A stretch of 64,000 nt of DNA from Dietzia sp. ANT_WB102 (lineage in GTDB: Bacteria; Actinomycetota; Actinomycetes; Mycobacteriales; Mycobacteriaceae): NCBI RefSeq assembly GCF_008369165.1, contig NZ_VOBA01000001.1, positions 868,001 to 932,000 on the forward strand. Reading direction: 5' to 3'. The translations under genes were made by a program, and so were the position numbers. Positions 1-64,000 of this stretch are shown here, one piece after another (positions within the stretch are counted from its first letter, which is position 1; the number at the start of each line of letters is the position of its first letter). The notes beneath the pieces were generated by a model. That model saw only the letters and a program-made list of their open reading frames with translations, was not told the origin of the DNA and ran no database searches.

Positions 1-493
1 TCCGCGAGACGAGTTCGGCGGCCTCGCCGATGTGACCGGTGGCGGCGCCGACCTGCTCGAGCTGCGCGTAGGTGTCGTCGAGGGTCTGTGCGGCCGGCAG
101 CTGCAGCACCTCGACGCCGGAGCGTTCGAGCCCGTCCACGATGTCGCCGCTGTCGTCGGAGAGCACCACGAGGTCAGGTGCGTATCCCAGGATCGCCTCA
201 AGGTTGGGCGTGTAGCCGGACAGTTCGGTGACCGGGGCTTCCTCCGGGTAGTCGGAGCGCTCGTCGACCGCCACGACCTGCTCCCCGGCGCCGACGGCGT
301 AGAGCATCTCGGTGGTGGTGGGGGCGAGCGAGACGATCGCCTGAGGCTCTCCGGCCGCCGCGGTGGTCTGGTCCGCCGGGGCTGCGTCATCGTCGGCAGT
401 GCCACTGCACGCCGAGGCGATCAGCGCGACGGTGGTCAGGGCGGCGGTGAGCATGGCGCGGGTTCGGGGCCGGCGGGTTCGTGGGGTGTGCAT
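1..493 (-). CDS. BtuF-like ABC transporter substrate-binding lipoprotein (C-terminus outside window)
   Basis: Extracellular binding lipoprotein of an ABC importer for cobalamin, haem or an iron chelate. The first 164 codons are in the window and the gene runs off the left edge. The N-terminus is basic, then hydrophobic, then a lipobox (ALIASAC) with the lipidation Cys near residue 29, followed by an Asp/Ala-rich linker. After it come hallmarks of the helical-backbone binding-protein family: IVSLAPTTTEMLYAVGAG, VVAVDERSDYP, NLEAILGYAPDLVV. The ATG at 493 is used; an internal Met 14 is a weaker alternative. It lies just downstream, on the same strand, of a cobalamin riboswitch, so B12 or a corrinoid is the likely cargo (inference). 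The permease and ATPase genes would lie beyond the edge. Confidence 0.85.
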   Translation of the reverse strand, partial: MHTPRTRRPRTRAMLTAALTTVALIASACSGTADDDAAPADQTTAAAGEPQAIVSLAPTTTEMLYAVGAGEQVVAVDERSDYPEEAPVTELSGYTPNLEAILGYAPDLVVLSDDSGDIVDGLERSGVEVLQLPAAQTLDDTYAQLEQVGAATGHIGEAAELVSR

Positions 494-544
494 GACATCC
501 TCCGGGAGTCGGAGGACGAAAGCAGCTCGGCTGCGACGTGGACG

Positions 545-715
545 CCGCGGCACGCAACCGTCCTTCGTCCGAGGTCAGTTCGTACGGCGCCGCAGTACCG
601 GCCGACCTGGCTTGCCCGCTCGAGGTGGGATCACAGTTGCGGGACAGCGCCGGATTCTCACCGACTTCCACCGCGTACCACGGGTGTCCGGCGCGGGAGC
701 CGGACCACCTGAGGG
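545..715 (-). ncRNA. Cobalamin riboswitch
   Basis: Read on the minus strand, the leader of the BtuF-like gene carries the conserved core of cobalamin riboswitches. The core spans 662 down to 633 and includes GGTGAGAATCCGGCGCTG followed by TCCCGCAACTGT. A B12-box-like AAGCCAGGTC follows at about 613-604. About 50 further nt lead to the start codon at 493, room for an expression platform. Known function of the class: adenosylcobalamin binding represses downstream uptake or synthesis genes. The outer boundaries are approximate. Confidence 0.9.
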
Positions 716-727
716 TAGCCGAGCGGC

Positions 728-757
728 GGGCCCGCAGCGGAACCGTCCGCCGGGCCC
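728..757. terminator. Stem-loop terminator between ggt and the riboswitch
   Basis: GGGCCCG (728-734) pairs with CGGGCCC (751-757), and inside it GCGG (737-740) pairs with CCGC (747-750), enclosing a short loop. There is no T-tract, as is usual in high-GC actinobacteria. It lies 20 nt beyond the ggt stop codon and before the riboswitch, so it probably ends ggt transcripts. Confidence 0.5.
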
Positions 758-776
758 CGTGCCCCCGGTCTGAGCC

Positions 777-2804
777 TCACCCGCCCAGGACCACCCCCTC
801 GCGCCGCGGATCAGCGCCGCCCACGAGGGTGCCGTCGCTCTGACGCAGGATCGCTGAGAGTCCGGAGGACTGGTCCTCGGTGGAGACCTTGTGACCGAGT
901 TCGGTCAGGCGGCCCGTCAGCGCGGCGGCGTCACCGGCCACGGCAGGGTGCTCGCCGCCCACCGCGGTCTCGGGAGAGTTCGACGCCCCGAAGGACGGAG
1001 CGCCCACGGCCTGCTGCGGGTCCAGCCCCCAGTCGAACATTCCGACGAGCGTCTTGACCACGAACTGGATGATCCGCGACCCGCCGGGCGAGCCCACCAC
1101 GGCCCGCAGTTCGCCACGGTTGAGGGGCGACCCGTCGAAGACCAGCGTCGGCGCCATGGACGAGCGCGGCCGCTTGCCGGGTTGGACCCGGTTGGCCTGC
1201 AGTTCTCCTGCCTCGTCGCGCGGTTCGGCGGCGAAGTCGGTGAGTTGGTTGTTGAGCAGGAAACCGTCGACCATCTGGAAGGAGCCGAATGCAGACTCCA
1301 CCGTGGTGGTGAGCGCGGCGGCGTCGCCATTGGCGTCGACGATGCTGATGTGGCTGGTGCCGTGCTCGGGCCCGGTGAACACGCCGCGGGAGTCAAACGC
1401 GAAGTCACCTGGTTCGGCCTCGCCCATGGAGCGGTCGGGGTCGATGAGTTCGGCCCGCCCGGCCAGGTAGCCCGGCCGCAGCAGGGTCAGGGGAGAACCG
1501 AGGGGAGGCGGCACGAAGCGGGGGTCGGCGATGTAGACGTCGCGATCGGCGTAGGCGAGCCGTTCGGCCTCGGTCACCAGGTGGACGGCCTCGGGCGACG
1601 GCAGGCCCCCGTCGGCGTTGACGTCGACCGGTGGGTACGCGGCGAGGTCCTTGTCCGCCAGCATCGTCATGGTGGCATCGACCGTGGTGCCGCCGGATGA
1701 GGGCGGTCCCATTCCGCACACGGCGTGGTCCCGGTAGGGGCTGCACACGGGGTCGCGGGTGATCGCCTGGTAGCCGGCCAGGTCGTCGAGTGTCATCGCG
1801 CCCGGCGTGATGCCTTCGCGCTGCGTGCTGACCTGCTCGACGATGGCCTCCGCGATCGCGCCGGTGTAGAACGCGTCGGCGCCCTCGGTGGCCACCGCCG
1901 TGAGTGTCTTGGCGTAGGCGGGGTTGGTGAGCCGCGTCCCGGCGGTCTTGCCGGCCCCGCCGTCGAGGAAGTAGGCGGCGGTGTCGGGGTCCCGGGCCAG
2001 GTCCTCGGCGGACGCCGCGATCGATTCCGCCAGGCGGGGGCTGATGTCGAATCCGTTGTCGGCCAGCGTCACGGCCGGATCGAAAAGCTGGCGCCACTCG
2101 CGGTTGCCGTGGTCGCGGTGGGCCATTTCGAGCAAGCGGAGGATTCCGGGCACGCCGATGGACCGGCCACTGCGGCGGGCGTCGGGCTGCGGTTCGGTGG
2201 TGTCCTCGGGGGAGATGTGGCGGAGGTAGTCGGCGGTGGCGGCCGCAGGAGCGGTCTCGCGGCCGTCGTAGGTCTCGAGCTGCCGGGTGTCCCGGTCGTA
2301 ATAGACGAGGAACCCGCCGCCGCCGAGGCCGGAAGACTGCGGTTCGACCAGCCCCAACACGGCCTGGGCGGTGACGAGCGCGTCGGCGGCGGTGCCCCCG
2401 TCGGCGAGCACTTCGCACGCGGCCAGCGTGGACAGGGGGTGCGCCGTGGACACCGAGTACGACGCGGTTGCCACGGGGGTCATGCCGGTGCGGTACCCGG
2501 TCGCGATCTCCGGGTTGTCGGCGATGGGGCCGGCGGGGCCCGTGTCCCCGTCGCGGGGACCTCCCACCGGCGTGCCGCCGCCGTTCTGTGCGCAGGGCGC
2601 GGCGTCCTGGACGGGGAGTGGTGGACCGTCGAGGGAACCGGGACGGGCGGCGGGGTCCGGCACAGCGGGTGGCGGCGGCGAGGAGCTCACCGCGTCCTTC
2701 TCAGCGCCCCCGGGGTCGGACGAGCAGGCCGTAGCTACCAGGACGGGCGTGAGTGTCAGTGCGAGGACCGCGCGTGCGATCCGTCCGGTTTTTCTCGAGC
2801 GCAT
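777..2804 (-). CDS. ggt: Gamma-glutamyltransferase, lipoprotein form
   Basis: Ntn-hydrolase that transfers or hydrolyses the gamma-glutamyl group of glutathione-like peptides outside the membrane. 675 aa from ATG 2804. The start MRSRKTGR leads into a hydrophobic segment and lipobox VATAC, so it is probably a lipoprotein. Family motifs are HPLSTLAACEVL, GGTAADA and SSGLGGGGF in the large subunit. GTSHISIVD holds the Thr that would become the N-terminal nucleophile after self-cleavage, and SSMAPTLVF and VGSPGGSRI lie in the small subunit. A GTG at 2843 (VKRYPAHDK) is an alternative start. Mycobacteriales make mycothiol instead of glutathione, so the physiological substrate is open. Divergent from the CMD gene. 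Confidence 0.93.
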   Translation of the reverse strand: MRSRKTGRIARAVLALTLTPVLVATACSSDPGGAEKDAVSSSPPPPAVPDPAARPGSLDGPPLPVQDAAPCAQNGGGTPVGGPRDGDTGPAGPIADNPEIATGYRTGMTPVATASYSVSTAHPLSTLAACEVLADGGTAADALVTAQAVLGLVEPQSSGLGGGGFLVYYDRDTRQLETYDGRETAPAAATADYLRHISPEDTTEPQPDARRSGRSIGVPGILRLLEMAHRDHGNREWRQLFDPAVTLADNGFDISPRLAESIAASAEDLARDPDTAAYFLDGGAGKTAGTRLTNPAYAKTLTAVATEGADAFYTGAIAEAIVEQVSTQREGITPGAMTLDDLAGYQAITRDPVCSPYRDHAVCGMGPPSSGGTTVDATMTMLADKDLAAYPPVDVNADGGLPSPEAVHLVTEAERLAYADRDVYIADPRFVPPPLGSPLTLLRPGYLAGRAELIDPDRSMGEAEPGDFAFDSRGVFTGPEHGTSHISIVDANGDAAALTTTVESAFGSFQMVDGFLLNNQLTDFAAEPRDEAGELQANRVQPGKRPRSSMAPTLVFDGSPLNRGELRAVVGSPGGSRIIQFVVKTLVGMFDWGLDPQQAVGAPSFGASNSPETAVGGEHPAVAGDAAALTGRLTELGHKVSTEDQSSGLSAILRQSDGTLVGGADPRREGVVLGG

Positions 2805-2993
2805 GAGCGGGGCCGCCTTGTCGTGAGCCGGATACCTCTTCACAGGGTGCTCTCGTGGCGTGGGTTGCGGGGCTCTTTCGGCCGGAGCGAGACCGAGTGG
2901 TGACCTGCCGCGTCCCTGCGGCCGCGCGGGCGGTGGGTGTGTCGGTCGGGGAGAATGGTCGCCGACCGTATCGCCCATGGGAAGGACGACCAG

Positions 2994-3407
2994 ATGACGA
3001 CGACGAGCTCGGCGGGTGAGGGGCCTTCGGCCGGAGATCTGCGGACACAGGGATTCTCGACCAGGCGCGAGGTGATGAGCGACGCCTTCGTCGACCGGGC
3101 CATGGACCGGGCGGCCGGGACGGCGTCGGAGGCGATCCAGCACGTGGTCACCGAGAACGTCTGGGGCAACATCTGGAACCGGCCCGGGCTCGGTCGGCGT
3201 GACCGCAGTCTGCTGAACATCGGGATGCTCGTGGCGCTGCGTGCGGAGGCCGAGCTGTCCGGTCACGTGCGCGGGGGGCTGACCAACGGGCTGACTCGGG
3301 AGGAGATCACCGAGGCGGTCATCCACTCGTCGGGGTACTGCGGTGCGCCGGCGGCCCTGTCGGCGATGAGGACCGTCCAGGAGGTCTTCGACGACCTCGA
3401 CGGGTAG
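2994..3407 (+). CDS. Carboxymuconolactone decarboxylase (CMD) family protein, PcaC-like
   Basis: 137 aa. The sequence IWNRPGLGRRDRSLLNIGMLVALR, split here as RPGLGRRDRSLL then NIGMLVALR, then ELSGHVRGGLTNG and TEAVIHSSGYCGAPAA, is typical of the single-domain CMD fold of 4-carboxymuconolactone decarboxylases. These enzymes act late in the protocatechuate branch of the beta-ketoadipate pathway. No other pca gene is in the window, so a direct pathway role is uncertain; it could be a general CMD protein. The start at 2994 is chosen because GGAAGGA lies 7 nt upstream. Longer in-frame starts (2937) lack a ribosome binding site. Followed 79 nt later by the acyl-CoA synthetase on the same strand. 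Confidence 0.8.
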   Translation: MTTTSSAGEGPSAGDLRTQGFSTRREVMSDAFVDRAMDRAAGTASEAIQHVVTENVWGNIWNRPGLGRRDRSLLNIGMLVALRAEAELSGHVRGGLTNGLTREEITEAVIHSSGYCGAPAALSAMRTVQEVFDDLDG

Positions 3408-3486
3408 TCGCCCGGGAGCGTCATTGACAGCAGGTAGTCTCAGGCGAAAGCGTGACAGCCGACACACCTCGACAGGAGCACCCCTC

Positions 3487-5121
3487 ATGCGCAGCACGAT
3501 GATGCCGGAGCAGCTGAACATCAGCACGATCCTCGAATTCGGTGCAACCGTCCACAAGGACGCGGTCATCACCACCTGGACAGGCGACGAGCCGCGGAAG
3601 GTCTCGTTCGGAGATATGGGCAAGCGGGCCGCGCAGCTGGCCAACGCCCTGCGCTCGCTGGGGATCGACGGTGATCAGCGTGTCGCCACGTTCCAGTGGA
3701 ACAACTCCGAGCACATGGAGGCGTACCTGGCGATCCCGTCGATGGGCGCCGTGCTGCATCCGCTCAACATCCGGCTGTTCCCCGACCAGCTCGAATTCGT
3801 GGCCAACCACGCCGAGGACAAGGTCATCATCGTCGACCCGACCCTGGTGCCGCTGCTGCAGCCGCTCCTTCCTCGGTTCTCCACCGTCGAGCACGTGATC
3901 GTCACCGGAGGCGCCGCGGCGACGATCGAGGCTCCCGAGGGGATGCAGGTCCACGATTACGAGGCTCTGCTGGCCGCGCAGCCGACCGAGTTCGACTGGC
4001 CCGAGGTGGACGAGAATTCCGGCGCCGCGATGTGTTACACCTCGGGCACCACCGGCGACCCCAAGGGGGTCGTGTATTCGCACCGCTCGATCTACCTGCA
4101 CTCGATGCAGGTGTGCATGTCCGACGGCATGGACATCTCGGTCGACGACAACGTCCTGGCGATCGTGCCGATGTTCCACGCGATGTCGTGGGGCCTGCCG
4201 TATGCCGCGTTCATGGTGGGCGCGTCGTTGCTCATGCCGGACCGTTTCCTGCAGCCTGAGCCGCTCGCCGCGATGATCGCCAGCGAGAAGCCGACCCTCG
4301 CCGCAGCGGTGCCGACCATCTGGCAGGCGGTGGATGCCTACTCGGTCGGCCATCCCATCGACATGTCGAGCTTCCGCGCCGTCGTCGTGGGTGGCAGCTC
4401 TTGCCCCCCGGAGCTGATCCGCAAGTTCAAGGAGAACTACGGGATCAACATCGTCCACGCGTGGGGCATGACCGAGACTTCCCCTATCGGCACGCTCTCG
4501 CGGCCTAAGGTCTCCCTGCCGGAGGAGAGGCAGTTCGAACTTCGAAAGACCCAGGGTCGGTTCATCGCGGGCGTCAAGGCGCGGATCGTCGACGAAGCCG
4601 GTGAGGAACTGCCCTGGGACGGCGAATCGGTCGGAGAACTCCAGGTGCGCGGCCCGTGGATCACCGGCAGCTACTACAAGGTGGAATCTTCCGACTCATT
4701 TGATGACGGCTGGCTCCGCACCGGGGATGTCGGCTACGTGCTGCCCGAGGGTTTCCTGCAGCTCACCGACCGCGCCAAGGACATCATCAAGTCCGGCGGC
4801 GAGTGGATTTCCTCCGTCGAGGTGGAGAACTACCTGCTGGAGCACCCGGCCGTGGCTGAGGCCGCCGTGATCGGTGTGCCGGATCCCAAGTGGGACGAGC
4901 GCCCGCTGGCTGCCATCGTCGTCAAGGACGGTATCCCCGACCCCGACGTCGAGGACCTGCGCGCCCACCTGGCCGAGCGCATGGCCAAGTGGCAGGTGCC
5001 CGAGCGCTTCGCCTTTGTCGACGAGATCCCCAAGACGTCGGTCGGCAAGCTGGACAAGAAGCGGATCCGTGCCTCGCACTCCGACGGCCAGCTCGAGGTC
5101 ATCAACGCCCTCGATACCTAG
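3487..5121 (+). CDS. Fatty-acid--CoA ligase (AMP-binding)
   Basis: 544 aa ANL-superfamily enzyme that activates a fatty acid with ATP to acyl-AMP and then acyl-CoA. The P-loop-like A3 motif is [19 protein letters not shown]. Other motifs are GWLRTGDVG, the [17 protein letters not shown] hinge region, and C-terminal [10 protein letters not shown] with the catalytic Lys. Similar to long- and medium-chain FadD proteins; chain length cannot be read from the sequence. The start at 3487 has GGAG 9 nt upstream. A TTGACA at 3423-3428 is a possible -35 but no clear -10 follows. It converges on the P450 gene across a palindromic repeat element. Confidence 0.92.
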
Positions 5122-5151
5122 CCACCACTCCAGCGCACCGCGGCGCCGCAC

Positions 5152-5209
5152 CGCCGCCCAGCAACCTCCGCCCACCCAGCTAGCCGCAGCGCCGCCCAGC
5201 AACCTCCGC
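5152..5209. repeat. 20-nt direct repeat pair
   Basis: CGCCGCCCAGCAACCTCCGC occurs at 5152-5171 and exactly again at 5190-5209. The second copy runs into the left arm of the palindromic element that starts at 5206. No gene lies here. Its role is unknown. Confidence 0.85.
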
Positions 5210-5281
5210 TGAGTGGTCACATCCGTTCACGTTCTCCCAAGTGGCAGGTCTTGGAATGCGACGTTTGTGACCACTCGGCGG
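5206..5281. repeat. Palindromic element A (16-bp arms, 44-nt loop)
   Basis: CCGCTGAGTGGTCACA (5206-5221) pairs with 5266-5281 across 44 nt, with one T-G position that would be a wobble pair in RNA. The loop contains a nested stem, CCAAG with CTTGG. It sits between convergent genes, so it may act as a bidirectional terminator. The same geometry (66 nt from core arm to core arm, 44-nt loop) recurs at 27102-27171, where the genes are divergent, so termination cannot be the only role. Confidence 0.75.
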
Positions 5282-5293
5282 ACGAGGCGCGGT

Positions 5294-6664
5294 TCAGACG
5301 GAGCGGGACCGGACGAGCGGCCGAAGCGAGACGGGCAGCCCGTCCGAGGGATAGGGCAGGGAGTCGTTCTTCATGGGCGGGACGTAGTCCAGTGGGACCG
5401 TCCACTCGAAGTGGCGCAGTAGCGCACTGAGGACGAGTGTGGACTCGAGGTTCGCGAAGATCATGCCGAGGCATTTGTGCACCCCGCCGCCGAACGGCTC
5501 CCAGGCGAAGCGGTGCGACTTGTCCTCGCGACGCTCCTCCGAGAAGCGCTCCGGATCGAAGATCTCGGGGTCCGTCCAGTACTCGGGCATGTGGTGGGAG
5601 TACAGCGGCATCACCGAGGTGAGTCGGCCGGCCGGGATCTCCACCCCCAGGATCTCGGTGTCCTTGACCGTCTTGCGTGCGAGCACCGGGACCGGCGGGT
5701 GCAATCGCAGCGACTCCTTCATCACGAGCGCCAGGTCCGACAGCTCCTCGATTTGGGCCAGGCCGGGGTTCGGTCCGAGATCGAGGCACTGGCGACGGAG
5801 CCGGTCCTGCCACTCCACATCCCGGCCGAGCTCGTAGACCATCGACGTCACCGTGCTGGTGGTGGTGTCGTGCGCAGCCATGAGCAGGAAGATCATCTGG
5901 TTGATGATGTCGTCGTCGTCGATCCCCCCGGAGGCGTCCGCCACCTGGCACAGCGCCGAGAACAGGTCCTCCCCGGGGTTTGCACGCCGGGCGGGGAGGT
6001 GGCGGCGGAGGAAATCCTCCAGCAGCCGCCGGCCACGGGTCGCCCGGCCCCATTTGGTGAACGGCACGGGCGCGGTGGATCGGATGTAGCCGTTCGCCGC
6101 CTGGACGCAGTCGACGAATGCGGTGTTCACCCGGTCGATCTCACCGGGGGCGGCGTATTCGGTGCCGCCCATGAAAACCTCGGTCGCCAGGTCCAGCGTG
6201 TGCGACTTGAGCGCGGGATAGATCTGGAACGCCCGGTCCGGGGACCAGCCGGCGATCCCCGCCTCGACGAGCGGTGCGAGGGTCCGCGTGTACCCCTCGA
6301 GCCTGGGGCGGGTGAACGCCTCCTGCATGAGGCGCCGGTAGTGGCGGTGCTCGTCAAAGTCCAGCAGCATCAGTCCGCGATTGAAAAACGGCCCCACCAG
6401 GTATCCCCAGCCGGGGCCGTTGGCGAACGCCTTCTCACCGTTCTGCAGCGCGGCCTGGCACGCGTCGGGGCCGATCAGCGCGGTCCACTTGGCCCCGAGG
6501 AAGGTCAGGTCAGAGACCGGGCCGTGATCGCGGTAGCGCCGGGCCATCATCGCGAGCGGACTGTGGACGTACTCGAGGGTTCCGCCGAGGATCGGCAGCA
6601 TGGCGCGAAGCGGGGCCGGGCCGGGCCGGTACACCCTCTCGCGTGGATCACCAGGGATTGACAT
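5294..6664 (-). CDS. Cytochrome P450
   Basis: 456 aa haem-thiolate monooxygenase. The I-helix oxygen-activation motif is AAHDTTTSTV, the K-helix ExxR is ESLRLHPPVP, and the Cys-ligand loop is FGGGVHKCLGM. The Cys sits in the expected place for a soluble bacterial P450, and I see no membrane anchor. The CYP family and substrate cannot be assigned by eye; neighbouring genes suggest lipid or sterol-like substrates (inference). The start MSIPGDPRERVY at 6664 is preferred because AAGAGG lies 8 nt upstream; an in-frame Met at 6709 has none. No ferredoxin or reductase gene is adjacent. Confidence 0.92.
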   Translation of the reverse strand: MSIPGDPRERVYRPGPAPLRAMLPILGGTLEYVHSPLAMMARRYRDHGPVSDLTFLGAKWTALIGPDACQAALQNGEKAFANGPGWGYLVGPFFNRGLMLLDFDEHRHYRRLMQEAFTRPRLEGYTRTLAPLVEAGIAGWSPDRAFQIYPALKSHTLDLATEVFMGGTEYAAPGEIDRVNTAFVDCVQAANGYIRSTAPVPFTKWGRATRGRRLLEDFLRRHLPARRANPGEDLFSALCQVADASGGIDDDDIINQMIFLLMAAHDTTTSTVTSMVYELGRDVEWQDRLRRQCLDLGPNPGLAQIEELSDLALVMKESLRLHPPVPVLARKTVKDTEILGVEIPAGRLTSVMPLYSHHMPEYWTDPEIFDPERFSEERREDKSHRFAWEPFGGGVHKCLGMIFANLESTLVLSALLRHFEWTVPLDYVPPMKNDSLPYPSDGLPVSLRPLVRSRSV

Positions 6665-6815
6665 TAGACACCTCTTTGTCGGGTGACCCCAGTGTGTGAC
6701 ACCACTCATGAAATGTCAGCGGATTTTCGAAACTGACGGTGTCGTTTCTCGTAATCGCCGTGTCATCGTGTCTGCGATTCGCCGGGGGTGGCGGGATCGG
6801 CCTGACCGCGTGCGG

Positions 6816-8468
6816 TCAGGCACGGGCGACCAGTGCGTCGACGTTCACGCCGTCGGGTAGGGCCCCGTACTCGGCCGAGCGGTCATCGCCGAGCCGGGCC
6901 AGACAGAACGCCTCGGCGACCGGCGCAGGGGCGTGAGCGAGCAGCACCGCGCCCTGCTGAGCCAACGCCATCGCCTCGACCAGCCGGCGGGCGATCGTCG
7001 GAGCCGCCGCCGAATCCGCGGCGGCACGGCCGATCAGACCGCGGACCCGCTCAACGTGCCGGTCGTACAGGTCGTGGCCGCCCATTTGCGCAGCCAGCTC
7101 GGCGTCGAACGCTGCCACCGACTCCGGTTCGCGGGCCATCGCCCGCAGCACGTCCAGGGCAATGACGTTGCCCGAGCCCTCCCATACGGCCAGCACCGGC
7201 TGCTCGCGGTAACGGCGAGCGAGCGGGAACTCCTCGGTGTATCCGTTACCGCCCAGGCATTCGAGCGACTCGTAGGCGTGATTCGGGCCGCGCTTACAGA
7301 CCCAGTATTTGGCGACCGCGGTGGCCAGTCGTCGATAGGGGGCGAACTCCTCGTCGTCGTACGCCGACGCTAGCCGCGCCGCCGTCCACGTCGCCGCCTC
7401 CGACTCCAACTGCAGGTCTGCCAACACCGCAGCCATCGCCGGCTGATCCACCAGCGCGGCGCCGAATGCAGCCCGGTGTCGGGCGTGCCACGCCGCCTCG
7501 GCGACGCCCTGGCGCATCCCCGCCGCCGCTCCGAGCACACAGTCCAGCCGGGTACGGCCGACCATCTCGATGATCGTCCGCACACCGCGGCCGGGCTCGC
7601 CGACCAGCCAGCCGAGGGTGCCGTCGAACTCGACCTCGGAGGACGCGTTGGACTTGTTGCCCAGTTTGTCCTTCAGTCGCTGGATGAGGAACGGGTTGCG
7701 CTCGCCCCCGGGCAGGACGCGGGGGACGAGGAAGCAGCTCAGCCCCTCAGGGGCCTGGGCCAGCACGAGGAAGGCGTCCGACTGAGGGGCGGAGCAGAAC
7801 CACTTATGGCCGCGCAGGACGTGGGCCCCCGCGCCGCTGGAGCCGCCTGTCATCAGCGGCTCTGCGGTGGTGGTGTTGGCGCGGACGTCCGAGCCGCCCT
7901 GCTTCTCGGTCATCGCCATCCCGAACAGTACGCCCGACTTGGTGGCGGGATCGCGCAGGTCGGGGTCGTAGACGCGGGACAGCAGAGCGGGCTCCCACTC
8001 GGCGGCCACCCCGGGGCTCAGCCGCAACGACGGGACCACGGCGTGGGTCATGGACAGTGGGCATCCGTGACCGGCCTCGATCTGCGAGACCAGCATGAAC
8101 CCCACGGCCCGCTCGACACTCGCCCCCGGGCCCGGGTCGGCCCAAGCCGAGGTGTGCAGGCCGTGGGAGACCGAGTACTCCATGATTCGGTGGTAGGACG
8201 GGTGGAACTCGACCTCGTCGACTCGGTTCCCCCACCGGTCGTGCGCGCGGTGCACCGGTGTGTAGGTGTTGGCCAGCTCAGCGTCGTGTTGGTACTGCTC
8301 GGAGCCCACGTGGCGGCCGATCTCGTGGAACCGCTCGACCTGCGCGTGCGGCGAGAAGACCGCCACGGCCTCCTGCAGCGCCGGATTCAGGGCGTACTCG
8401 TTCACGTCCACCCGGGGCGGCGCCTGGTTGAGGACCTCGTGGGTGGTGTGGTTGCGCGTGGCGGACAT
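6816..8468 (-). CDS. AidB-like acyl-CoA dehydrogenase
   Basis: 550 aa flavoprotein. The opening HEVLNQAPPRVDVNEYALNP matches the AidB branch rather than ordinary fatty-acyl-CoA dehydrogenases. The body has MTEKQGGSDVRANTT, GHKWFCSAPQSDAFLVLA and CLGGNGYTEEFPLARRYREQ, which are FAD- and substrate-site segments of this branch. E. coli AidB is induced by alkylating agents and binds DNA; actinobacterial members are often simply lipid-associated, so a DNA-protection role is only a possibility. Start at 8468 with AGGAGGT 7 nt upstream. Confidence 0.9.
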   Translation of the reverse strand: MSATRNHTTHEVLNQAPPRVDVNEYALNPALQEAVAVFSPHAQVERFHEIGRHVGSEQYQHDAELANTYTPVHRAHDRWGNRVDEVEFHPSYHRIMEYSVSHGLHTSAWADPGPGASVERAVGFMLVSQIEAGHGCPLSMTHAVVPSLRLSPGVAAEWEPALLSRVYDPDLRDPATKSGVLFGMAMTEKQGGSDVRANTTTAEPLMTGGSSGAGAHVLRGHKWFCSAPQSDAFLVLAQAPEGLSCFLVPRVLPGGERNPFLIQRLKDKLGNKSNASSEVEFDGTLGWLVGEPGRGVRTIIEMVGRTRLDCVLGAAAGMRQGVAEAAWHARHRAAFGAALVDQPAMAAVLADLQLESEAATWTAARLASAYDDEEFAPYRRLATAVAKYWVCKRGPNHAYESLECLGGNGYTEEFPLARRYREQPVLAVWEGSGNVIALDVLRAMAREPESVAAFDAELAAQMGGHDLYDRHVERVRGLIGRAAADSAAAPTIARRLVEAMALAQQGAVLLAHAPAPVAEAFCLARLGDDRSAEYGALPDGVNVDALVARA

Positions 8469-8669
8469 GGCAGACCTCCTGGGCGGTCGGCGAACGGGGG
8501 GCGCGAGGGGGTGGGCCGCCGACTGTCACCACCGTACCCAGATCGGCCATTCCAGTGAGGCTCACGTCACACTTGCGTGAGGGTCGTGGGTAACGCAGTC
8601 GCCCGACTGTCAGATATCACCTACGAGGGCAGCACGCCCTCTGCGGAAAGTTCGGAAAGGACGGACACC

Positions 8670-9185
8670 ATGTCCCGAACCACCTTGTCCCGAACCACCA
8701 GGACACTCACCGCCACCGCGTTCGCCGCCGGCCTCATCGCCGCGGGCGCCCCCGCCGCGACCGCGGTCAACACGGATTCGCTCATGGGCCCGCCGGCCGG
8801 CTGCGGGGTCGACGTCCAGAGGGTCGCCGAACAGACCCCCGGCCCGTTCCCTGGGGTGGGCTGGACCGTCGGCAAGTCCGCCAATCTGTGCGGCAACCTC
8901 GGGTTCCTCTTCCTCGAGACCCGCGGAGGGACCGGCTCCTCGCCCACCAAGGTCCTGCTGTACCACCACGGTGCGCAGGTCGCGACGCAGCCCGGGAGCA
9001 CTCCGCGCGTCCTGCTGGGGCAGCACAGTGACTTCCACGTGGAGCTGCGCATCCAGCAGGAGCCGCCCGCCGGGGAGCCGAACGCCAACGCCACCTACCT
9101 GTCCACCGTCTACGTGTGGAACCCGTTCGCCGGCGAGGGTGACGCCACCCCGATCGGCCCGTTGCCTGCGGGCATCACCCTCTAG
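8670..9185 (+). CDS. Secreted protein of unknown function
   Basis: 171 aa, not assigned to a family. The N-terminus (MSRTTLSRTTRTL, then a hydrophobic Ala/Gly stretch, then AGAPAATAV) is a Sec signal peptide, probably cleaved after ATA near residue 34. The mature part has two Cys residues (AGCGVDV and NLCGN), which may form a disulfide, and ends in a short beta-rich domain. Start at 8670 with GGAAAGGA upstream. The next gene begins 20 nt after its stop on the same strand, so the two are probably co-transcribed. Confidence 0.75.
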   Translation: MSRTTLSRTTRTLTATAFAAGLIAAGAPAATAVNTDSLMGPPAGCGVDVQRVAEQTPGPFPGVGWTVGKSANLCGNLGFLFLETRGGTGSSPTKVLLYHHGAQVATQPGSTPRVLLGQHSDFHVELRIQQEPPAGEPNANATYLSTVYVWNPFAGEGDATPIGPLPAGITL

Positions 9186-9205
9186 TGGAGCGGTGAGGTG
9201 GCGGC

Positions 9206-9943
9206 ATGAGCCGGTCGGGTCCGTCGAATGGCGCCATCGCGGCCGCGGTCATTGCCGTGGCTGCGGTCGTGATCGGAGGCTCGGTGGCGATCGGGATCCG
9301 ACTCGCGGGCGACTACTCAGGTGACGGGGTCGCCTCGGGACCGATTACCTCGATCTCCGCGACGGCTGTGGATCGCCCGGATCGGACGCGCAGCCGCACG
9401 GCGACAACGACGACGCCCACCACCACCGCGCGCCAGGCCACGGCCTCGTGCGATGCCCGATCCATCAACGCCGATCTTGGCTACCCGGACAGTGGCTCGC
9501 GGGTCATCGACTGCGGCGGAGGATGGGCGGTGATGGCGAGCGAGCACTCGGGCGATCCGTACTGGGTGGCGTTCCGCGACGGCCGCTGGCGGACGGTCCG
9601 CGACGTCTCGATGTACCAGCTCACCTGCCCTGACGAGGCCATCGCGAAGGGCGCGCCGGGGTGGATGGCGCGCAAGCACCTCGACACCTGTGCGTCGCTC
9701 AATCCGCGGACAACCCTCTCGCGGACGAACTCGCGGACCGCGCCGCAGCCCTCGTCGTCGCCGCGGCCGTCCGCGGGCGTCACGTCCCGCCCGTCCACCT
9801 CGGCCAGCTCGCCGACATCGTCGGCCACCACGACATCGCCGACCGCGACGTCACCGACCACGGCGTCTCCAACTGCGTCGTCTCGGAATGAGGCGTCGCC
9901 GAGCGCGAAGGCCTCGACAGCGACGCCCTCCACCCGGCCATAG
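9206..9943 (+). CDS. Membrane-anchored four-Cys protein with Ser/Thr/Pro tail (paralog 1)
   Basis: 245 aa of unknown function. One transmembrane segment (residues about 9-31) is followed by a Thr-rich linker. Then comes a domain of about 80 residues with four Cys: ASCDARS, SRVIDCGGGWAVMAS, SGDPYWVAFRDGRWR, LTCPDEAIA, APGWMARKHLDTC. The last 75 residues are almost only Ser, Thr, Pro and Ala, typical of a wall-spanning or glycosylated tail. The same domain recurs in the gene at 11169. The Cys residues would sit outside the membrane and probably form two disulfides (inference). Start at 9206 after GGTGAGGTGG. Confidence 0.72.
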   Translation: MSRSGPSNGAIAAAVIAVAAVVIGGSVAIGIRLAGDYSGDGVASGPITSISATAVDRPDRTRSRTATTTTPTTTARQATASCDARSINADLGYPDSGSRVIDCGGGWAVMASEHSGDPYWVAFRDGRWRTVRDVSMYQLTCPDEAIAKGAPGWMARKHLDTCASLNPRTTLSRTNSRTAPQPSSSPRPSAGVTSRPSTSASSPTSSATTTSPTATSPTTASPTASSRNEASPSAKASTATPSTRP

Positions 9944-10098
9944 CGGCATTGGTACTAGCGGGGCTCGGCCACCCAGCCCGGCCATGTTTGGCAGGTTCTC
10001 GAGGAAGAACGCAGGACGCAACCACCGTGACCGGGATGTGGAGCCCGGCCAGGTACCTCTCGATTTCGTGCTGCCGCCCGCCTCTTGGACGGCGGAGG

Positions 10099-10923
10099 TC
10101 AGGGTTTGAAGTACATCATCTGCGTGCCGGTGGCGAGCAGGATGCCGTCGCGGCTCCACAGGCGGGCGGCCTCGTCGTGGTAGTTGCCGTGGAACCGATG
10201 CGAGTGGATGCTGCCGAGCAGGAAGTCGGTGCCCTGGGCGGCAATCTCGTCAGCGGTGGCCAGGAAGTGGATGGTCAACGTCACCGTCCCCGCCGGGACT
10301 GGCCGACCGAGCCGCAGGAACGCGCGGGGGAAGAACGAATCGCACAGGGCTGTGAGTGCGAGATAGTCGAGTTCGCGGGTCGGGGCGTTGCGGATCCACA
10401 TCGTCGTCGTCGACTCCGGTTGGGGTTCACCGGAGTCCACGGCGTCCCACCCGCCGGTGACGAACCGCATGTCGTAGTTGTCCACCCACCGCACCCCGCG
10501 GTCCGACGCCGCGGCGGTGATTTCCTCCGGCGCGGAGACGGCCGGCGGGGCGGTCTCGGTCTCCGACCACGTCTCGCGGCGCATGCCGGTGATCGCGGTG
10601 GCGGTGGTGACGACCTCGCCGCCCTGGCGCATCTCCACCCACCAGTGCTGGTTGGAGCGGTTGGTGCGAGCGGGGCGGGCCTCGATCTCGAACTCCCCCT
10701 CGGCGACAGGCCCGGCGTAGTTGAGGGTCAGCGCGAGCGGATCGCCGTGCCTGTCGGGGTGCTGCAGGATCGCGCCCAGCATGGTGGCCGCAGTGATGCC
10801 GCCGAACGGACCGACCATGTTGGCCCACGCCCCGTGGGTGCGGCCGCGGACCAGGTTCTCGCCGATCGGCTCCAACGCAACGGCCTCGTCGAACACGTGG
10901 GTGGGTGCGTCCTGACTCGTCAT
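10099..10923 (-). CDS. Acyl-CoA thioesterase-like protein (TesB-type double hotdog)
   Basis: 274 aa. The arrangement GGITAATMLGAIL near residue 42, then two hotdog-like halves (first with LALTLNYAGPVAEGEFEI, second with PAGTVTLTIHFLATADEI), is typical of TesB-type and PaaI-related thioesterase proteins that hydrolyse acyl-CoA. Start at 10923 with CAGGAGA 6 nt upstream; longer in-frame starts reach to 11301 but cross the promoter region. It is inserted between the two four-Cys paralogs, on the opposite strand. Substrate unknown. Confidence 0.78.
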   Translation of the reverse strand: MTSQDAPTHVFDEAVALEPIGENLVRGRTHGAWANMVGPFGGITAATMLGAILQHPDRHGDPLALTLNYAGPVAEGEFEIEARPARTNRSNQHWWVEMRQGGEVVTTATAITGMRRETWSETETAPPAVSAPEEITAAASDRGVRWVDNYDMRFVTGGWDAVDSGEPQPESTTTMWIRNAPTRELDYLALTALCDSFFPRAFLRLGRPVPAGTVTLTIHFLATADEIAAQGTDFLLGSIHSHRFHGNYHDEAARLWSRDGILLATGTQMMYFKP

Positions 10924-11168
10924 GGAATCTCCTGAGGGGCGGCTGGCGCGGCGAAGTGGGTGCGGGCTCTCACCGTACCGAGGGGGGCGACGACGGCGAG
11001 GATGACGACGAGGATCTTGCCGGGCGCAGGGGATCCGCCGCGTATCGCCGGGGGCACCGAAGTCGCCGCGGCACAAACGTGATGGTTCGCTTATATTGAC
11101 CAGCTCGGCAACTCTGAATAGGATTGCCACCACATCACACCCGGTGTGCTGAGCCTGGCGGGAGTGGG

Positions 11169-12014
11169 ATGATGACCGGACTTCCCCGCGCGCTGGAGTC
11201 GAGATCGTTGGTCGCGGCACTCGCGGCTCTCGCTGTTGTGCTTGTGGTCGCGACCGGTCTGGTCGTGGCATTCGTGCGTAACGGTGACGACCGCAATCCA
11301 CCAGTGTCGGCCAGTACGAGGATGTCCGCGTATCAAACCTCCACCGAATCGCCGCGGATGTCGAAACTCATCCCCCCGTCGTCCGCGCCGGAGATCACCG
11401 GACTTCTCGAGGTGTCGGGTCCGGCGTGCGACGCCCCGGTGATCACCTCGGATCTCTCCTACCCGGATAGCGGCGCGCGGATCATCGACTGTCGGTCCGG
11501 CTGGGCGGTCATGGCCAGCGGTCTGTCGGGCGACCCGTACTGGGTGGCGTATTCGGACGGCCGGTGGCGCAGGGTCACGGACGTATCGATGCACCTGGGT
11601 AGCTGTCCGGATGCCGCGATCGCCAGGGGAGCCCCGGCGTGGATGGCGGAGAAGCACCTCGGAGACTGCGCGCAACACAAACCCCGGGAATCTACTAGAG
11701 CGACGCCTCCCGGAACGCTTGCTGGGGCGCCCCCTCGGACGCTACCGCGCAATCCTCTGCGCAACCTCCCGAGCACGTCCCTGCGCACGCCCCCCGTGTT
11801 GATCGCGCCCACGTCCGCGCCCCTGGCCGCTCGCACCAGTACGAGGACGCCGACCTTGACGCCGACCTTGACGCCGACCCTGGCGTCGACCCCGACGCCG
11901 TCCGACCTCTCCGCGTCATCGGCGACAACCTCCGCGCCGACCAGTGTCAGCACGGTGACGTCCTCACCGACCAGTGGGGAACCCGCGCCCGCGGAAGACG
12001 TCGCCCCCAGGTAG
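11169..12014 (+). CDS. Membrane-anchored four-Cys protein with Ser/Thr/Pro tail (paralog 2)
   Basis: 281 aa, paralog of the protein at 9206. Transmembrane segment at about residues 16-35, a polar linker, then the same four-Cys domain: PACDAPV, SYPDSGARIIDCRSGWAVMA, SGDPYWVAYSDGRWRRV, GSCPDAAIA, APAWMAEKHLGDC. The tail is again low-complexity. At 11848-11883 it holds a 12-nt tandem repeat coding for repeated TPTL, a likely slippage hot spot. Start at 11169 after GGCGGGAGTGGG; a second ATG follows directly. Function unknown. Two copies within 3 kb suggest local duplication, with the thioesterase inserted or retained between them. Confidence 0.72.
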   Translation: MMTGLPRALESRSLVAALAALAVVLVVATGLVVAFVRNGDDRNPPVSASTRMSAYQTSTESPRMSKLIPPSSAPEITGLLEVSGPACDAPVITSDLSYPDSGARIIDCRSGWAVMASGLSGDPYWVAYSDGRWRRVTDVSMHLGSCPDAAIARGAPAWMAEKHLGDCAQHKPRESTRATPPGTLAGAPPRTLPRNPLRNLPSTSLRTPPVLIAPTSAPLAARTSTRTPTLTPTLTPTLASTPTPSDLSASSATTSAPTSVSTVTSSPTSGEPAPAEDVAPR

Positions 12015-12078
12015 CGGCCCACGCAGCTGTGGGCGAAACGCGTCCGGCTGCGGCGCCGATCGGGAGAGAATCGCAGCC

Positions 12079-13434
12079 ATGCAGCCAGTGATGACTCCGA
12101 TGTTCACCGAACTCTCCGAGGGCCGGATCGCCCCGCCCATGACTGCCCGCCAGGGCCCTGACCTCGCATCGGCGGGGTACACGGAGACGGAGTGGGCCGC
12201 GTCCGGCGAGGCGGTGTCCTACTCGGTGGGCGAGCTGCCCACCGATGGTCGTATCTCGCTGGCCCAGGCGGACTCGGCGCCGTTCGCCACGCGCGTGCTG
12301 GTCCGGCGCCCCGGCCCTGAGCGGTTCAGCGGCGTGGTGCTGGTGGAGTGGCTCAACGTCAGTGGAGGCCAGGATGCGGCGCCGGAGTACACCTACCTCG
12401 CTGACGAGATCCTCCGGTCCGGCCACGCGTGGGTCGGTGTGTCGGCGCAGTTCATCGGCGTCGAGGGCGGCGACGCGGCCGTGGGGATGGGCGGCCAGAC
12501 CGGCGGCCTGCGCGCGCAACGGCGTCAGCGCTACGGCGACCTGCACCATCCCGGCGACGCCTACGCCTACGACATCGTCACCCAGGTAGGCCGCTCGTGT
12601 CGCGGCGCCTGGGGGGACGGCCCGCTGGCCGGCCTCGCGCCGGATACGGTAATCGCGATCGGGGAGTCGCAGTCGGCCATCGCCCTGACCTCCTACATCA
12701 ACGGAGTGCATCCGCTGGCGGGCGTATTCGACGGGTTCCTGCTGCACAGCCGCGGCGGCGGGGCGCTGCCGTTCGATGACCACGGCCGCGCGGCTGGCAT
12801 CGCCACCGCCGTCTCTTCGCCCACCGTGCTCCTGCGCGACGACCTCGACACCCCCGTGATGGTCGTGCAGGCCGAGGGCGATCTCGGCGGACTGCTCGAC
12901 TCGGCCCGTTCGCGTCAGCCCGATTCGGACTCCATCGTCACCTGGGAGATCGCCGGCCAGGCGCACGCCGACGCCTACCAGCTGGGCGAGCTCGCCGGGT
13001 TGGTCGACTGCGGCGGCGCCATCAACAGTGGCCAGCAGGTGTTCGTCGTCCGGGCCGCGCTGCGGCACCTGCTGTCGTGGGTGGCCGGCGGGGCGCGACC
13101 GCCTGCCGCACCGCCGGTCGAGATCGACGACGACGGCGAGGTGACCACCGGCGACTTGGGCATCGGCCGCGGTGGCGTGCGGACCCCGGCCGTGGAGGCA
13201 CCCGTTGAGAGGTTGGTCGGCGCCCCGTATCCGCAGGCCGCGCCGTTCTGCATGCTTCTCGGTCGCACGGAGGAGGTGGCCGAGGAGCAGTTGCGCCGGC
13301 GGTGGTCGGGTCGCGACGAGTACCTGCGGGCCTATGAGGAGGCCACCGACAGGCTGATCGCCGAAGGCTTTCTGCTGGCCGACGACCGCGATGAGATCCT
13401 CGCCGATGCCCGCCCGGAGCGCATCACCTGGTGA
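12079..13434 (+). CDS. Alpha/beta-hydrolase domain protein
   Basis: 451 aa. Matches the large alpha/beta-hydrolase domain family found in actinobacteria. Probable nucleophile Ser in AIGESQSAIAL; note GESQS in place of the usual GxSxG. An acid residue is likely in VVQAEGDLGG and the His in IAGQAHADAYQ. The early segment VVLVEWLNVSGG is also characteristic. No signal peptide, so probably cytoplasmic. Natural substrate unknown. Start at 12079 with GGAGAGAA 8 nt upstream. Its 3-prime end overlaps the convergent lysoplasmalogenase-like gene by 11 nt. Confidence 0.8.
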   Translation: MQPVMTPMFTELSEGRIAPPMTARQGPDLASAGYTETEWAASGEAVSYSVGELPTDGRISLAQADSAPFATRVLVRRPGPERFSGVVLVEWLNVSGGQDAAPEYTYLADEILRSGHAWVGVSAQFIGVEGGDAAVGMGGQTGGLRAQRRQRYGDLHHPGDAYAYDIVTQVGRSCRGAWGDGPLAGLAPDTVIAIGESQSAIALTSYINGVHPLAGVFDGFLLHSRGGGALPFDDHGRAAGIATAVSSPTVLLRDDLDTPVMVVQAEGDLGGLLDSARSRQPDSDSIVTWEIAGQAHADAYQLGELAGLVDCGGAINSGQQVFVVRAALRHLLSWVAGGARPPAAPPVEIDDDGEVTTGDLGIGRGGVRTPAVEAPVERLVGAPYPQAAPFCMLLGRTEEVAEEQLRRRWSGRDEYLRAYEEATDRLIAEGFLLADDRDEILADARPERITW

Positions 13435-14116
13435 GACGATCACGCCCGCGGCGAAGCGATGAGCCCCCGGCTGGGCGGTCCGGGGCCCTGGCGAGCAGGA
13501 TGATCACCACGAACAGCGCCTGCGCGGAGACGTAGGTAGCCATCACGACTAGATCGCGCTCGGGCCAGTCCACGAGGTCGGGCCGGAAGGCGTCCAGGGC
13601 GATCAGTCCGTCGGAAAGCACGAAAAGTGCCCCGCCGAGCCCGCCGACCCAGCCGTGGCTGGCGGCGAGCCACGCGACTGCGAGCAGGAGCAGGCCGTAA
13701 CCTACGACGGCTGGAGCGAGCGCCCCCGCCTCTGGCACCGTCACCGCCAGCAGCGCGACCGCGACCACGACGAGCAAGAGGGTCCACGCCATCGGTGCTC
13801 GGCCCCGCTCCACGCGAGTGAACGCCACAATCCACAAGACCTGCGCTACGGCGAAGCCGGCGACCATCGCCAGGAACCGGGCATCCTCCGGCACGACCTT
13901 TGGTAGCGAGTCGCCGACCCAGCTCCCGGCGAGCGCACCCAAGGCCCACGGCCAGGCGGGGCCGCGGTCCGCGCGTGGCAGAACCAGCAACACCAGGGCG
14001 AGGGCGGGCATGAGCAGGACCTGCGTCGATGCGGCCGCGGTCGTCGCGTCGGTCATCAGCGCGACCAGGTGGACCACGGTGACGATCGACACGGGGATCC
14101 AGCTCAGCGGGCGCAT
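13424..14116 (-). CDS. YhhN/TMEM86-type membrane protein (lysoplasmalogenase-like)
   Basis: 230 aa integral membrane protein with about eight helices. Conserved motifs of the family are present: GSWVGDSLP (first Asp) and GGALFVLSDGLIALD (second Asp). Characterised members cleave the vinyl-ether bond of lysoplasmalogens; whether this bacterial protein does so is unproven. Start MRPLSWIP at 14116. No clear ribosome binding site. Confidence 0.8.
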   Translation of the reverse strand: MRPLSWIPVSIVTVVHLVALMTDATTAAASTQVLLMPALALVLLVLPRADRGPAWPWALGALAGSWVGDSLPKVVPEDARFLAMVAGFAVAQVLWIVAFTRVERGRAPMAWTLLLVVVAVALLAVTVPEAGALAPAVVGYGLLLLAVAWLAASHGWVGGLGGALFVLSDGLIALDAFRPDLVDWPERDLVVMATYVSAQALFVVIILLARAPDRPAGGSSLRRGRDRLTR

Positions 14117-14154
14117 GACCGAACGGTATCGCGGGCAGGTGCCGGCTGCTGGCG

Positions 14155-15561
14155 CTACTGGAGTGCTCGTCGTCGTCGACCCAGGACGGTGTGCACCACT
14201 AACGCGAGCATCACCGCCGAGCAGCAGATGACGCCCACCCCGAACGCCATGGTGATGCCCTCGCCGGTCGAGTTGGTCGAGCCGGACGGGTGGGCGGCGA
14301 GGACCGCTCCGGACAATGCCGCGCCCACCGCCCCGCCGACCGTGCGCAGGACCTGGTTGAAACTCACCGCGCTGCCGAGTTGGTCCACCGCGACACTGCG
14401 GGCGATGAGCGCGGGCATCGCGGCGTATCCGGATCCGATCCCGGCGCCGAAGAGGAGCATCCCGATGGCCAACGTCCAGAAGTCACTGTGCCGCAGCCAG
14501 AGCAATATCGACGCTACCGTCATCACGGCCGCGCCCGCGGGGAGGAACACCGCCATGTCGAACCGGCGTGACAGTGCGCGGACGGTCCGGTTGGCGGCGA
14601 AGCTGCCCGCCGAGAGCGGCGCCATCATGAACCCCGCCCACATGAGCGGCACCGCCAGTCCGAAACCTGTCTCGGTGGGCGCCTGCGCCACCAGACTCGC
14701 GATGGACAGGCCGATGTACATGGCGGTACCGAGGCCGATCGCGGTGGCGTTGGCCAGCAGGACCTCGGGTCGGCGGACCACGCGCAGGTTCACTAGGGGG
14801 TGGCGGGTGCGAATGCTGTGCACGACCCACAGGAGCAGGGTATTCAGCGCGACCACGAGGACGACGAATGCTGTGGCCGACCCCCAGCCCCAGGTCTGCG
14901 CCTCGGAGATCCACAGCAGCAGCGCGGTCAGCCCGCCACCCAGCAGCAGTGCCCCGGTGACGTCGAACGGGGTGCGGGGTGCGAGGGGGTCGGGACCGGC
15001 GGGGATGTATCGCCAGACTCCGAGCGCGGCGGTGGCCACGAACAGGGCGGCGAAGCCGAACGCGGCCCGCAGATCGAAGGCGGCGGCGAGGATGCCGGTG
15101 AGCGGGTAACCCAGACCCATGCCCACGGAAACCGTGACCGACAGCGTCGAGATGGTGGGTTGGGCGGCGGTGAAGGGCAGGTGCCGGCGGGCGAGGGCGA
15201 TGGTGATGGGCACCGTGCCGTAGAGAAGTCCCTGCAACCCGCGACCGATGAGGAAGACGGTGAAATTCGGCGCGATCGTGGCGACGACGGAGCCGAGAAA
15301 GATCACGCTCAGACTGGTCAGGAGTAGTTTTCGCGTGTGCGGACCATCGGCGAGGCGGCCCATGATCGGGGTGGCGACCGCCCCGACGAGCAGGTTGGCA
15401 GTGAGCATCCACTGCGCCGTACTGACGGGGATGGCGAACTCCGTGGCCACCGACGGCACCAGCAGCATGCCGAGGGAGCTGACGATAGAGCTGGTCATGG
15501 CGGCGTAGACGAGGGCCGTGACGAACCAGCGGGGCGCGGGTCGGCGGCCGGGGGCGGTCAC
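14155..15561 (-). CDS. MFS drug-exporter-like transporter (DHA2 type)
   Basis: 468 aa, about 12-14 transmembrane helices. Motifs of the DHA family: ANLLVGAVATPIMGRLAD with motif A (GRLADGPHTRKLL), and GYPLTGILAAAFDLRAAF corresponding to motif C of exporters. Likely proton-coupled export of hydrophobic compounds. The GTG start at 15561 overlaps the stop of the MarR gene by four nt (GTGA), so translation is coupled to it. Pairing with a MarR repressor is the classic plan for an inducible efflux pump. Confidence 0.87.
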   Translation of the reverse strand: MTAPGRRPAPRWFVTALVYAAMTSSIVSSLGMLLVPSVATEFAIPVSTAQWMLTANLLVGAVATPIMGRLADGPHTRKLLLTSLSVIFLGSVVATIAPNFTVFLIGRGLQGLLYGTVPITIALARRHLPFTAAQPTISTLSVTVSVGMGLGYPLTGILAAAFDLRAAFGFAALFVATAALGVWRYIPAGPDPLAPRTPFDVTGALLLGGGLTALLLWISEAQTWGWGSATAFVVLVVALNTLLLWVVHSIRTRHPLVNLRVVRRPEVLLANATAIGLGTAMYIGLSIASLVAQAPTETGFGLAVPLMWAGFMMAPLSAGSFAANRTVRALSRRFDMAVFLPAGAAVMTVASILLWLRHSDFWTLAIGMLLFGAGIGSGYAAMPALIARSVAVDQLGSAVSFNQVLRTVGGAVGAALSGAVLAAHPSGSTNSTGEGITMAFGVGVICCSAVMLALVVHTVLGRRRRALQ

Positions 15562-16061
15562 TGCCCGGCCCCGGTTCCGCGCCCGGTGATTCCGGCGTCC
15601 AGGCGGCGCAGCAGCGGGAGGGCCGCGGCCAACGTCGCGCGGTCGGCGTCGTCGAGATGGTCGGCGACCGCCCGGGTGAGCCAGTCCTGGCCGGCGCTGA
15701 GTTCGGCGCGCAGCCGCTCCCGGCCGGCGTCGGTGAGGGACACGAGTGTCCGCCGACCGTCCGCCGGGTCGGGACTGCGGGAGACCAGTCCCAGCTCCTG
15801 CAGTTCGCGGACGGCGTTGGCCACCGCCTGGTGGCTGATCCGCTCGAGGCCAGCCAGGTCGGTCGCGGTCATAGCGCCGCGGCGGTCCAGGTGCGCCAGG
15901 ATCCCGGTCTTGCCGAGCGACAGCGTCCGGCGAGCGTTGAACTGGCGCCACAGCGGGCGCAGTGCCTCTCGGAGGTCGGCCGCGAGGCTCATCGGGCCGG
16001 CGGAAACGGCCGAGGCAGGGTCGACGGGATCCTTCGTGGGTGGGTCGGCGTGGTCCGTCAC
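15558..16061 (-). CDS. MarR-family transcriptional regulator
   Basis: 167 aa winged-helix repressor-type protein. Core: LREALRPLWRQFNARRTLSL, then the recognition-helix region LERISHQAVANAVRELQ and the wing SRSPDPADGRRTLVSLTDAG. The GTG at 16061 is preferred over the far-upstream Met at 16229, because a -10-like TACAGT lies 7 nt before it and the overlapping palindromes at 16075-16091 would otherwise fall inside the coding region. First gene of a two-gene operon with the MFS exporter. Confidence 0.88.
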   Translation of the reverse strand: MTDHADPPTKDPVDPASAVSAGPMSLAADLREALRPLWRQFNARRTLSLGKTGILAHLDRRGAMTATDLAGLERISHQAVANAVRELQELGLVSRSPDPADGRRTLVSLTDAGRERLRAELSAGQDWLTRAVADHLDDADRATLAAALPLLRRLDAGITGRGTGAGQ

Positions 16062-16074
16062 TCCACAAACTGTA

Positions 16075-16091
16075 CAACTAAGTTGCGCAAC
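16075..16091. promoter_or_regulatory. Candidate MarR operator
   Basis: Two overlapping palindromes: CAACTAAGTTG (16075-16085, one central base) and GTTGCGCAAC (16082-16091, perfect). They lie directly upstream of the -10-like TACAGT (16074-16069 on the minus strand), where binding by the MarR protein would block RNA polymerase. Autorepression is inferred from position. Confidence 0.5.
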
Positions 16092-16131
16092 CACATTGTG
16101 GATCCGGTCGGCCCGGCGCCGCGTCACCCCG

Positions 16132-17478
16132 TCAGTAGGTCCCGCAGTTGTTGGGCGCTGGGGCGCCTGCGATCCGGTCGGCGAGGTATTGCACGTTGCC
16201 CTCAAGTCCCGTGAGCATGGGTGCGGCATGGTTGAGCACCATGCCGGGCGCCACCGGCGGTAGCGGGTCGATGACCATGTCGACGGCGGCCCCCTGCGCG
16301 CACCAGTCGCGGCCCAGCTGCTGTGACTGGTGTCCGGCGACGACGTCGTCGTTCACCGGGGAGAGGATTCGCACCGGTGTTGTGGGCGTGATCCGGCCGA
16401 TCCGCTGGAGTTCGAGGAATTCCTTGAGCCGCGGCTCGGAGCGCACGATGTCGTCGGCCGACCGGCCCGAGACCGTGAAGTCGGAAGTGCGCTGCCGAAA
16501 GAACTGGACCGCGGTCTCTGCCATGCACTGGTCGGCGGTGGCGGCGAGCATGGCGCGCCCCCGGTCGTTGAAGTACGGCGTGATCAGCGGTCCCATCTCC
16601 GGGTACGTGTCGATCATGCTGTTGAGGGCGTAGCCGATCACTCCTGAGATCGCCGAGCCGTCGGCCTGATTGAGTGTGGCGAGCAGGTCGGCTGGTGGTG
16701 AACCGGCGACCGTGCCGACCAGGTTGACCTCCGGCGCGTACTGGGACTGGAGCTCCGCGGCCGCGGCCACGGCACCTCCGCCCTGTGAGTATCCGATGAA
16801 GACCGTGCGGGCACCCGGCTCGATGTCCGCGCCCGGCGCCTGGGCTGCGGCGCGCGCGAGGTCGAGCACGGCGTGCGCCTGGGACTCACGGTGGACGTAC
16901 GAGTGCAGGCCCGGGGTGCCTAGCCCCTCGTAGTCGGTTATGGCGACTGCGTATCCGCGGGCGAGTAGTGCGTAGGTCTGGATGATCTCGTACCCGATGC
17001 CGACGCCCGGCGGGTCGGTGCGGACGTTCGCCAGGTTCTGCATCGTCTTGGACGGAGCGCAGTGGTCGCCCTGTCCCTGCGTACCCGGCGCGACCACGGC
17101 CAGCGGGCGCGAGCCACCGCCAGTCCACGGCGCGCGCGGCTGCACGTAGGTGCCGGTCACGGCGGTGCCCTGGCCGCGTGAGCCTATCGAGGTGTACATG
17201 ATCCGCTGCGCGTCAGCGGAGATCGGGCCGGCGGCGTCTGTCACGAATTCCGCTCCCGAGATCGAGGGGATCGCCCCGACCAGCGGGAATGACTCACCCT
17301 TGATGAAGGCTCCCGGCATCGCGGGGAGTTCGGCCGGCGGCTGGTAGAACGCGGGCGCCGGGTCGTTGGACGATCCCTGTGCGCCCGCAGCGGGCGCCGC
17401 CAGAGCCCCTCCGGCGAATGCGGTGGCGATGACGGCGGCGAATGCGGATGCGCGCATCGCGAATCGATGGTGTGGCAC
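16132..17478 (-). CDS. Secretory lipase (LIP family)
   Basis: 448 aa exported alpha/beta hydrolase. Signal peptide with hydrophobic AFAAVIATAFAGGALA and cleavage near AGAQG (about residue 34). Nucleophile elbow GYSQGGGAVAAAAE; also VVAPGTQGQGDHCAPS, ITDYEGLGTPG, and a late His in MVLNHAAPM. Cys residues (DHCAPS, DQCMAE, RDWCAQG, NNCGTY) suggest disulfides. Similar proteins hydrolyse triglycerides or other esters at the cell surface. The GTG start at 17478 has GGGGGAA 5 nt upstream. Confidence 0.88.
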   Translation of the reverse strand: MPHHRFAMRASAFAAVIATAFAGGALAAPAAGAQGSSNDPAPAFYQPPAELPAMPGAFIKGESFPLVGAIPSISGAEFVTDAAGPISADAQRIMYTSIGSRGQGTAVTGTYVQPRAPWTGGGSRPLAVVAPGTQGQGDHCAPSKTMQNLANVRTDPPGVGIGYEIIQTYALLARGYAVAITDYEGLGTPGLHSYVHRESQAHAVLDLARAAAQAPGADIEPGARTVFIGYSQGGGAVAAAAELQSQYAPEVNLVGTVAGSPPADLLATLNQADGSAISGVIGYALNSMIDTYPEMGPLITPYFNDRGRAMLAATADQCMAETAVQFFRQRTSDFTVSGRSADDIVRSEPRLKEFLELQRIGRITPTTPVRILSPVNDDVVAGHQSQQLGRDWCAQGAAVDMVIDPLPPVAPGMVLNHAAPMLTGLEGNVQYLADRIAGAPAPNNCGTY

Positions 17479-17632
17479 GGTTCCCCCGAGATGCTGTGGT
17501 GCGAGTCACTGGCAAGCGGAGTGTAATCCGTGAATGCCTGCCGTGGGCGTCGTCTCTGGACGAGCTGCACCGGTGCTCGTCCGCGTCCGGCCGGGCCGTG
17601 CCCGCTCGGTGGTGAGGAGCCCCGCAGCGACA

Positions 17633-17653
17633 TAGGATGTGACGTAGTTCACG
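17633..17653 (+). promoter_or_regulatory. CRP/GlxR-like site with possible -10
   Basis: TGTGACGTAGTTCACG (17638-17653) matches the TGTGA-N6-TCACA pattern of cAMP-receptor-type regulators (GlxR in corynebacteria) except the last base. A TAGGAT hexamer at 17633-17638 touches it. It lies about 40 nt before the membrane protein at 17691. Binding is not shown; no CRP gene is in the window. Confidence 0.45.
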
Positions 17654-17690
17654 CGATCTTCCGTGTGGGCCCGATGGAAGGGTCGCCGCT

Positions 17691-18233
17691 ATGACCACGA
17701 ACCACACCCGCGCTCCCGAGGGTCCGAACTCGCCCGCCAGAAGTCGGGAGCCTGTTCCGGTCTTACGCAGTCGCGTCGGCGGGCCGATAGCCTTCGTGGG
17801 CTTGGCGGTCGCCCTGCTCAGTCTGGTGTTGCCATGGGTGTCTGGCGGAGGGCCTTCGATCACCGGGCTGGGGTTGACAGACGCGCTCGGCTTGCGCGCC
17901 TTCACTCCAGTGAATTTCCTCGGCCTCGTTGTGATGGCGTTCCTCGCCTCGGTGACGCTGGTCGCCCGGCTGGGCATCTTCGCGATTCTCAACGCGATCA
18001 CAGCGGCCCTGGTCCTGGTCGCCCACCTGGTCTTTGTCTGGGTGTTGTACAACTCGACCGGCACCTTGAAGCCGATCCTCAGCGGCCTGCCCGCGGAAAC
18101 TTCGGTCAGTTACGGACCCTATGTCGCGGTGATCGGATTCGTGTTGGTGATCGTGGGGTCGGTGGTGGCGGCCAGGTCGGCCGAGTACCTGATGCCGGAC
18201 CGGGCGGAGGCGCGGTTGCTCGACCGCGGCTGA
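17691..18233 (+). CDS. Small integral membrane protein, unknown
   Basis: 180 aa, no recognised family. A polar N-terminus of about 30 residues is followed by four hydrophobic helices (about 31-50, 72-90, 96-120 and 140-160). The segment LPWVSGGGPSITGLGL follows helix 1. Start at 17691 with GGAAGGG 8 nt upstream. Its promoter region carries the CRP-like site. Confidence 0.7.
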   Translation: MTTNHTRAPEGPNSPARSREPVPVLRSRVGGPIAFVGLAVALLSLVLPWVSGGGPSITGLGLTDALGLRAFTPVNFLGLVVMAFLASVTLVARLGIFAILNAITAALVLVAHLVFVWVLYNSTGTLKPILSGLPAETSVSYGPYVAVIGFVLVIVGSVVAARSAEYLMPDRAEARLLDRG

Positions 18234-18238
18234 GCTGC

Positions 18239-18263
18239 GGCCAGGTCTGGCCGGCCCGGCCGG
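18239..18263. terminator. Tandem palindromes between convergent genes
   Basis: GGCCAG-GT-CTGGCC (18239-18252) is followed at once by CCGGCC-C-GGCCGG (18251-18263). Both can form short GC-rich stems and lie in the 34-nt gap between the membrane protein and the ChaB-like pseudogene. Likely a two-way terminator. Confidence 0.45.
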
Positions 18264-18267
18264 ACCG

Positions 18268-18690
18268 TCAGTCGTTCCGGCTCTGTTCCGCGGCGCGGTC
18301 GTTCGCCCTGCGCAACGCGTCGACGAGTTCGTCCTTCGTCATGTCGGAGCGACCCGGGATGTCCAGTTTCTGGGCGTGTTCGTACAGGTGCTCCTTGTTC
18401 GCGTTGGCGTCGACTCCCCGTCGACTCCCTGGGCGGCCGCGGACCATCGCTCCCGGACCTGGAGTCTGAGGGTCCGGAGGACTCCTTCGGCTCCCAGTGG
18501 TCACCGACCTTCTCGTGGGTATGTTTGACCGCGCCCTATGTGGTGCGGGCGGCCCGGGACTCGTCGTACTGCTCTTCGCGGAGCGATTTGCCTTCACAAA
18601 GGTGTCCTTGGCTTTCTGATCGCCACGCTGCATCGGGGAGGGAAGCTCGCCGTCCTTGGCGTTTCCGTCCTTACCGTTTTTCCCCCTTTT
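18268..18690 (-). pseudogene. Decayed ChaB-like / Rho-N-terminal-like gene
   Basis: An open frame of 121 codons exists (18633-18268), but only its two ends look like protein. The start reads PSPMQRGDQKAKDTFVKANR (ChaB-like) and the end reads EHLYEHAQKLDIPGRSDMTK then DELVDALRRAND (Rho termination factor N-terminal / SAP-like). The middle belongs in another frame, which reads EEQYDESRAARTT, a TAG stop (18536-18538), then GAVKHTHEKVGDHWEPKESS. A one-base loss near 18576 explains the first shift. Towards the 3-prime end an 11-nt tandem duplication (18408-18418 and 18419-18429) gives another shift, and a further one-base loss nearby is likely. No start codon is evident upstream. The gene is therefore broken; intact relatives are small general-stress-type proteins of unknown role. 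Confidence 0.72.
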
Positions 18691-18696
18691 CGTGAG

Positions 18697-18711
18697 TACC
18701 CTAGGGGGGTA
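18697..18711. promoter_or_regulatory. CsoR operator and leaderless csoR promoter
   Basis: TACCCTAGGGGGGTA is a G-tract inverted repeat of the type bound by CsoR-family copper repressors. A -10-like TATCGT (18710-18715) overlaps its end, and the csoR ATG at 18723 follows after 7 nt, leaving no room for a ribosome binding site. Apo-CsoR binding here would repress csoR-copZ-copA, with Cu(I) releasing it (family knowledge). Confidence 0.7.
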
Positions 18712-18722
18712 TCGTATGCGTC

Positions 18723-19010
18723 ATGGCCGAGCACGGATACACCCCGCACAAGGAAGACCATCTCAAACGACTGCGCCGAATCGAAGGCCAGGCGCGGGGC
18801 CTGCAGCGGATGGTCGAGGAGGACAAGTACTGCATCGATATCCTCACCCAAATCTCCGCCATGACCCGCGCCCTGCAATCCGTCTCATTGATCCTCCTCG
18901 AGGAGCACCTCGGCCACTGCGTCGCCGGCGCGATCGAGCACGGCGGACCCGAGGCTGAGGCCAAGCTCGCCGAGGCCAACGCCGCCATCGCCCGCCTGGT
19001 CAAGTCCTGA
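18723..19010 (+). CDS. csoR: Copper-sensing repressor CsoR
   Basis: 95 aa all-helical repressor of the CsoR/RcnR family. The Cu(I) triad Cys37 (DKYCIDIL), His62 and Cys66 (LEEHLGHC) is intact, which separates it from persulfide sensors (no His) and nickel or formaldehyde sensors. Helix 1 holds HLKRLRRIEGQARG, the DNA-contact segment. First gene of csoR-copZ-copA. Confidence 0.95.
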   Translation: MAEHGYTPHKEDHLKRLRRIEGQARGLQRMVEEDKYCIDILTQISAMTRALQSVSLILLEEHLGHCVAGAIEHGGPEAEAKLAEANAAIARLVKS

Positions 19011-19077
19011 CCGGTTGCGACCGCGAACACCGCACACCACAGAGAGCACGATCCGTCAAGATCCAGAGGAGAGCACC

Positions 19078-19293
19078 ATGTCCGCTACTGCCACCTACAC
19101 CGTCTCCGGCATGACCTGCGGCCACTGCGTCGCCTCCGTGAAGGAGGAGGTCTCGGAGATCTCGGGAGTCACCGAAGTCGAGGTCGACCTGGAGTCGGGT
19201 CGCCTCGTCGTCGTCTCCTCCGACCCGGTCGATCCCGCGACGGTCCGCGCCGCTGTGGACGAGGCCGGGTACACCGTCACATCCGAAGCGTGA
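19078..19293 (+). CDS. copZ: Copper chaperone CopZ (HMA domain)
   Basis: 71 aa, one heavy-metal-associated domain with Cu(I)-binding GMTCGHC near residue 11. It would carry cytosolic Cu(I) to CopA. Start at 19078 with AGAGGAGA upstream. Its stop overlaps the GTG start of copA by four nt, so the two are translationally coupled. Confidence 0.93.
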   Translation: MSATATYTVSGMTCGHCVASVKEEVSEISGVTEVEVDLESGRLVVVSSDPVDPATVRAAVDEAGYTVTSEA

Positions 19294-21683
19294 GTCCCAT
19301 GACCACCAGTGAATCCACCGCGCCCACCGCTGGCACCACCTTCGTCGAGCTGCAGATCGAGGGCATGACGTGCGCCTCGTGCGCCAACCGGATCGAGCGC
19401 AAACTCAACAAACTCGACGACGTCACCGCCGAGGTCAACTACGCCACCGAGAAGGCGCGCGTCCGGATACCCGAGGGGCTACAGCCGCAGCTCCTGCTGG
19501 ACACCGTCGAGCAGGCCGGCTACCACGCGCGGCTGCCGCGCCCCCGGAACACCGCACCCCGCACGGCCGCCGCCGACGGGGCCACGGCCGCCACGGGCAA
19601 CGCAGGCAACGCCACCGACGACACTGCCGCGCCCGACCGGGTCGACGAACTGCGCCAGCGTGTCGTCATCTCGGCAATCCTGTCGATCCCCGTCATCGCC
19701 ATGGCCATGATCCCGCCGCTGCAGTTCACCAACTGGCAGTGGCTGTCCCTGACCCTGGCCGCCCCGGTCATCGTGTGGGGCGCGTGGCCGTTCCACCGCG
19801 CCGCCGCGATCAACCTGCGCCACGGTGCGTTCACCATGGACACGCTCGTCTCCCTCGGCACGTCCGCGGCGTTCCTGTGGTCCCTGTACGCCCTGTTCTT
19901 CGGCGACGCCGGCATGCCCGGCATGACCCACGGCTTCGAGTTCTCCCTCTCGCCCAGCGACGGCGCCGGGGACATCTATCTCGAGGCCGCCGCGGGCGTG
20001 ACCACGTTCATCCTGCTCGGCCGCTACTTCGAGGCACGGTCAAAGCGTTCGGCCGGCGCGGCGCTCAGGTCGCTGCTCGAGCTGGGCGCGAAGGACGTCG
20101 CCGTGCTCCTCGGCGGGGTGGAGACCCGGATCCCTGTGGAACATCTGCAGGTCGGCGACGAGTTCGTCGTCCGCCCCGGCGAGAAGATCGCGACCGACGG
20201 CGACATCGTCGACGGCTCCTCCGCGATCGACACCTCAATGGTCACCGGTGAGTCCGTGCCCGCCGAGGTCGGCCCGGGCGACGCCGTGGTCGGCGGCACC
20301 GTCAACGCCAGCGGGCGCCTGATCGTGCGCGCCACCCGCGTCGGCTCCGACACCCAGCTCGCGCAAATGGCACAGATGGTCGAGGATGCCCAGTCCGGCA
20401 AGGCCGCCGCGCAGCGTCTGGCCGACCGCATCTCCGGTGTGTTTGTTCCCGTCGTGTTGGTGTTGGCGGTGGCGACGTTCGCCTTCTGGATGGTCGCCGG
20501 CGGCGGTGCGGCCCTGGCGTTTACTGCGGCCGTGGCGGTGCTCATCATCGCCTGCCCGTGCGCGCTGGGGCTGGCCACGCCGATGGCCCTGATGGTCGGC
20601 ACCGGCCGCGGTGCGCAGCTGGGCATCCTCATCAAGGGGCCGGAGGTCTTGGAGTCCACCCGCAAGGTCGACACCATCGTGCTGGATAAGACCGGCACCG
20701 TCACCACCGGCCAGCACGCGCTGGTCTCTACGACTGTCGCGACTGGTGAGGACCGCGCCGAGGTGCTGCGCCGCGCCGGCGCCGTGGAGGACGCCTCCGA
20801 GCACCCCATCGCCCGCGCCATCGCCGCCGGTGCGCGTGAGCGGGTCGGCGACCTGCCGGCGGTGGTGGGTTTCCGCAATCATGAGGGGCTGGGCGTATCC
20901 GGTCGGATCGCCGCAGGTGATGGCCTTGAGGGCGCCAGCGCCGCCGGTGGTGTCACGGGTGATGACGACGACGAAAACCTGGTCGTGGTGGGGCGCCCCG
21001 CACTCCTCGCTGAGCGGGAGATGCCTCTGACGGAGGAGCTACAGCAGGCCATGGACGACGCCTCGGACAGCGGTCAGACGGCGGTCGCGGTGGGCTGGGG
21101 CGGTAGGGCCCGCGGAGTTGTGGTGGTGGCCGATCAGATCAAGGAGACCTCCGCTGAGGCAATCCGACGCTTCCGGGAATTGGGACTGACTCCGATCCTG
21201 CTGACCGGCGACAACGCCAAGGTCGCCGCGTCCGTTGCGGCGCAGGTCGGCATCGATCCCGGCCCAGAGACGGTAATTGCCGAGGTCATGCCCGCCGACA
21301 AGGTCGAGTTGGTCCGCCGCCTGCAGGCCGAGGGGCGAGTGGTGGCGATGGTGGGCGACGGCGTCAACGACGCGGCCGCCCTGGCCACGGCCGACCTTGG
21401 CTTGGCGATCGGCACGGGCACCGACGCCGCGATCGAGGCCTCCGACCTCACCCTGGTCCGCGGTGATCTGCGGTCGGCGGCCGACGCGATCCGGCTTTCG
21501 CGCAGCACGCTGGGCACGATCCGGGGCAACCTGTTCTGGGCGTTCGCCTACAACGTGGCGGCACTCCCGCTGGCCGCGGCGGGGCTGCTCAACCCGATGA
21601 TCGCGGGCGCGGCGATGGCGTTCTCCTCGGCCTTCGTGGTCGCGAACAGTCTGCGGCTGCGTCGGTTCCGGGCGGTGGTCTGA
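19290..21683 (+). CDS. copA: Cu(I)-exporting P1B-type ATPase
   Basis: 797 aa copper efflux pump of the cytoplasmic membrane. In order: HMA domain with GMTCASC near residue 27, transmembrane helices, actuator motif TGESVP near 317, metal-path motif CPC (IACPCALGLATP) near 421, phosphorylation site DKTGT near 466, SEHP (His-Pro) near 502, hinge GDGVND near 688, and two last helices. All catalytic motifs are intact. The GTG at 19290 overlaps copZ; ATG at 19299 (MTTSEST) is an alternative. Followed by a TspO-like gene whose ATG overlaps its stop (TGATG). Confidence 0.95.
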   Translation: MSPMTTSESTAPTAGTTFVELQIEGMTCASCANRIERKLNKLDDVTAEVNYATEKARVRIPEGLQPQLLLDTVEQAGYHARLPRPRNTAPRTAAADGATAATGNAGNATDDTAAPDRVDELRQRVVISAILSIPVIAMAMIPPLQFTNWQWLSLTLAAPVIVWGAWPFHRAAAINLRHGAFTMDTLVSLGTSAAFLWSLYALFFGDAGMPGMTHGFEFSLSPSDGAGDIYLEAAAGVTTFILLGRYFEARSKRSAGAALRSLLELGAKDVAVLLGGVETRIPVEHLQVGDEFVVRPGEKIATDGDIVDGSSAIDTSMVTGESVPAEVGPGDAVVGGTVNASGRLIVRATRVGSDTQLAQMAQMVEDAQSGKAAAQRLADRISGVFVPVVLVLAVATFAFWMVAGGGAALAFTAAVAVLIIACPCALGLATPMALMVGTGRGAQLGILIKGPEVLESTRKVDTIVLDKTGTVTTGQHALVSTTVATGEDRAEVLRRAGAVEDASEHPIARAIAAGARERVGDLPAVVGFRNHEGLGVSGRIAAGDGLEGASAAGGVTGDDDDENLVVVGRPALLAEREMPLTEELQQAMDDASDSGQTAVAVGWGGRARGVVVVADQIKETSAEAIRRFRELGLTPILLTGDNAKVAASVAAQVGIDPGPETVIAEVMPADKVELVRRLQAEGRVVAMVGDGVNDAAALATADLGLAIGTGTDAAIEASDLTLVRGDLRSAADAIRLSRSTLGTIRGNLFWAFAYNVAALPLAAAGLLNPMIAGAAMAFSSAFVVANSLRLRRFRAVV

Positions 21684-22522
21684 TGAGACACCACAGACAG
21701 TCCGCATCCGATACCTCGCCGACGGGGTGGGCGCTGCCAGTCGTCACCGTGCTGGGCGTGACCGTCGCGATCGTGGCCGCGTTCATCGGCAGCGGGGCGC
21801 TCGGCGGTACACCGATCAACGAGGCTGCCGGGGGAGCGCTGTCCGCCGACGCCACGCCGGTGGCGCCCGCCGGGTCGGCGTTCGGAATCTGGAGCGTGAT
21901 CTATCTGGGGCTGGCCGCCTACGCGGTGTGGCAGCTCGCGCCGGTCGCCCGTCGGTCGGCACGGCAGGCGGCGCTGCGGCCGTGGGCGCTCGCGTCAGCG
22001 CTGCTCAACGGGGCGTGGATCTGGACGGTGCAGCTGGACCTGTTGCTCGTCTCCGTGCTGGTGATCGTGCTGCTGCTCGCGGTGCTGATCCGCATCATGT
22101 TCATCCTCGGCGCGCCCCGAAGCGGAGGGTGGCTCGAGGTCGTCGTGACTGACGTGACGTTCGGTCTTTACCTGGGCTGGGTGTCGGTGGCGTTTCTGGC
22201 CAACGCGTACGCGTGGCTCGCGGATGCGGGCGTCGATGTGGTGACCGAGGTGCCGTTCGGGATCGTCGGCATCATCGTGGCCGCGGCCGTGGGCGTGGCG
22301 TCTGCGTTCATCAGCGGTGGTCGGATCCCGCCGGCATTGGCCACGGCCTGGTGTCTGGCGTGGGTGGCGTACGGCCGGACCGAGGGCGCGCACGAGTCGA
22401 GGTCGCTGGTGCTCGCGGCGGCGATCGCGTCCGTCGTCGTGGTCGTCACCGCCGTGGGGTTCCGGCTGGCCCTGCGGTCGAGTCGGTCCGGTCGGTCGGC
22501 CCACGCCGGCCGGCCATCCTGA
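21683..22522 (+). CDS. TspO/MBR-like (tryptophan-rich sensory) membrane protein
   Basis: 279 aa with about eight hydrophobic segments. SAFGIWSVIYLGLAAYAVWQ, ALLNGAWIWTVQ and DVTFGLYLGWVSVAFLANAY resemble TspO/MBR-related actinobacterial proteins, which are longer than classic five-helix TspO. Classic TspO binds porphyrins; a link to copper stress through haem is speculation. The ATG overlaps the copA stop codon, so it belongs to the copper operon by translational coupling. Confidence 0.75.
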   Translation: MRHHRQSASDTSPTGWALPVVTVLGVTVAIVAAFIGSGALGGTPINEAAGGALSADATPVAPAGSAFGIWSVIYLGLAAYAVWQLAPVARRSARQAALRPWALASALLNGAWIWTVQLDLLLVSVLVIVLLLAVLIRIMFILGAPRSGGWLEVVVTDVTFGLYLGWVSVAFLANAYAWLADAGVDVVTEVPFGIVGIIVAAAVGVASAFISGGRIPPALATAWCLAWVAYGRTEGAHESRSLVLAAAIASVVVVVTAVGFRLALRSSRSGRSAHAGRPS

Positions 22523-22537
22523 GCGTGACTGCGCGGC

Positions 22538-23215
22538 TCAGCCCGCCACTGCGGCGGACCGCACCGCCCAGTAGCCGGCGCCGAGCACCGCGCCGAGCAC
22601 CATGGCCGGTCCGAACGCGATGCCGCTCTTCGCGTTGACCCGCCGAGCCGCCAGCAGCACGAGTGCGACCGCGGCGTTGATGACGAACGCGGCCAGCGTC
22701 CCGGCCAGCACGGCGGGCCAACCCAACCAACCGAGAAACGCCCCCAGCACGCCGGAGAGTTTGACATCGCCGAGGCCGAGGCCGGTCGGGTTGATCAGCG
22801 CCAACACGAAGTAGAACGCGAGCAGCGCGGCCGCCGCGGCGGCGGCTCGGCCGAACGCTCCCCAGCCGCCGGTGAGGGCGGCGGTCGTGGCCAGGCCGGC
22901 CAACACCACGGGGTAGAGGGGGCCGACGATCGCGTCGGGGAGCCTGAAGACCGCCAGGTCGATCGTGACCAACAGGCCACACCCCACCGCGAGCACGGCG
23001 AACGTCGCGAGCTCAGCCCAGGTGGCCGCGAGCACCGCGGCCCCGGCGCCCCCGGCAGCGGCGAACGTGACGTGCACTCCGCTGCGCAACCACCGGGACT
23101 CGGACTCGGCGATCGTGCGCATCCACGGCCCGAGAGCGGCGGCGGCGCCACCGCAGACGAGCGCAGTGACCAGCGCGGTGACGAGAGCGGGCATGGGGGA
23201 GAACGCCTCCATCAT
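22538..23215 (-). CDS. Prepilin peptidase (A24 family)
   Basis: 225 aa, six to seven membrane helices. The two catalytic Asp motifs of aspartic prepilin peptidases are visible: VTIDLAVFRLPD and LGLGDVKLSG (GxGDxK type). It lacks the N-terminal methylase domain of full-length PilD, as actinobacterial Flp/Tad peptidases do. No pilin or tad gene is in the window. Start: ATG ATG at 23215 chosen for ATG; a TTG at 23254 (MQPLVTAP) is possible; neither has a good ribosome binding site. Confidence 0.82.
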   Translation of the reverse strand: MMEAFSPMPALVTALVTALVCGGAAAALGPWMRTIAESESRWLRSGVHVTFAAAGGAGAAVLAATWAELATFAVLAVGCGLLVTIDLAVFRLPDAIVGPLYPVVLAGLATTAALTGGWGAFGRAAAAAAALLAFYFVLALINPTGLGLGDVKLSGVLGAFLGWLGWPAVLAGTLAAFVINAAVALVLLAARRVNAKSGIAFGPAMVLGAVLGAGYWAVRSAAVAG

Positions 23216-23308
23216 GTCGATCGCGGGCGAAGGCGCGGTCACCAGCGGTTGCAATGCGAGACCACCTCGGTACCGTATCCGCCACGACCCCGTCCAAGGA
23301 GGTTTCCC

Positions 23309-24013
23309 GTGACCGCACGCACCGTGACCGTTGCCCGCCGCGCCCGCAGGGGCGCGACCTTTGCCGCGCTCAGCGCCGCCGCACTACTGGCCGCGTCATG
23401 CGGAACAAGCGACGACTCGTCCGCAGCGCAAGGAGATACCGGATCGCAGCCGGCCGCCACGACGACCGTGACAGCCGCTGGCGAAGAGGGCGGAGCTGGC
23501 GGCGGCGAGGTCTTCGCGACCGCCGAGCTGAAGAACCCGAATGGCGAAGCGCGGGGCACGGCGGAGTTCGCCAAGGCTGACGGCGGAACGCTCGTGACCG
23601 TCAATGCCACTGGCCTGACGCCCGGCTTCCACGGCCTGCACATCCACGGTGCTGGACTGTGCGAGCCCGACAGCGCCAACCCGACAAACCCGGAGGAGCG
23701 GGGCGCGTTCCTGTCGGCCGGCGGCCACCTTGCCGGTCCGAACGGCGAGGCCAGCCATCCCGAGCACGCCGGCGACCTGCCGACCCTCTACGTGGCCGAG
23801 GACGGAACCGCCCGGATCGTCACACTCACCGACCGCCTGGATCGCGACCTCCTGCTGGACGAGGACGGCTCGGCCCTGATGGTCCACGAGAAGTCCGACA
23901 ACCTCGCCAACATCCCCGAGCGCTACGCGCCCGCTGGTGCGGACGAGGACACGAAGAAGGCCGGCGACGGCGGTAGCCGCATCGCCTGCGGTGTGGTCAC
24001 CGAGCAGAAGTAA
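23309..24013 (+). CDS. sodC: Cu/Zn superoxide dismutase, lipoprotein
   Basis: 234 aa. Signal peptide with lipobox LAASC near residue 31, then a Ser/Asp-rich linker and the SodC domain. Metal ligands are in place: GLHIHGAGLC (His-x-His), SAGGHLAGPNGEASHPEHAG (bridging and zinc His) with DLP next, and MVHEKSDN (last Cu His). LCEPD and RIACGVV supply the usual disulfide. It would dismutate superoxide outside the membrane and needs copper, which fits its place beside the copper operon. GTG start at 23309 with AAGGAGG 7 nt upstream. Confidence 0.93.
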   Translation: MTARTVTVARRARRGATFAALSAAALLAASCGTSDDSSAAQGDTGSQPAATTTVTAAGEEGGAGGGEVFATAELKNPNGEARGTAEFAKADGGTLVTVNATGLTPGFHGLHIHGAGLCEPDSANPTNPEERGAFLSAGGHLAGPNGEASHPEHAGDLPTLYVAEDGTARIVTLTDRLDRDLLLDEDGSALMVHEKSDNLANIPERYAPAGADEDTKKAGDGGSRIACGVVTEQK

Positions 24014-24586
24014 TCACTTCTGCCGCGGCACCCGGCCCATGAGGTAGAACTCCGTGTTCGGCCGCATGTCGGTGGCGTTCGCCAGCCGATTGCTCAGTCC
24101 GAACAATCCGGTGATGGCGGCGATGTCCCACGCGTCCTCGTCGTCGAGGCCGTGCTCGTGCAATGCTGCGAAGTCGGCGTCGACCAACTCATCCGAGCGC
24201 AGATTGACCTTGGTTGCAAAGTCGCAGATGGCCCGCTCGCGGGGCGTGAGGTCGGCCTTGCGGTAGTTCACCGCCAACTGGTCGGCGATCAACGGATCCC
24301 GCTTCACGATCCGCAGGATTGCCCCGTGGGCCACCACGCAGAACAGGCAATTATTTTGCCCGGAAATGGTCACCACGATCATCTCCTTGTCCGCCTTGGA
24401 CAGGTTGCCTTCGCGCTCCATCAGCGCGTCGTGGTAGGCGAAAAACGCCCTCGACTCCGCCGGGCGGCGGCCGAACATCAGGAACACCTCGGGCACGAAC
24501 CCCGCTTTCTCCTGCTCGGCGAGGATCCGCTCGCGCAGATCGTCGGGCAGGTCGGCGAGTTCGGCGAGGGGATAGCGGTCAGACAC
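24014..24586 (-). CDS. AhpD/CMD-family peroxidase-related protein
   Basis: 190 aa. The redox motif NNCLFCVVAHGA (CxxC with a following His) is that of AhpD-like proteins of the uncharacterised-peroxidase-related group. The pattern KADKEMIVVTISGQ before it and LTPRERAICDFATKV after it also fit. Probable thiol-dependent peroxidase or its reductant partner. GTG start at 24586 with TTGGAG 7 nt upstream. Its stop abuts the sodC stop with no gap, so transcripts converge. Confidence 0.85.
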   Translation of the reverse strand: MSDRYPLAELADLPDDLRERILAEQEKAGFVPEVFLMFGRRPAESRAFFAYHDALMEREGNLSKADKEMIVVTISGQNNCLFCVVAHGAILRIVKRDPLIADQLAVNYRKADLTPRERAICDFATKVNLRSDELVDADFAALHEHGLDDEDAWDIAAITGLFGLSNRLANATDMRPNTEFYLMGRVPRQK

Positions 24587-24656
24587 AGCGGGCTCCAAGG
24601 GGTCGGCGGGCGAGGGGTGGGCCCAGCCTAAGACGCGCGCGTGCTCGCCGCGGCTG

Positions 24657-24878
24657 TTGCGGCCGACCCTCCCCCGCGCCCCCTCCGAGCGTCGACCGGT
24701 AGATGCATACCCAGGAGGGTGTTACGGGCTGCCCGATTCTGGGCGGGTCGTCACCTACTGCCAATCCGGCACCCGCAACTCGGTGGTCGGCAGCGCGTTG
24801 CGAAGCGTCGGCTACGACGTCACCGAGCTCAAGGTTAGTTATCAGGCAGGGGAGGATGCCGGCCTGGCCACCGAGTAG
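24657..24878 (+). pseudogene. Rhodanese relic (C-terminal half)
   Basis: The reading frame contains GRVVTYCQSGTRNSVVGSAL then RSVGYDVTELKVSYQAGEDAG (24741-24870). This matches the second half of a rhodanese, including the active-site loop CQSGTR with the sulfur-carrying Cys. The first half of the domain, with its own start, is missing; the codons before 24741 do not resemble a rhodanese. The normal end (SYxGW) is also altered to SYQAG. An ATACCC-AGGA-GGGTGT inverted repeat at 24707-24722 looks like a CsoR/CstR-type operator and may be a leftover of its promoter. Confidence 0.68.
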
Positions 24879-24927
24879 ATCCGGCGGCGCGCGGACGCAA
24901 CGACGCCCGCGAGTAGCGTTTCGACAC

Positions 24928-26271
24928 ATGACCACCCGCACGGAGCGCCTCGACGGACTGCCGTTCACCCGCAAACACCGCAAACTCCTGCTCGGCTCGG
25001 GCGTGGGCTGGGCGCTCGATGCCATGGACGTGGGTCTGATCTCGTTCGTCATGGCGGCCCTGGCCGTGCACTGGTCGCTCACACCCACCGAACTGTCATG
25101 GATCGGGTCCATCGGGTTCGTCGGAATGGCCATCGGCGCCGCGCTCGGCGGGCTCCTCGCCGACAAGATCGGTCGCCGGCAGGTCTTCGCCGCGACACTG
25201 CTGGTGTACGGAGTGGCGACGGGCGCGGCGGCGCTGTCGACCGGCATCGTCATGCTCATCGTTCTGCGCTTCATCGTTGGACTGGGCCTCGGCGCCGAAT
25301 TGCCGGTGGCGTCCACGCTGGTCAGCGAGTTCGCGCCCCGACGGATCCGCGGCCGGGTGGTCGTGATCCTCGAGGGATTCTGGGCCGTCGGCTGGATCAT
25401 GGCCGCCCTCATCGGCTATTTCGTGGTGCCAGCGAGCGACGCGGGGTGGCGCTGGGCACTGGCCGTCGGCGTCGTCCCGGCCGCGTACGCGCTGGTGATC
25501 CGCTTCGGGCTGCCCGAATCCGTGCGCTACCTCGAGTCGAAGGGCCGCATCGACGAGGCGGAGCGCATCGTCCGCGAGTACGAGGCTTCCGCGGGCGTCG
25601 AATCACCAGTTGTCACGGCTCCAGCCGCCGCATCGACCGGGGCCGTAGCCGCCGCCGAGACCATCACCTCTGCCGCACCCGCCGAGTCCATCTGGTCCCC
25701 GCGCCTGCGCAAGCGGACCGGGGCCCTGTGGATCGTGTGGTTCGGGATCAACTTCTCCTACTACGGTGCGTTCATCTGGCTGCCCAGCCTGCTCGTGTCG
25801 CAGGGCTTCGGCCTGGTCAAGTCGTTCGGCTACACGCTCATCATCACGCTGGCCCAGCTGCCCGGGTACGCGGTCGCGGCCTGGCTCATCGAGATCTGGG
25901 GCCGCCGGATCACGCTCGCGGTGTTCCTCGTCGGCTCGGCGGGCGCAGCCGGACTGTTCGGGCTGGCAAATTCCCCGGCCACGATCATCGCCGCCGGAAT
26001 GGCGCTGTCGTTCTTCAACCTCGGCGCGTGGGGCGCCCTGTACGCGATCGGCCCGGAGCTCTACCCGACCGCGACCCGCGGGTCCGGCACCGGGGCCGCC
26101 GCGGCATTCGGGCGGATCGCCTCCATCATTGCTCCGCTGCTCGTGCCGTTCCTGCTCGATCTGGGCGACACGGTGATGGTCTTCGGGGTCTTCGCCGCGG
26201 CCTTCGTCGTCGCCGCCCTCGCAGCCTTCACCCTCCCGGAGCGCAAGGGCGTCGCGCTGGAGAACACCTGA
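24928..26271 (+). CDS. MFS transporter, NiaP (niacin permease)-like
   Basis: 447 aa, 12 helices with a central loop. Long stretches agree with the NiaP nicotinate transporter of Bacillus as I recall it: GWALDAMDVGLISFVMAAL, GLGAELPVASTLVSEFAP, ILEGFWAVGWIMAALIGYF, TLAQLPGYAVAAWLIEIWGR and SFFNLGAWGALYAIGPELYP. Nicotinate uptake is therefore likely; related SP-family members move aromatic acids. The ATG at 24928 is preceded by a -10-like TAGCGT (8 nt away) and no Shine-Dalgarno, so it is probably leaderless. The frame is open further upstream, but that stretch belongs to the rhodanese relic. Confidence 0.82.
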   Translation: MTTRTERLDGLPFTRKHRKLLLGSGVGWALDAMDVGLISFVMAALAVHWSLTPTELSWIGSIGFVGMAIGAALGGLLADKIGRRQVFAATLLVYGVATGAAALSTGIVMLIVLRFIVGLGLGAELPVASTLVSEFAPRRIRGRVVVILEGFWAVGWIMAALIGYFVVPASDAGWRWALAVGVVPAAYALVIRFGLPESVRYLESKGRIDEAERIVREYEASAGVESPVVTAPAAASTGAVAAAETITSAAPAESIWSPRLRKRTGALWIVWFGINFSYYGAFIWLPSLLVSQGFGLVKSFGYTLIITLAQLPGYAVAAWLIEIWGRRITLAVFLVGSAGAAGLFGLANSPATIIAAGMALSFFNLGAWGALYAIGPELYPTATRGSGTGAAAAFGRIASIIAPLLVPFLLDLGDTVMVFGVFAAAFVVAALAAFTLPERKGVALENT

Positions 26272-26303
26272 GGCCCCACGGTGTCACCCGGGACGTTGGG
26301 CGG

Positions 26304-26930
26304 TCAGTCGCGCGACTCGCGGCCGTCGCCCAGCTCGCGGATCCGCTCGGTCGCCGCACGTAGCCGCTCCTCTCGAGCTTTCTGGTCGGCCTTCTTGAGC
26401 GTCTCGTAGGTTTGCTCGTCGGAATCGGTGTAGCGCAGTACCAGCCGCGGGATCCCCAGTGTCAGCGCCAGCGACGGCCACACGATCCACGCGTACTGCC
26501 AGTCCACGATGAGCTGCAGCACGAGAAATGTGATGAGTGTCAGCCCGAGAACCACGCCGTCCAGTGACTCGACGAGCTTTCCGCGCTTGCGCAGGTCCTC
26601 GAGATCGGCATCGGTGCCGCGGGCGGCTGGCGTCACCGCTCCGGTGGGGGACGAGGGCGACGTCGGTGACGACGACGAGACGTCCAGCTGCGCACCGGGG
26701 TTCGTTGCCGACTGCACGATCATGCCGTCGACCGAGGTCAGTGGTGTCCCGCCGGGCAGGTCGGCGAACGCTCCGCGCAGCTGGCCGAGCGTGCGGGCCG
26801 CGGCCACGTCGCCGGAGCGGGCGTGGAATTCGGAGTCGTCGAGTCGACCGAACGCGTAATGGTCACCGAGTGCCATGAGGGCGTGTAGCCGCTCGGCGTC
26901 GGAAAGCAGTAGGTCGTCCGGCTCGGTCAT
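26304..26930 (-). CDS. DUF1707 (SHOCT-like) membrane protein
   Basis: 208 aa. The first 55 residues (LLSDAERLHALMALGDHYAF then GRLDDSEFHARSG) are a DUF1707 domain, common in actinobacteria and of unknown role. A Ser/Thr/Pro linker follows, then two transmembrane helices (about residues 120-160) and a charged C-terminal coil rich in Lys, Glu and Arg. Start at 26930. Confidence 0.82.
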   Translation of the reverse strand: MTEPDDLLLSDAERLHALMALGDHYAFGRLDDSEFHARSGDVAAARTLGQLRGAFADLPGGTPLTSVDGMIVQSATNPGAQLDVSSSSPTSPSSPTGAVTPAARGTDADLEDLRKRGKLVESLDGVVLGLTLITFLVLQLIVDWQYAWIVWPSLALTLGIPRLVLRYTDSDEQTYETLKKADQKAREERLRAATERIRELGDGRESRD

Positions 26931-27009
26931 GGGCCCAACGTTAGGGCCGCCCGGCCCCTGACGCTAGAGCAGCCGCGTCGATCCACTATCGACCGCCCGT
27001 GCTCGTGCC

Positions 27010-27100
27010 GTGCCCGCCGGCTGCCCGTGCCCGTGCCCTTGCCCGCCGCCCGCCGCCCGCCGCCCGTGCCCTTGCCTGCCGCCCGCCGCCCGCGCCTGCC
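27010..27100. repeat. CCCGCCG / CCCGTGCCCTTG imperfect tandem repeats
   Basis: Strongly C-skewed block: CCCGTGCCCTTGCC occurs twice, each followed by runs of the 7-nt unit GCCCGCC. This is low-complexity slippage-prone DNA with no coding sense on either strand. Confidence 0.75.
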
Positions 27101-27101
27101 G

Positions 27102-27171
27102 GCGTGGAGTCACTCCGTCAGCTGTGCCAGAGAGATCTCCTGCGAAAACGCTGCACGCAGTGACTCCACGC
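27102..27171. repeat. Palindromic element B (13-bp arms, 44-nt loop)
   Basis: GCGTGGAGTCACT (27102-27114) pairs perfectly with 27159-27171 across 44 nt. The loop has its own stem (GAGA/TCTC and CAGC/GCTG). Core arm to core arm is 66 nt, exactly as in element A (5211-5276). Written in the orientation that matches (A on the minus strand), both carry a GA[GA]AACG block at positions 41-47 of the 66. It lies between divergent genes. Confidence 0.75.
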
Positions 27172-27232
27172 GGTGGGGCTGGCGCGGTGGGGCTGGCGCG
27201 GTGGGGCCGCGATGGGGCCGCGATGGGGCCGA
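27168..27232. repeat. G-rich short tandem repeats
   Basis: GCGCGGTGGGGCTG is repeated about three times and GCGATGGGGCC twice in a row, directly after the right arm of palindromic element B. G-quadruplex formation is conceivable. Confidence 0.65.
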
Positions 27233-27266
27233 CGAGCAGCGACACAGCGATACATGAGGCCTGCGG

Positions 27267-27293
27267 TGTCACATTCGGCAGTGCGCCCGCGTC
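27267..27293 (+). promoter_or_regulatory. ECF41-type promoter of the CMD-sigma operon
   Basis: TGTCACA (27267-27273), 16 nt, then CGTC (27290-27293). These are the -35 and -10 motifs reported for ECF41 sigma-factor targets, which usually precede the gene (CMD type or similar) linked to the sigma factor. The CMD ATG at 27302 follows 8 nt after CGTC, so the mRNA would have almost no leader. The promoter sits in front of the operon that encodes the ECF41-like factor, implying autoregulation. Confidence 0.75.
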
Positions 27294-27301
27294 GGAGTGG
27301 T

Positions 27302-27802
27302 ATGAGCACATCACCGGGCAAGAGCGAACAACGCAAACAGGTCAGCGCAGGGGCGATGGCGCCCATGCTGGCACTTGAGGCTTACTCCCGAGCGCGAGTC
27401 TCCCGGCAGGACAGTCACCTCATCCGGCTCCGGGCGTCCGCGGTGAACGGGTGCCGCTACTGCACCGCGATGCACCGCCGCGATGCACGCAAGGACGGCT
27501 GGAGCGAGACCCGAATCGCGGTCGTGGAGAACTGGCCCGCCCACGTCGAGGAGGTCTCGCCGGCCGAGCGGGCGGTGCTGTCGTTCGCGGATGCCGTCAC
27601 CCACATCGATGGGGAGAAATCCGTACCTGACGAGCTATGGGACGAGGTGGTACGCCACCGGGGAGAAAATGGGGCTGGACAGTTGGTAATGGAGATCGTC
27701 ACGATCAACGCATGGAACCGGATAGCGATCGCCACCCGCAAGGACCCGGCGACGCTACGCGGCCTCATCCCGAGCGACCTCGAACCGGTGAAGCGGCGCT
27801 GA
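27302..27802 (+). CDS. AhpD/CMD-family protein linked to an ECF41 sigma factor
   Basis: 166 aa. AhpD-like core with AVNGCRYCTAMHRRDARK (CxxC and His), SPAERAVLSFADAVTHI and QLVMEIVTINAWNRIAIATR. The family supplies thiol-based reductase or decarboxylase activity. ECF41 genes are characteristically next to such CMD-type genes (family knowledge), and its presumed target promoter precedes this gene. Start at 27302 is close to the expected transcription start; GGAG 5 nt upstream is marginal. The sigma gene begins 8 nt after its stop. Confidence 0.88.
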   Translation: MSTSPGKSEQRKQVSAGAMAPMLALEAYSRARVSRQDSHLIRLRASAVNGCRYCTAMHRRDARKDGWSETRIAVVENWPAHVEEVSPAERAVLSFADAVTHIDGEKSVPDELWDEVVRHRGENGAGQLVMEIVTINAWNRIAIATRKDPATLRGLIPSDLEPVKRR

Positions 27803-27810
27803 CCTGCGGC

Positions 27811-28515
27811 GTGGTGTCCGATCGCGCTGCACTCGACCGGATCCGCGGCTTACTCCTCGGGGTGGGGTACCGCATCACCGGGAGCTGGGCCGACGCCGAG
27901 GACGCCACCGACGAGTCGCTGGCGCGGTGGTTGGCGCTCCATCCCGCGTCCGCCCCCCGCAACCTCGAGGCGTGGCTCACCACCGTCACGACCCGGCTGT
28001 GCCTGGACCGGTTGCGCCAACGCAAGCGGGAGTACGTCGTCGGCGTGTGGCTCCCCGAGCCCGTCGACACCGCTCTGCTGCCGGCGGACCGCGCTGAGCG
28101 GCGCGACGACCTACGGATCGCCATCCTGCTGGCCTACGAGCAACTGAGCACGGACGAGCGGGCGGCGTTCGTCCTGCGCGAGGCGTACGACCTGCCGTAT
28201 GCGGACATCGCCGACGCGCTGGGCGCGGGCGTGGCCACCGTCCGGCAGTGGGTGAGCCGCGCCCGCCATCGACTGACCTCCGACCTCCGCCCGCGCGAAC
28301 CCGCGTCGAACGTTCTGGTCTCCGGGCTGGTGGAGGCGGTCATGGCCGGCGACCTGGATCGGACGATCGTCGCGCTCACCGCAGACCGCCGCGGGGATCT
28401 GCAGACGGTGCAGGTGAGCGTGGCGGACGGCCGCGTCACGCGTCTGTACTTCCGCTCCAACCCGGAGGAGCTCACACAACTGGCTCTGCCCGAGGGGTTC
28501 CGCCCGTCCGCGTGA
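27811..28515 (+). CDS. ECF41-type sigma factor with shortened SnoaL-like domain
   Basis: 234 aa. Sigma-2: GVGYRITGSWADAEDATDES and RLCLDRLRQRKREYVVGVWL. The WLPEP linker motif of ECF41 is present. Sigma-4: LSTDERAAFVLREAYDLPYA then DIADALGAGVATVRQWVSRA. ECF41 proteins usually carry a SnoaL-like C-terminal domain (total about 290-310 aa) that regulates activity. Here it is only about 65 residues: it keeps the first helix (LVEAVMAGDLD) and the last strand (VADGRVTRLYFRSNPEEL) but lacks the middle, including the DGGGK region. GTG at 27811 or 27814 is the start; no strong ribosome binding site, so coupled to the CMD gene. No anti-sigma gene is adjacent, as expected. Confidence 0.88.
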   Translation: MVSDRAALDRIRGLLLGVGYRITGSWADAEDATDESLARWLALHPASAPRNLEAWLTTVTTRLCLDRLRQRKREYVVGVWLPEPVDTALLPADRAERRDDLRIAILLAYEQLSTDERAAFVLREAYDLPYADIADALGAGVATVRQWVSRARHRLTSDLRPREPASNVLVSGLVEAVMAGDLDRTIVALTADRRGDLQTVQVSVADGRVTRLYFRSNPEELTQLALPEGFRPSA

Positions 28516-28581
28516 GGGGCGGGTCTAGTCTCTCGGCGTTTTCCGTAGCGAGGCGTCGGCGGGCAGCCGTGACGGGTCGGG

Positions 28582-28929
28582 TCAGGCCGGCACCCACATG
28601 GCCATCTCGTTTCCGCCGGGCTCGCGGAAGTGGAACCGGCGGCCGCCGGGGAAATCGAACGGCCCGAACGTCACCTCGCCGCCCGCGGACTCGACCTGGG
28701 CGCGGGCCTCGTCGAGATCGGGCACCCGGATGACCATGAGCGGTGCGGGAGACTGCTCGTCGTCGTCCCCCTGCACGCCCGCGTCGATGCCGCCGCCGAC
28801 CAGGGTGGCGTACGACTTCCCGTACACGGTGGGCTTCCAGCCACAGACTTTCGAGAGAAACTCGGCTGTCGCGGGCATCGAGGTGCTGGGGTATTCGATC
28901 GAGGTGATCTCGAGAGGCGTTCGGCGCAT
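28582..28929 (-). CDS. VOC-family (glyoxalase-like) protein
   Basis: 115 aa, one vicinal-oxygen-chelate domain pair: EITSIEYPSTSMPATAEFLS then KVCGWKPTVYGKSYATLVGG, and the second half VIRVPDLDEARAQVESAG with FHFREPGGNEMAMW. The metal-ligand Glu of the second half (GGNEM) is present. Reaction not assignable. Start at 28929; no clear ribosome binding site. Confidence 0.82.
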   Translation of the reverse strand: MRRTPLEITSIEYPSTSMPATAEFLSKVCGWKPTVYGKSYATLVGGGIDAGVQGDDDEQSPAPLMVIRVPDLDEARAQVESAGGEVTFGPFDFPGGRRFHFREPGGNEMAMWVPA

Positions 28930-29107
28930 AGCTGTGACGCTACGGGTGTTGACACCGTAGAAATGTTGCTTTCGCGGACCCTCTATTACGTGTTTCTTAG
29001 CCGCGCGGGTCCAGTTCGCCACCGTGTGTTCAGGAGCGCCGCCGGGCGTGCATGCGCCGCCGGGCCTACATGCGCTGCTGGCGTTCGGACGATGAGCCTC
29101 GTCCAGA

Positions 29108-29803
29108 TCAGCCGCGAGCGGCAACCCACCGGTCGAGGAGATCGGCGGCCGCGGCCCGCGGGTCCGGGGCGGTCATGATCGCCGAGACCACGCACACCCC
29201 GTCCAGCGCGGTCGCCGCCACCTGCGCGACGGTCGAGGGCGTGATCCCGCCGATGCCCACCGCGCGAATACCCGCGTGGTGCGCGGCCCGGGCCAGCCCG
29301 TCGGCACCCGCAGGGCCCAGAGCCTCGGCGGTGTCGGTCTTGGTGGCCGTCGACCACACCGGGCTCACCCCGATGACGTCCGGCGCCGACCCGGGCCCCG
29401 CCACCGCTGCGGCCAACTGGGCGTCGGACTCGATCGACAGTCCCAGCATCAACTCGCCAGGCAACGCCGCGCGGGCCCGGGGCAGCGGCACGTCCCGCTG
29501 GCCGATGTGCAGATGCAGGCCCAGCTCGCGCGCGACGTCCAGGCGGTCGTTGACGAACACCGGCACGTCACGGCCCGTCTCGGCGCACGCCTGCGCGACG
29601 GCCTCGGCGACGGCCGCGGCGTGTGTGGCGAACTGGTCGTCGTCGCACTCCTTGTCCCGGATCTGGACCACCCCCACCCCGCCGAGTACCGCCTCGTAGG
29701 CGATCCCCGGCACCGCGTCGCGCCCGCCGCCCAGGTGGGGATCGGTGACCAGGTAGAGCCGCCAGTCGACGCCGGCGCCGCGGCCGGGAGGGGCGGTGCT
29801 CAC
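29108..29803 (-). CDS. thiE: Thiamine-phosphate synthase
   Basis: 231 aa TIM barrel that joins HMP-PP and thiazole phosphate to thiamine phosphate. Motifs: [67 protein letters not shown]. The GTG at 29803 overlaps the thiM stop by four nt (GTGA), giving a coupled thiM-thiE salvage pair. No TPP riboswitch is seen upstream of thiM. Confidence 0.94.
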
Positions 29804-30699
29804 GCCTCGGTCACCGTGACCGCGCCCGCGATCTCCTCGGGCGTCAGGGTGTACAGGGCGTCGAGCCAGGCCACGGCGAAGCTGCCCGGGCCCGCCGCGG
29901 TGCGCCCGGCGACCGTCCCCGCGGCCCCGGCGTGGGCATGTGCGGCGACCACCGCGTCGTGGTCCGCGATGCCCGCCTGCCGCGCCGCCCCCAGGTAGGC
30001 CGCGGTGAGCGCGCCGAGGGCGCAGCCGGTGCCGATGACCTTCTGCAGCAGGGGGTGGCCCGACTCGATCCACGTCGCGCGGGTGGTGGGCACGGTGTTG
30101 GTCGAGTCGCCGGGATGCTGTGTGACGACGAGGTCCCGCGGCCCCGTCACGGCGACCACAGCCCCCGATCGGGCCGAGAGGTCCCGGGCCGCGGGCTCGG
30201 CAGCGACCACGTCCTCGGTGGAGTCGACGCCCCGGCCGCCCGCCCCCGTGCCGGCGAGCGCGATGGTCTCCGACGCGTTGGCCCGGATCGCGGCGGGCCC
30301 CGAGCGCAACCAGTCGGTGGCCAAGTCGGTGCGCAGGGTGAGCCCACCGACCGCGACCGGGTCCAGCACCCACGGGGTGTCCGCGGCGCGGGCGGCGGCG
30401 ATCGCGGCGTGCATGCCCTCGACCTGCTCGGTCGTCGGATTGCCCACGTTGATCAGCACCCCGGAGGCGATGGCGGCGAAGTCACCCGCCTCATCCGGGT
30501 GATCGACCATCGCCGGCGCGGCACCGGCGGCAAGCAGGACGTCCGCAGTGATCTGTCGGACCACGGAGTTGGTGAGGCAGTGCACGAGCGGGCCGGCCTC
30601 GCGCATCACGGACACCAGGCGGGCGACATCGACGGGCTGGCCGGCTGAGTGGCCTGCGGAGCGGTCGGGGTGGGAGGTCATGTCAGCGTCGGAGGACAT
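29800..30699 (-). CDS. thiM: Hydroxyethylthiazole kinase
   Basis: 299 aa ribokinase-like kinase that phosphorylates the thiamine thiazole moiety in salvage. Motifs: [45 protein letters not shown], and the C-terminal anion hole and catalytic Cys in [17 protein letters not shown]. Start at 30699 with GGGGG just upstream; Met at 30681 is an alternative. Only 69 nt separate it from the divergent luciferase-like gene, so the two promoters overlap or abut. Confidence 0.94.
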
Positions 30700-30768
30700 G
30701 CCCCCAGTGTGCCGCCCCCGCCAGGGTGCTACAGGAATAGCGTGCCGGCGGGCCGGGTTGCACGGGGC

Positions 30769-31806
30769 ATGACCTCCCCCGAGACCCGCTCCGCCAGCGG
30801 CACCGAATCCCATTCCGCCCTGCCCTTGTCCGTCATCGACTTCGCGACCGTCCGCCCCGGTCAGTCCGTGGGTGAGGCGCTGCAGGACTCGGTGTTGCTG
30901 GCGCAGAAGGCGGAGGAACTGGGCTACGAGCGGGTCTGGTACTCCGAGCACCACAACATGCCCGCCATCGCCTCCTCGGCGCCGGCAGTACTCATGGCGC
31001 ACATCGCGTCGCACACCAAGCGGATCCGCCTGGGCTCCGGCGGGGTGATGCTGCCCAACCACTCGCCGATAGTGATCGCCGAGCAATTCGGCACGCTCGC
31101 CGAGCTGCACCCGGGGCGCATCGACCTGGGGTTGGGCCGCGCGCCCGGCACCGACCCGCAGACCCTGCGCGCGCTGCGCCGTGAACCGTCGGCGGCGGAG
31201 AAATTCCCCGACGACGTCCGCGAGTTGCAGGCGTTCCTGGGCGATTCGCCCACCGACATGGCCCGCACGCGCGGGATCGTCGCCGTGCCCGGGCGCGGCA
31301 CCAAGGTGCCGCTGTACATCCTCGGCTCCTCGCTGTTCGGGGCGCAGCTCGCCGCCGCCTACGGTCTGCCGTACGCGTTCGCCTCTCACTTCGCCCCGGA
31401 CGCCCTCGAGCAGGCCTCGGCTGTGTACCGGAGCCGTTTCACGCCCAGCGAGCAGTTGGCCGAGCCGTACATGATCGCCGCCGTCAACGTGGTGGCCGAC
31501 GACGACGCCGAGCGCGCCGAGAGAGAACTGCACTGGTACCGCCGCCAGCGGGTCAAGCTCATGGCCGGCCGCGGCCGCGACTTCTCCGACGCCGAACTCG
31601 ACATGATCATGGAGTCCGCCGGCGGCCGGCAGATCCTGCACATGATCTCCAACACCGCCTGTGGCGACGGGCCGGCGGTACGCGACTACCTCACCGATTT
31701 TGCGCGCCGCGCGGGCGCCGACGAGCTGATGATCGCGCCGATCGGGTCGACGGTGGAACGGATCCACGGTTCCTTGGACGTGCTGCGCCGCGCCTGGAGT
31801 GACTGA
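30769..31806 (+). CDS. LLM-class flavin-dependent oxidoreductase (luciferase-like, group 1)
   Basis: 345 aa F420/FMN-type bacterial luciferase-like barrel. The opening [20 protein letters not shown], the [20 protein letters not shown] region and [20 protein letters not shown] mark the MsnO8/group-1 family. Natural substrate unknown; members are monooxygenases or reductases using reduced flavin. Start at 30769; no strong ribosome binding site. Confidence 0.9.
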
Positions 31807-31886
31807 AGGGGCCGGATGAGGTGCCCTTGGTCACGATAGGAGGGATAGCGGGCGCGCAGTCGTAGCCGCGGGTGCCCGACCGGGCC

Positions 31887-31899
31887 TATTCTGGAGGTA
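31887..31899 (+). promoter_or_regulatory. Leaderless -10 of desaturase 1
   Basis: TATTCT (31887-31892) lies exactly 6 nt before the ATG at 31899. GGAGGT fills that gap and touches the ATG, too close to work as a Shine-Dalgarno. Transcription is expected to start at or next to the A of ATG. Confidence 0.5.
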
Positions 31900-33101
31900 T
31901 GGCGATTTCCGATGTCGGCGAATACGCCCACCTCAGCCCAGATCAGATCGAGGAGCTCGGGCGGGAGCTCGATGCGATCCGCGCCGAGGTCATCGCCTCG
32001 CGCGGTGAGCGTGACTACCGCTATATCCACAACATCATCAGACTCCAGCGCGGCCTGGAGTTCGGTGCGCGAGCACTCCTGTACTTCGGCGCCCGCAACC
32101 GCACCGTGTGGACCTTGGGGACCGGCACCCTGGCCGTGGCCAAGATCCTCGAGAACATGGAGCTCGGCCACAACATCATGCACGGCCAGTGGGACTGGAT
32201 GAACGATCCGGAGATCCACTCGACCAACTGGGAGTGGGACCTGGTCGGCAGCTCCGCCGATTGGAAACACACCCACAACCACCTGCACCACAAGTACACC
32301 AACATCGTCGGCATGGACGACGACGTAGGTTTTGGAGTCTTGCGCGTCACCCGCGATGTCCCGTGGGAGCCGAAGTTCGCGGCAAACGTCTTGGTCAACG
32401 CGGTTCTCATGCTCGGCTTCGAGTGGGGGATCGGCCTCCAGGCGGTCGAGGTGGCCGACGCCGTCGACCCTAAGGCGTCCCCGGCGGAGCGGCGCCGGGC
32501 CCGCGCGTTCCTCCGTAAAGCAGGCAAGCAGATCCTCAAGGACTACGTCCTGTTCCCGGTGCTCGCCGGCCCGAGCGGACGCCAAGCCCTCACCGCCACC
32601 GTCACGGCGAACATCATCCGCAACATCTGGACCAACGCGGTGATCTTCTGTGGGCACTTCCCCGACGGCGCCGAGAAGTTCACCATCAAGGACACGGAGA
32701 CCGAGACGCAGGCCGAGTGGTACCTGCGGCAGATGCTCGGTAGCGCCAACATTGACGGCGGCCCGATCATGAACTTGATGTCCGGCAACCTGTCGTTCCA
32801 GATCGAGCACCACATGTTCCCGGATCTGCCGTCCAACAGGTACTCGGAGATCTCACTCAAGGTCCGCGAACTGTGTGAGCGCTACGACCTGCCGTACGTC
32901 AGCGGGCCGCTGTGGAAGCAGTACCTGCAGTCGTGGCGCACTATCGCACGGCTGTCACTGCCGGACCGCTACCTGCGCCGCACCGCCGACGACGCCCCGG
33001 AGACCCGCAGCGAGAAGATGTTCGCGCGCGGCCCGCGCATGCCCGGCCTGGCGACCGCGCTGGCCAGCGTCCGGAAGGGACGCGTCCGCCAGACCCGCTG
33101 A
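31899..33101 (+). CDS. Acyl-CoA/acyl-lipid desaturase, DesA3-like (paralog 1)
   Basis: 400 aa membrane di-iron desaturase. Three His boxes are complete: [29 protein letters not shown] and QIEHHMFP. Length and sequence closely follow M. tuberculosis DesA3, a stearoyl-CoA delta-9 desaturase that needs a reductase partner; none is adjacent here. It has a paralog on the minus strand at 40931. Start at 31899 (MAISDVGEYAHLS), which agrees with the other copy. Confidence 0.92.
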   Translation: MAISDVGEYAHLSPDQIEELGRELDAIRAEVIASRGERDYRYIHNIIRLQRGLEFGARALLYFGARNRTVWTLGTGTLAVAKILENMELGHNIMHGQWDWMNDPEIHSTNWEWDLVGSSADWKHTHNHLHHKYTNIVGMDDDVGFGVLRVTRDVPWEPKFAANVLVNAVLMLGFEWGIGLQAVEVADAVDPKASPAERRRARAFLRKAGKQILKDYVLFPVLAGPSGRQALTATVTANIIRNIWTNAVIFCGHFPDGAEKFTIKDTETETQAEWYLRQMLGSANIDGGPIMNLMSGNLSFQIEHHMFPDLPSNRYSEISLKVRELCERYDLPYVSGPLWKQYLQSWRTIARLSLPDRYLRRTADDAPETRSEKMFARGPRMPGLATALASVRKGRVRQTR

Positions 33102-33124
33102 GCTTCGATGAGACAATGTCCGGC

Positions 33125-33949
33125 ATGTCGCTGACGAGCATGTTGGAGGCCGCTGCGCGCGGCGGGACCGTCGAGATCGAGCAGGGGTGGACGCAGGGCA
33201 GGGCGATTTTCGGGGGCCTCACCGGCGCAGTGTTGCTCGCCGCGATGAAGGGGTGCCTGCGCAGCCGCGACACTGGCGCCGGGTCGCCTGCCGTCGTCCA
33301 TCCGCTGCGCTCGCTCACCGTGTCCTTCGTCGGCCCCGCCGTCACCGGCCCGGTCGAGGTCGACTCCGAGATCCTGCGCGTGGGCTCCAACGTCACCCAG
33401 TGCCAGGCCACCGTGCGTCAGGAGGGTGCGGTCGTCGCCACCGCCCTGGCCGCGTTCGGCAAGCACCGTGAGTCCACGATCTCGGTTGTGCCCCCGCACC
33501 CCATGCCGGCCCTGGGCGATCCGTCAACGATCGAGCCGTTCCCGTACATCGAGAACCTGACGCCGGAGTTCTACCAGTTCATCGAGCTGCGACAGGTGGG
33601 TGGTCAGCTGCCGTTCAGCGGCGCGGAGACGGCCGACCTGTCCGGGTGGGTGTCGTTGCAGGAGTCCCCGGCGCGCTTCGAGGAGGAGCACCTGGTGCTC
33701 CTGACCGACGGGTGGCCGCCGGCGCCCATCCAGATGCTCGACGGTTTTGCTCCCGGGAGCAGCCTCACATGGACGATCGAACTCGTCGCCGAGGTCGAGC
33801 CGGAAACATTCCCCGCCGATACCGTGCTCGGATACGAGGCCACGACGGATGCCGCCCGGGACGGGTACGCGCACACGCACGCCATGGTGTGGCGGGCCGA
33901 CGGGACGCTGGCCGCGATCAGCCGCCAGACCATCACCATCTTCGGCTGA
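33125..33949 (+). CDS. TesB-type acyl-CoA thioesterase-like protein
   Basis: 274 aa double-hotdog protein. FGGLTGAVLLAAM near residue 31, PLRSLTVSFVGPAVTGPVEV in the first half, and the second-half pattern ending GTLAAISRQTITIFG are typical of the thioesterase-like superfamily. Same length and architecture as the protein at 10099 but divergent in sequence. Start at 33125; GACAAT 7 nt upstream of it suggests a leaderless transcript. In-frame ATG at 33116 is an alternative. It follows desaturase 1 by 23 nt. Confidence 0.8.
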   Translation: MSLTSMLEAAARGGTVEIEQGWTQGRAIFGGLTGAVLLAAMKGCLRSRDTGAGSPAVVHPLRSLTVSFVGPAVTGPVEVDSEILRVGSNVTQCQATVRQEGAVVATALAAFGKHRESTISVVPPHPMPALGDPSTIEPFPYIENLTPEFYQFIELRQVGGQLPFSGAETADLSGWVSLQESPARFEEEHLVLLTDGWPPAPIQMLDGFAPGSSLTWTIELVAEVEPETFPADTVLGYEATTDAARDGYAHTHAMVWRADGTLAAISRQTITIFG

Positions 33950-33992
33950 CCCGCCCGGCCCCGGGCTCCCCGGGCCGCCGGACACAGAAAAA

Positions 33993-34055
33993 CCGCTACC
34001 CCGCCAGTGGACCCGCTGCCCGATTCCGGGTAGCGGGTCAGAGGCGGGGTAGCGG
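33993..34055. terminator. Nested palindrome with four GGGTAGCGG-type units
   Basis: Outer arms CCGCTACCCCGCC (33993-34005) and GGCGGGGTAGCGG (34043-34055) pair perfectly. Inside, GACCCGCTGCCCG (34010-34022) pairs with CGGGTAGCGGGTC (34027-34039) with one mismatch. It sits between convergent genes and is a likely bidirectional terminator. The unit GGGTAGCGG recurs twice on each strand. Confidence 0.6.
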
Positions 34056-34098
34056 ATCTCGTGGGTGAGGGACCGTTATCCGGCAGCCGGCGGGCCGG

Positions 34099-35673
34099 TC
34101 AGCCGGCGGTGCGGGTGGAGCGGCGACGCTGGTCGCTGCGGGGTCGACCGGCGGCCTGGCCGACCGACTGGCGCGCGCCCGCGCCCTGGGGAGCGGAGCC
34201 TTGTCCGGCCGTGTGCTGTCCGCCCGAGCTGCGCGCGCCGGAGCCGTGACGTGCCGACCCCTGCGCACCGGCGGCCTGGGGGCGACGACGACGAGCGCCG
34301 CCCGCACCGGACCCCTGCTGGTCACGCGCACCGCGCTCCGAGCCGTCGCGACTCTGAGCGCCACCGCGCTCGGCACCCTCGCGACCCTGTCCGCTACCGC
34401 GGGTCTGACGCTGCAGATTCTGGCTCTGGCGGCCCTGGCCCCGGCTGCGGCGGGCCTGCCCGCGGACGGACTGGCCCTCGGAGCCGTCGTCGGACGGCAC
34501 GTGCGCGGGAGGCTCGGGGGCGTCGGCCAGCGCGACGGCGGCGTCGGCGCCGATGGGAAGGGTGATCTCGCCGGCCGTGACCCCGGCAGCGCGCAGGAGC
34601 GAGCGCACCTCGCGTACCTGGTCTGAGGTGGCCACGGTGACGACGGTGCCGATCGCGCCGGCGCGGGCCGTGCGGCCCGAGCGGTGGACGTAGGCCTTGT
34701 GCTCGGCCGGCGGGTCGGCATGCACGACCAGCCCGACGTCATCGACGTGGATGCCGCGGGCGGCGATGTCGGTGGCCACGAGCACGGTCGCGTCACCGGA
34801 GGAGAACGCGTCGAGGTTGCGCACGCGGGCGTTCTGCGACAGGTTGCCGTGCAGGTCGACGCTCACCACACCACGGCCGGTGAGCTGCTTGGCCAGCCGC
34901 TTGGCGCCGTGCTTGGTACGGGTGAACATCACGGTCCGCGGATGCGCCACGGCGAGGTCAGCCAGGGCGCGGACGCGGTCATCGGCGTCGACGTGGACCA
35001 CGTGGTGGGCGGTCGGGCCGGAGGTGGCGGTGCCGTCGTCGACCGAGTGGTCGACGGGGTCGGTGAGGAACTTGGTCACCAGCTTCTGGACGCCGGAGTC
35101 CAGGGTGGCCGAGAACAACAGGCGCTGCGCACCGGCCGGGGTCGCCGACAGGATGCGGGTGACGCCGGGCAGGAAACCCAGGTCGGCCATGTGGTCGGCC
35201 TCATCAAGGACGCTGATCTCGATCGAGTCCATGCGGCAGTGCTTTTGCCCCATGAGGTCCTCGAGACGACCCGGGCAGGCCACCACGATGTCGACACCGC
35301 GGTTCAGCGCTTCGACCTGACGGCCCTGGGAGACCCCGCCAAAGATGACGGTCGTCTTCAGGCCCATGGACGTGGCCAGTGGAGCGAGGGTCTCGTTGAT
35401 CTGCCGCGCGAGCTCACGGGTGGGCGCCAGGATCAGCCCGCGAGGGGCACCTCGGGCGCGCCGGCCACCGGAAGCGGCCAGGCGGGCGACCAGGGGGATG
35501 CAGAAGGCGTAGGTCTTGCCCGAGCCGGTGCGACCGCGGCCGAGCACGTCACGACCGGACAGTGCGTCCGGGAGCGTGGCCGACTGGATGGGGGTGGGGG
35601 TGGTGATGCCGACGCCGCCCAGGACGTCGAGCAGGGGGGAAGGAACGCCGAGATCGGCGAAAGAACGTGACAA
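34099..35673 (-). CDS. DEAD-box RNA helicase with R/G/Q-rich tail
   Basis: 524 aa. Helicase core: GRTGSGKTYAF (Walker A), APTRELARQI, VACPGRLEDLM, LDEADHMAD (DEAD), FSATLDSG, and the C-terminal HRSGRTARAG. About 150 C-terminal residues are rich in Arg, Gly, Gln, Ser and Ala, a typical unstructured RNA-binding tail. Probably acts in ribosome assembly or mRNA turnover, e.g. cold adaptation. Start: no ATG is suitable; TTG at 35673 follows GGAG by 8 nt and opens at LSRSFADLGVPSPLL. Longer starts at 35736 and 35772 are less likely. Confidence 0.88.
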   Translation of the reverse strand: MSRSFADLGVPSPLLDVLGGVGITTPTPIQSATLPDALSGRDVLGRGRTGSGKTYAFCIPLVARLAASGGRRARGAPRGLILAPTRELARQINETLAPLATSMGLKTTVIFGGVSQGRQVEALNRGVDIVVACPGRLEDLMGQKHCRMDSIEISVLDEADHMADLGFLPGVTRILSATPAGAQRLLFSATLDSGVQKLVTKFLTDPVDHSVDDGTATSGPTAHHVVHVDADDRVRALADLAVAHPRTVMFTRTKHGAKRLAKQLTGRGVVSVDLHGNLSQNARVRNLDAFSSGDATVLVATDIAARGIHVDDVGLVVHADPPAEHKAYVHRSGRTARAGAIGTVVTVATSDQVREVRSLLRAAGVTAGEITLPIGADAAVALADAPEPPAHVPSDDGSEGQSVRGQARRSRGQGRQSQNLQRQTRGSGQGREGAERGGAQSRDGSERGARDQQGSGAGGARRRRPQAAGAQGSARHGSGARSSGGQHTAGQGSAPQGAGARQSVGQAAGRPRSDQRRRSTRTAG

Positions 35674-35922
35674 GGGAGAAAGCTCCGTACATAGAGGAAT
35701 GGCGTCTTGCCCGGCGCGCTCTCGGGGAGGTCGCATCCACGTCGAAAAGTGATGCGCCCGGTGCGCGACCACGGGGAGGTCGACAACCGCACGGCCCGAG
35801 GCAAGAGTGGTGCGGGCCGTCCACAGACCACCCTACGCGTAGCGGCCCGCACACCCCAGCCCCGCGGCCCAGGTGTGACGAGCGCATCACGTTTCCCCGT
35901 CCGTGGTGGCACCATACGGATC

Positions 35923-37479
35923 GTGCGAATCGACCTAGCCATGTTGCGCCGCCCCGACCTGGGGTCGGTGCTGCTCGGACGGGAACAGGAGCCCACCCGC
36001 CTGCGCACTCTGCGTGTCCGCGTCTTGCTGGTCCTCACCCTGCTCGCCTCCAACCTGGTGGGCGTCGCGGTGGCCGCGGTGCTGATCTTCTTCGTGCTCC
36101 CGGGGCCCGCTGTCCTGTCCCCGGTGTTCTTCGTCCCCTCTGTGATCGTCGTGCCCGTCTACGTGACGCTGGCGATCATCGTGGGATCCCTCTGGGGCGC
36201 CCGCGTCGTCCAACGCCGGGCCCGGTGGTTCCTCGAGGGGCGCGACCCCACCGATCGCGAGCGCGCCACCACGCTGCGGCTGCCCGGCCGCGTCACCGTG
36301 ATCCAGGCTTTCCTCTGGTTGCTCGGTGCGGCAGTGATCACACCCGCGTACGGCGTGGTCGACCCGTCGTCGATCCCGGTGGTCGGGTTCACCATCGTCT
36401 TCGCCGGGATGGTCGTGTGCGGTGCCGCGTTCCTGCTGGCCGACTTCGGCCTGCGTCCCGTTGCGGCAGCCGCCCTGTCCACGGGGCGGCCGCCGCGGGC
36501 CAGGTTCCTCGGTGCCATGACGCGGCTCCGGGTGGCGTGGGCCTTGGGCAGCGGGGTGCCCATCACGGGCCTGATCATCGTCGCCGTCTACACACTCGCG
36601 GGCCGCGCCCTGTCGCTGGATCGTCTCGCCGTCGTCGTCATCGTCCTGGGCGCTACATCCCTGCTGGCCGGTTTCCTCCTCATCTCCCTGGCGACGGCGT
36701 CGATGCTCGGTCCGCTGCGCAGCGTGCGGTGGGCGATGCAGGACATCAGCGCCGGCACGCTCTCGCGGCGCGTGGTGGTCTACGACGCCACCGAGCTCGG
36801 CGAACTGCAACGCGGCTTCAACCAGATGGCGGCCGGGTTGCAGGAGCGCGAACGACTGCGAGACCTGTTCGGCCGCCACGTCGGTCGCGACGTCGCCGAG
36901 GCCGCGGAGATGGACGATCCCGAACTGGGCGGGCGGGCCTCACGCGTCGGGGTGGTGTTCGTAGACCTCATCGGGTCCACCGAGATGGCGGTGCGGTCCG
37001 AGGCGGCCGAGGTGGTGGACGTGCTCAACCGGTTCTTCGCCGTGGTGGTGGAGACCGTGGAGGCGTACGACGGCATCGTGGACAGCTTCCTCGGAGATGC
37101 GGCGCTCGTGGTGTTCGGTGCGCCCCGGGCCATGGCGGACCCGGCGACCGCGACCCTGGCCTGCGCGCGGGCGCTGGGTGAGCGGCTCCCCGCGCGGGTG
37201 CCGGACTGCCGCGCCGGCATCGGTGCGTCCTACGGCGAGGTGGTGGCCGGGTACGTCGGCGCGGACGACCGACTCGAGTACACGGTCATCGGTGACGCCG
37301 TGAACGAGGCCTCGCGGCTGTGCGAACTCGCCAAGGCGCAACCCGGCCTCGTGCTGGCCTCCGGAGTGGCGGCCAGCGCGGCCGCCGAGGTCGAACGCGA
37401 CCGATGGAAGGTAGTGGGGTCCGAGGTCGTGCGCGGGCGAGACCAACCCACGCAGCTGTGCGCACCGGCGTCCGACTAG
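35923..37479 (+). CDS. Membrane class III adenylate cyclase-like protein, HAMP domain
   Basis: 518 aa. Six hydrophobic segments, a HAMP linker (PLRSVRWAMQDISAGTLSRR and ELGELQRGFNQMA) and a C-terminal cyclase domain, the layout of the M. tuberculosis Rv1318c-Rv1320c group. Metal Asp residues are present (VFVDLIGSTEMA and LGDAALVVFGAP), as are the Asn and Arg of IGDAVNEASRL. The substrate-specifying Lys usually found in the DKF.GDA motif is Ser here (VDSFLGDAAL), so ATP preference is uncertain. The GTG at 35923 is used; GTG 35875 and ATG 35941 are options. 3-prime overlap of 4 nt with the DUF2993 gene. Confidence 0.82.
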   Translation: MRIDLAMLRRPDLGSVLLGREQEPTRLRTLRVRVLLVLTLLASNLVGVAVAAVLIFFVLPGPAVLSPVFFVPSVIVVPVYVTLAIIVGSLWGARVVQRRARWFLEGRDPTDRERATTLRLPGRVTVIQAFLWLLGAAVITPAYGVVDPSSIPVVGFTIVFAGMVVCGAAFLLADFGLRPVAAAALSTGRPPRARFLGAMTRLRVAWALGSGVPITGLIIVAVYTLAGRALSLDRLAVVVIVLGATSLLAGFLLISLATASMLGPLRSVRWAMQDISAGTLSRRVVVYDATELGELQRGFNQMAAGLQERERLRDLFGRHVGRDVAEAAEMDDPELGGRASRVGVVFVDLIGSTEMAVRSEAAEVVDVLNRFFAVVVETVEAYDGIVDSFLGDAALVVFGAPRAMADPATATLACARALGERLPARVPDCRAGIGASYGEVVAGYVGADDRLEYTVIGDAVNEASRLCELAKAQPGLVLASGVAASAAAEVERDRWKVVGSEVVRGRDQPTQLCAPASD

Positions 37480-38213
37480 CGCAACACCACGTCGCGCCCG
37501 CCGAGTACCACCTCCAAGCCCTCGTCCACCACACGCGCGTCCTCGATCACCACGCCCTCGGGCAGCGAGGCCACGGTCGTGTCGACGGTGCCGGTGATGC
37601 CCGAGAACAGCCCGTCCGGCAACGTGAAACCCAGCAACGAGGTCTGCTGCGGCGTGAGCGTGAGCTGCCCAGCGGTCACGCCGGGAGCCACCCCGATCTC
37701 CGCGATGCCTCCGATGTCCGCCCGCAGCAGACCGGCCGGCACGTCGGGGCGGACCCCGCGCACCTCTGTCAGACCCGCGACCGGCGACCCCTCGGCCGGG
37801 TTGCCCTCCGCGGCGGCCGCCGCGAGTTGATCCCCGTTGAGGGTGGCGGTGCCGTTGGCGGACGCGGCGCGGATGGTGTCGCCCACCAGCGAGACCGAGT
37901 GCCCCGTCACGTCGATCCTCGGCACGGTGGTGTCACCGGGCGAGGTCAGGTGGACCGTGCCCACGGATTGCTGCGTGGCCAGGTCCCACAGCACGGGACT
38001 CGAGCCGAACCCCACCGACACCGGCGCCCCGAGACGTGCTGACGCCTCGCGCTCGGCCCGGTCCGACAGGTACCAGCGGGCGCCGAACTCCGCCGCCGCC
38101 ACCAGGCCCACCAGCAGGAGCAGCAGCAGGATCAGCGAGCAGCCACACCCCCCACGCCTTCTGCGCCCACTGTGTCGACGTCCGTCGCGGCCCATCTGAT
38201 CCCGTCTCCCCAT
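37476..38213 (-). CDS. DUF2993 (LmeA-like) lipid-binding protein
   Basis: 245 aa. A very Arg-rich head (about residues 6-20) is followed by GGCGCSLILLLLLLVGLVAA, a membrane anchor, and then the beta-rich DUF2993 domain (VDTTVASLPEGVVIEDARVV). The mycobacterial member LmeA binds phosphatidylinositol lipids in the periplasm and supports cell-envelope lipid metabolism; a similar role is inferred. Start ATG 38213, with Met 38195 (GGGAGA upstream) as an alternative. Confidence 0.8.
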   Translation of the reverse strand: MGRRDQMGRDGRRHSGRRRRGGCGCSLILLLLLLVGLVAAAEFGARWYLSDRAEREASARLGAPVSVGFGSSPVLWDLATQQSVGTVHLTSPGDTTVPRIDVTGHSVSLVGDTIRAASANGTATLNGDQLAAAAAEGNPAEGSPVAGLTEVRGVRPDVPAGLLRADIGGIAEIGVAPGVTAGQLTLTPQQTSLLGFTLPDGLFSGITGTVDTTVASLPEGVVIEDARVVDEGLEVVLGGRDVVLR

Positions 38214-38299
38214 GGGGGTATCGTGCCGGACCCGCGCACCCGGGGCCACCGTCACCCGACCGGTTGCGGTGGGGCGGGCAGGACCTCACGATCGGGACC

Positions 38300-38860
38300 A
38301 TGACCGAGACACAGGACGCACACTCCGACATCCGCACCGTCGCTTTCCTCGTGGCCTCCGAAGGCATCGAGCGAGTCGAGCTCACCGAACCATGGGGGGC
38401 CGTCGCCGAGGCCGGCCATCGGGCGCTCCTCGTCAGCACGGACGACGGCGAGGTAGAGCTGGTCGACCACTTCAGCCCGGCCGGCACCCAGCCCGTGGAC
38501 CGCACGAGCGCGGACATCTCCGCGGCCGACGTCGACGTCCTCGTCCTCCCCGGCGGCGTGGCCAACCCCGACGCCCTGCGACAGGACCAGCACGCCGTGA
38601 CCCTCGTGAGGGAGATGGTCGAGGCCGGTAAGCCGGTGTTCGCCATCTGTCACGCTCCGTGGGTGCTCATCGAGGCGGACGTCGTCCGTGGGCGGAAGGT
38701 CACCTCGTACCCGAGCCTGCGGACCGACCTGGTCAATGCCGGCGCGGAGTGGGTCGACTCCGAGCTCGTCAGCGACGACGGGGTCTTCACCAGCCGCCGT
38801 CCCGATGACCTCCCGGCCTTCTGCGACGCGATTGTCGGTGCGCTCCGGGGGGTGTCCTGA
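38300..38860 (+). CDS. DJ-1/PfpI-family protein
   Basis: 186 aa flavodoxin-like fold with the nucleophile elbow AICHAPWVL (Cys near residue 118) and LVLPGGVANPDALR. Members are glyoxalase III-type, chaperone or deglycase proteins; the precise role is unknown. Start at 38300 (no strong ribosome binding site). The glycosyltransferase gene starts 13 nt after its stop, so co-transcription is likely. Confidence 0.9.
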   Translation: MTETQDAHSDIRTVAFLVASEGIERVELTEPWGAVAEAGHRALLVSTDDGEVELVDHFSPAGTQPVDRTSADISAADVDVLVLPGGVANPDALRQDQHAVTLVREMVEAGKPVFAICHAPWVLIEADVVRGRKVTSYPSLRTDLVNAGAEWVDSELVSDDGVFTSRRPDDLPAFCDAIVGALRGVS

Positions 38861-38873
38861 GGACACATCCGCA

Positions 38874-39908
38874 ATGATCGGCGTCTATGTCCACAACCGT
38901 GGGCGCGGGCATCTGCACCGGGTGCTCCCTGTGGTCGCCGCTCTCCGCGACCAGGGCGAGGAGGTCACGATGCTCGTGACGGGCCCGCTCGACGACACCC
39001 AACGACCTCGCGGGACCCGGGTGGTCCACCTGCCCGCCCCGACTGGCACCCCCGCCCCGACCGGCTACCTCGGGCCGCCCGGAGCCCGGCTACCGGCCGA
39101 CCGCCCGGTGCCGGGGGAGATCCCCCTGGGCGCCCGTCGTGCGGCCGTAGCGTGGATCGACCGGGTGCGACCCCGCACCTTCTGGGTGGACTCGTCGCCG
39201 GCCATGTCGCTCGCGGCCCGCATGACGGGCACGCCGATGGTGAGCACCCTTCCCCCCGGTGCCCGGGATGACGAACCGCACCTGCTGAGGTGTCGTGCGG
39301 CCGAGAGGCTCATCGCCGCCTGGCCGCCGGGAGTGCACCGGGAGACAGTGGCGCGGACGGAGAATCTGGTGAGCGAGATCGGGGGCGTCTCCCGGTTCGA
39401 GCGGCGCGGACGCGAACCGCGGGCTCGTCGTCGTCCCCGTGTCGTTCACCTCAACGCCTCCGGTACGGGCGGTGACCACCGGTTCTGGCGCGCTGTCCGC
39501 GCCACCACCGCGGGGCTGGGGGTGGCGGACTGGGTGGAGCTCGGTGGGCCCGACGGCGAGTGGCACGAGGACCCCTGGCCGGTCTTGAGCTCCGCGGACG
39601 TGGTCGTCACCGGTGGCGGCCAGGCGTCTGTGGCCGACGCGGCGTGTGTCGACGTGCCGCTGGTGGTAGTCCCCGGCAAACACGAGTACGGAGAGTACGA
39701 CGCCACCGCCGCGGCACTGGGCGCAATCCCCGGCGCCACGGTCATGCAATACGGCGACGGTCCCACGGCGGTCGCGCACGCGGTGTGCGCACAGGTGGAC
39801 CGGTCCCTCGACGGTGACGCCGCCGGGATCCGGGCGTGGTGGGGGATAGACGGTGCGGCCTCCCGCGCCGCAGAGGTCATCCGATCGACGGTGACGACGA
39901 CGAGGTAG
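38874..39908 (+). CDS. MurG/GT28-like glycosyltransferase
   Basis: 344 aa with a GT-B-like plan. The glycine-rich acceptor loop is at the N-terminus (VYVHNRGRGHLHRVLPVVAA). The C-terminal donor-binding part has SSADVVVTGGGQASVADAAC and VPLVVVPGKHEYGEYDATAA, in the place of the sugar-nucleotide motif of MurG-type enzymes. Sugar and acceptor are unknown. Start at 38874 with GAGGACA upstream. Downstream of the PfpI gene in one transcript. Confidence 0.75.
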   Translation: MIGVYVHNRGRGHLHRVLPVVAALRDQGEEVTMLVTGPLDDTQRPRGTRVVHLPAPTGTPAPTGYLGPPGARLPADRPVPGEIPLGARRAAVAWIDRVRPRTFWVDSSPAMSLAARMTGTPMVSTLPPGARDDEPHLLRCRAAERLIAAWPPGVHRETVARTENLVSEIGGVSRFERRGREPRARRRPRVVHLNASGTGGDHRFWRAVRATTAGLGVADWVELGGPDGEWHEDPWPVLSSADVVVTGGGQASVADAACVDVPLVVVPGKHEYGEYDATAAALGAIPGATVMQYGDGPTAVAHAVCAQVDRSLDGDAAGIRAWWGIDGAASRAAEVIRSTVTTTR

Positions 39909-40031
39909 CCCCGCCCCCCGTGTGATTCAGGCCTGAAGAGCGCCGATGCCTGCTGCGCACCGGAGGTGGCGGGTGGGAAAATGTAGGTAATTTTACGCAG
40001 CGGCTATCGGTGTTGCGCAGAACACTGACAC

Positions 40032-40037
40032 TATGAT
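40032..40037 (+). promoter_or_regulatory. Probable -10 of the WhiB gene
   Basis: TATGAT, about 70 nt before the WhiB ATG at 40108, inside a relatively AT-rich stretch (39978-40040). A TTGCGC at 40013 is too close for a normal -35. It leaves a 5-prime UTR of roughly 65 nt. Confidence 0.35.
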
Positions 40038-40107
40038 CCCAAGAACCGCGACCGACGAACTTCCAGGGCTCAAGGCAGGGCACTTCGCAACGCGGTGACG
40101 GAGGGTC

Positions 40108-40386
40108 ATGCCCAGATACAGAAACCTTGAACCGACGTCGGACTTCTGGTCATGGCGCGACGACGCGGCGTGCATCGGCCACGAGGATCTCTTCTACAGC
40201 CTGGAGGAAGAATCGAAGGGGGAGCGTCGCAAGAAGGAGGAGCAGGCAAAGTCCGTCTGCGCGACGTGCCCGGTCTTCGATACCTGTCGGCAGTTCGCAC
40301 TGAACGCCGGTGAACTCTACGGCGTGTGGGGAGGCCTCACCGAGTCCGAGAGACACAAGATCGCCGGCCGCCACAGGACCGGCTGA
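40108..40386 (+). CDS. WhiB-family iron-sulfur transcription regulator
   Basis: 92 aa. Four cluster Cys at 22, 51, 54 and 60 (C-x28-C-x2-C-x5-C) hold a 4Fe-4S cluster. YGVWGGLTESER is the signature turn, followed by a basic C-terminus that contacts DNA. Wbl proteins bind the principal sigma factor and respond to NO or O2. The spacer between the first and second Cys is long and strongly charged (EEESKGERRKKEEQ). GGAGGG precedes the ATG. Which Wbl class is not clear. Confidence 0.93.
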   Translation: MPRYRNLEPTSDFWSWRDDAACIGHEDLFYSLEEESKGERRKKEEQAKSVCATCPVFDTCRQFALNAGELYGVWGGLTESERHKIAGRHRTG

Positions 40387-40442
40387 CCGCACACCCGCCC
40401 CTGCGTGAACCCGGGCCATGGATGTCTCTGTCGGCTCGGGTC

Positions 40443-40928
40443 CTAGTTCTGGTCCTCGGGGACGGCCTCGTGCCCGCAGCGGCCTCTCGTTCGGCTCGAC
40501 TCCTTCATCTCGGCCTCGTGGACGTGTCGACGCCCGCCGGTCAGCTCGCTGCGCACCGCACGGTCGAGCGTGCGGGCCGTGCTCCAGAACCCGTCGTCGA
40601 ACTCCTCCACCATCTGGAACGTCCAGCGACCGTGGAGGACGTTGATCCCCACCATCTCGCGGCGGATGCGCTCGGCGAGCTCAGAGCGGCCGGCGTCCTC
40701 CAACTTGTCGGCGGCCTCCTGGAACAGGATGTCCGCTCGGCCGATCAGCTGGTGCATGTCATACAGACGCCCGCGGGCCCGTTCGATGAACTCCATCGCC
40801 TCGCCGACGGTGCCCGCGGCCTCGACCTCGGCGTCGGTCGCGCCCTCGGGACGCCGATGCGCCTCGTCGACACTCGGGGCCCGGTCTTCGCCGTTCCCGC
40901 CGTCCGCGCCCGCTCCCCGGACCGCCAC
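40443..40928 (-). CDS. Conserved hypothetical protein, desaturase operon partner
   Basis: 161 aa, no recognised family. A Gly/Asp-rich head is followed by a helical core (AMEFIERARGRLYDMHQLIG and FQEAADKLEDAGRSELAERI) and a basic end (HVHEAEMKESSRTRGRCGHE). Predicted coiled, soluble and DNA- or protein-binding-like, but that is only impression. The GTG at 40928 follows the desaturase stop by 2 nt, so it is translationally linked to the desaturase. Confidence 0.65.
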   Translation of the reverse strand: MAVRGAGADGGNGEDRAPSVDEAHRRPEGATDAEVEAAGTVGEAMEFIERARGRLYDMHQLIGRADILFQEAADKLEDAGRSELAERIRREMVGINVLHGRWTFQMVEEFDDGFWSTARTLDRAVRSELTGGRRHVHEAEMKESSRTRGRCGHEAVPEDQN

Positions 40929-40930
40929 GC

Positions 40931-42169
40931 TCAGACCGTCCGCGTCAGCCGTCGGAGCTGGGACGGGGCGGTCCGGTGTTTCAGAGCGGTCACCAAGCCG
41001 GAGCGAGGGCCCACCGGGTCGCCATAGGTCGTGGGCTCGCCCTCGAACATCTTCTCCGATCGGGTCTCCGGTGCGTCGTCGGCCGTGGCTTTGAGAAACC
41101 GGTCCGGCAGCGAGAGTTTGGCTATGGTGCGCCAGGACTGCCAGTACTGCTGGTACAGCGGCCCGGTGGTGTACGGCAGGTCCCACCTCAGGCAGACGTC
41201 GCGCACCTTTTCCGAGACCTCCGCGTACCGGTTCGACGGGATCGTGGGGAAGAGGTGATGCTCGATCTGGAACGACAGGTTGCCGGACATGAAGTGCGTG
41301 AATTTACTGCCGGTGAAGTTCGCGGAGCCGAGCATCTGACGTAGGTACCACTGCGCCTGCGTCTCATTCTCGAGATCCTCGAGAGTGAACTTGTCGGCCC
41401 CGTCGGGGAAGTGCCCGCAGAAGATCACCGCATTGGACCACAGATTGCGGATGACGTTGGCGGTGGCGTCAGCGCTCATGGTGGACTTCCAGTTGGGCCC
41501 CGAGAGCAGCGGGAACCAGACGTAGTCCTTGCCGACCTGACGTCGGGCCTTGCGGAGGAACTGCCCGATCCGCTTCTTCCGCTCGGCCCACCCGGAGGCA
41601 TTGATCGTCCCCGGCGCGATCTCCAGATGCTGGACGCCGACGCCCCATTGGAACGCGAAGGCGAGAATCGTGTTCCACACGAGGTTGAGCGAGCTCGCCG
41701 GGTGCCACGGCTGGTCGCGCGTCACCCGGACCACGCCGTACCCGACGTCGTCGTCCATGCCGATGATGTTCGTGTACTTGTGATGGTGATAGTTGTGGGT
41801 GGCCTTCCAGTGTTCGGAGGTCCCGACGATGTCCCACTCCCAGGAGCTGGAGTGGATGAGCGGATCGTTCATCCAATCCCACTGCCCGTGCATGACGTTG
41901 TGCCCGAGCTCCATGTTCTCGATGATCTTCCCGGCGGCCAAGAGTCCGGTGCCCACGAGCCAGGCGGGCCGGTACCCGGAGAAGAGGAGGACGACCCGCC
42001 CGCCGGCCACCAGACCGCGCTGGAGGCGGATTGTGTTCTGGATGTAGCGACGGTCGGCGTCCCCGAGTGAGTCCACGACCTCGCGGCGAATCGACTCCAG
42101 TTCCTCACCGATGGCATCCACGTCCTCAGCGGAAAGGTGGGCGTACTGCTTGACATCTGATATCGCCAT
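40931..42169 (-). CDS. DesA3-like acyl desaturase (paralog 2)
   Basis: 412 aa membrane di-iron desaturase with all three His boxes: [29 protein letters not shown] and QIEHHLFP. Close paralog of the gene at 31899 and similar to M. tuberculosis DesA3. Start at 42169 ([13 protein letters not shown]). Its promoter is well formed: TCGACA (42204-42199), 17 nt, TACCGT (42181-42176), then 6 nt to the ATG, so the transcript should be leaderless. Confidence 0.92.
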
Positions 42170-42175
42170 GTAATG

Positions 42176-42204
42176 ACGGTACGTAGTGACCCGCCCCATG
42201 TCGA
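42176..42204 (-). promoter_or_regulatory. Leaderless promoter of desaturase 2
   Basis: -35 TCGACA (42204-42199), a 17-nt spacer and -10 TACCGT (42181-42176), 6 nt before the ATG. No ribosome binding site precedes the ATG. This is the best-formed member of the TACCGT-N6-ATG set in the window. Confidence 0.65.
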
Positions 42205-42268
42205 CCGCAAAGTCGTCTCGTCCGCCGCGATGTCCCGCGAGTTCGGATATATGGGGCCACCAGACCCT

Positions 42269-42281
42269 TATGATCCCTTCA
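42269..42281 (+). promoter_or_regulatory. Leaderless -10 of gluA
   Basis: TATGAT (42269-42274) lies 6 nt before the gluA ATG at 42281. No Shine-Dalgarno is present. Upstream in-frame ATG codons (42230, 42251) would place this -10 inside the coding sequence and are rejected. Confidence 0.55.
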
Positions 42282-43015
42282 TGGCTCTCGTCGAGATCTC
42301 AGGCGTCAATAAGCACTTCGATGACTTCCAGGCGCTCAAGGACATCAACCTGTCCATCGAGCAGGGGGAGGTCGTCGTCGTGATCGGGCCGTCTGGGTCC
42401 GGCAAGTCGACGTTGTGCCGCACGATCAACAGGCTCGAGACCTTCGAGTCCGGCACCATCACCATTGACGGCAATCACCTGCCCGAGGAGGGCAAGGCGT
42501 TGGCCAAGCTCCGTGCCGACGTCGGGATGGTGTTCCAGTCCTTCAATCTCTTCGCCCACAAGACGATTCTCGAGAACGTGACACTGGGGCCCATCAAGGT
42601 CCGCAAGCAGTCCAAGGCAGAGGCGGAGAAGCGGGCGATGGAGCTGCTCGAGCGGGTCGGCGTCCATCAGCAGGCGTCCAAGTACCCGGCGCAATTGTCC
42701 GGCGGCCAGCAGCAGCGTGTGGCGATTGCGCGCGCACTGGCCATGGACCCCAAGGTCATGCTCTTCGACGAGCCGACGTCGGCCCTGGACCCGGAGATGA
42801 TCAACGAGGTCCTCGAGGTGATGACCGGGCTGGCCAAGTCCGGGATGACGATGGTCGTGGTAACCCACGAGATGGGTTTCGCTCGCAAGGCGGCCGACCG
42901 CGTGATCTTTATGGCGGACGGGGAACTGGTCGAACAGGCCACCCCGAACGAGTTCTTCACCAACCCGCAGAGCTCCCGCGCGAAGGACTTCCTCTCCAAG
43001 ATCCTCACGAACTAG
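42281..43015 (+). CDS. gluA: Glutamate ABC importer, ATPase GluA
   Basis: 244 aa. Walker [13 protein letters not shown] signature LSGGQQQR, Walker [16 protein letters not shown], and switch His in VVVTHEMGF. First gene of gluABCD, the osmotic-shift-insensitive glutamate uptake system of corynebacteria (assignment by order and sequence). Start at 42281 ([13 protein letters not shown]) fits the usual length of about 242 aa. Confidence 0.95.
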
Positions 43016-43073
43016 AGGGGGCCCGTCCGCGGACCCGTACGAGACCCATACACCAATCCCACGAGGAGAACCC

Positions 43074-43889
43074 ATGAACATCCGACGGATCGGAGCGGCC
43101 ACTGCGGCCGTCGCCCTGGCACTGGGCTTGAGCGCGTGCGGCAGCGATGACGGCGGCGGGAACAAGATGAAGGTCGGCATCAAGTTCGACCAGCCCGGCC
43201 TCGGGCTCAAGGAGGGCAACGACTACACCGGGTTCGACGTCGACGTCGCGCGCTACGTCGCCGAAAAGCTCGGTACCTCCGAAAACGACATCCAGTGGGT
43301 GCAGGCGCCAAGCGCCCAGCGCGAGACGCTGATCGAGACCGGTCAGGTCGACATGATCGTGGCCACCTACTCCATCACCGACTCCCGTCAGGAGAAGGTC
43401 GGCTTCGCCGGTCCGTACTTCATCGCCGGGCAGGACCTGCTGGTCCGCGCGGACGACGACTCGATCACCGGCCCGGACTCCCTCGACGGCAAGCGTCTCT
43501 GCTCGGTCACAGGCTCGACCTCGGCCCAGACGGTCAAGGAGAAGGTGCCGGGTGTGAACCTGCAGGAGTTCGGCACCTACTCCGAGTGTGTCTCCGCTCT
43601 GGTGTCCAACGCGGTCGACGCCCTGACCACCGATGACACGATCCTCGCCGGCTACGCCTCCCAGGACCAGTACCAGGGCAAGCTCAAGGTGGTCGGCGCG
43701 CCGTTCAGCGAGGAGCGCTACGGCATCGGGATCACCAAGGGAGACACGGAGAAGTGCGAGAAGATCAACGATGCCATCCGCGAGATGATCTCTGACGGTA
43801 GCTGGGAGACGGCGGTGCAGGACAACCTCGGCAAGGCTGGCTTCACCCCGGGCAAGGGCAACCCGCCCGAGCCGGACGCCTGCTCCTGA
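43074..43889 (+). CDS. gluB: Glutamate-binding lipoprotein GluB
   Basis: 271 aa. Lipobox GLSACGS (Cys near 22) anchors it outside. Type-3 solute-binding fold: GYTGFDVDVARYVA appears here as YTGFDVDVARYVAEKLGTS, then MIVATYSITDSRQEKVGFAG and DALTTDDTILAGY. It delivers glutamate to GluCD. Good ribosome binding site (GAGGAGAA). A very strong stem-loop follows it, likely to favour GluB over the permeases. Confidence 0.94.
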   Translation: MNIRRIGAATAAVALALGLSACGSDDGGGNKMKVGIKFDQPGLGLKEGNDYTGFDVDVARYVAEKLGTSENDIQWVQAPSAQRETLIETGQVDMIVATYSITDSRQEKVGFAGPYFIAGQDLLVRADDDSITGPDSLDGKRLCSVTGSTSAQTVKEKVPGVNLQEFGTYSECVSALVSNAVDALTTDDTILAGYASQDQYQGKLKVVGAPFSEERYGIGITKGDTEKCEKINDAIREMISDGSWETAVQDNLGKAGFTPGKGNPPEPDACS

Positions 43890-43934
43890 CCTGAACCGAC
43901 CCGGCCGGATCGGTTCCAGATCCGGGCCGACCGC

Positions 43935-43976
43935 CGCCCCTGCCGAGCGCCGACCGATCGGCGCTCGGCAGGGGCG
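43935..43976. terminator. 19-bp stem-loop between gluB and gluC
   Basis: A perfect 19-bp hairpin (43935-43953 with 43958-43976) around a 4-nt CCGA loop. Without a U-tract and inside an operon, it probably protects the gluB 3-prime end or partly terminates, raising binding-protein levels over permease. Such spacing features are common after binding-protein genes (family knowledge). Confidence 0.65.
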
Positions 43977-44000
43977 GGCACCCATCACGGAAGGTGGACC

Positions 44001-44663
44001 ATGGGCGACATCTTCGCCAACTACGACGTCCTCGGGGCGGTCTGGGTGACAATCCAGCTCTCGGTCCTGGGCAGCATCGGGGCCATGGTCCTGGGGACGC
44101 TCGTCGCCGTGCTGCGCGTGTCACCAGTGGCGGTCCTGCGCGGGTTGGGCACCTCGTATGTCAACACGTTCCGTAACGTGCCGCTGACGCTGCTCATGGT
44201 CTTCAGCATCCTGGGACTGTCCTTCATCCTCCAGCTGTCGGTCTCGGATGACTTCGGCCGCAATGCCTTCTGGTGGGCTGCGATCATGCTGGCCATCTAC
44301 CACGCGGCCTACATCTGCGAGGCACTGCGTTCCGGCGTTAACACGGTTCCGGTGGGGCAGGCCGAGGCTGCCCGATCGATCGGGCTGAGCTTCGGGCAGT
44401 CCCTGCGTGAGGTCATCCTCCCGCAGGCGTTCCGCGGCTCCATCGCCCCGTTGGGCTCCGTCATCATCGCGCTCATCAAAAACTCCACCGTCGCCGCGGT
44501 GATCGGGGTCGGTGACTCCGCCGGCCTGCTCCAGGTCATCACCGAGAACGAGGGGGCGAGCCTGCCGACGTTCTTCTTCTTTGCGATGGTCTTCGTGGTC
44601 CTCACCCTGCCGATCGGCCTGGGGACGACCTCCCTCTCCCGGAAGCTGACGGTGAAGCGATGA
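44001..44663 (+). CDS. gluC: Glutamate ABC importer, permease GluC
   Basis: 220 aa, five membrane helices. The EAA-type cytoplasmic loop is AEAARSIGLSFGQSLREVIL with PQAFRGSIAPLGS. It pairs with GluD to form the membrane channel. Ribosome binding site GGAAGGTGG. Its stop overlaps the gluD start (ATGA). Confidence 0.93.
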   Translation: MGDIFANYDVLGAVWVTIQLSVLGSIGAMVLGTLVAVLRVSPVAVLRGLGTSYVNTFRNVPLTLLMVFSILGLSFILQLSVSDDFGRNAFWWAAIMLAIYHAAYICEALRSGVNTVPVGQAEAARSIGLSFGQSLREVILPQAFRGSIAPLGSVIIALIKNSTVAAVIGVGDSAGLLQVITENEGASLPTFFFFAMVFVVLTLPIGLGTTSLSRKLTVKR

Positions 44664-45490
44664 GCACCCAGGCCGTTCTGTTCGACGCGCCCGGCCCCAA
44701 GGCCCGGCTGCGCCACAAGATCCTCACGGCGGTCGGCGCGGTCCTAGCGGTCGGCGTCCTTTACGTGATCTACGTGAAGTTCGACGAGGCCAACCAACTG
44801 CAGTCGGCGATGTGGAAGCCGTTCGTCACCGACCCCGAGGTGTGGACGTCGTACATCATCCCCGGCCTGAAGGGGACGTTCACCGCGGCGGTGATCTCGA
44901 TCGTGTTGGCGGTGATCTTCGGGCTGCTCTTCGGTATGGGCAGGCTCTCGCCGCTCGCCCCGGTGCGGTGGTTCTGCAGTGTGATCGTCGAGTTCTTCCG
45001 CGCCGTTCCGGTGCTGCTGATGATGGTGTTCGGGTACTTCGGTTATTTCGCCACCTCGGACATCGTGCCCAACAAGTACGCGCCGCTGGCGGCCGTCGTC
45101 ACCGCGCTCACCCTCTACAACGGAGCCGTCCTCGCCGAGCTTGTCCGCTCGGGTGTCCAGGGGCTGCCCAAGGGGCAGTCCGAGGCGGGACTGGCGGTCG
45201 GGCTCACTCCCGGGCAAGTGCTGCGCTCGATCCAGCTCCCCCAAGCTCTCACGGCGATGCTCCCGGCCCTCGTCGGCCAACTCGTCGTCGTCCTCAAGGA
45301 CTCCGCACTGGGGTACGGCATCACCTACCTGGAACTGCTCAACTGGTCCAAGACCCTCGGCTCGGCGTACGCGAACACTGTCCCCGCGTACATCGTCGCG
45401 GGCCTCCTGTTCATCATCATCAACTACGCGCTCACCAAGCTCGCCGTGTACCTCGAGGGACGGATGAAAAAGCGGCGCGCCAAGGCCTGA
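44660..45490 (+). CDS. gluD: Glutamate ABC importer, permease GluD
   Basis: 276 aa; an extended N-terminus with one helix precedes the five-helix permease core. EAA loop: SEAGLAVGLTPGQVLRSIQL then PQALTAMLPALVG. Translationally coupled to gluC by a 4-nt overlap. Last gene of the operon, followed by a strong terminator. Confidence 0.93.
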   Translation: MSTQAVLFDAPGPKARLRHKILTAVGAVLAVGVLYVIYVKFDEANQLQSAMWKPFVTDPEVWTSYIIPGLKGTFTAAVISIVLAVIFGLLFGMGRLSPLAPVRWFCSVIVEFFRAVPVLLMMVFGYFGYFATSDIVPNKYAPLAAVVTALTLYNGAVLAELVRSGVQGLPKGQSEAGLAVGLTPGQVLRSIQLPQALTAMLPALVGQLVVVLKDSALGYGITYLELLNWSKTLGSAYANTVPAYIVAGLLFIIINYALTKLAVYLEGRMKKRRAKA

Positions 45491-45520
45491 CCTGCCCGGT
45501 CCCAGCGCGATCGCACACAC

Positions 45521-45555
45521 AGGGGCCCCGCCGGATCAGATCCGGCGGGGCCCCT
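45521..45555. terminator. Bidirectional terminator after gluD
   Basis: A perfect 17-bp palindrome (45521-45537 with 45539-45555) with one central base, GGGGCCCC at its foot and GGATC near the tip. It lies between convergent gluD and the SDR gene and can serve both. Confidence 0.8.
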
Positions 45556-45580
45556 CGTCGAGCACTGGCCTGGGGTCAGG

Positions 45581-46357
45581 TCACTTCGGTGGCATCCGGA
45601 TTCCACCGTCCACACGGATGGTCTCCGCGTTCATGTACGGGTTGGTGAGCAGCTCCATGACCATGGACGCCAGCTCATCGCCCGTACCCAGGCGCTTGGG
45701 GTGTAGGACGCTCTCGCCAAGCTTGGCCTTGAACGCTTCTGACTCCGGGCCCTCGCCGTAGATCGGAGTGTCGATGAGGCCCGGGGCCACGGTGTTGAGG
45801 CGCACGCCGGCGGCGGACAGGTCGCGCGCGACGGGCAGGGTGAGGCCCACGATGCCGCCCTTCGAGGCCGAGTACGCGGCCTGGCCGATCTGGCCGTCGA
45901 ACGCGGCGACGGACGCCATGTTGACGATGGCGCCCCTCTGGCCGTCCTCGTCCGCCTCCTGCGTGCTCATCTTGGTGGCGGCAAGCCGCAGCATGTCGAA
46001 CGAGCCGATGAGGTTGATGTCGATGACCTTGCGGAACGAGTCGATGTCGAAGGCCGACGAGAACTCGCCGTCGCGGCCGATCGTGCGCTGCGCCCAGCCG
46101 ATGCCCGCCGAGTTGACGAGGTAGCGTAGCGGGCCCAGCTCGAGGGCCGCGGCGACAGCCTTCTCGTTCTGCTCAGTCTTGGTCACGTCGACGGAGACGA
46201 ACACGCCCCCGACCTCGTTCGCCAGGGCCTCACCCTTCTCGGCATTGAGGTCGGCGACGACCACCTTGGCGCCCTTCGCGGCGAGCTGACGAACGACGGC
46301 GGCGCCGATGCCTGACGCACCGCCCGTGACAATGGCACTTGCTCCAGAAATTTCCAT
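45581..46357 (-). CDS. SDR oxidoreductase, 3-hydroxyacyl-CoA dehydrogenase type II-like
   Basis: 258 aa Rossmann enzyme. Cofactor motif TGGASGIG, NSAG, catalytic YSASK (Tyr-xxx-Lys) with the preceding Ser in ASVAAFDG. RLNTVAPGLIDTP and the end RVDGGIRMPPK resemble human HSD17B10-type enzymes acting on 3-hydroxyacyl-CoA or 2-methyl-3-hydroxybutyryl-CoA. Promoter: TACCGT (46369-46364) exactly 6 nt before the ATG, so leaderless. Confidence 0.85.
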   Translation of the reverse strand: MEISGASAIVTGGASGIGAAVVRQLAAKGAKVVVADLNAEKGEALANEVGGVFVSVDVTKTEQNEKAVAAALELGPLRYLVNSAGIGWAQRTIGRDGEFSSAFDIDSFRKVIDINLIGSFDMLRLAATKMSTQEADEDGQRGAIVNMASVAAFDGQIGQAAYSASKGGIVGLTLPVARDLSAAGVRLNTVAPGLIDTPIYGEGPESEAFKAKLGESVLHPKRLGTGDELASMVMELLTNPYMNAETIRVDGGIRMPPK

Positions 46358-46417
46358 GCCTGAACGGTAACAAGCACTGACGGCGGATACGGGGGGCTTC
46401 GCCGGGTCAGCGTGAAA

Positions 46418-46846
46418 TCAGCCGGCCGTCCCGGTCACGGTGACGTCCCAGCGGATCCCGAACCGGTCGCGGACCTGTCCGTAATGGTCGCCCCACGGCG
46501 CCATCTCGAAGGGCATCGCGGTGTCGCCGCCGGTCGAGGTGACCTTGCCGATGAACTCCTCCGCCTCCCCGGTGGTGTCAAAGGCCAGCAGGAACGAGTA
46601 GACGTCGCTGTGGAGGGGCGGCAAGCTGTCGCCCATGCCGTCGCCGCCGGTGAGAGTGATGCCGGGCGCTTCCATCGTCGCGTGCGCCACTGCACCGGGC
46701 GGCGGGGTGAACGGGAAACCCTCCATCGACGGGAACTGGTCGTACGTCATCACCTGTAGTTGCCCGCCGAACAGGTCCTGGTAGTACGTGAACGCGTCGG
46801 CGGCATTGCCAGGGAAGGAAATGTAGGGGCTGTGGCGCAGTGCCAT
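46418..46846 (-). CDS. PhnB-like VOC protein
   Basis: 142 aa. SPYISFPGNAADAFTYYQDL then FGGQLQVMTYDQ and later GDHYGQVRDRFGIRWDV are the hallmarks of the PhnB/3-demethylubiquinone-like VOC group of unknown function. Start at 46846 with AGAGGA 8 nt upstream. Confidence 0.85.
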   Translation of the reverse strand: MALRHSPYISFPGNAADAFTYYQDLFGGQLQVMTYDQFPSMEGFPFTPPPGAVAHATMEAPGITLTGGDGMGDSLPPLHSDVYSFLLAFDTTGEAEEFIGKVTSTGGDTAMPFEMAPWGDHYGQVRDRFGIRWDVTVTGTAG

Positions 46847-46958
46847 CACGGGTCCTCTCGCCGCAGGTGGTCCGGTCAGCGCCGACGACGCCGTCCTGCC
46901 CGCAACGCTAGTCGTGCGGGTGGCGTGAGTCACGTGAATTTTGGCGTGGGCGGTCGCG

Positions 46959-47537
46959 CTAGGTATGCCGACCGGACAGCGCGAGCAGCCGTACGCGGGC
47001 GTCCGCCCCGATCGGGACGGCCCGCGCCTCGCCGAGCACGTCGAACGACCGCATCAATTCCACCACGTTTCGGGAGTGCTCGAGAGCCCAGACGGCCAGA
47101 TCTTCCGCCTCGTCGGACTCCCACGACCGCGGGTCGAGATCGTGCGCGTGGACGAGCAGTTCGAAGATCCGCAGTGCGAGCAGGTCACGCACCGGGATTT
47201 CGGCCAGGCGGTGCGGAACCAGAGCGGAGGCGTCGCGGGCCCGGGCGAGTTCCTTACGCAGGCCGGCGGACGTTCGATGCAGCGAGGGGACAGGGTTGTC
47301 CCCGGCGTGGTCGGTGGTGCGGGTCCAGCCGATCTCGGACTCCGGCAGCCGCGAGAAGTAGGCGGCGTAGCGCAACCCGCCGCCGAGCACATGGTTGGCA
47401 CAGTCCCGGCGGGTCCAGCCCGGGCAAGCCTCGCAGTCGCCGTCGAGCCCGCCAGCGAGCGCGCGACCGAACAGGGTCGTGGCCCGGTCGAGAACTGCGA
47501 GGTCTTCCGGGCTGAGCGGGGTCGGGGTCACGAGCAC
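46959..47537 (-). CDS. DinB-like, mycothiol-dependent-type maleylpyruvate isomerase family protein (TIGR03086-like)
   Basis: 192 aa four-helix bundle. GWTRRDCANHVLGGGLRYAA carries the first metal His, and FELLVHAHDLDPRSW the HxH-like second part. Related proteins use mycothiol with a bound metal. The function of this one is unknown. The GTG at 47537 or 47531 may start it; GGTGAGG precedes both. Confidence 0.78.
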   Translation of the reverse strand: MLVTPTPLSPEDLAVLDRATTLFGRALAGGLDGDCEACPGWTRRDCANHVLGGGLRYAAYFSRLPESEIGWTRTTDHAGDNPVPSLHRTSAGLRKELARARDASALVPHRLAEIPVRDLLALRIFELLVHAHDLDPRSWESDEAEDLAVWALEHSRNVVELMRSFDVLGEARAVPIGADARVRLLALSGRHT

Positions 47538-47582
47538 CTCACCTGAAGGAATGTCTGGGCTTCACACTAGGTTGACTGTGAC

Positions 47583-47623
47583 GGCGTGAACAGTTCGAAC
47601 ACGCCATGCGCATGTCACGTGAC
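47583..47623. promoter_or_regulatory. Two palindromes upstream of htpG
   Basis: GGCGTG (47583-47588) and CACGCC (47600-47605) frame an 11-nt centre, and GTCACGTGAC (47614-47623) is a perfect palindrome. Both lie in the 128-nt gap before htpG. They are not CIRCE or the HAIR/HspR consensus, so the regulator is unknown. Confidence 0.35.
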
Positions 47624-47665
47624 CTGCACCAGACGTGACTTCTCTCGAAAGGACCGTTACCCGCC

Positions 47666-49681
47666 ATGAGCCCGCAGACCTCCAGCGCAGCCGAGACCCG
47701 GGAGTTCCAGGCCGAGACCCGGCAACTGCTGGACCTGATGATCCACTCGATCTATTCGAATCCGGACACCTTCCTGCGTGAGGTCATCTCCAACTCCTCT
47801 GACGCGCTGGACAAGCTCCGGCTGGCCGCGCTGCAGGATTCTTCGCTCGGCGTGGACACCTCGGATCTGCACATCGAACTGATCCCCGATGCCTCCGCCC
47901 GGACGTTGACGATCCGCGACAACGGCATCGGCATGTCCCGCGACGAGGTGGTGGACCTCATCGGCACCCTCGCCAAGTCGGGTACCGGCCAGATGCGGGA
48001 GGCACTGTCCGCGGCGCGGGCGGCGCAGGAGTCGGGTGAGGTCTCCGAGCAGGCCACCGCGGACCTCATCGGTCAGTTCGGGATCGGGTTCTACTCGACG
48101 TTCATGGTCGCCGACACGGTCACGCTGATCACCCGCAAGGCCGGCGAGAGCGTCGGGACCCGCTGGACGTCGAGCGGGGAGGACACCTACACGATCGAGG
48201 AGGCCCCGGACGCCCCGCAGGGGACGTCGGTGGTTCTGCACCTCAAGGCCGCCGGCGGCGACGCGGCGCTCCCGGACTACGCAGAGGAGCACACGCTGCG
48301 CCGGGTGGTGCGCACCTATTCGGACTTCATCGCCTGGCCGATCCGCATGGACGTCGAGCGCCCGGCGCCAGAGCCGGAGGGGGACGACGACGAGGCCGCA
48401 GACGACGCTGCGGGCACCGGGGGAGAGGGCACCGTCACGGAGACCGTGACCCTCAACTCCCAGAAGGCGCTGTGGACACGTCCGCGCTCGGAGGTCACCG
48501 ACGAGGAGTACGCGGAGTTCTACCGTCACGTCTCGCACGCGTGGGATGAGCCGTTGGAGACCATCACCCTCAAGGCCGAGGGCACGTTCGAATACCAGGC
48601 GCTGCTGTTCCTGCCCACGCAGGTGCCGTTCGACCTTTTCTCCCCGGACACCAAGCGCGGGGTGCAGTTGTACGTCCGTCGGGTGTTCATCATGGACGAT
48701 TGCGAGGAGCTGGTCCCGCCGTTCCTGCGCTTCGTCAAGGGCATCGTCGACGCCCAGGACCTGTCGCTCAACGTGTCGCGGGAGATCCTGCAGCAGGACC
48801 GCCAGATCCGGGCCATCCGCAAGCGCCTGGTCAAGCGCGTGCTGCAGACCATCGAGCAGATCAAGACGGACCGCCCGGAGGAGTTCCGCAGCTTCTGGGC
48901 CAACTTCGGCGCCGTCCTCAAGGAGGGACTGATCTCCGATGCGGACGCCCGCGATCAGCTGCTCGCGGTGAGCACATTCGCGTCCACCCGGGCCGCCGCG
49001 GAGGGTGCACCGGAGGACAGCGACGACGAGGTGGGCACCACCGTCGCCGAGTACATCTCCCGGATGGCCGACGGGCAGGAGGACATCTACTACCTCACCG
49101 GTACGTCCCGCGCGGCGGTGGAGAACTCCCCGCATCTCGAGGCGTTCCGTGCCCGTGGTGTGGAGGTCCTCATCCTCACCGACCCTGTCGACGAGGTGTG
49201 GGTGGACGCGGTCGGCGAGGTGGACGGCAAGCGCCTGCGCTCGGTGGCCAAGGGTGACGTGGACCTGTCCGGCATCGGCGCGGAGAGCGAGGAGACGAAG
49301 GACGAGCCCGACGCCGCCGAGTTCGCGGACCTGCTCACCTGGCTGGGCGAGGAGCTGTCCGAGGAGGTCAAGCAGGTGCGCCTGTCGCACCGGCTCACCG
49401 AATCGGCGGCCTGCATGGTGGGCGACGAGTTCGACATGACCCCGCAGCTCGAAGCCATGTACCGCGCCTCGGGCATGGAGATGCCGGTGAGCAAGCGGAT
49501 CCTCGAGCTCAACCCGACGCACCCACTGGTCACGCGTCTGCGTGAGCAGCACTCGGAGGATCCGTCGGCGCCCGGCCTTGCAGACACGGCCCGCCTGCTC
49601 GCGGGAGCGGCCGTCCTCGCCGAGGGGGGCACGCTGACTGATCCGGCCGCCTTCGCCAAGCTGCTGGTCGACCGCATCTGA
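47666..49681 (+). CDS. htpG: Molecular chaperone HtpG (Hsp90)
   Basis: 671 aa. GHKL ATPase head: REFQAETRQLLDLMIHSIYS then NSSDALDKLR, IRDNGIGMSRDEV, and IGQFGIGFYSTFMVAD. Middle domain: VRRVFIMDDCEELVPPFLRF and SLNVSREILQQDRQIRAIRK with the catalytic Arg. Typical bacterial length is about 620-650; the acidic linker EPEGDDDEAADDAAGT in this one makes it longer. Start at 47666 with AAAGGA upstream. Confidence 0.95.
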   Translation: MSPQTSSAAETREFQAETRQLLDLMIHSIYSNPDTFLREVISNSSDALDKLRLAALQDSSLGVDTSDLHIELIPDASARTLTIRDNGIGMSRDEVVDLIGTLAKSGTGQMREALSAARAAQESGEVSEQATADLIGQFGIGFYSTFMVADTVTLITRKAGESVGTRWTSSGEDTYTIEEAPDAPQGTSVVLHLKAAGGDAALPDYAEEHTLRRVVRTYSDFIAWPIRMDVERPAPEPEGDDDEAADDAAGTGGEGTVTETVTLNSQKALWTRPRSEVTDEEYAEFYRHVSHAWDEPLETITLKAEGTFEYQALLFLPTQVPFDLFSPDTKRGVQLYVRRVFIMDDCEELVPPFLRFVKGIVDAQDLSLNVSREILQQDRQIRAIRKRLVKRVLQTIEQIKTDRPEEFRSFWANFGAVLKEGLISDADARDQLLAVSTFASTRAAAEGAPEDSDDEVGTTVAEYISRMADGQEDIYYLTGTSRAAVENSPHLEAFRARGVEVLILTDPVDEVWVDAVGEVDGKRLRSVAKGDVDLSGIGAESEETKDEPDAAEFADLLTWLGEELSEEVKQVRLSHRLTESAACMVGDEFDMTPQLEAMYRASGMEMPVSKRILELNPTHPLVTRLREQHSEDPSAPGLADTARLLAGAAVLAEGGTLTDPAAFAKLLVDRI

Positions 49682-49713
49682 CGCTGGTCCCGCCGACCCG
49701 GGAAATGGCCGAG

Positions 49714-49758
49714 CCGCCGCCCCGCACGAGCCCCGACCGGGCCCCTGCGGGGCGGCGG
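49714..49758. terminator. Bidirectional terminator after htpG
   Basis: CCGCCGCCCCGC (49714-49725) pairs perfectly with GCGGGGCGGCGG (49747-49758) across 21 nt. It lies between htpG and the convergent PAP2-like gene. Confidence 0.65.
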
Positions 49759-49771
49759 TCCTGGTCCTGGC

Positions 49772-50365
49772 TCAGGTCTCGGTCGTGGCCACCCGACCGC
49801 TGCCCAGGTAGCCGCAGGCCAGTCCGAGCACCGCACCGAGCGCGGTCTCGGTCGGGGTGTGGTGGCTCATCTGCACGCGCGCCCACGCCACTGGCGGGAC
49901 CAGCGACAGCAGTCGCCAGTACCGGGGGGAGAGTTCGCGGGCCAGTACCGCGATCATCCCGGCCATCACGGCGGTGTGGAACGAGACTTTGATCCTCAGG
50001 GTGGCGGCGCCGGCGACCCCCAACGCGACCAGTGCGGACCGCGTCATCCGACGCAACTCGTCCGGGGCGCCGCGCTGCTGCTGGGCTGCCATGACTAGCG
50101 CCACCGATCCGGCGATTCCTACGATCACCAGTGGACGTTCCTCTCGCCGGGTGACGTGATGGTCGGACAGCGCCTTGCGCCGGACCCGCCGCGCGATCGC
50201 GGCCTGCGGAACCACGCCTAGGCCCGTCGCGGTCGCCAGCCCCCACCCGGTCGAGCCCACCCGACGCCCGAGATGAACCGACCCGACGGTGAGCACCACC
50301 CATGGCGCGCACAGTTCGGTGAGGAGTTTCTCCGGGGTCACGGGCCGTCTCGTCGCAGCTGCCAT
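49772..50365 (-). CDS. PAP2-like membrane protein with degenerate active site
   Basis: 197 aa, about five membrane helices. The C-terminal RVQMSHHTPTETALGAVLG fits the PAP2 SRxxxxxHxxxD motif (Arg, His, Glu for Asp), but the central PSGH is SFHTAV and no clear KxxxxxxRP is seen. It may therefore be inactive or use an altered chemistry. Start: ATG 50365 after GGGGGCG; a TTG pair about 18 nt upstream behind GGAGG is also possible. Separated by 112 nt from the macro-domain gene on the same strand. Confidence 0.68.
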   Translation of the reverse strand: MAAATRRPVTPEKLLTELCAPWVVLTVGSVHLGRRVGSTGWGLATATGLGVVPQAAIARRVRRKALSDHHVTRREERPLVIVGIAGSVALVMAAQQQRGAPDELRRMTRSALVALGVAGAATLRIKVSFHTAVMAGMIAVLARELSPRYWRLLSLVPPVAWARVQMSHHTPTETALGAVLGLACGYLGSGRVATTET

Positions 50366-50477
50366 CCACGCCCCCAACAATTCCGCTCCTCCGTCGTCGT
50401 CTCCGCCACTCGTATTTCGGAGAGCGGATACGCGGGGGAGACTAGCGAATCCTGCCGGGAACGTTGCCGAGCCCAGG

Positions 50478-51020
50478 TCAGGGGAGGAGCGACTCGGCCA
50501 GGCGCAGGGTGTCCGAGTCGAACAACACCAGCGTGGCCGTCTCGACGCCGGTGCCGGTATGGGCGATCGTGTCGAGTGCGGTGCGGATCGCGTCTTCGCG
50601 TGGCCAGCCGTAGGCCCCGGCGGAGATGAGCGGGAACGCCACCGTGCGGGCGCCGAGTTCATCGGCCACCGCCAGGCAGTTGCGGTAACAGTCGGCAAGC
50701 CGTTCGCTGCCGTCCGCGCCCGCGCCCGCGCCGGTGTCCCGCCCGTAGATCGGGCCGACCGTGTGGATGACCCAGCGGGCGGGCAGGTTCCCGGCGCCGG
50801 TCGCCACGGCCTGACCCGTCGGCAATCCGCCGCGCAGGCGTCCCGACCTCAGCTCCCGGCATTCGGCCAGGATCGTCGGCCCGCCCGCGCGATGGATCGC
50901 CCCGTCCACGCCACCGCCTCCGAGTAGCGAATTGTTCGCCGCGTTGACCACCGCGTCGACGTCCATCGTGGTGATGTCGCCGTGGCCCAGTTCGATCCGG
51001 GCGCGTCTCGTCGTCGTCAT
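50478..51020 (-). CDS. Macro-domain protein (O-acetyl-ADP-ribose deacetylase-like)
   Basis: 180 aa. ADP-ribose-binding motifs: VDAVVNAANNSLLGGGGVDG, PTGQAVATGAGNLPARWVIH, and LISAGAYGWPREDA. Expected to remove or bind ADP-ribose adducts, e.g. O-acetyl-ADP-ribose or protein-linked. The start overlaps the stop of the PAP2 gene by four nt (ATGA), so it is translationally coupled to a lipid-phosphatase gene. Good ribosome binding site GAAGGG. Confidence 0.93.
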   Translation of the reverse strand: MTTTRRARIELGHGDITTMDVDAVVNAANNSLLGGGGVDGAIHRAGGPTILAECRELRSGRLRGGLPTGQAVATGAGNLPARWVIHTVGPIYGRDTGAGAGADGSERLADCYRNCLAVADELGARTVAFPLISAGAYGWPREDAIRTALDTIAHTGTGVETATLVLFDSDTLRLAESLLP

Positions 51021-51805
51021 ATCATCACCCTTCCGTTCGGCTCCGCCGCCGGGTGCTCGAGGCGGTCCATCAACCACATGATGGTCGCGACCTCACCCAC
51101 CCACGCCAGACTCACGCACCAGCCCGCCAGGATGTCGCTGGGAAAATGGACACCCAGGTACATGCGGGTCACGCCGATCGCCGGCACGTACGCAGCCGAA
51201 CCGGCGATCACCCCGTAGCGCCACCGCGTCGGCCACGCCAGGACGCACGCGCAGCCGGCCAGCGCCGCGCTCGCCATGGCGTGCCCGCTGGGGAACGAGT
51301 AGCTCTTCTCCTCCACGATGTGGGCGAAGAACGTGGGCCGCCCCCGCCGATACAGCACCTTGAGCACGGAGTTGATGATCGTGGAGCCCACCAGGGTCAC
51401 CGTCAACAGCGCTGCGGGTCGACGGCTTCCCCGGACGGTCACCAGATATGCGGAGGCGGCCAGCGCGAACAGCGGCACGGCGGTCACCCCGCCCAGTTCG
51501 GTGACGGCTCGGACGACGCGCGTGGTCCGGGGCGAGTGGCGTCGTTGCAGCCACAGCATGACGGGACGGTCGAAGGGCAGGCCGGCGTCACCGCGGATGC
51601 GTTCGGCCAGCTCGACGAACCCGATCACGGGCGTCGCGAACCCGACGAACGCCACCCCGAAGATCGTCCAGGTTCCGCGGGGCAAGGGCATCTCGCGCCG
51701 GCCCACGATGCTGCCCATCACCCCGTCCGACGGGTAGAGCTGACGCAGCACGTCCCGCCCAGAACTCAGCGACCGGAAGCGACGGGGGGTTGTCGTGCGC
51801 GACAT
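51017..51805 (-). CDS. PAP2-family phosphatase
   Basis: 262 aa membrane protein. All three motifs are present: KVLYRRGRP, SFPSGHAMAS and TRMYLGVHFPSD. Probable dephosphorylation of lipid phosphates such as phosphatidate, phosphatidylglycerol phosphate or undecaprenyl-PP. First gene of the PAP2/macro-domain/PAP2-like operon. Start at 51805. Confidence 0.9.
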   Translation of the reverse strand: MSRTTTPRRFRSLSSGRDVLRQLYPSDGVMGSIVGRREMPLPRGTWTIFGVAFVGFATPVIGFVELAERIRGDAGLPFDRPVMLWLQRRHSPRTTRVVRAVTELGGVTAVPLFALAASAYLVTVRGSRRPAALLTVTLVGSTIINSVLKVLYRRGRPTFFAHIVEEKSYSFPSGHAMASAALAGCACVLAWPTRWRYGVIAGSAAYVPAIGVTRMYLGVHFPSDILAGWCVSLAWVGEVATIMWLMDRLEHPAAEPNGRVMI

Positions 51806-51911
51806 GCCCCCACACTAGGCAGTGCGGCGGCCTCCTCGTCCGCGGATCGCGACGAGGCCTCGCCCGACGCGGTTAGTGTAGGGCCGTGTCGACCCGAGAG
51901 GCGGAGGACGA

Positions 51912-53375
51912 ATGAGCCAGACCCGTGTGGAACAAGACCTGCTCGGCACCAAGGAGGTCCCGGCGGAGGCCTACTACGGGATCCACACGGTCCGGGCCGT
52001 GGAGAATTTCCCGATCGCCGCGACCACCATCAGTGACATCCCCGACTTCGTCCGCGGCATGGTCATGGTCAAGAAGGCCGCAGCGCTGGCGAACCTCGAG
52101 ATGGGCGTCCTCGATGAGACGGTGGCGAACGCGATCGTCGGCGCCTGCGACGAAATCCTGGTCGATGGCCGCTGCGTGGACCAATTCCCCTCCTGTGTGT
52201 TCCAGGGGGGCGCCGGGACCTCGGTCAACATGAACACCAACGAAGTGGTGGCCAACCTCGCGCTGGAGCGCCTCGGTCATCCCAAGGGCGCGTACGACAT
52301 CGTCAGCCCCAACGACGACGTCAACCGCTCGCAGTCCACGAACGACGCCTACCCCACCGGCTTCCGCATCGCGCTGTGGCACGCGCTCGAACGGCTCGAG
52401 CCGGCGATCGTCGCACTGCGGGAGGCCTGCTACGACAAATCTGAGGAATTCCGCGAGGTCCTCAAGATGGGCCGAACCCAGTTGCAGGACGCCGTCCCGA
52501 TGTCGATGGGGCAGGAGTTCGGAGGCTTCGCCGTGACGCTCGACGAGGAGCTCCACGTCCTCGGTGCGGCGGCACGGATGCTGCTGGACGTCAACCTCGG
52601 TGCGACCGCGATCGGCACCGGTGTCAACACTCCGCCCGACTACCGTCGGGCCGTCGTCAAGCACCTGCGGGCGGTCACCGGTCTTCCCGTCACCGGTGCG
52701 ATGAATCTCATCGAGGCCACCAGCGACACCGGCGACTACGTCAACGTCCACGCCGCCCTCAAGCGCACCGCGGTCAAGGTCTCCAAGATCTGTAACGACC
52801 TCCGCCTGCTGTCCTCGGGGCCGCGGGCCGGTCTCAACGAGCTCAATCTTCCGGAGCTGCAGGCCGGGTCGTCGATCATGCCCGCGAAGGTCAACCCGGT
52901 CATCCCCGAGGTCGTCAACCAGGTGTGTTTCAAGGTGATCGGTAACGACGTCACCGTGACGATGGCCGCCGAGGCCGGTCAGCTGCAGCTCAACGTCATG
53001 GAGCCGGTCATCGCGCAGGCGATGTTCGAGTCGATCTCCCTGATGACCAATGCCATCGAGACGCTGACCGAGAAGTGCGTGCAGGGGATCACCGCGAATG
53101 TCGAGATCGCCCGCCGGAACGTAATGAACTCCATCGGGATCGTCACCTACCTCAACCCGATAATCGGCCACCACAACGGGGACCTGGTCGGCCGCGAGTG
53201 CGCCCGCTCCGGCCGTGGGGTCCGCGAGGTGGTGTTGGAGATGGGGCTGCTGTCGGCGGAGGCGCTCGACGACATTCTGTCGCCCTCCAACCTGCTGCGA
53301 CCGAAGTACAAGGGGCAATCCAACAAGCAAGGTATGGCCCAGCCCGGACAGGACGTGATTGGTCCCACGAGTTGA
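51912..53375 (+). CDS. aspA: Aspartate ammonia-lyase
   Basis: 487 aa fumarase/aspartase superfamily enzyme that converts L-aspartate to fumarate plus ammonia. Signature [12 protein letters not shown] in the SS loop, [14 protein letters not shown] appears here as [18 protein letters not shown], and [11 protein letters not shown]. The N-terminal [20 protein letters not shown] is aspartase-like rather than fumarase-like. Start at 51912 with CGGAGGA upstream. Confidence 0.94.
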
Positions 53376-53386
53376 AGTCCGACCGC

Positions 53387-53399
53387 TACCGTCACACTA
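53387..53399 (+). promoter_or_regulatory. Leaderless TACCGT -10
   Basis: TACCGT (53387-53392) lies 6 nt before the ATG at 53399 and 12 nt after the aspA stop. It identifies a separate promoter for the acetoacetate-decarboxylase-like gene even though that gene directly follows aspA. Confidence 0.5.
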
Positions 53400-54175
53400 T
53401 GGCCTCTCCCACATCCCGCGTCGTCGCAGGGCGCGAGATCACCTTCCCGGTCCCGGTCGTGTCCGCCTCGGTCTCCGGCGCGGCGTTTCTCACCCGGACG
53501 GCTGTCGTCCGCCGGCTCATCGCGCGTGGATCCCAGTCCGCCGTCCTCGACTCCGCGGGCGCCGAACCGGTCTCGTTACCGGGCGGTCGCACCCCGGCGA
53601 TCGTGCTCCACGTGCGGTACCACGACGTCCCCGGCAACGTGCTCGGCACGTACCACGAGATGGGCTTGGCCTTCCAGCTCACAGTGCCCGGGGCGGGGAC
53701 GCTCGTGCACATCCACGAACTTCCGGTGGACCAGGATTTCACCCTCGCGGCAGGCAACGAACTGTGGGGATTTCCCAAGTGGAAGGGCGACATGGTCGGC
53801 ACGGCCGGCGGCGCGTTCGACGATGCCCGCCTCGGGGCTGCCGGGTCGGCGGGCGCGGGCGGGGTCGACGTCAGGCTGGATACCCGCGTCGGCGTTCCAA
53901 TCCCCGGCCGGCAATCGCTCGCGGTGAAATGCGTGCAGGTCCTCGACGGTCAGCCCGTGCTGGTCAGGGCTGACGCCGAAGCGACCGGCGGACGGATGCG
54001 GCCGGCTGGCGGGGCGCGCGTCTCGATCGCAGCGGGGGCCGACGACGGCAATTCCGATGTCGCGCGGTTCGCCGAGGCCGTCCGCGAGCTCGGGCTGGAC
54101 CGAGGTCGCGCCCTGGCGACGTTCTCCTACGAGAAGTTCGGCGCCGAATTCCAGGCGCCGACCCCGATCCGCTGA
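53399..54175 (+). CDS. Acetoacetate decarboxylase-like (ADC) family protein
   Basis: 258 aa. GTYHEMGLAFQLTV, ELPVDQDFTLAAGNELWGFP and KWKGDM are the signature region of the ADC family. The GFPKWKG pattern places a Lys in a position similar to the Schiff-base Lys of true acetoacetate decarboxylase, but the enzyme could be a different member (e.g. lactone or ester metabolism). Cytosolic, no signal peptide. Confidence 0.75.
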   Translation: MASPTSRVVAGREITFPVPVVSASVSGAAFLTRTAVVRRLIARGSQSAVLDSAGAEPVSLPGGRTPAIVLHVRYHDVPGNVLGTYHEMGLAFQLTVPGAGTLVHIHELPVDQDFTLAAGNELWGFPKWKGDMVGTAGGAFDDARLGAAGSAGAGGVDVRLDTRVGVPIPGRQSLAVKCVQVLDGQPVLVRADAEATGGRMRPAGGARVSIAAGADDGNSDVARFAEAVRELGLDRGRALATFSYEKFGAEFQAPTPIR

Positions 54176-54194
54176 GCGCCTGTCCGCTGATCGA

Positions 54195-55811
54195 CTACTG
54201 TTCCGCGATTCCGGCGGCGGCGAGCGCCTCACGGGCCGCCGGTTCGGCGGCGGCCCGGTCGGCGGGCACGAGGCCCACGCGACTGCGCCGGTCCAGCACG
54301 TCGTCGACGGTGAGCGCCCCCTCGTGGGTGACCGCGTAGGAGAACTCGGCGCGGGTCACGTCGAGGCCCCCGGCGACCGACTCGAGCGGCCGGTCCAGCA
54401 GGCTCGCGCTCACCACGTCGCCGGCCTCCTGCCCGTACCGCGCGACCAGGGAGGCGGGGAGGTAGCCGTCGGCGGCCCGGGGCCGGGCAGTCCCGGCGGC
54501 TAGGGAAGTCCGGTCGCCCGCGGCGGGCCCGGTTGCCGCGGGATGGCCCGGCGCTCCCACCAGCGGCAGGTCGGCGGTGCGGCACGGCCCGGCGGGGATC
54601 CCGGTGCGCCTCACGACGAGGTCGACCGCCTGCTCGGCCATGAGCCGGTACTCGGTGAGCTTGCCGCCGGTGATCGTGACGAGCCCGTTATCCGAGGTGA
54701 GTAGGGCATGGTCCCGAGAGAGGTCCGCGGTGTTTCCGTCACCGGAATCGACGAGCGGCCGCAGCCCCGCGAACGTGCCCAGCACGTCGTCGCGGGTCAG
54801 CCGGGTCTCGAGCGCACGATTGACCACATCGAGCAGGAAGTCGATCTCCTCCTCGGTCGCCTCCGGTACGTCCGGCACCGGGCCCGGCGCGTCGACGTCG
54901 GTGAGGCCCACGTGAAGGCGCCCGAATTCAGCCGGGATGGCAAAGCAGAAGCGGTTGGTCTCACCCGGTACGGGCACGGTGAGCGCGCCGACGGGATAGC
55001 CCAGCGCGGCCGCACTGATCACCAGGTGGGTGCCTCGCGACGGACGGACACTCACACCCGGAGTGGTCTCGCCGGCCCACACTCCGGTCGCCGACACGAC
55101 GGCTCGCGCGGAGAGGGTGAACTCGTCGTCGTCACCCCCGGGCCACTCGTCACGCACAGTGACCTGCGTGCCACTCGCCTCGAGGACGCGCGCCCGGGTG
55201 ATCACCCGGGCGCCGTGACCGGCCGCGGTGCGCGCGACGGCGGTGACCAGGCGGGCGTCGTCGACGAGTTGGCAGTCCCAGTTGAGGTGACCGAAGCGCA
55301 GACCCTCGCGGCGTACGCCGGGCACGTACTCGGCGACGCGACGGGCGCCCAGGACGCGCGCCCCGCGCAGCCGGTCTGCGCTGGTCCCCGCGAGACGCGA
55401 CAGCAGGGTTCCCGCCACGAACCCCAGGCCTGGGAGGACGGCGGAGAGCGGCGTGGTGTCGCGGAACACCGGCACGACCTGGGCGAGGGGGCGCACGAGG
55501 TGCGGGGCGGTGCGCTCGAGCAGGATTCCGCGTTCGACGGCTGAGCGGCGGGCGATCCCGACGTTTCCGGTGGCGAGGTAGCGCAGCCCGCCGTGCGCGA
55601 GTTTTGACGACCAGCGGCTGGTGCCGAACGCCAGGTCGTGGGCCTCCAGCAACACGGTCTCGAGACCGCGGGAGGCGGCGTCGAGCGCGATTCCCGCGCC
55701 GGTGATGCCGCCCCCGATGACGATGAGGTCGACCGGGGTGTCGCGCTCGCGCAGGGCGGCGAGTTCGTGCGAGCGGCGGGCGGCGGATAGCGCTGTGGTG
55801 TGGCTGGTCAT
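54195..55811 (-). CDS. glpD: Glycerol-3-phosphate dehydrogenase, FAD-dependent
   Basis: 538 aa. N-terminal dinucleotide fold VIGGGITGAGIALDAASRGL, DLAFGTSRWSSKLAHGGLRY (signature), and a C-terminal lid with DRRSRVGLVPAD. It oxidises glycerol-3-phosphate to DHAP at the membrane and passes electrons to quinone. The gene layout equals glpD1 of M. tuberculosis (Rv2249c). Start at 55811 overlaps the TetR stop by four nt, so both are co-translated. Confidence 0.93.
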   Translation of the reverse strand: MTSHTTALSAARRSHELAALRERDTPVDLIVIGGGITGAGIALDAASRGLETVLLEAHDLAFGTSRWSSKLAHGGLRYLATGNVGIARRSAVERGILLERTAPHLVRPLAQVVPVFRDTTPLSAVLPGLGFVAGTLLSRLAGTSADRLRGARVLGARRVAEYVPGVRREGLRFGHLNWDCQLVDDARLVTAVARTAAGHGARVITRARVLEASGTQVTVRDEWPGGDDDEFTLSARAVVSATGVWAGETTPGVSVRPSRGTHLVISAAALGYPVGALTVPVPGETNRFCFAIPAEFGRLHVGLTDVDAPGPVPDVPEATEEEIDFLLDVVNRALETRLTRDDVLGTFAGLRPLVDSGDGNTADLSRDHALLTSDNGLVTITGGKLTEYRLMAEQAVDLVVRRTGIPAGPCRTADLPLVGAPGHPAATGPAAGDRTSLAAGTARPRAADGYLPASLVARYGQEAGDVVSASLLDRPLESVAGGLDVTRAEFSYAVTHEGALTVDDVLDRRSRVGLVPADRAAAEPAAREALAAAGIAEQ

Positions 55812-56437
55812 GGTAGGAGGTACCCCCTGATGAGTCGGTGGAGTTCGGCCCGCCAGGTGTCCGGGTCGAGTGGCGGGTCGGCGAGTGGCGCGGACAGGAC
55901 CGCGCCCTGGACGGCGATGTAGAGCATGGACGCGGTGGCGTCGACATCGCGGCCGGCGAGTCGTGGGTCCGCGGCGATGGTGTGCGCGAGGAGGGAGTGC
56001 AGGGCGTCGATGAGTCGGCGCTGCGACGTACCGAGGCGGTGGAGGAGGTACTCGGTGAGCAGGTGTGACTCGTGGAGGCGTAGTGCGTGGAGCAACGGGT
56101 CGGTGCGGACCTCGTCGGCCAGGGTGCACAACAGGTGGGCGAGTCCGTCGGCGTCCAGGGGTGCGGTTCCGGGCAGGCCGGGGTCAACGCGCGCGATGAC
56201 CCCGGTGAGCTCACGGGTGAGCAGGTCGACGAGCAGCGTGTTGATGTCCGGCCAGTGGCGGTAGAGCGTTGTGCGGCCGACTCCGGATCTGCGAGAGACC
56301 TCGACCATGGTTGTGCGGGTGGCGCCGACTTCGAGGATCAGGTCGCGGGCGGCGGTGAGTGCCCGATCGCGGGTATCACGGGCGCGGCCGGGGAGGGGGG
56401 TCGGGCGCGGTGGGGAGGACGAGGCGGTCGTGGACAC
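55808..56437 (-). CDS. TetR-family regulator (Rv2250c-like position)
   Basis: 209 aa. HTH: RDTRDRALTAARDLILEVGA then SRRSGVGRTTLYRHWPDINT. The C-terminal ligand domain is unremarkable. The GTG start at 56437 has AGGAGGAGG 7 nt upstream. It leads the glpD operon and is divergent from the FAD-oxidase gene, with one operator-like repeat between them (56498-56512). It would repress both in the absence of an acyl- or glycerol-derived ligand (inference). Confidence 0.88.
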   Translation of the reverse strand: MSTTASSSPPRPTPLPGRARDTRDRALTAARDLILEVGATRTTMVEVSRRSGVGRTTLYRHWPDINTLLVDLLTRELTGVIARVDPGLPGTAPLDADGLAHLLCTLADEVRTDPLLHALRLHESHLLTEYLLHRLGTSQRRLIDALHSLLAHTIAADPRLAGRDVDATASMLYIAVQGAVLSAPLADPPLDPDTWRAELHRLIRGYLLP

Positions 56438-56497
56438 AGGACCTCCTCCTTTATCGGGCCAGTCTGGATCGGGCAAGCGCCATTCCGCTGGCAAACG

Positions 56498-56521
56498 GAA
56501 CAGATTCTGTTCTACTGTTCC
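56498..56521. promoter_or_regulatory. TetR operator and leaderless promoter of the FAD-oxidase gene
   Basis: GAACAG-ATT-CTGTTC (56498-56512) is a perfect inverted repeat with a 3-nt spacer. A further half-site CTGTTCC lies at 56515-56521. The -10-like TACTGT (56513-56518) is directly next to the repeat and 6 nt before the ATG at 56525, so repressor binding would block it. Confidence 0.65.
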
Positions 56522-56524
56522 AGT

Positions 56525-58183
56525 ATGAGCGATCTTCACCCAGCTGACAATCCCGGTTCCGCCGGGTCCGACCTGCCGCTGCCCCCGATGGCACTGTCCC
56601 GTTGGGGCACGGACGCCGAGGCAAAAGAGCTGAACGACGACATTCGCGGCCTGCTGCGTGACGTCCTTGGGGTTACCGCGGAGAGTGGGGCGCACTTCGA
56701 CCCGGCCGCCGTGTCCGCCTCGCCGTCGCGACTTGCGGGGAGCGATCTCGCCGCGCTCGCTGACATCGTGGGGGCTGGCAATGTCTCCATCGATGACGCC
56801 CAGCGGCTACCGCGAGCCCGGGGAAAGTCGACGCCGGACCTGTTGTCCTGGAGGTTGCGACCGGCCGTGGACTGTCCCGACGCGGTGGTTGCACCGGGGA
56901 ACGACGACGAGGTTGCCGCCCTCCTGGAGTGGTGCGGACGCGAGGGGGTCGCGGTGGTCCCCTTTGGCGGTGGCACCTCCGTCGTGGGTGGGCTGATGCC
57001 GGATAGCGGTGGGCTCAGGGCCGTGCTCTCTCTCGACCTGGTGCGGTTCGACCAGCTCGAATCGATCGATCCGGAATCGGGCGAGGCTGTTCTCGGGGCG
57101 GGTCTGACCGGGCCGCGCGCGGAGGAACTGCTGGCCGAGCACGGGTTCTCTCTCGGGCACTTCCCGCAGTCCTTCCCGTACGCCACGATCGGCGGGTACG
57201 CCATGACCCGGTCGTCGGGACAGAGTTCGGCCGGGTACGGACGGTTTGACGAGATGGTGCGCGGACTGACGGTGGTCACGCCGGTCGGTGTGATCGACGC
57301 CGGACGCGCCCCGGCGTCGGCGGCCGGACCGGATTTGCGCCAGTGGCTCCTGGGATCCGAGGGGGCGTTCGGTGTGTGTACCAGGGTGCGGGTGCGGGTG
57401 CATCCCGTTCCGGAGACCGTCCGCCACGAGGCGTTCCGGTTTCCCGACTTCGCCGCGGGTGCGGCGGCATTGCGGGCGGTCGAACAGCAGGGCGCGGGCC
57501 CCACGGTCATCCGGTTGTCGGACGAGTCGGAGACGGCGATCAATCTCGCCACCGCGACGGAGGAGATCGGTAAGACGTCGGACGACGCCGGGTCCGGCGG
57601 CTGTCTGTGTCTGTGTCTGTTCGAGGGTACGGCCGACCACGCGGAATCACGTCACGCGGAGACTCGCGCGGTGCTCTTGGCGCACGGCGCCACGTCACTG
57701 GGTGCGGGGCCGGCCGAGTCGTGGGAGCACGGCCGCTTCGGCGCCCCGGTTCTGCGCGATTCGCTGCTGGACAACGGCGCACTGGTCGAGACGCTGGAGA
57801 CGGCCACCGACTGGTCCAACATTCCCGCGCTGCGCGACGCCGTGTCGCAGGCGCTGACCACCTCGCTCGAGGAGAGCGGTACCCCGGCGTTGGTCATGTG
57901 CCACATCAGTCACGTCTACCCGACTGGCGCCTCGCTGTACTTTACGGTGGTGGCCGGGCAACGCGGCGAGGACCCGATCGAGCAGTGGTACACCGCCAAA
58001 CGGGCGGCGTCCGAGGCGATCGTCGCCGCCGGCGGGACCATCACGCACCACCACGCGGTGGGCGTGGATCATCGTCCGTACCTCGCCGACGAGGTCGGCG
58101 AGGTGGGTGTGCGGATGCTCCGCGCTGTCAAGAACGCGGTCGACCCGCACGGCGTGTGTAACCCGGGGACGCTGATCCCATGA
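56525..58183 (+). CDS. FAD-linked oxidase, alkylglycerone-phosphate synthase-like
   Basis: 552 aa VAO-type flavoprotein. FAD-binding VVPFGGGTSVVGGL, SLGHFPQSFPYATIGGYAM and SSGQSSAGYGRFDEMV are typical of AGPS-like proteins, as is the C-terminal HHHAVGVDHRPYL His cluster. Human AGPS makes ether lipids; the mycobacterial counterpart in this position is Rv2251, a flavoprotein of unknown reaction. The lipid-kinase gene overlaps its stop (ATGA). Confidence 0.85.
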   Translation: MSDLHPADNPGSAGSDLPLPPMALSRWGTDAEAKELNDDIRGLLRDVLGVTAESGAHFDPAAVSASPSRLAGSDLAALADIVGAGNVSIDDAQRLPRARGKSTPDLLSWRLRPAVDCPDAVVAPGNDDEVAALLEWCGREGVAVVPFGGGTSVVGGLMPDSGGLRAVLSLDLVRFDQLESIDPESGEAVLGAGLTGPRAEELLAEHGFSLGHFPQSFPYATIGGYAMTRSSGQSSAGYGRFDEMVRGLTVVTPVGVIDAGRAPASAAGPDLRQWLLGSEGAFGVCTRVRVRVHPVPETVRHEAFRFPDFAAGAAALRAVEQQGAGPTVIRLSDESETAINLATATEEIGKTSDDAGSGGCLCLCLFEGTADHAESRHAETRAVLLAHGATSLGAGPAESWEHGRFGAPVLRDSLLDNGALVETLETATDWSNIPALRDAVSQALTTSLEESGTPALVMCHISHVYPTGASLYFTVVAGQRGEDPIEQWYTAKRAASEAIVAAGGTITHHHAVGVDHRPYLADEVGEVGVRMLRAVKNAVDPHGVCNPGTLIP

Positions 58184-59133
58184 GCGCGCAGCTCTCGGAG
58201 CGTCGGGTGAACGTGGTCGCGATACTGGTCAATCCCGCCGCCGGCGGGGGTCGCGGCGAGCGGATCGCCGCCCGGGCGGTGGACCGGCTCCGAGCACGCG
58301 GGCTCGAGGTCCGCCTCCTCTGCGGGGACAGTGCCGAGCAGTCGCTCGAGTTGGCCCGCGAAGCGGTCGCCAGTGGGGTGGACGCACTGGCGGTGTGCGG
58401 CGGCGACGGCATGATCTCGCTCGCGGTGCAGGCCCAGGTTTCCTCAGGGGTGCCCATTGGCATCATTCCTGCGGGTACAGGCAATGACCTGGCTCGTGAG
58501 TACGGCATCCCCCTGAACCGTCCGGAGGTGGCCGCCGACATCATTGCCGATGGGCTCGTCGAACGTGTGGATCTGGGCCGGGTGACCCCGGACGGCGGCG
58601 AGGCGCAGGTGTTCGCGTCGATCCTGTGTGCGGGACTGGATTCGGCGGTCAACCGTCGGGTCAACGAGATGACGATTCTGGGCGGATCGCTCCGCTACGT
58701 GCTGGCGGCGGCGTGGGAACTGCCCACCTACCGGCCCCGCCGGTTCCGAATGGTCTTCGACGGCGGTGAGACGCCCGCGGACATCGTCGAGACCGACGTG
58801 ATGCTCAGTGCATTCGCTATTACCCGCAGCTACGGCGGAAACATGAAGATCGCGCCGGACGCGGACCGCTCCGACGGGCTGTTCGACGTGGTGTACCTCG
58901 AGAAGATCTCTGCAGCGCGACTGGCGTTGCACTTCCCCAGGATCTACTCGGGCACGCATATCGGGATGCGGGGGTTGAAGACCCGGCGTTGTCGGACGGT
59001 GCGACTGGAGGCGGCGGACGTCGAGGCGTTCGCCGACGGCGACGCCGTGGCGCCCCTGCCGGTAACCGTCGAGGTATTGCCGGGGGCGGGCCTGTTCTTG
59101 GTCCCCGGCGAGTCACATCAGTCACATCGGTAA
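58180..59133 (+). CDS. Diacylglycerol kinase-family lipid kinase (Rv2252-like)
   Basis: 317 aa. The catalytic loop VCGGDGMISLAVQA and GIIPAGTGNDLAREYGIP are those of diacylglycerol and sphingosine kinases. The position matches Rv2252, which phosphorylates diacylglycerol and affects PIM synthesis. Start overlaps the FAD-oxidase stop by four nt. It would yield phosphatidate for phospholipid and PIM synthesis (inference). Confidence 0.93.
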   Translation: MSAQLSERRVNVVAILVNPAAGGGRGERIAARAVDRLRARGLEVRLLCGDSAEQSLELAREAVASGVDALAVCGGDGMISLAVQAQVSSGVPIGIIPAGTGNDLAREYGIPLNRPEVAADIIADGLVERVDLGRVTPDGGEAQVFASILCAGLDSAVNRRVNEMTILGGSLRYVLAAAWELPTYRPRRFRMVFDGGETPADIVETDVMLSAFAITRSYGGNMKIAPDADRSDGLFDVVYLEKISAARLALHFPRIYSGTHIGMRGLKTRRCRTVRLEAADVEAFADGDAVAPLPVTVEVLPGAGLFLVPGESHQSHR

Positions 59134-59227
59134 CGGTAATACTCGCTGGTCACAGGCTTGGCCCTGCGGTGCGCCCACCTCGTCACCTCATGGGCCAATC
59201 GGTTCGCGTCGATCCCGCCGAGGGGGC

Positions 59228-59836
59228 ATGATCACCATCATGCGCAACAGGCTCACCACGTCACTCGCGACCATCGCCGTCACCTCCGTCACCCTTCTGG
59301 GTGGGGCCGGGGTGGCGGCGGCACAGCCACTGCCGTCGTTCATTCCGCAGCACCTGATCCCCGCCCATCTGGTCCCCCAGGTGGACGGACTGGTCTCCCA
59401 GGTGCGCGCAGCATTGCCCCCGGAGGTGTGGGCGGGGGTCGGGTCGAGCGAGATGGCCTACCAGGACGTAGCCGGCCGGGCTGTCGCCGGCGGGTTGCGC
59501 GAGGGCATCATCCGCGAGATTGACTCCTATCGCATCGCCAACGGCCGTGGCGCTCTGGCCCCGAACCCGGAACTCGACCGCGAGGCCCAGGCGTGGGCCG
59601 ACCGCCTGGCCGCCCGCGATGAGGTGGTCCACAACACAGCGCTGCTCGGCCGCGGCTACGGGGAGAACATCGTCGCCGCCGGGATCCACTGTGGCGCAGT
59701 GTGCCTGGTTGACCTGTGGAAGAACTCGCCCGGGCACAACGAGAATCTCCTCGATCCGGGGTACCGCTCTGCCGGGATGGGCATCGCCCACTCCGGCAAC
59801 GGAAAAGTTTTCGTGGTACACAATTTCGCGTACTAA
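59228..59836 (+). CDS. Secreted CAP/SCP-domain protein
   Basis: 202 aa. Signal peptide (hydrophobic VTSVTLLGGAGVAAA, cleavage near AAAQP), a 60-residue linker, then a CAP domain: EIDSYRIANGRGALAPNPEL, GRGYGENIVAAG, and NSPGHNENLLDPGYRSAGMG. The cavity residues His and Glu are visible (VVHNT, YGENI and GHNENL). Two Cys (HCGAVC) may bond. The role of bacterial CAP proteins is mostly unknown. Start at 59228 (MITIMRN) or 59240 (MRNRL). Confidence 0.85.
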   Translation: MITIMRNRLTTSLATIAVTSVTLLGGAGVAAAQPLPSFIPQHLIPAHLVPQVDGLVSQVRAALPPEVWAGVGSSEMAYQDVAGRAVAGGLREGIIREIDSYRIANGRGALAPNPELDREAQAWADRLAARDEVVHNTALLGRGYGENIVAAGIHCGAVCLVDLWKNSPGHNENLLDPGYRSAGMGIAHSGNGKVFVVHNFAY

Positions 59837-59908
59837 AAACACGAACTCTGACTGAGTCACACGGTCCGGCAGCGGCGCTCCCATCGCGCCGAGACGACGG
59901 GGAGGAAC

Positions 59909-61711
59909 ATGTCCGAACGGATACTGCGAGCGCTGAGGCTCAAGACCGACCCCGGGGTGTTCTTCACGACTGTCGGGGTCATCCTCGCCTTCGTCGTCGT
60001 CACCTTCTTCGCCGGCGACTGGGTGGGCAAGGTCTTCGGGGCCGCGTCGGGCTGGATCATGACCGACCTCGGCTGGTTCTACATCTTCGGTGTCACCGCG
60101 TTCCTCGGCTTCCTCATCTGGATCGCGCTGAGCCGGTTCGGCCACGTCCGCTTGGGTGGCGACGGAGAGATGCCGGAGCACTCCACCCTGAGCTGGTTCG
60201 GGATGCTGTTCGCCGCCGGTATCGGCACTATCCTCATGTTCTGGGGTGTTGCCGAACCCATCTCTCACTTCGCCACCCCGCCCCGCGGGAACGTCGAACC
60301 GGGTACCACGGATGCGGCTAATGAAGCCATAGCGTTCACGCTCTACCACTTCGGTCTGCACACGTGGACGATCTTTGCCTTGCCGGCCCTCGCGTTCGCC
60401 TACTTCATCTACAAGCGGAAGATGCCGCCCCGGGTCAGCTCGATCTTCGCGCCCCTGCTGGGCGACAAGGTCTTCGGCCCTATCGGCAAGACGATCGACA
60501 TCGTGGCGCTGGTCGGCACCGTGTTCGGTGTGGCGACGTCGGTCGGGCTCGGGACGCTGCAGATCAACGCAGGCCTGAACGAGCTGTTCGGAATCGCCAT
60601 CTCGCCGGTGGTGCAGGTTCTCGTCATCGCGGTCGTCACCACCATCGCTTGCATCTCTGTGGCGCTGGGCCTGGAAAAGGGCATCAAGCGGCTGTCGAAC
60701 TTCAACATCGTGGTCGCGATCGCCCTGCTGATCTTCGTCGTGGTGACCGGGCCGACCCTGTTCCTGCTCAAGGGCACGGTCGAGTCGCTCGGCATCTACC
60801 TGGCGACCCTGCCGGAGTTGGCCCTGTGGAACAACGTGTTCCCGGCCAGCGATGACCTCGCCTCGTGGCAGAACACGTGGACCGTCTTCTACTGGGCGTG
60901 GACCATCACGTGGTCACCGTTCGTGGGAATCTTCATCGCCCGCATCAGCCGTGGCCGCACGATCCGTCAGTTCGTCTTTGGCGTCCTCGGACTGCCGGTG
61001 GCGTTCTCGGTGCTGTGGTTCGGGGTCTTCGGGATGGCCTCGTTCCACATCGAACTGTTCGGCTCCGGCGGTCTGGCCAACGCGGTGGTTGAGGACGGCG
61101 ATATTCCGGGCGCACTGTTCGCGTTCCTCTCGAACTACCCGTTGGCGACCCTTGTCTCCGGCATTGCGGTCCTCCTCGTCGTCATCTTCTTCACCACGTC
61201 CGTCGACTCGGCGTCGATGGTCGTCGACATGATGGCCTCCGGAACGGATGACGAGGTTCAGGCCTCGCCGACCCATCAGCGCGTCATCTGGGGCGTACTC
61301 ATGGGCGCTGTCGCCGCGACCCTGTTGGCAGGCACGGGCGAGGGCGGCCTGACCGCGCTGCAGGAGGTCATCACCGTCATCGGCCTGCCCTTCTTCATCA
61401 TGGGCTTCGTGATGATGTACAGCCTCGTCCGAGGGCTCAGTAACGACATGGGGGAGCGGCCGCCCACGGTCACCCGCCAGTGGCAGCGCACCTATTCGCC
61501 CGAGGCGCTCGAGAAGCACGAGGAGGCACCCTCTCCAGAGCCGGTGCATCCGCTGTACCGCATCCCGGAAGAGGGGGAGCGAGACGCCGGAGGCTCGGCG
61601 ACGGCCGGGTGCGACGAGACCGTCTGCGATATGCAGGCGGACGAAGGTGGGGAGGCCACCGGAGACGAGAACGCCGTCGGCGACAAGGAAGCTTCTACCG
61701 GCACGCCGTAA
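59909..61711 (+). CDS. BCCT-family betaine/choline/carnitine transporter
   Basis: 600 aa, 12 helices. GMLFAAGIGTILMFWGVAEP and the Trp-rich segment YWAWTITWSPFVGIFIARIS are family signatures. Uptake of compatible solutes such as glycine betaine or ectoine is likely. The C-terminal tail of about 100 residues is rich in Glu, Asp and Gly, and ends with two Cys (GCDETVCDMQ); BetP-type tails sense osmotic stress. Start at 59909 with GGGGAGG upstream. Confidence 0.93.
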   Translation: MSERILRALRLKTDPGVFFTTVGVILAFVVVTFFAGDWVGKVFGAASGWIMTDLGWFYIFGVTAFLGFLIWIALSRFGHVRLGGDGEMPEHSTLSWFGMLFAAGIGTILMFWGVAEPISHFATPPRGNVEPGTTDAANEAIAFTLYHFGLHTWTIFALPALAFAYFIYKRKMPPRVSSIFAPLLGDKVFGPIGKTIDIVALVGTVFGVATSVGLGTLQINAGLNELFGIAISPVVQVLVIAVVTTIACISVALGLEKGIKRLSNFNIVVAIALLIFVVVTGPTLFLLKGTVESLGIYLATLPELALWNNVFPASDDLASWQNTWTVFYWAWTITWSPFVGIFIARISRGRTIRQFVFGVLGLPVAFSVLWFGVFGMASFHIELFGSGGLANAVVEDGDIPGALFAFLSNYPLATLVSGIAVLLVVIFFTTSVDSASMVVDMMASGTDDEVQASPTHQRVIWGVLMGAVAATLLAGTGEGGLTALQEVITVIGLPFFIMGFVMMYSLVRGLSNDMGERPPTVTRQWQRTYSPEALEKHEEAPSPEPVHPLYRIPEEGERDAGGSATAGCDETVCDMQADEGGEATGDENAVGDKEASTGTP

Positions 61712-61741
61712 CCACCACCACCACCGGGCCTTGGCGGTGCG

Positions 61742-61960
61742 GTCAGTGGCCGCGCACGTCGAGCATCGAAGTCGGAGTAGGTGGGTAGCCCCCGGCGACG
61801 ACGGCGAACTGGTTCTCGAGTTCCGACGGGTCGATCTCCACCTGTTCGTACCCGGGATCCCCTCTTGACTCGTCGGCGACGAATCACATCTGGACGTAGA
61901 TGATCCCGCCGTGGCCCTCGGAGTCCTGGTGGACTAGCGACCCTGACAGCACCCTGCTGG
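61742..61960 (-). pseudogene. Possible ORF remnant split by a nonsense codon
   Basis: In a single minus-strand frame: SGSLVHQDSEGHGGIIYVQM, TGA (61886-61884), FVADESRGDPGYEQVEIDPS then ELENQFAVVAGGYPPTPTS, and the stop at 61742. Amino-acid composition looks protein-like on both sides of the stop. No start codon with a ribosome binding site was found and no family is recognised, so confidence is low. Confidence 0.3.
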
Positions 61961-62071
61961 TGTGGGGCTGGCGCCTTCCAGGCGGCGAAATTGCCTTCCG
62001 AGGCGGCCGTTCAATACGGTCGTCCAGAAAGTTTGTCTATCTGTCAGCAGAAGGGCGCCGACACAAGTACG

Positions 62072-62085
62072 GTGACGTATGTCAC
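62072..62085. promoter_or_regulatory. CRP/GlxR-like palindrome before a small gene
   Basis: GTGAC-GTAT-GTCAC is a perfect palindrome that fits GTGA-N6-TCAC, the core of CRP/GlxR-type sites. A -10-like TACGGT (62068-62073) overlaps it. It lies 22 nt before the start codon of the 41-codon gene. The regulator is not in the window. Confidence 0.45.
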
Positions 62086-62106
62086 ACGATGTGAGGAGGT
62101 ATTCCG

Positions 62107-62232
62107 ATGTTGCAGAACGCGCTGGTAGCAACGTTGCGGGTAGGCGTGGCCACCTACAGCGGGGTGGCGCAGATCGTCGTGGATAACACCCTCGGCCGGG
62201 TTCTCGACACCAACCCCAACAAAGTCCGGTGA
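62107..62232 (+). CDS. 41-aa small protein with strong Shine-Dalgarno
   Basis: MLQNALVATLRVGVATYSGV and then AQIVVDNTLGRVLDTNPNKV, ending in Arg. The ATG is preceded by GAGGAGG (62091-62097) with 9 nt spacing, one of the best ribosome binding sites in the window, and by a CRP-like palindrome. The first half is moderately hydrophobic and could form an amphipathic helix; the end is polar. No family is recognised. Real translation is likely from the signals, but its role is unknown. Confidence 0.6.
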   Translation: MLQNALVATLRVGVATYSGVAQIVVDNTLGRVLDTNPNKVR

Positions 62233-62277
62233 CCGCGACCGGCCGCTCCGCCGTGCTCCTCCGCGCGTTGTAGGCGG

Positions 62278-62556
62278 CTACTGACCGTCGGTCGTGCCGT
62301 CCGAGCCTCCGACCGCGCGGTCCGGTTGCTCGGGGCTCCGATACACCTTCTTCTGCTCCTCGCGCCGGGCGGCGTTTCCTCCGTCCGTCCCGGTCGCCGC
62401 CGTGGAGCCCGTTGCTTCTGCCTCCGAGTCGGCCTCGTCCGTACGGCGGGTGATGGCTCCGTCTCCGGCGACGGAGCCATCGATAGTGTTCCCGAGTTCG
62501 TCGGGAGACACCTCCGGGATGTGGGCGGTGTCCTCGGGTCGGGGCGAGTCGGTCAC
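62278..62556 (-). CDS. Acidic, disordered 92-aa protein
   Basis: Very rich in Asp, Glu, Gly, Ala and Thr (DELGNTIDGSVAGDGAITRR, EADSEAEATGSTAATGTDGG), with a basic patch ARREEQKKVYRSP. No domain. The GTG start at 62556 has GCGGAGG 5 nt upstream, which supports translation. Probably an unstructured protein; function unknown. Confidence 0.55.
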   Translation of the reverse strand: MTDSPRPEDTAHIPEVSPDELGNTIDGSVAGDGAITRRTDEADSEAEATGSTAATGTDGGNAARREEQKKVYRSPEQPDRAVGGSDGTTDGQ

Positions 62557-62707
62557 GGGTGCCTCCGCGGTCCTCGGGGTGAGCGCCGGTCGCCCGGCGC
62601 CGGGGTAGTGATGACAGTAGTCCCGTCAGCCCGGCCCCGTCGGAATCCCGCACCTGTGCCGCCAGCGGAATCCCGCCGCCGCGCCGCGGTGGCTTAGTCT
62701 TGTGCGC

Positions 62708-63595
62708 ATGTCGGACAATCCCTTCGGTCGGGTCATCACCGCGATGGTGACCCCCATGCACGATGACGGCTCGATCGACTTCGATGGCCTGCAGCGGCTC
62801 GCAGTTCACCTCGCAGACCATGGTCACGACGGACTGCTGGTCAACGGCACGACCGGTGAGTCCGCGACGACCACCGACGATGAGGACTACGACTGTGTGG
62901 CCGCCGTCGTCGAGGCGGTCGGCGATCGCGTGCAGGTCATGGCCGGGTGCGGGACCAACGACACGGAGCACTCAATGCGCGCGGCCCGAGAGATGGTCGC
63001 GCGCGGCGCTGACGCCCTGCTCGTGGTGACCCCGTATTACAACAAGCCCACCCAGCACGGAATCGTCGAGCACTTCCGGATGATCGCCGAGGCCGCGGAC
63101 CGTCCGATCATGGCCTATGACATCCCGGGCCGCACCGGTACCGCTCTGGCGACGGACACGATCCGACGGTTGGGCGAGATTCCCCAGGTGCGGGCCGTCA
63201 AGGACGCCAAGGGCGACCTGTTCGAAGCCAGCCGGCTCATCGCCGAGACCGACCTGCTCTGGTTCTCCGGTGACGACGTGCTCAACCTGGCCTTCCTCGC
63301 CCTCGGTGCCACGGGCATCGTCTCGGTGGTCGGCCATGTCGCCGGCGACGACTACCGCGCGATGATCCAGGCCGTTGACGCCGGGGACCTGCCCCGCGCC
63401 CGCGAGATCCACACCCGTCTCATCCCGGCGGTGGACGCGATCATGCACACCTCGCAGGGGGCCATCCAGGTGAAGGCCGCGCTGAAGCTGGCCGGCCTCA
63501 TCGGCTCGGATCGCCTGCGCATGCCCCTCCTCCAGGGTCCGCCTGAGCATGTGGCCAAGCTGCGAGACGGGCTGGCCGCGTCAGGACTCGGCTGA
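62708..63595 (+). CDS. dapA: DapA-family dihydrodipicolinate synthase
   Basis: 295 aa TIM barrel. GTTGESATT, PYYNKPTQHG, MAYDIPGRTG with the proton-relay Tyr, and AVKDAKGD holding the Schiff-base Lys near 166. All catalytic residues fit DapA (pyruvate plus aspartate semialdehyde, lysine and DAP pathway) rather than a sialate lyase. Start at 62708; TAGTCT 7 nt upstream suggests a leaderless mRNA. Confidence 0.9.
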   Translation: MSDNPFGRVITAMVTPMHDDGSIDFDGLQRLAVHLADHGHDGLLVNGTTGESATTTDDEDYDCVAAVVEAVGDRVQVMAGCGTNDTEHSMRAAREMVARGADALLVVTPYYNKPTQHGIVEHFRMIAEAADRPIMAYDIPGRTGTALATDTIRRLGEIPQVRAVKDAKGDLFEASRLIAETDLLWFSGDDVLNLAFLALGATGIVSVVGHVAGDDYRAMIQAVDAGDLPRAREIHTRLIPAVDAIMHTSQGAIQVKAALKLAGLIGSDRLRMPLLQGPPEHVAKLRDGLAASGLG

Positions 63596-63605
63596 CCCGT
63601 CGCGG

Positions 63606-64000
63606 CTACGCCCGCTGGAACTCGGTCATCTCCGTGCACCGCTCCCACAGCGCGGCGGACACGGACTGGTCGTACGAACGTCGACTGGACGTGGTGACCT
63701 CCGGGTGCCCACGCAGACCTCCGAGACGATCGGGGCCGACGAACTCACCGCCGGCGAGGCCGGGCATCGTCGCAGCGAACAGGACGGACAGCGCCCCCAT
63801 CTCCGGCGTCAGTCCCGCCCACGTCATGGAGTTGCCGAGCTCGAAGAAGCGGTCGGCCAGCGGCTTCCCGCTCTGGCGAATGAGCTCGGTCGCGGTGTAA
63901 CCGGGGTGCGCGGCGAGGGACTTCAGCCCATTGCCGCCCCGGTCGAAGTGGCGCTGCCATTCGTAGGCCAGCATGATGCACGCCAGCTTGGAGTTCGCGT
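63606..64000 (-). CDS. SDR-family oxidoreductase (N-terminus outside window)
   Basis: The visible C-terminal 131 codons begin with NSKLACIMLAYEWQRHF, the active-site Lys of the YxxxK motif. They continue with LKSLAAHPGYTATELIRQ and LFAATMPGLAGGEFVGPDR. This matches retinol-dehydrogenase-like SDR proteins. The Tyr itself and the cofactor site lie past the edge. Stop at 63606. Confidence 0.85.
   Translation of the reverse strand, partial: ANSKLACIMLAYEWQRHFDRGGNGLKSLAAHPGYTATELIRQSGKPLADRFFELGNSMTWAGLTPEMGALSVLFAATMPGLAGGEFVGPDRLGGLRGHPEVTTSSRRSYDQSVSAALWERCTEMTEFQRA

Follow-up and report, generated by a model that had tools for sequence, protein, structure and literature searches.

An ECF41-Derived Sigma Factor of Dietzia sp. 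ANT_WB102 With an Internally Shortened Regulatory Extension and Altered Contact Motifs

A sigma factor gene of Dietzia sp. ANT_WB102 encodes an ECF41-derived protein that has lost the middle of its C-terminal regulatory extension by a 159-bp in-frame internal deletion and that is altered in the two motifs between which the inhibitory contact was reported, the latter change having been overlooked in the first-pass annotation of this DNA. The gene is located in a stretch of 64,000 nucleotides, hereafter called the window (NZ_VOBA01000001.1, positions 868,001–932,000, forward strand). The deletion, its uniqueness in the sets compared, the conserved core, the promoter, and the two residue changes are features of the sequence itself. 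The likeliest reading, to which we assign a probability of about 0.48, is that of a natural, unlatched, and signal-independent ECF41 factor that would drive its own CMD operon; its control would be altered and perhaps constitutive.

According to a report on ECF41 factors (PMC3426412), no condition inducing them was known and their mechanism was open, and laboratory truncations constitute the main evidence there for an inhibitory role of the extension. A natural deletion combined with changes in both proposed contact motifs offers an independent evolutionary test of this inhibition model, and the window factor and its full-length Dietzia relatives form a ready pair for a reporter experiment. 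The window factor may be either a natural version of the stuck-on laboratory mutant or the product of a gene in early decay.

Gene Organization and Family Assignment

The promoter and the two genes with their parts lie on the plus strand of the window. An ECF41-type promoter, TGTCACA-N16-CGTC, is present in its exact letters at 27267–27293 (TGTCACA at 27267–27273, CGTC at 27290–27293). It precedes a gene (27302–27802) for an AhpD-like CMD protein of 166 residues with a Cys-x-x-Cys motif (CRYC), which matches CMD in Pfam (E 2.2e-12) and the AhpD core domain (E 3.6e-11). The next gene (27811–28515) encodes the sigma factor, which comprises 234 residues when read from the GTG at 27811; GTG 27814 and CTG 27799 are alternative starts. 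Pfam recognized sigma region 2 at residues 10–73 (27838–28029; PF04542, E 2.8e-12) and sigma region 4 at residues 104–155 (28120–28275; PF08281, E 7.1e-14). The linker motif reads VVGVWLPEP (residues 76–84, 28036–28062) with Val76 at the place of the family Tyr; WLPEP, noted before as being kept, is found at residues 80–84.

This layout resembles that of Ecf41Bli and Ecf41Rsp, which likewise consist of σ2, a WLPEP linker, σ4, and an extension, have a CMD partner, and are associated with TGTCACA-N16-CGTC and with a COE gene preceding the ECF gene (PMC3426412). In the same report, the ECF41 extension is described as having three conserved motifs. Three ECF41 hallmarks are found in the window, i.e., WLPEP in the σ2-σ4 linker, TGTCACA-N16-CGTC before a COE gene or operon, and a partner gene of the CMD/oxidoreductase/epimerase type. 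Three others are lacking: a complete SnoaL-like C-terminal extension (77 residues here), the DGGGK-type motif of the extension (deleted here), and the Lys of NPDKL together with the Tyr of the linker motif (NPEEL and Val76 here). In ECF41 factors, the extension has a dual role in vivo, activating as well as restraining the factor. Since the extension is incomplete and the protein has descended from full-length orthologues, it is classed as an ECF41-derived variant.

The best NCBIfam models for the protein were SigJ-type and stayed below their cut-offs, as they did for two full-length genus orthologues. Against NF007214 (SigJ; curated cut-off 271), the window protein scored 179.1 bits and these orthologues 237.4 and 229.1, so that the shortfall says nothing against ECF41. 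Pfam SnoaL gave no match in the window protein or in the two full-length orthologues, and the label SnoaL-like is therefore based on homology to SigJ and on the ECF41 papers.

Sigma orthologues (E below 1e-50) were found in 16 of the 23 genus genomes, the window's own included, and CMD orthologues (E below 1e-40) in 15, all among these 16; in the sixteenth, G008, the contig starts inside the sigma gene. Neither orthologue was found at these thresholds in the other seven genomes, four of which are less than 90% complete. The sigma gene is intact, as far as seen, in 14 genomes besides that of the window, and its core is 70–80% identical between the window and the genus orthologues with a full domain. 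Among 16 other loci, the upstream neighbor is shared in 12 and the downstream neighbor in 10, counted within short flanks. Together with the homology to SigJ, the orthologues and shared neighbors support the ECF41 assignment made in the first-pass annotation. The alternative mentioned there, that the protein belongs to another ECF group whose C-terminus is short by nature, is not supported, as the orthologues with shared neighbors are full length. The sigma copy of G005 carries a one-base frameshift near codon 127 (L028, 1850–1900); since that genome is fragmented and 82% complete, the frameshift may be an error, and the copy is either a second decaying one or erroneous. This copy, represented by L028 and L036, was excluded from the sigma alignments. 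L043 is from Candidatus Dietzia intestinigallinarum, and its sigma protein, CMD protein, and promoter are identical to those of G006, a genome of the same genus as the window. Because L025 duplicates L043, it was not counted. With a full-length relative as the query, a search of plasmids returned 66 records.

Promoter, Operon, and Other Possible Targets

The bare promoter motif with a spacer of 15–17 has 7 matches in the 3.28-Mb genome versus 5 for a reversed control. At the locus itself, TGTCACA-N16-CGTC with the spacing CGTC-N8-ATG is found ahead of the CMD gene at 16 of 17 examined loci, the window included; the seventeenth, L014, begins within the sigma gene and lacks upstream DNA. The sequences of L025 and L043 are the same, which leaves 15 distinct loci among the 16. 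Because the same promoter, spacer, and distance to the ATG recur in this way, the promoter in the window is more than a chance match, and the earlier proposal of a cognate ECF41 promoter just before the CMD gene is supported. The promoter is found at the locus in all 15 CMD-bearing genus genomes.

The start codon of the CMD gene lies 8 nucleotides past CGTC in the window and likewise in all 16 loci with upstream DNA, a spacing that suggests that the CMD-sigma mRNA is probably leaderless or nearly so. In contrast, leaders of 31 and 32 bases are given for ydfG and RSP_0606, respectively (PMC3426412). The CMD gene ends with TGA in 16 loci, and the sigma frame is held in one register relative to this stop despite a variable spacer; in all of them, the stop shares its first two bases with an NTG codon, giving NTGA. 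In the window, this is the CTGA at 27799–27802, in which CTG is a possible sigma start in the register common to the 16 loci with both genes. As any base before TGA gives ATG, GTG, TTG, or CTG, the evidence lies in the register and the stop rather than in the codon. In L015, L024, L025/L043, and L026, the stretch from the CMD stop to the conserved Asp contains no ATG, GTG, or TTG, and for this reason the CTG of CTGA may be the start there. Thus, the sigma gene may be initiated at CTG by coupling in several Dietzia species, possibly including that of the window at CTG 27799. In G013, the spacer between the two genes (L018, about 2077–2165) appears by eye to be made of 15-base units in tandem, and GTG recurs in frame once per unit.

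Other targets were sought with a stricter promoter form, TGTCAC-N16..18-CGTC-N6..10-ATG. In the window genome, one match was found beyond the locus (C1:700694, TGTCACC) versus 2 control matches, and a second target is thus unsupported. In the 23 genus genomes, the form matches 24 times outside the locus, where it has 15 matches, versus 8 for the reversed control, and it is possible that they represent either further ECF41 targets in the genus or conservation of coding sequence. Two off-locus sequences with the promoter pattern recur across genomes, one in G011 and G018 (near-identical in G012) and one, near-identical, in G012 and G016. Backup by a paralogue was also considered and rejected: the genome contains one further SigJ-type sigma gene (C1:102382–103188), which covers the whole NF007214 profile and lacks WLPEP. 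No ECF41-type promoter was found at this paralogue within the locus segment checked.

An Internal Deletion in the C-Terminal Extension

In all 14 intact Dietzia orthologues, 53 residues with a DGGGK-type motif stand between the positions of window residues 192 and 193. The alignment that had been proposed with the first-pass annotation thus maps the missing segment, and the window sigma factor has undergone an in-frame internal deletion of 159 bp. The retained first part of the extension (residues 158–192, 28282–28386, delimited by alignment with the orthologues and SigJ) is followed, across the junction at 28386/28387 where the 53 codons are absent, by a C-terminal remnant of the SnoaL-like domain (residues 193–234, 28387–28512) in which NPDKL reads NPEEL (residues 217–221). 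The motif in the orthologues is DGGGK in three and DSDGK, DSGGK, DSNGK, or DAGGK in 11; in L014, the corresponding segment of 53 residues contains SDGGGK. L049, L050, L051, and L064 were excluded from the motif comparison as duplicates. In comparisons at the sequence level with SigJ (PDB 5xe7), a full-length orthologue aligns over residues 5–278 (E 6.9e-44), whereas the window protein aligns over the core, 8–190 (E 6.3e-34). As read off the alignment of the full-length orthologue, the absent segment corresponds approximately to SigJ residues 204–267, which have no counterpart in the window sigma factor. A frameshift or stop as the cause of the shortness is ruled out, since the frame is continuous through the junction.

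For the comparison with the wider family, 96 distinct ones of 128 family-level matches were used (32, mostly weaker, were left out), and the genus loci were added. With identical proteins merged and without L049, L050, L051, and L064 (duplicates), L031 and L044 (cut short or distant), and L168, L187, and L191 (with an in-frame stop or running off), the alignment comprised 114 sequences, 96 of which, the window included, have the W-PEP motif. After residue 157, the window protein has 77 residues, as compared to 125–157 in the 95 other WLPEP-bearing proteins; its extension is also the shortest of all 114, the next shortest being 112. The first-pass annotation was therefore right about the shortness, whereas its figure of about 65 residues was too low. 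It was also correct that the middle with the DGGGK region is missing, that the last part of the domain is kept, and that the deletion is internal and in frame, on which the orthologues, shared neighbors, and SigJ homology agree. In the literature, no natural internal deletion in an ECF41 factor was found in titles and abstract openings, and reports elsewhere are possible.

In L014, the sequence GCCCGCG recurs at the junction at exactly 159-nucleotide spacing, which is not the case in L015, L016, and L017. Moving the breakpoint by several bases hardly changes the fit, and the extension of the L014 gene has 11 seven-base repeat hits, of 8 distinct runs, at spacings of 30–299. Given this repeat at the matching distance and the short repeats in the extension, a deletion between short repeats is likely, though not proven.

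Changes in the Motifs of the Inhibitory Contact

NPDKL ties the SnoaL_2 domain of Ecf41Bli to the linker YVGPWLPEP, which results in a compact, inactive protein (PMC7730460), and an inhibitory contact was described between the C-terminal region of the domain and the linker (PMC9023288). Where they deal with this contact, both reports name the motifs rather than a Tyr-Lys pair. In the window sigma factor, both motifs are altered. The linker Tyr, present in 93 of the 95 other WLPEP-bearing proteins, is Val76, and the Lys of NPDKL, present in 94 of the 95 with an Arg in the remaining one, is Glu220.

In the 95-sequence set, the window protein departs from the consensus at three of the 35 columns with at least 90% conservation, i.e., by Y76V, K220E, and P114T, the last of which sits at the start of σ4. 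In a smaller set of 41 sequences, Y76V and K220E are the only departures among 39 columns that are 90% conserved. As more distant sequences show up to seven departures at conserved columns, the two or three of the window are not unusual in number, but their places are. The linker Tyr is likewise absent from L077 and L078, yet both keep a full extension, and L077, with Ala and Arg and hence with the basic residue kept, is the only one of the 95 that departs at both positions. Coupling of the two positions is only hinted at (Fisher p=0.021), the signal coming from L077 alone and disappearing if Arg is counted as Lys (p=1).

Selection on the Sigma Gene

At positions that do not vary among the 14 other orthologues of the genus, the window sigma factor has 11 changes; the next highest number is 4 (L024 and L026), even though the branch of L024 is longer than that of the window. 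By region, such changes affect 4 of 40 invariant positions in σ2, 1 of 17 in the linker, 0 of 34 in σ4, 2 of 17 in the first part of the extension, and 4 of 12 in the tail, irrespective of whether the residue-193 column is grouped with the first part of the extension or with the tail. Changes are thus in excess in the tail (4/12 versus 7/108 elsewhere; Fisher p=0.013).

Branch codon models were fitted to 15 sequences, or 14 for CMD. In the core, ω was 0.114 on the window branch versus 0.049 elsewhere (p=0.018), and ω=1 was rejected (p=7e-6). The tail had an ω of 0.212 versus 0.059 elsewhere (p=0.059), with ω=1 rejected marginally (p=0.048); pairwise NG86 estimates had put the tail on the window branch near neutrality, and preference is given to the codon-model value, in which codon bias is taken into account. 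The CMD gene was not accelerated (ω 0.064 versus 0.091; p=0.53). Over the window branch as a whole, the sigma gene thus evolved under relaxed constraint, yet not neutrally. Because part of this branch predates the deletion, the models are compatible with a recent full loss of constraint. The GC3 of the sigma gene, 0.906, lies within the range of its relatives (0.880–0.944) and gives no sign of decay.

Comparison With Truncated ECF41 Factors

Promoter activity was increased about 20-fold by shortening Ecf41Bli to 204 residues and about 120-fold by shortening Ecf41Rsp to 206 residues, whilst Ecf41Bli of 192 residues was clearly less active than that of 204, and removal of the whole extension (167 and 169 residues, respectively) abolished activity; part of the extension acts positively (PMC3426412). 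The active truncations are longer by 37 residues than the versions without activity (204-167, 206-169), and the window factor keeps 37 between the Pfam end of σ4 at 155 and residue 192, a resemblance to the hyperactive truncations that concerns lengths only and depends on the chosen σ4 end. Moreover, Ecf41Bli 1-204 and Ecf41Rsp 1-206 stop there, whereas the window factor continues into 42 residues of the old C-terminal end. The unmodified Ecf41Bli and Ecf41Rsp have a whole extension of ~100 residues, whereas 53 residues with the DGGGK-type motif are absent from the window factor and NPDKL is altered. For SigJ, deletion of the full domain abolished activity, and in a view reported there the domain is not an antagonist; the compact state may recognize the promoter, and the domain may stabilize promoter binding (PMC7730460).

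Possible Functional Consequences

One 159-bp in-frame deletion has removed the core half of the fused SnoaL-like regulatory domain, and both motifs of the inhibitory contact have changed, the YVGPWLPEP-type linker at its Tyr and NPDKL at its Lys. In the preferred reading, with neither a complete domain nor the contact, the factor would not be held in the closed state, would bind RNA polymerase without a signal, and would fire the probably leaderless CMD-sigma operon from TGTCACA-N16-CGTC. The retained first part of the extension may supply the stretch that laboratory deletions showed to be necessary for activity. As the sigma gene is itself second in this operon, the operon would be kept on. 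The full scheme, in which an ECF41 factor ceased to depend on a signal when the core of its sensor/inhibitor domain was deleted and the contact was dissolved on both sides, with a self-sustaining "on" operon as the result, is put forward tentatively, at somewhat less than even odds.

The preferred reading is supported by the retention of the DNA-reading parts, the promoter, the CMD gene, and the neighbors, with σ4 unchanged at all 34 genus-invariant positions. Constitutive activity is favored by the changes in both contact motifs and by the retained length matching that of the hyperactive truncations (PMC3426412), and it is weakened by the signs of relaxed selection and by the drop in activity seen with the truncation to 192 residues, which is slightly shorter. 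The P114T change at the start of σ4 also counts against it, and the 42 leftover residues could misfold. Deregulation is further weakened by the possibility that the compact state of SigJ recognizes the promoter (PMC7730460), and if the SigJ domain stabilizes promoter binding, its loss would weaken the factor.

The main rival is early decay, which we hold to be possible at odds of little better than one in three. The deletion would then have abolished or crippled the factor, leaving a young pseudogene that is open by chance, with the CMD gene being kept under another promoter or just for the moment. The relaxed core ω (p=0.018) fits this course, as do the 11 window-only changes, compared with at most 4 in any other orthologue, the longer-branched L024 included, and the view of SigJ in which the domain aids promoter recognition (PMC7730460). 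The operon is also dispensable in the genus, as 7 of 23 genomes have neither gene (4 of these 7 being under 90% complete), and G005 has the frameshifted, possibly erroneous copy in its fragmented, 82%-complete genome. However, the window gene is free of stops and frameshifts, ω=1 is rejected for the core across the branch as a whole (p=7e-6), σ4 is unchanged at all 34 genus-invariant positions, the promoter is exact, the CMD gene is not relaxed, and two of the three departures at the most conserved columns fall in the two contact motifs. A working factor that was retuned, with the rump of its extension regulating in a new way rather than leaving it constitutively on, would agree with a tail that has stayed open and is on average below neutrality (p=0.048 for the test of ω=1) and with the positive action of part of the extension (PMC3426412). 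We consider it improbable, as changes at conserved positions are proportionally most frequent in the tail, the near-universal Lys is lost, and about half of the domain is gone. An assembly or sequencing artefact, conceivable with a single genome available for the species, is very unlikely: the assembly, of 4 contigs, has a completeness rating of 100%, the deletion preserves the reading frame, and further substitutions are found at the junction and in the tail.

Repeats Upstream of the Operon

An RNA family search at 26900–28700 gave no match at the gathering threshold. Upstream of the promoter, at 26993–27231, GC-rich tandem repeats are found with units of, among others, 33/39, 14, and 11 bases. 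They flank on both sides a 66-bp element (27104–27169) with perfect 11-bp inverted ends, GTGGAGTCACT-N44-AGTGACTCCAC. Six copies of this REP- or MITE-like element are present in the window genome, alike at their inner ends and variable in the middle, against none for a reversed-pattern control. With exact arms, it occurs once in G013 and in none of 21 other genus genomes.
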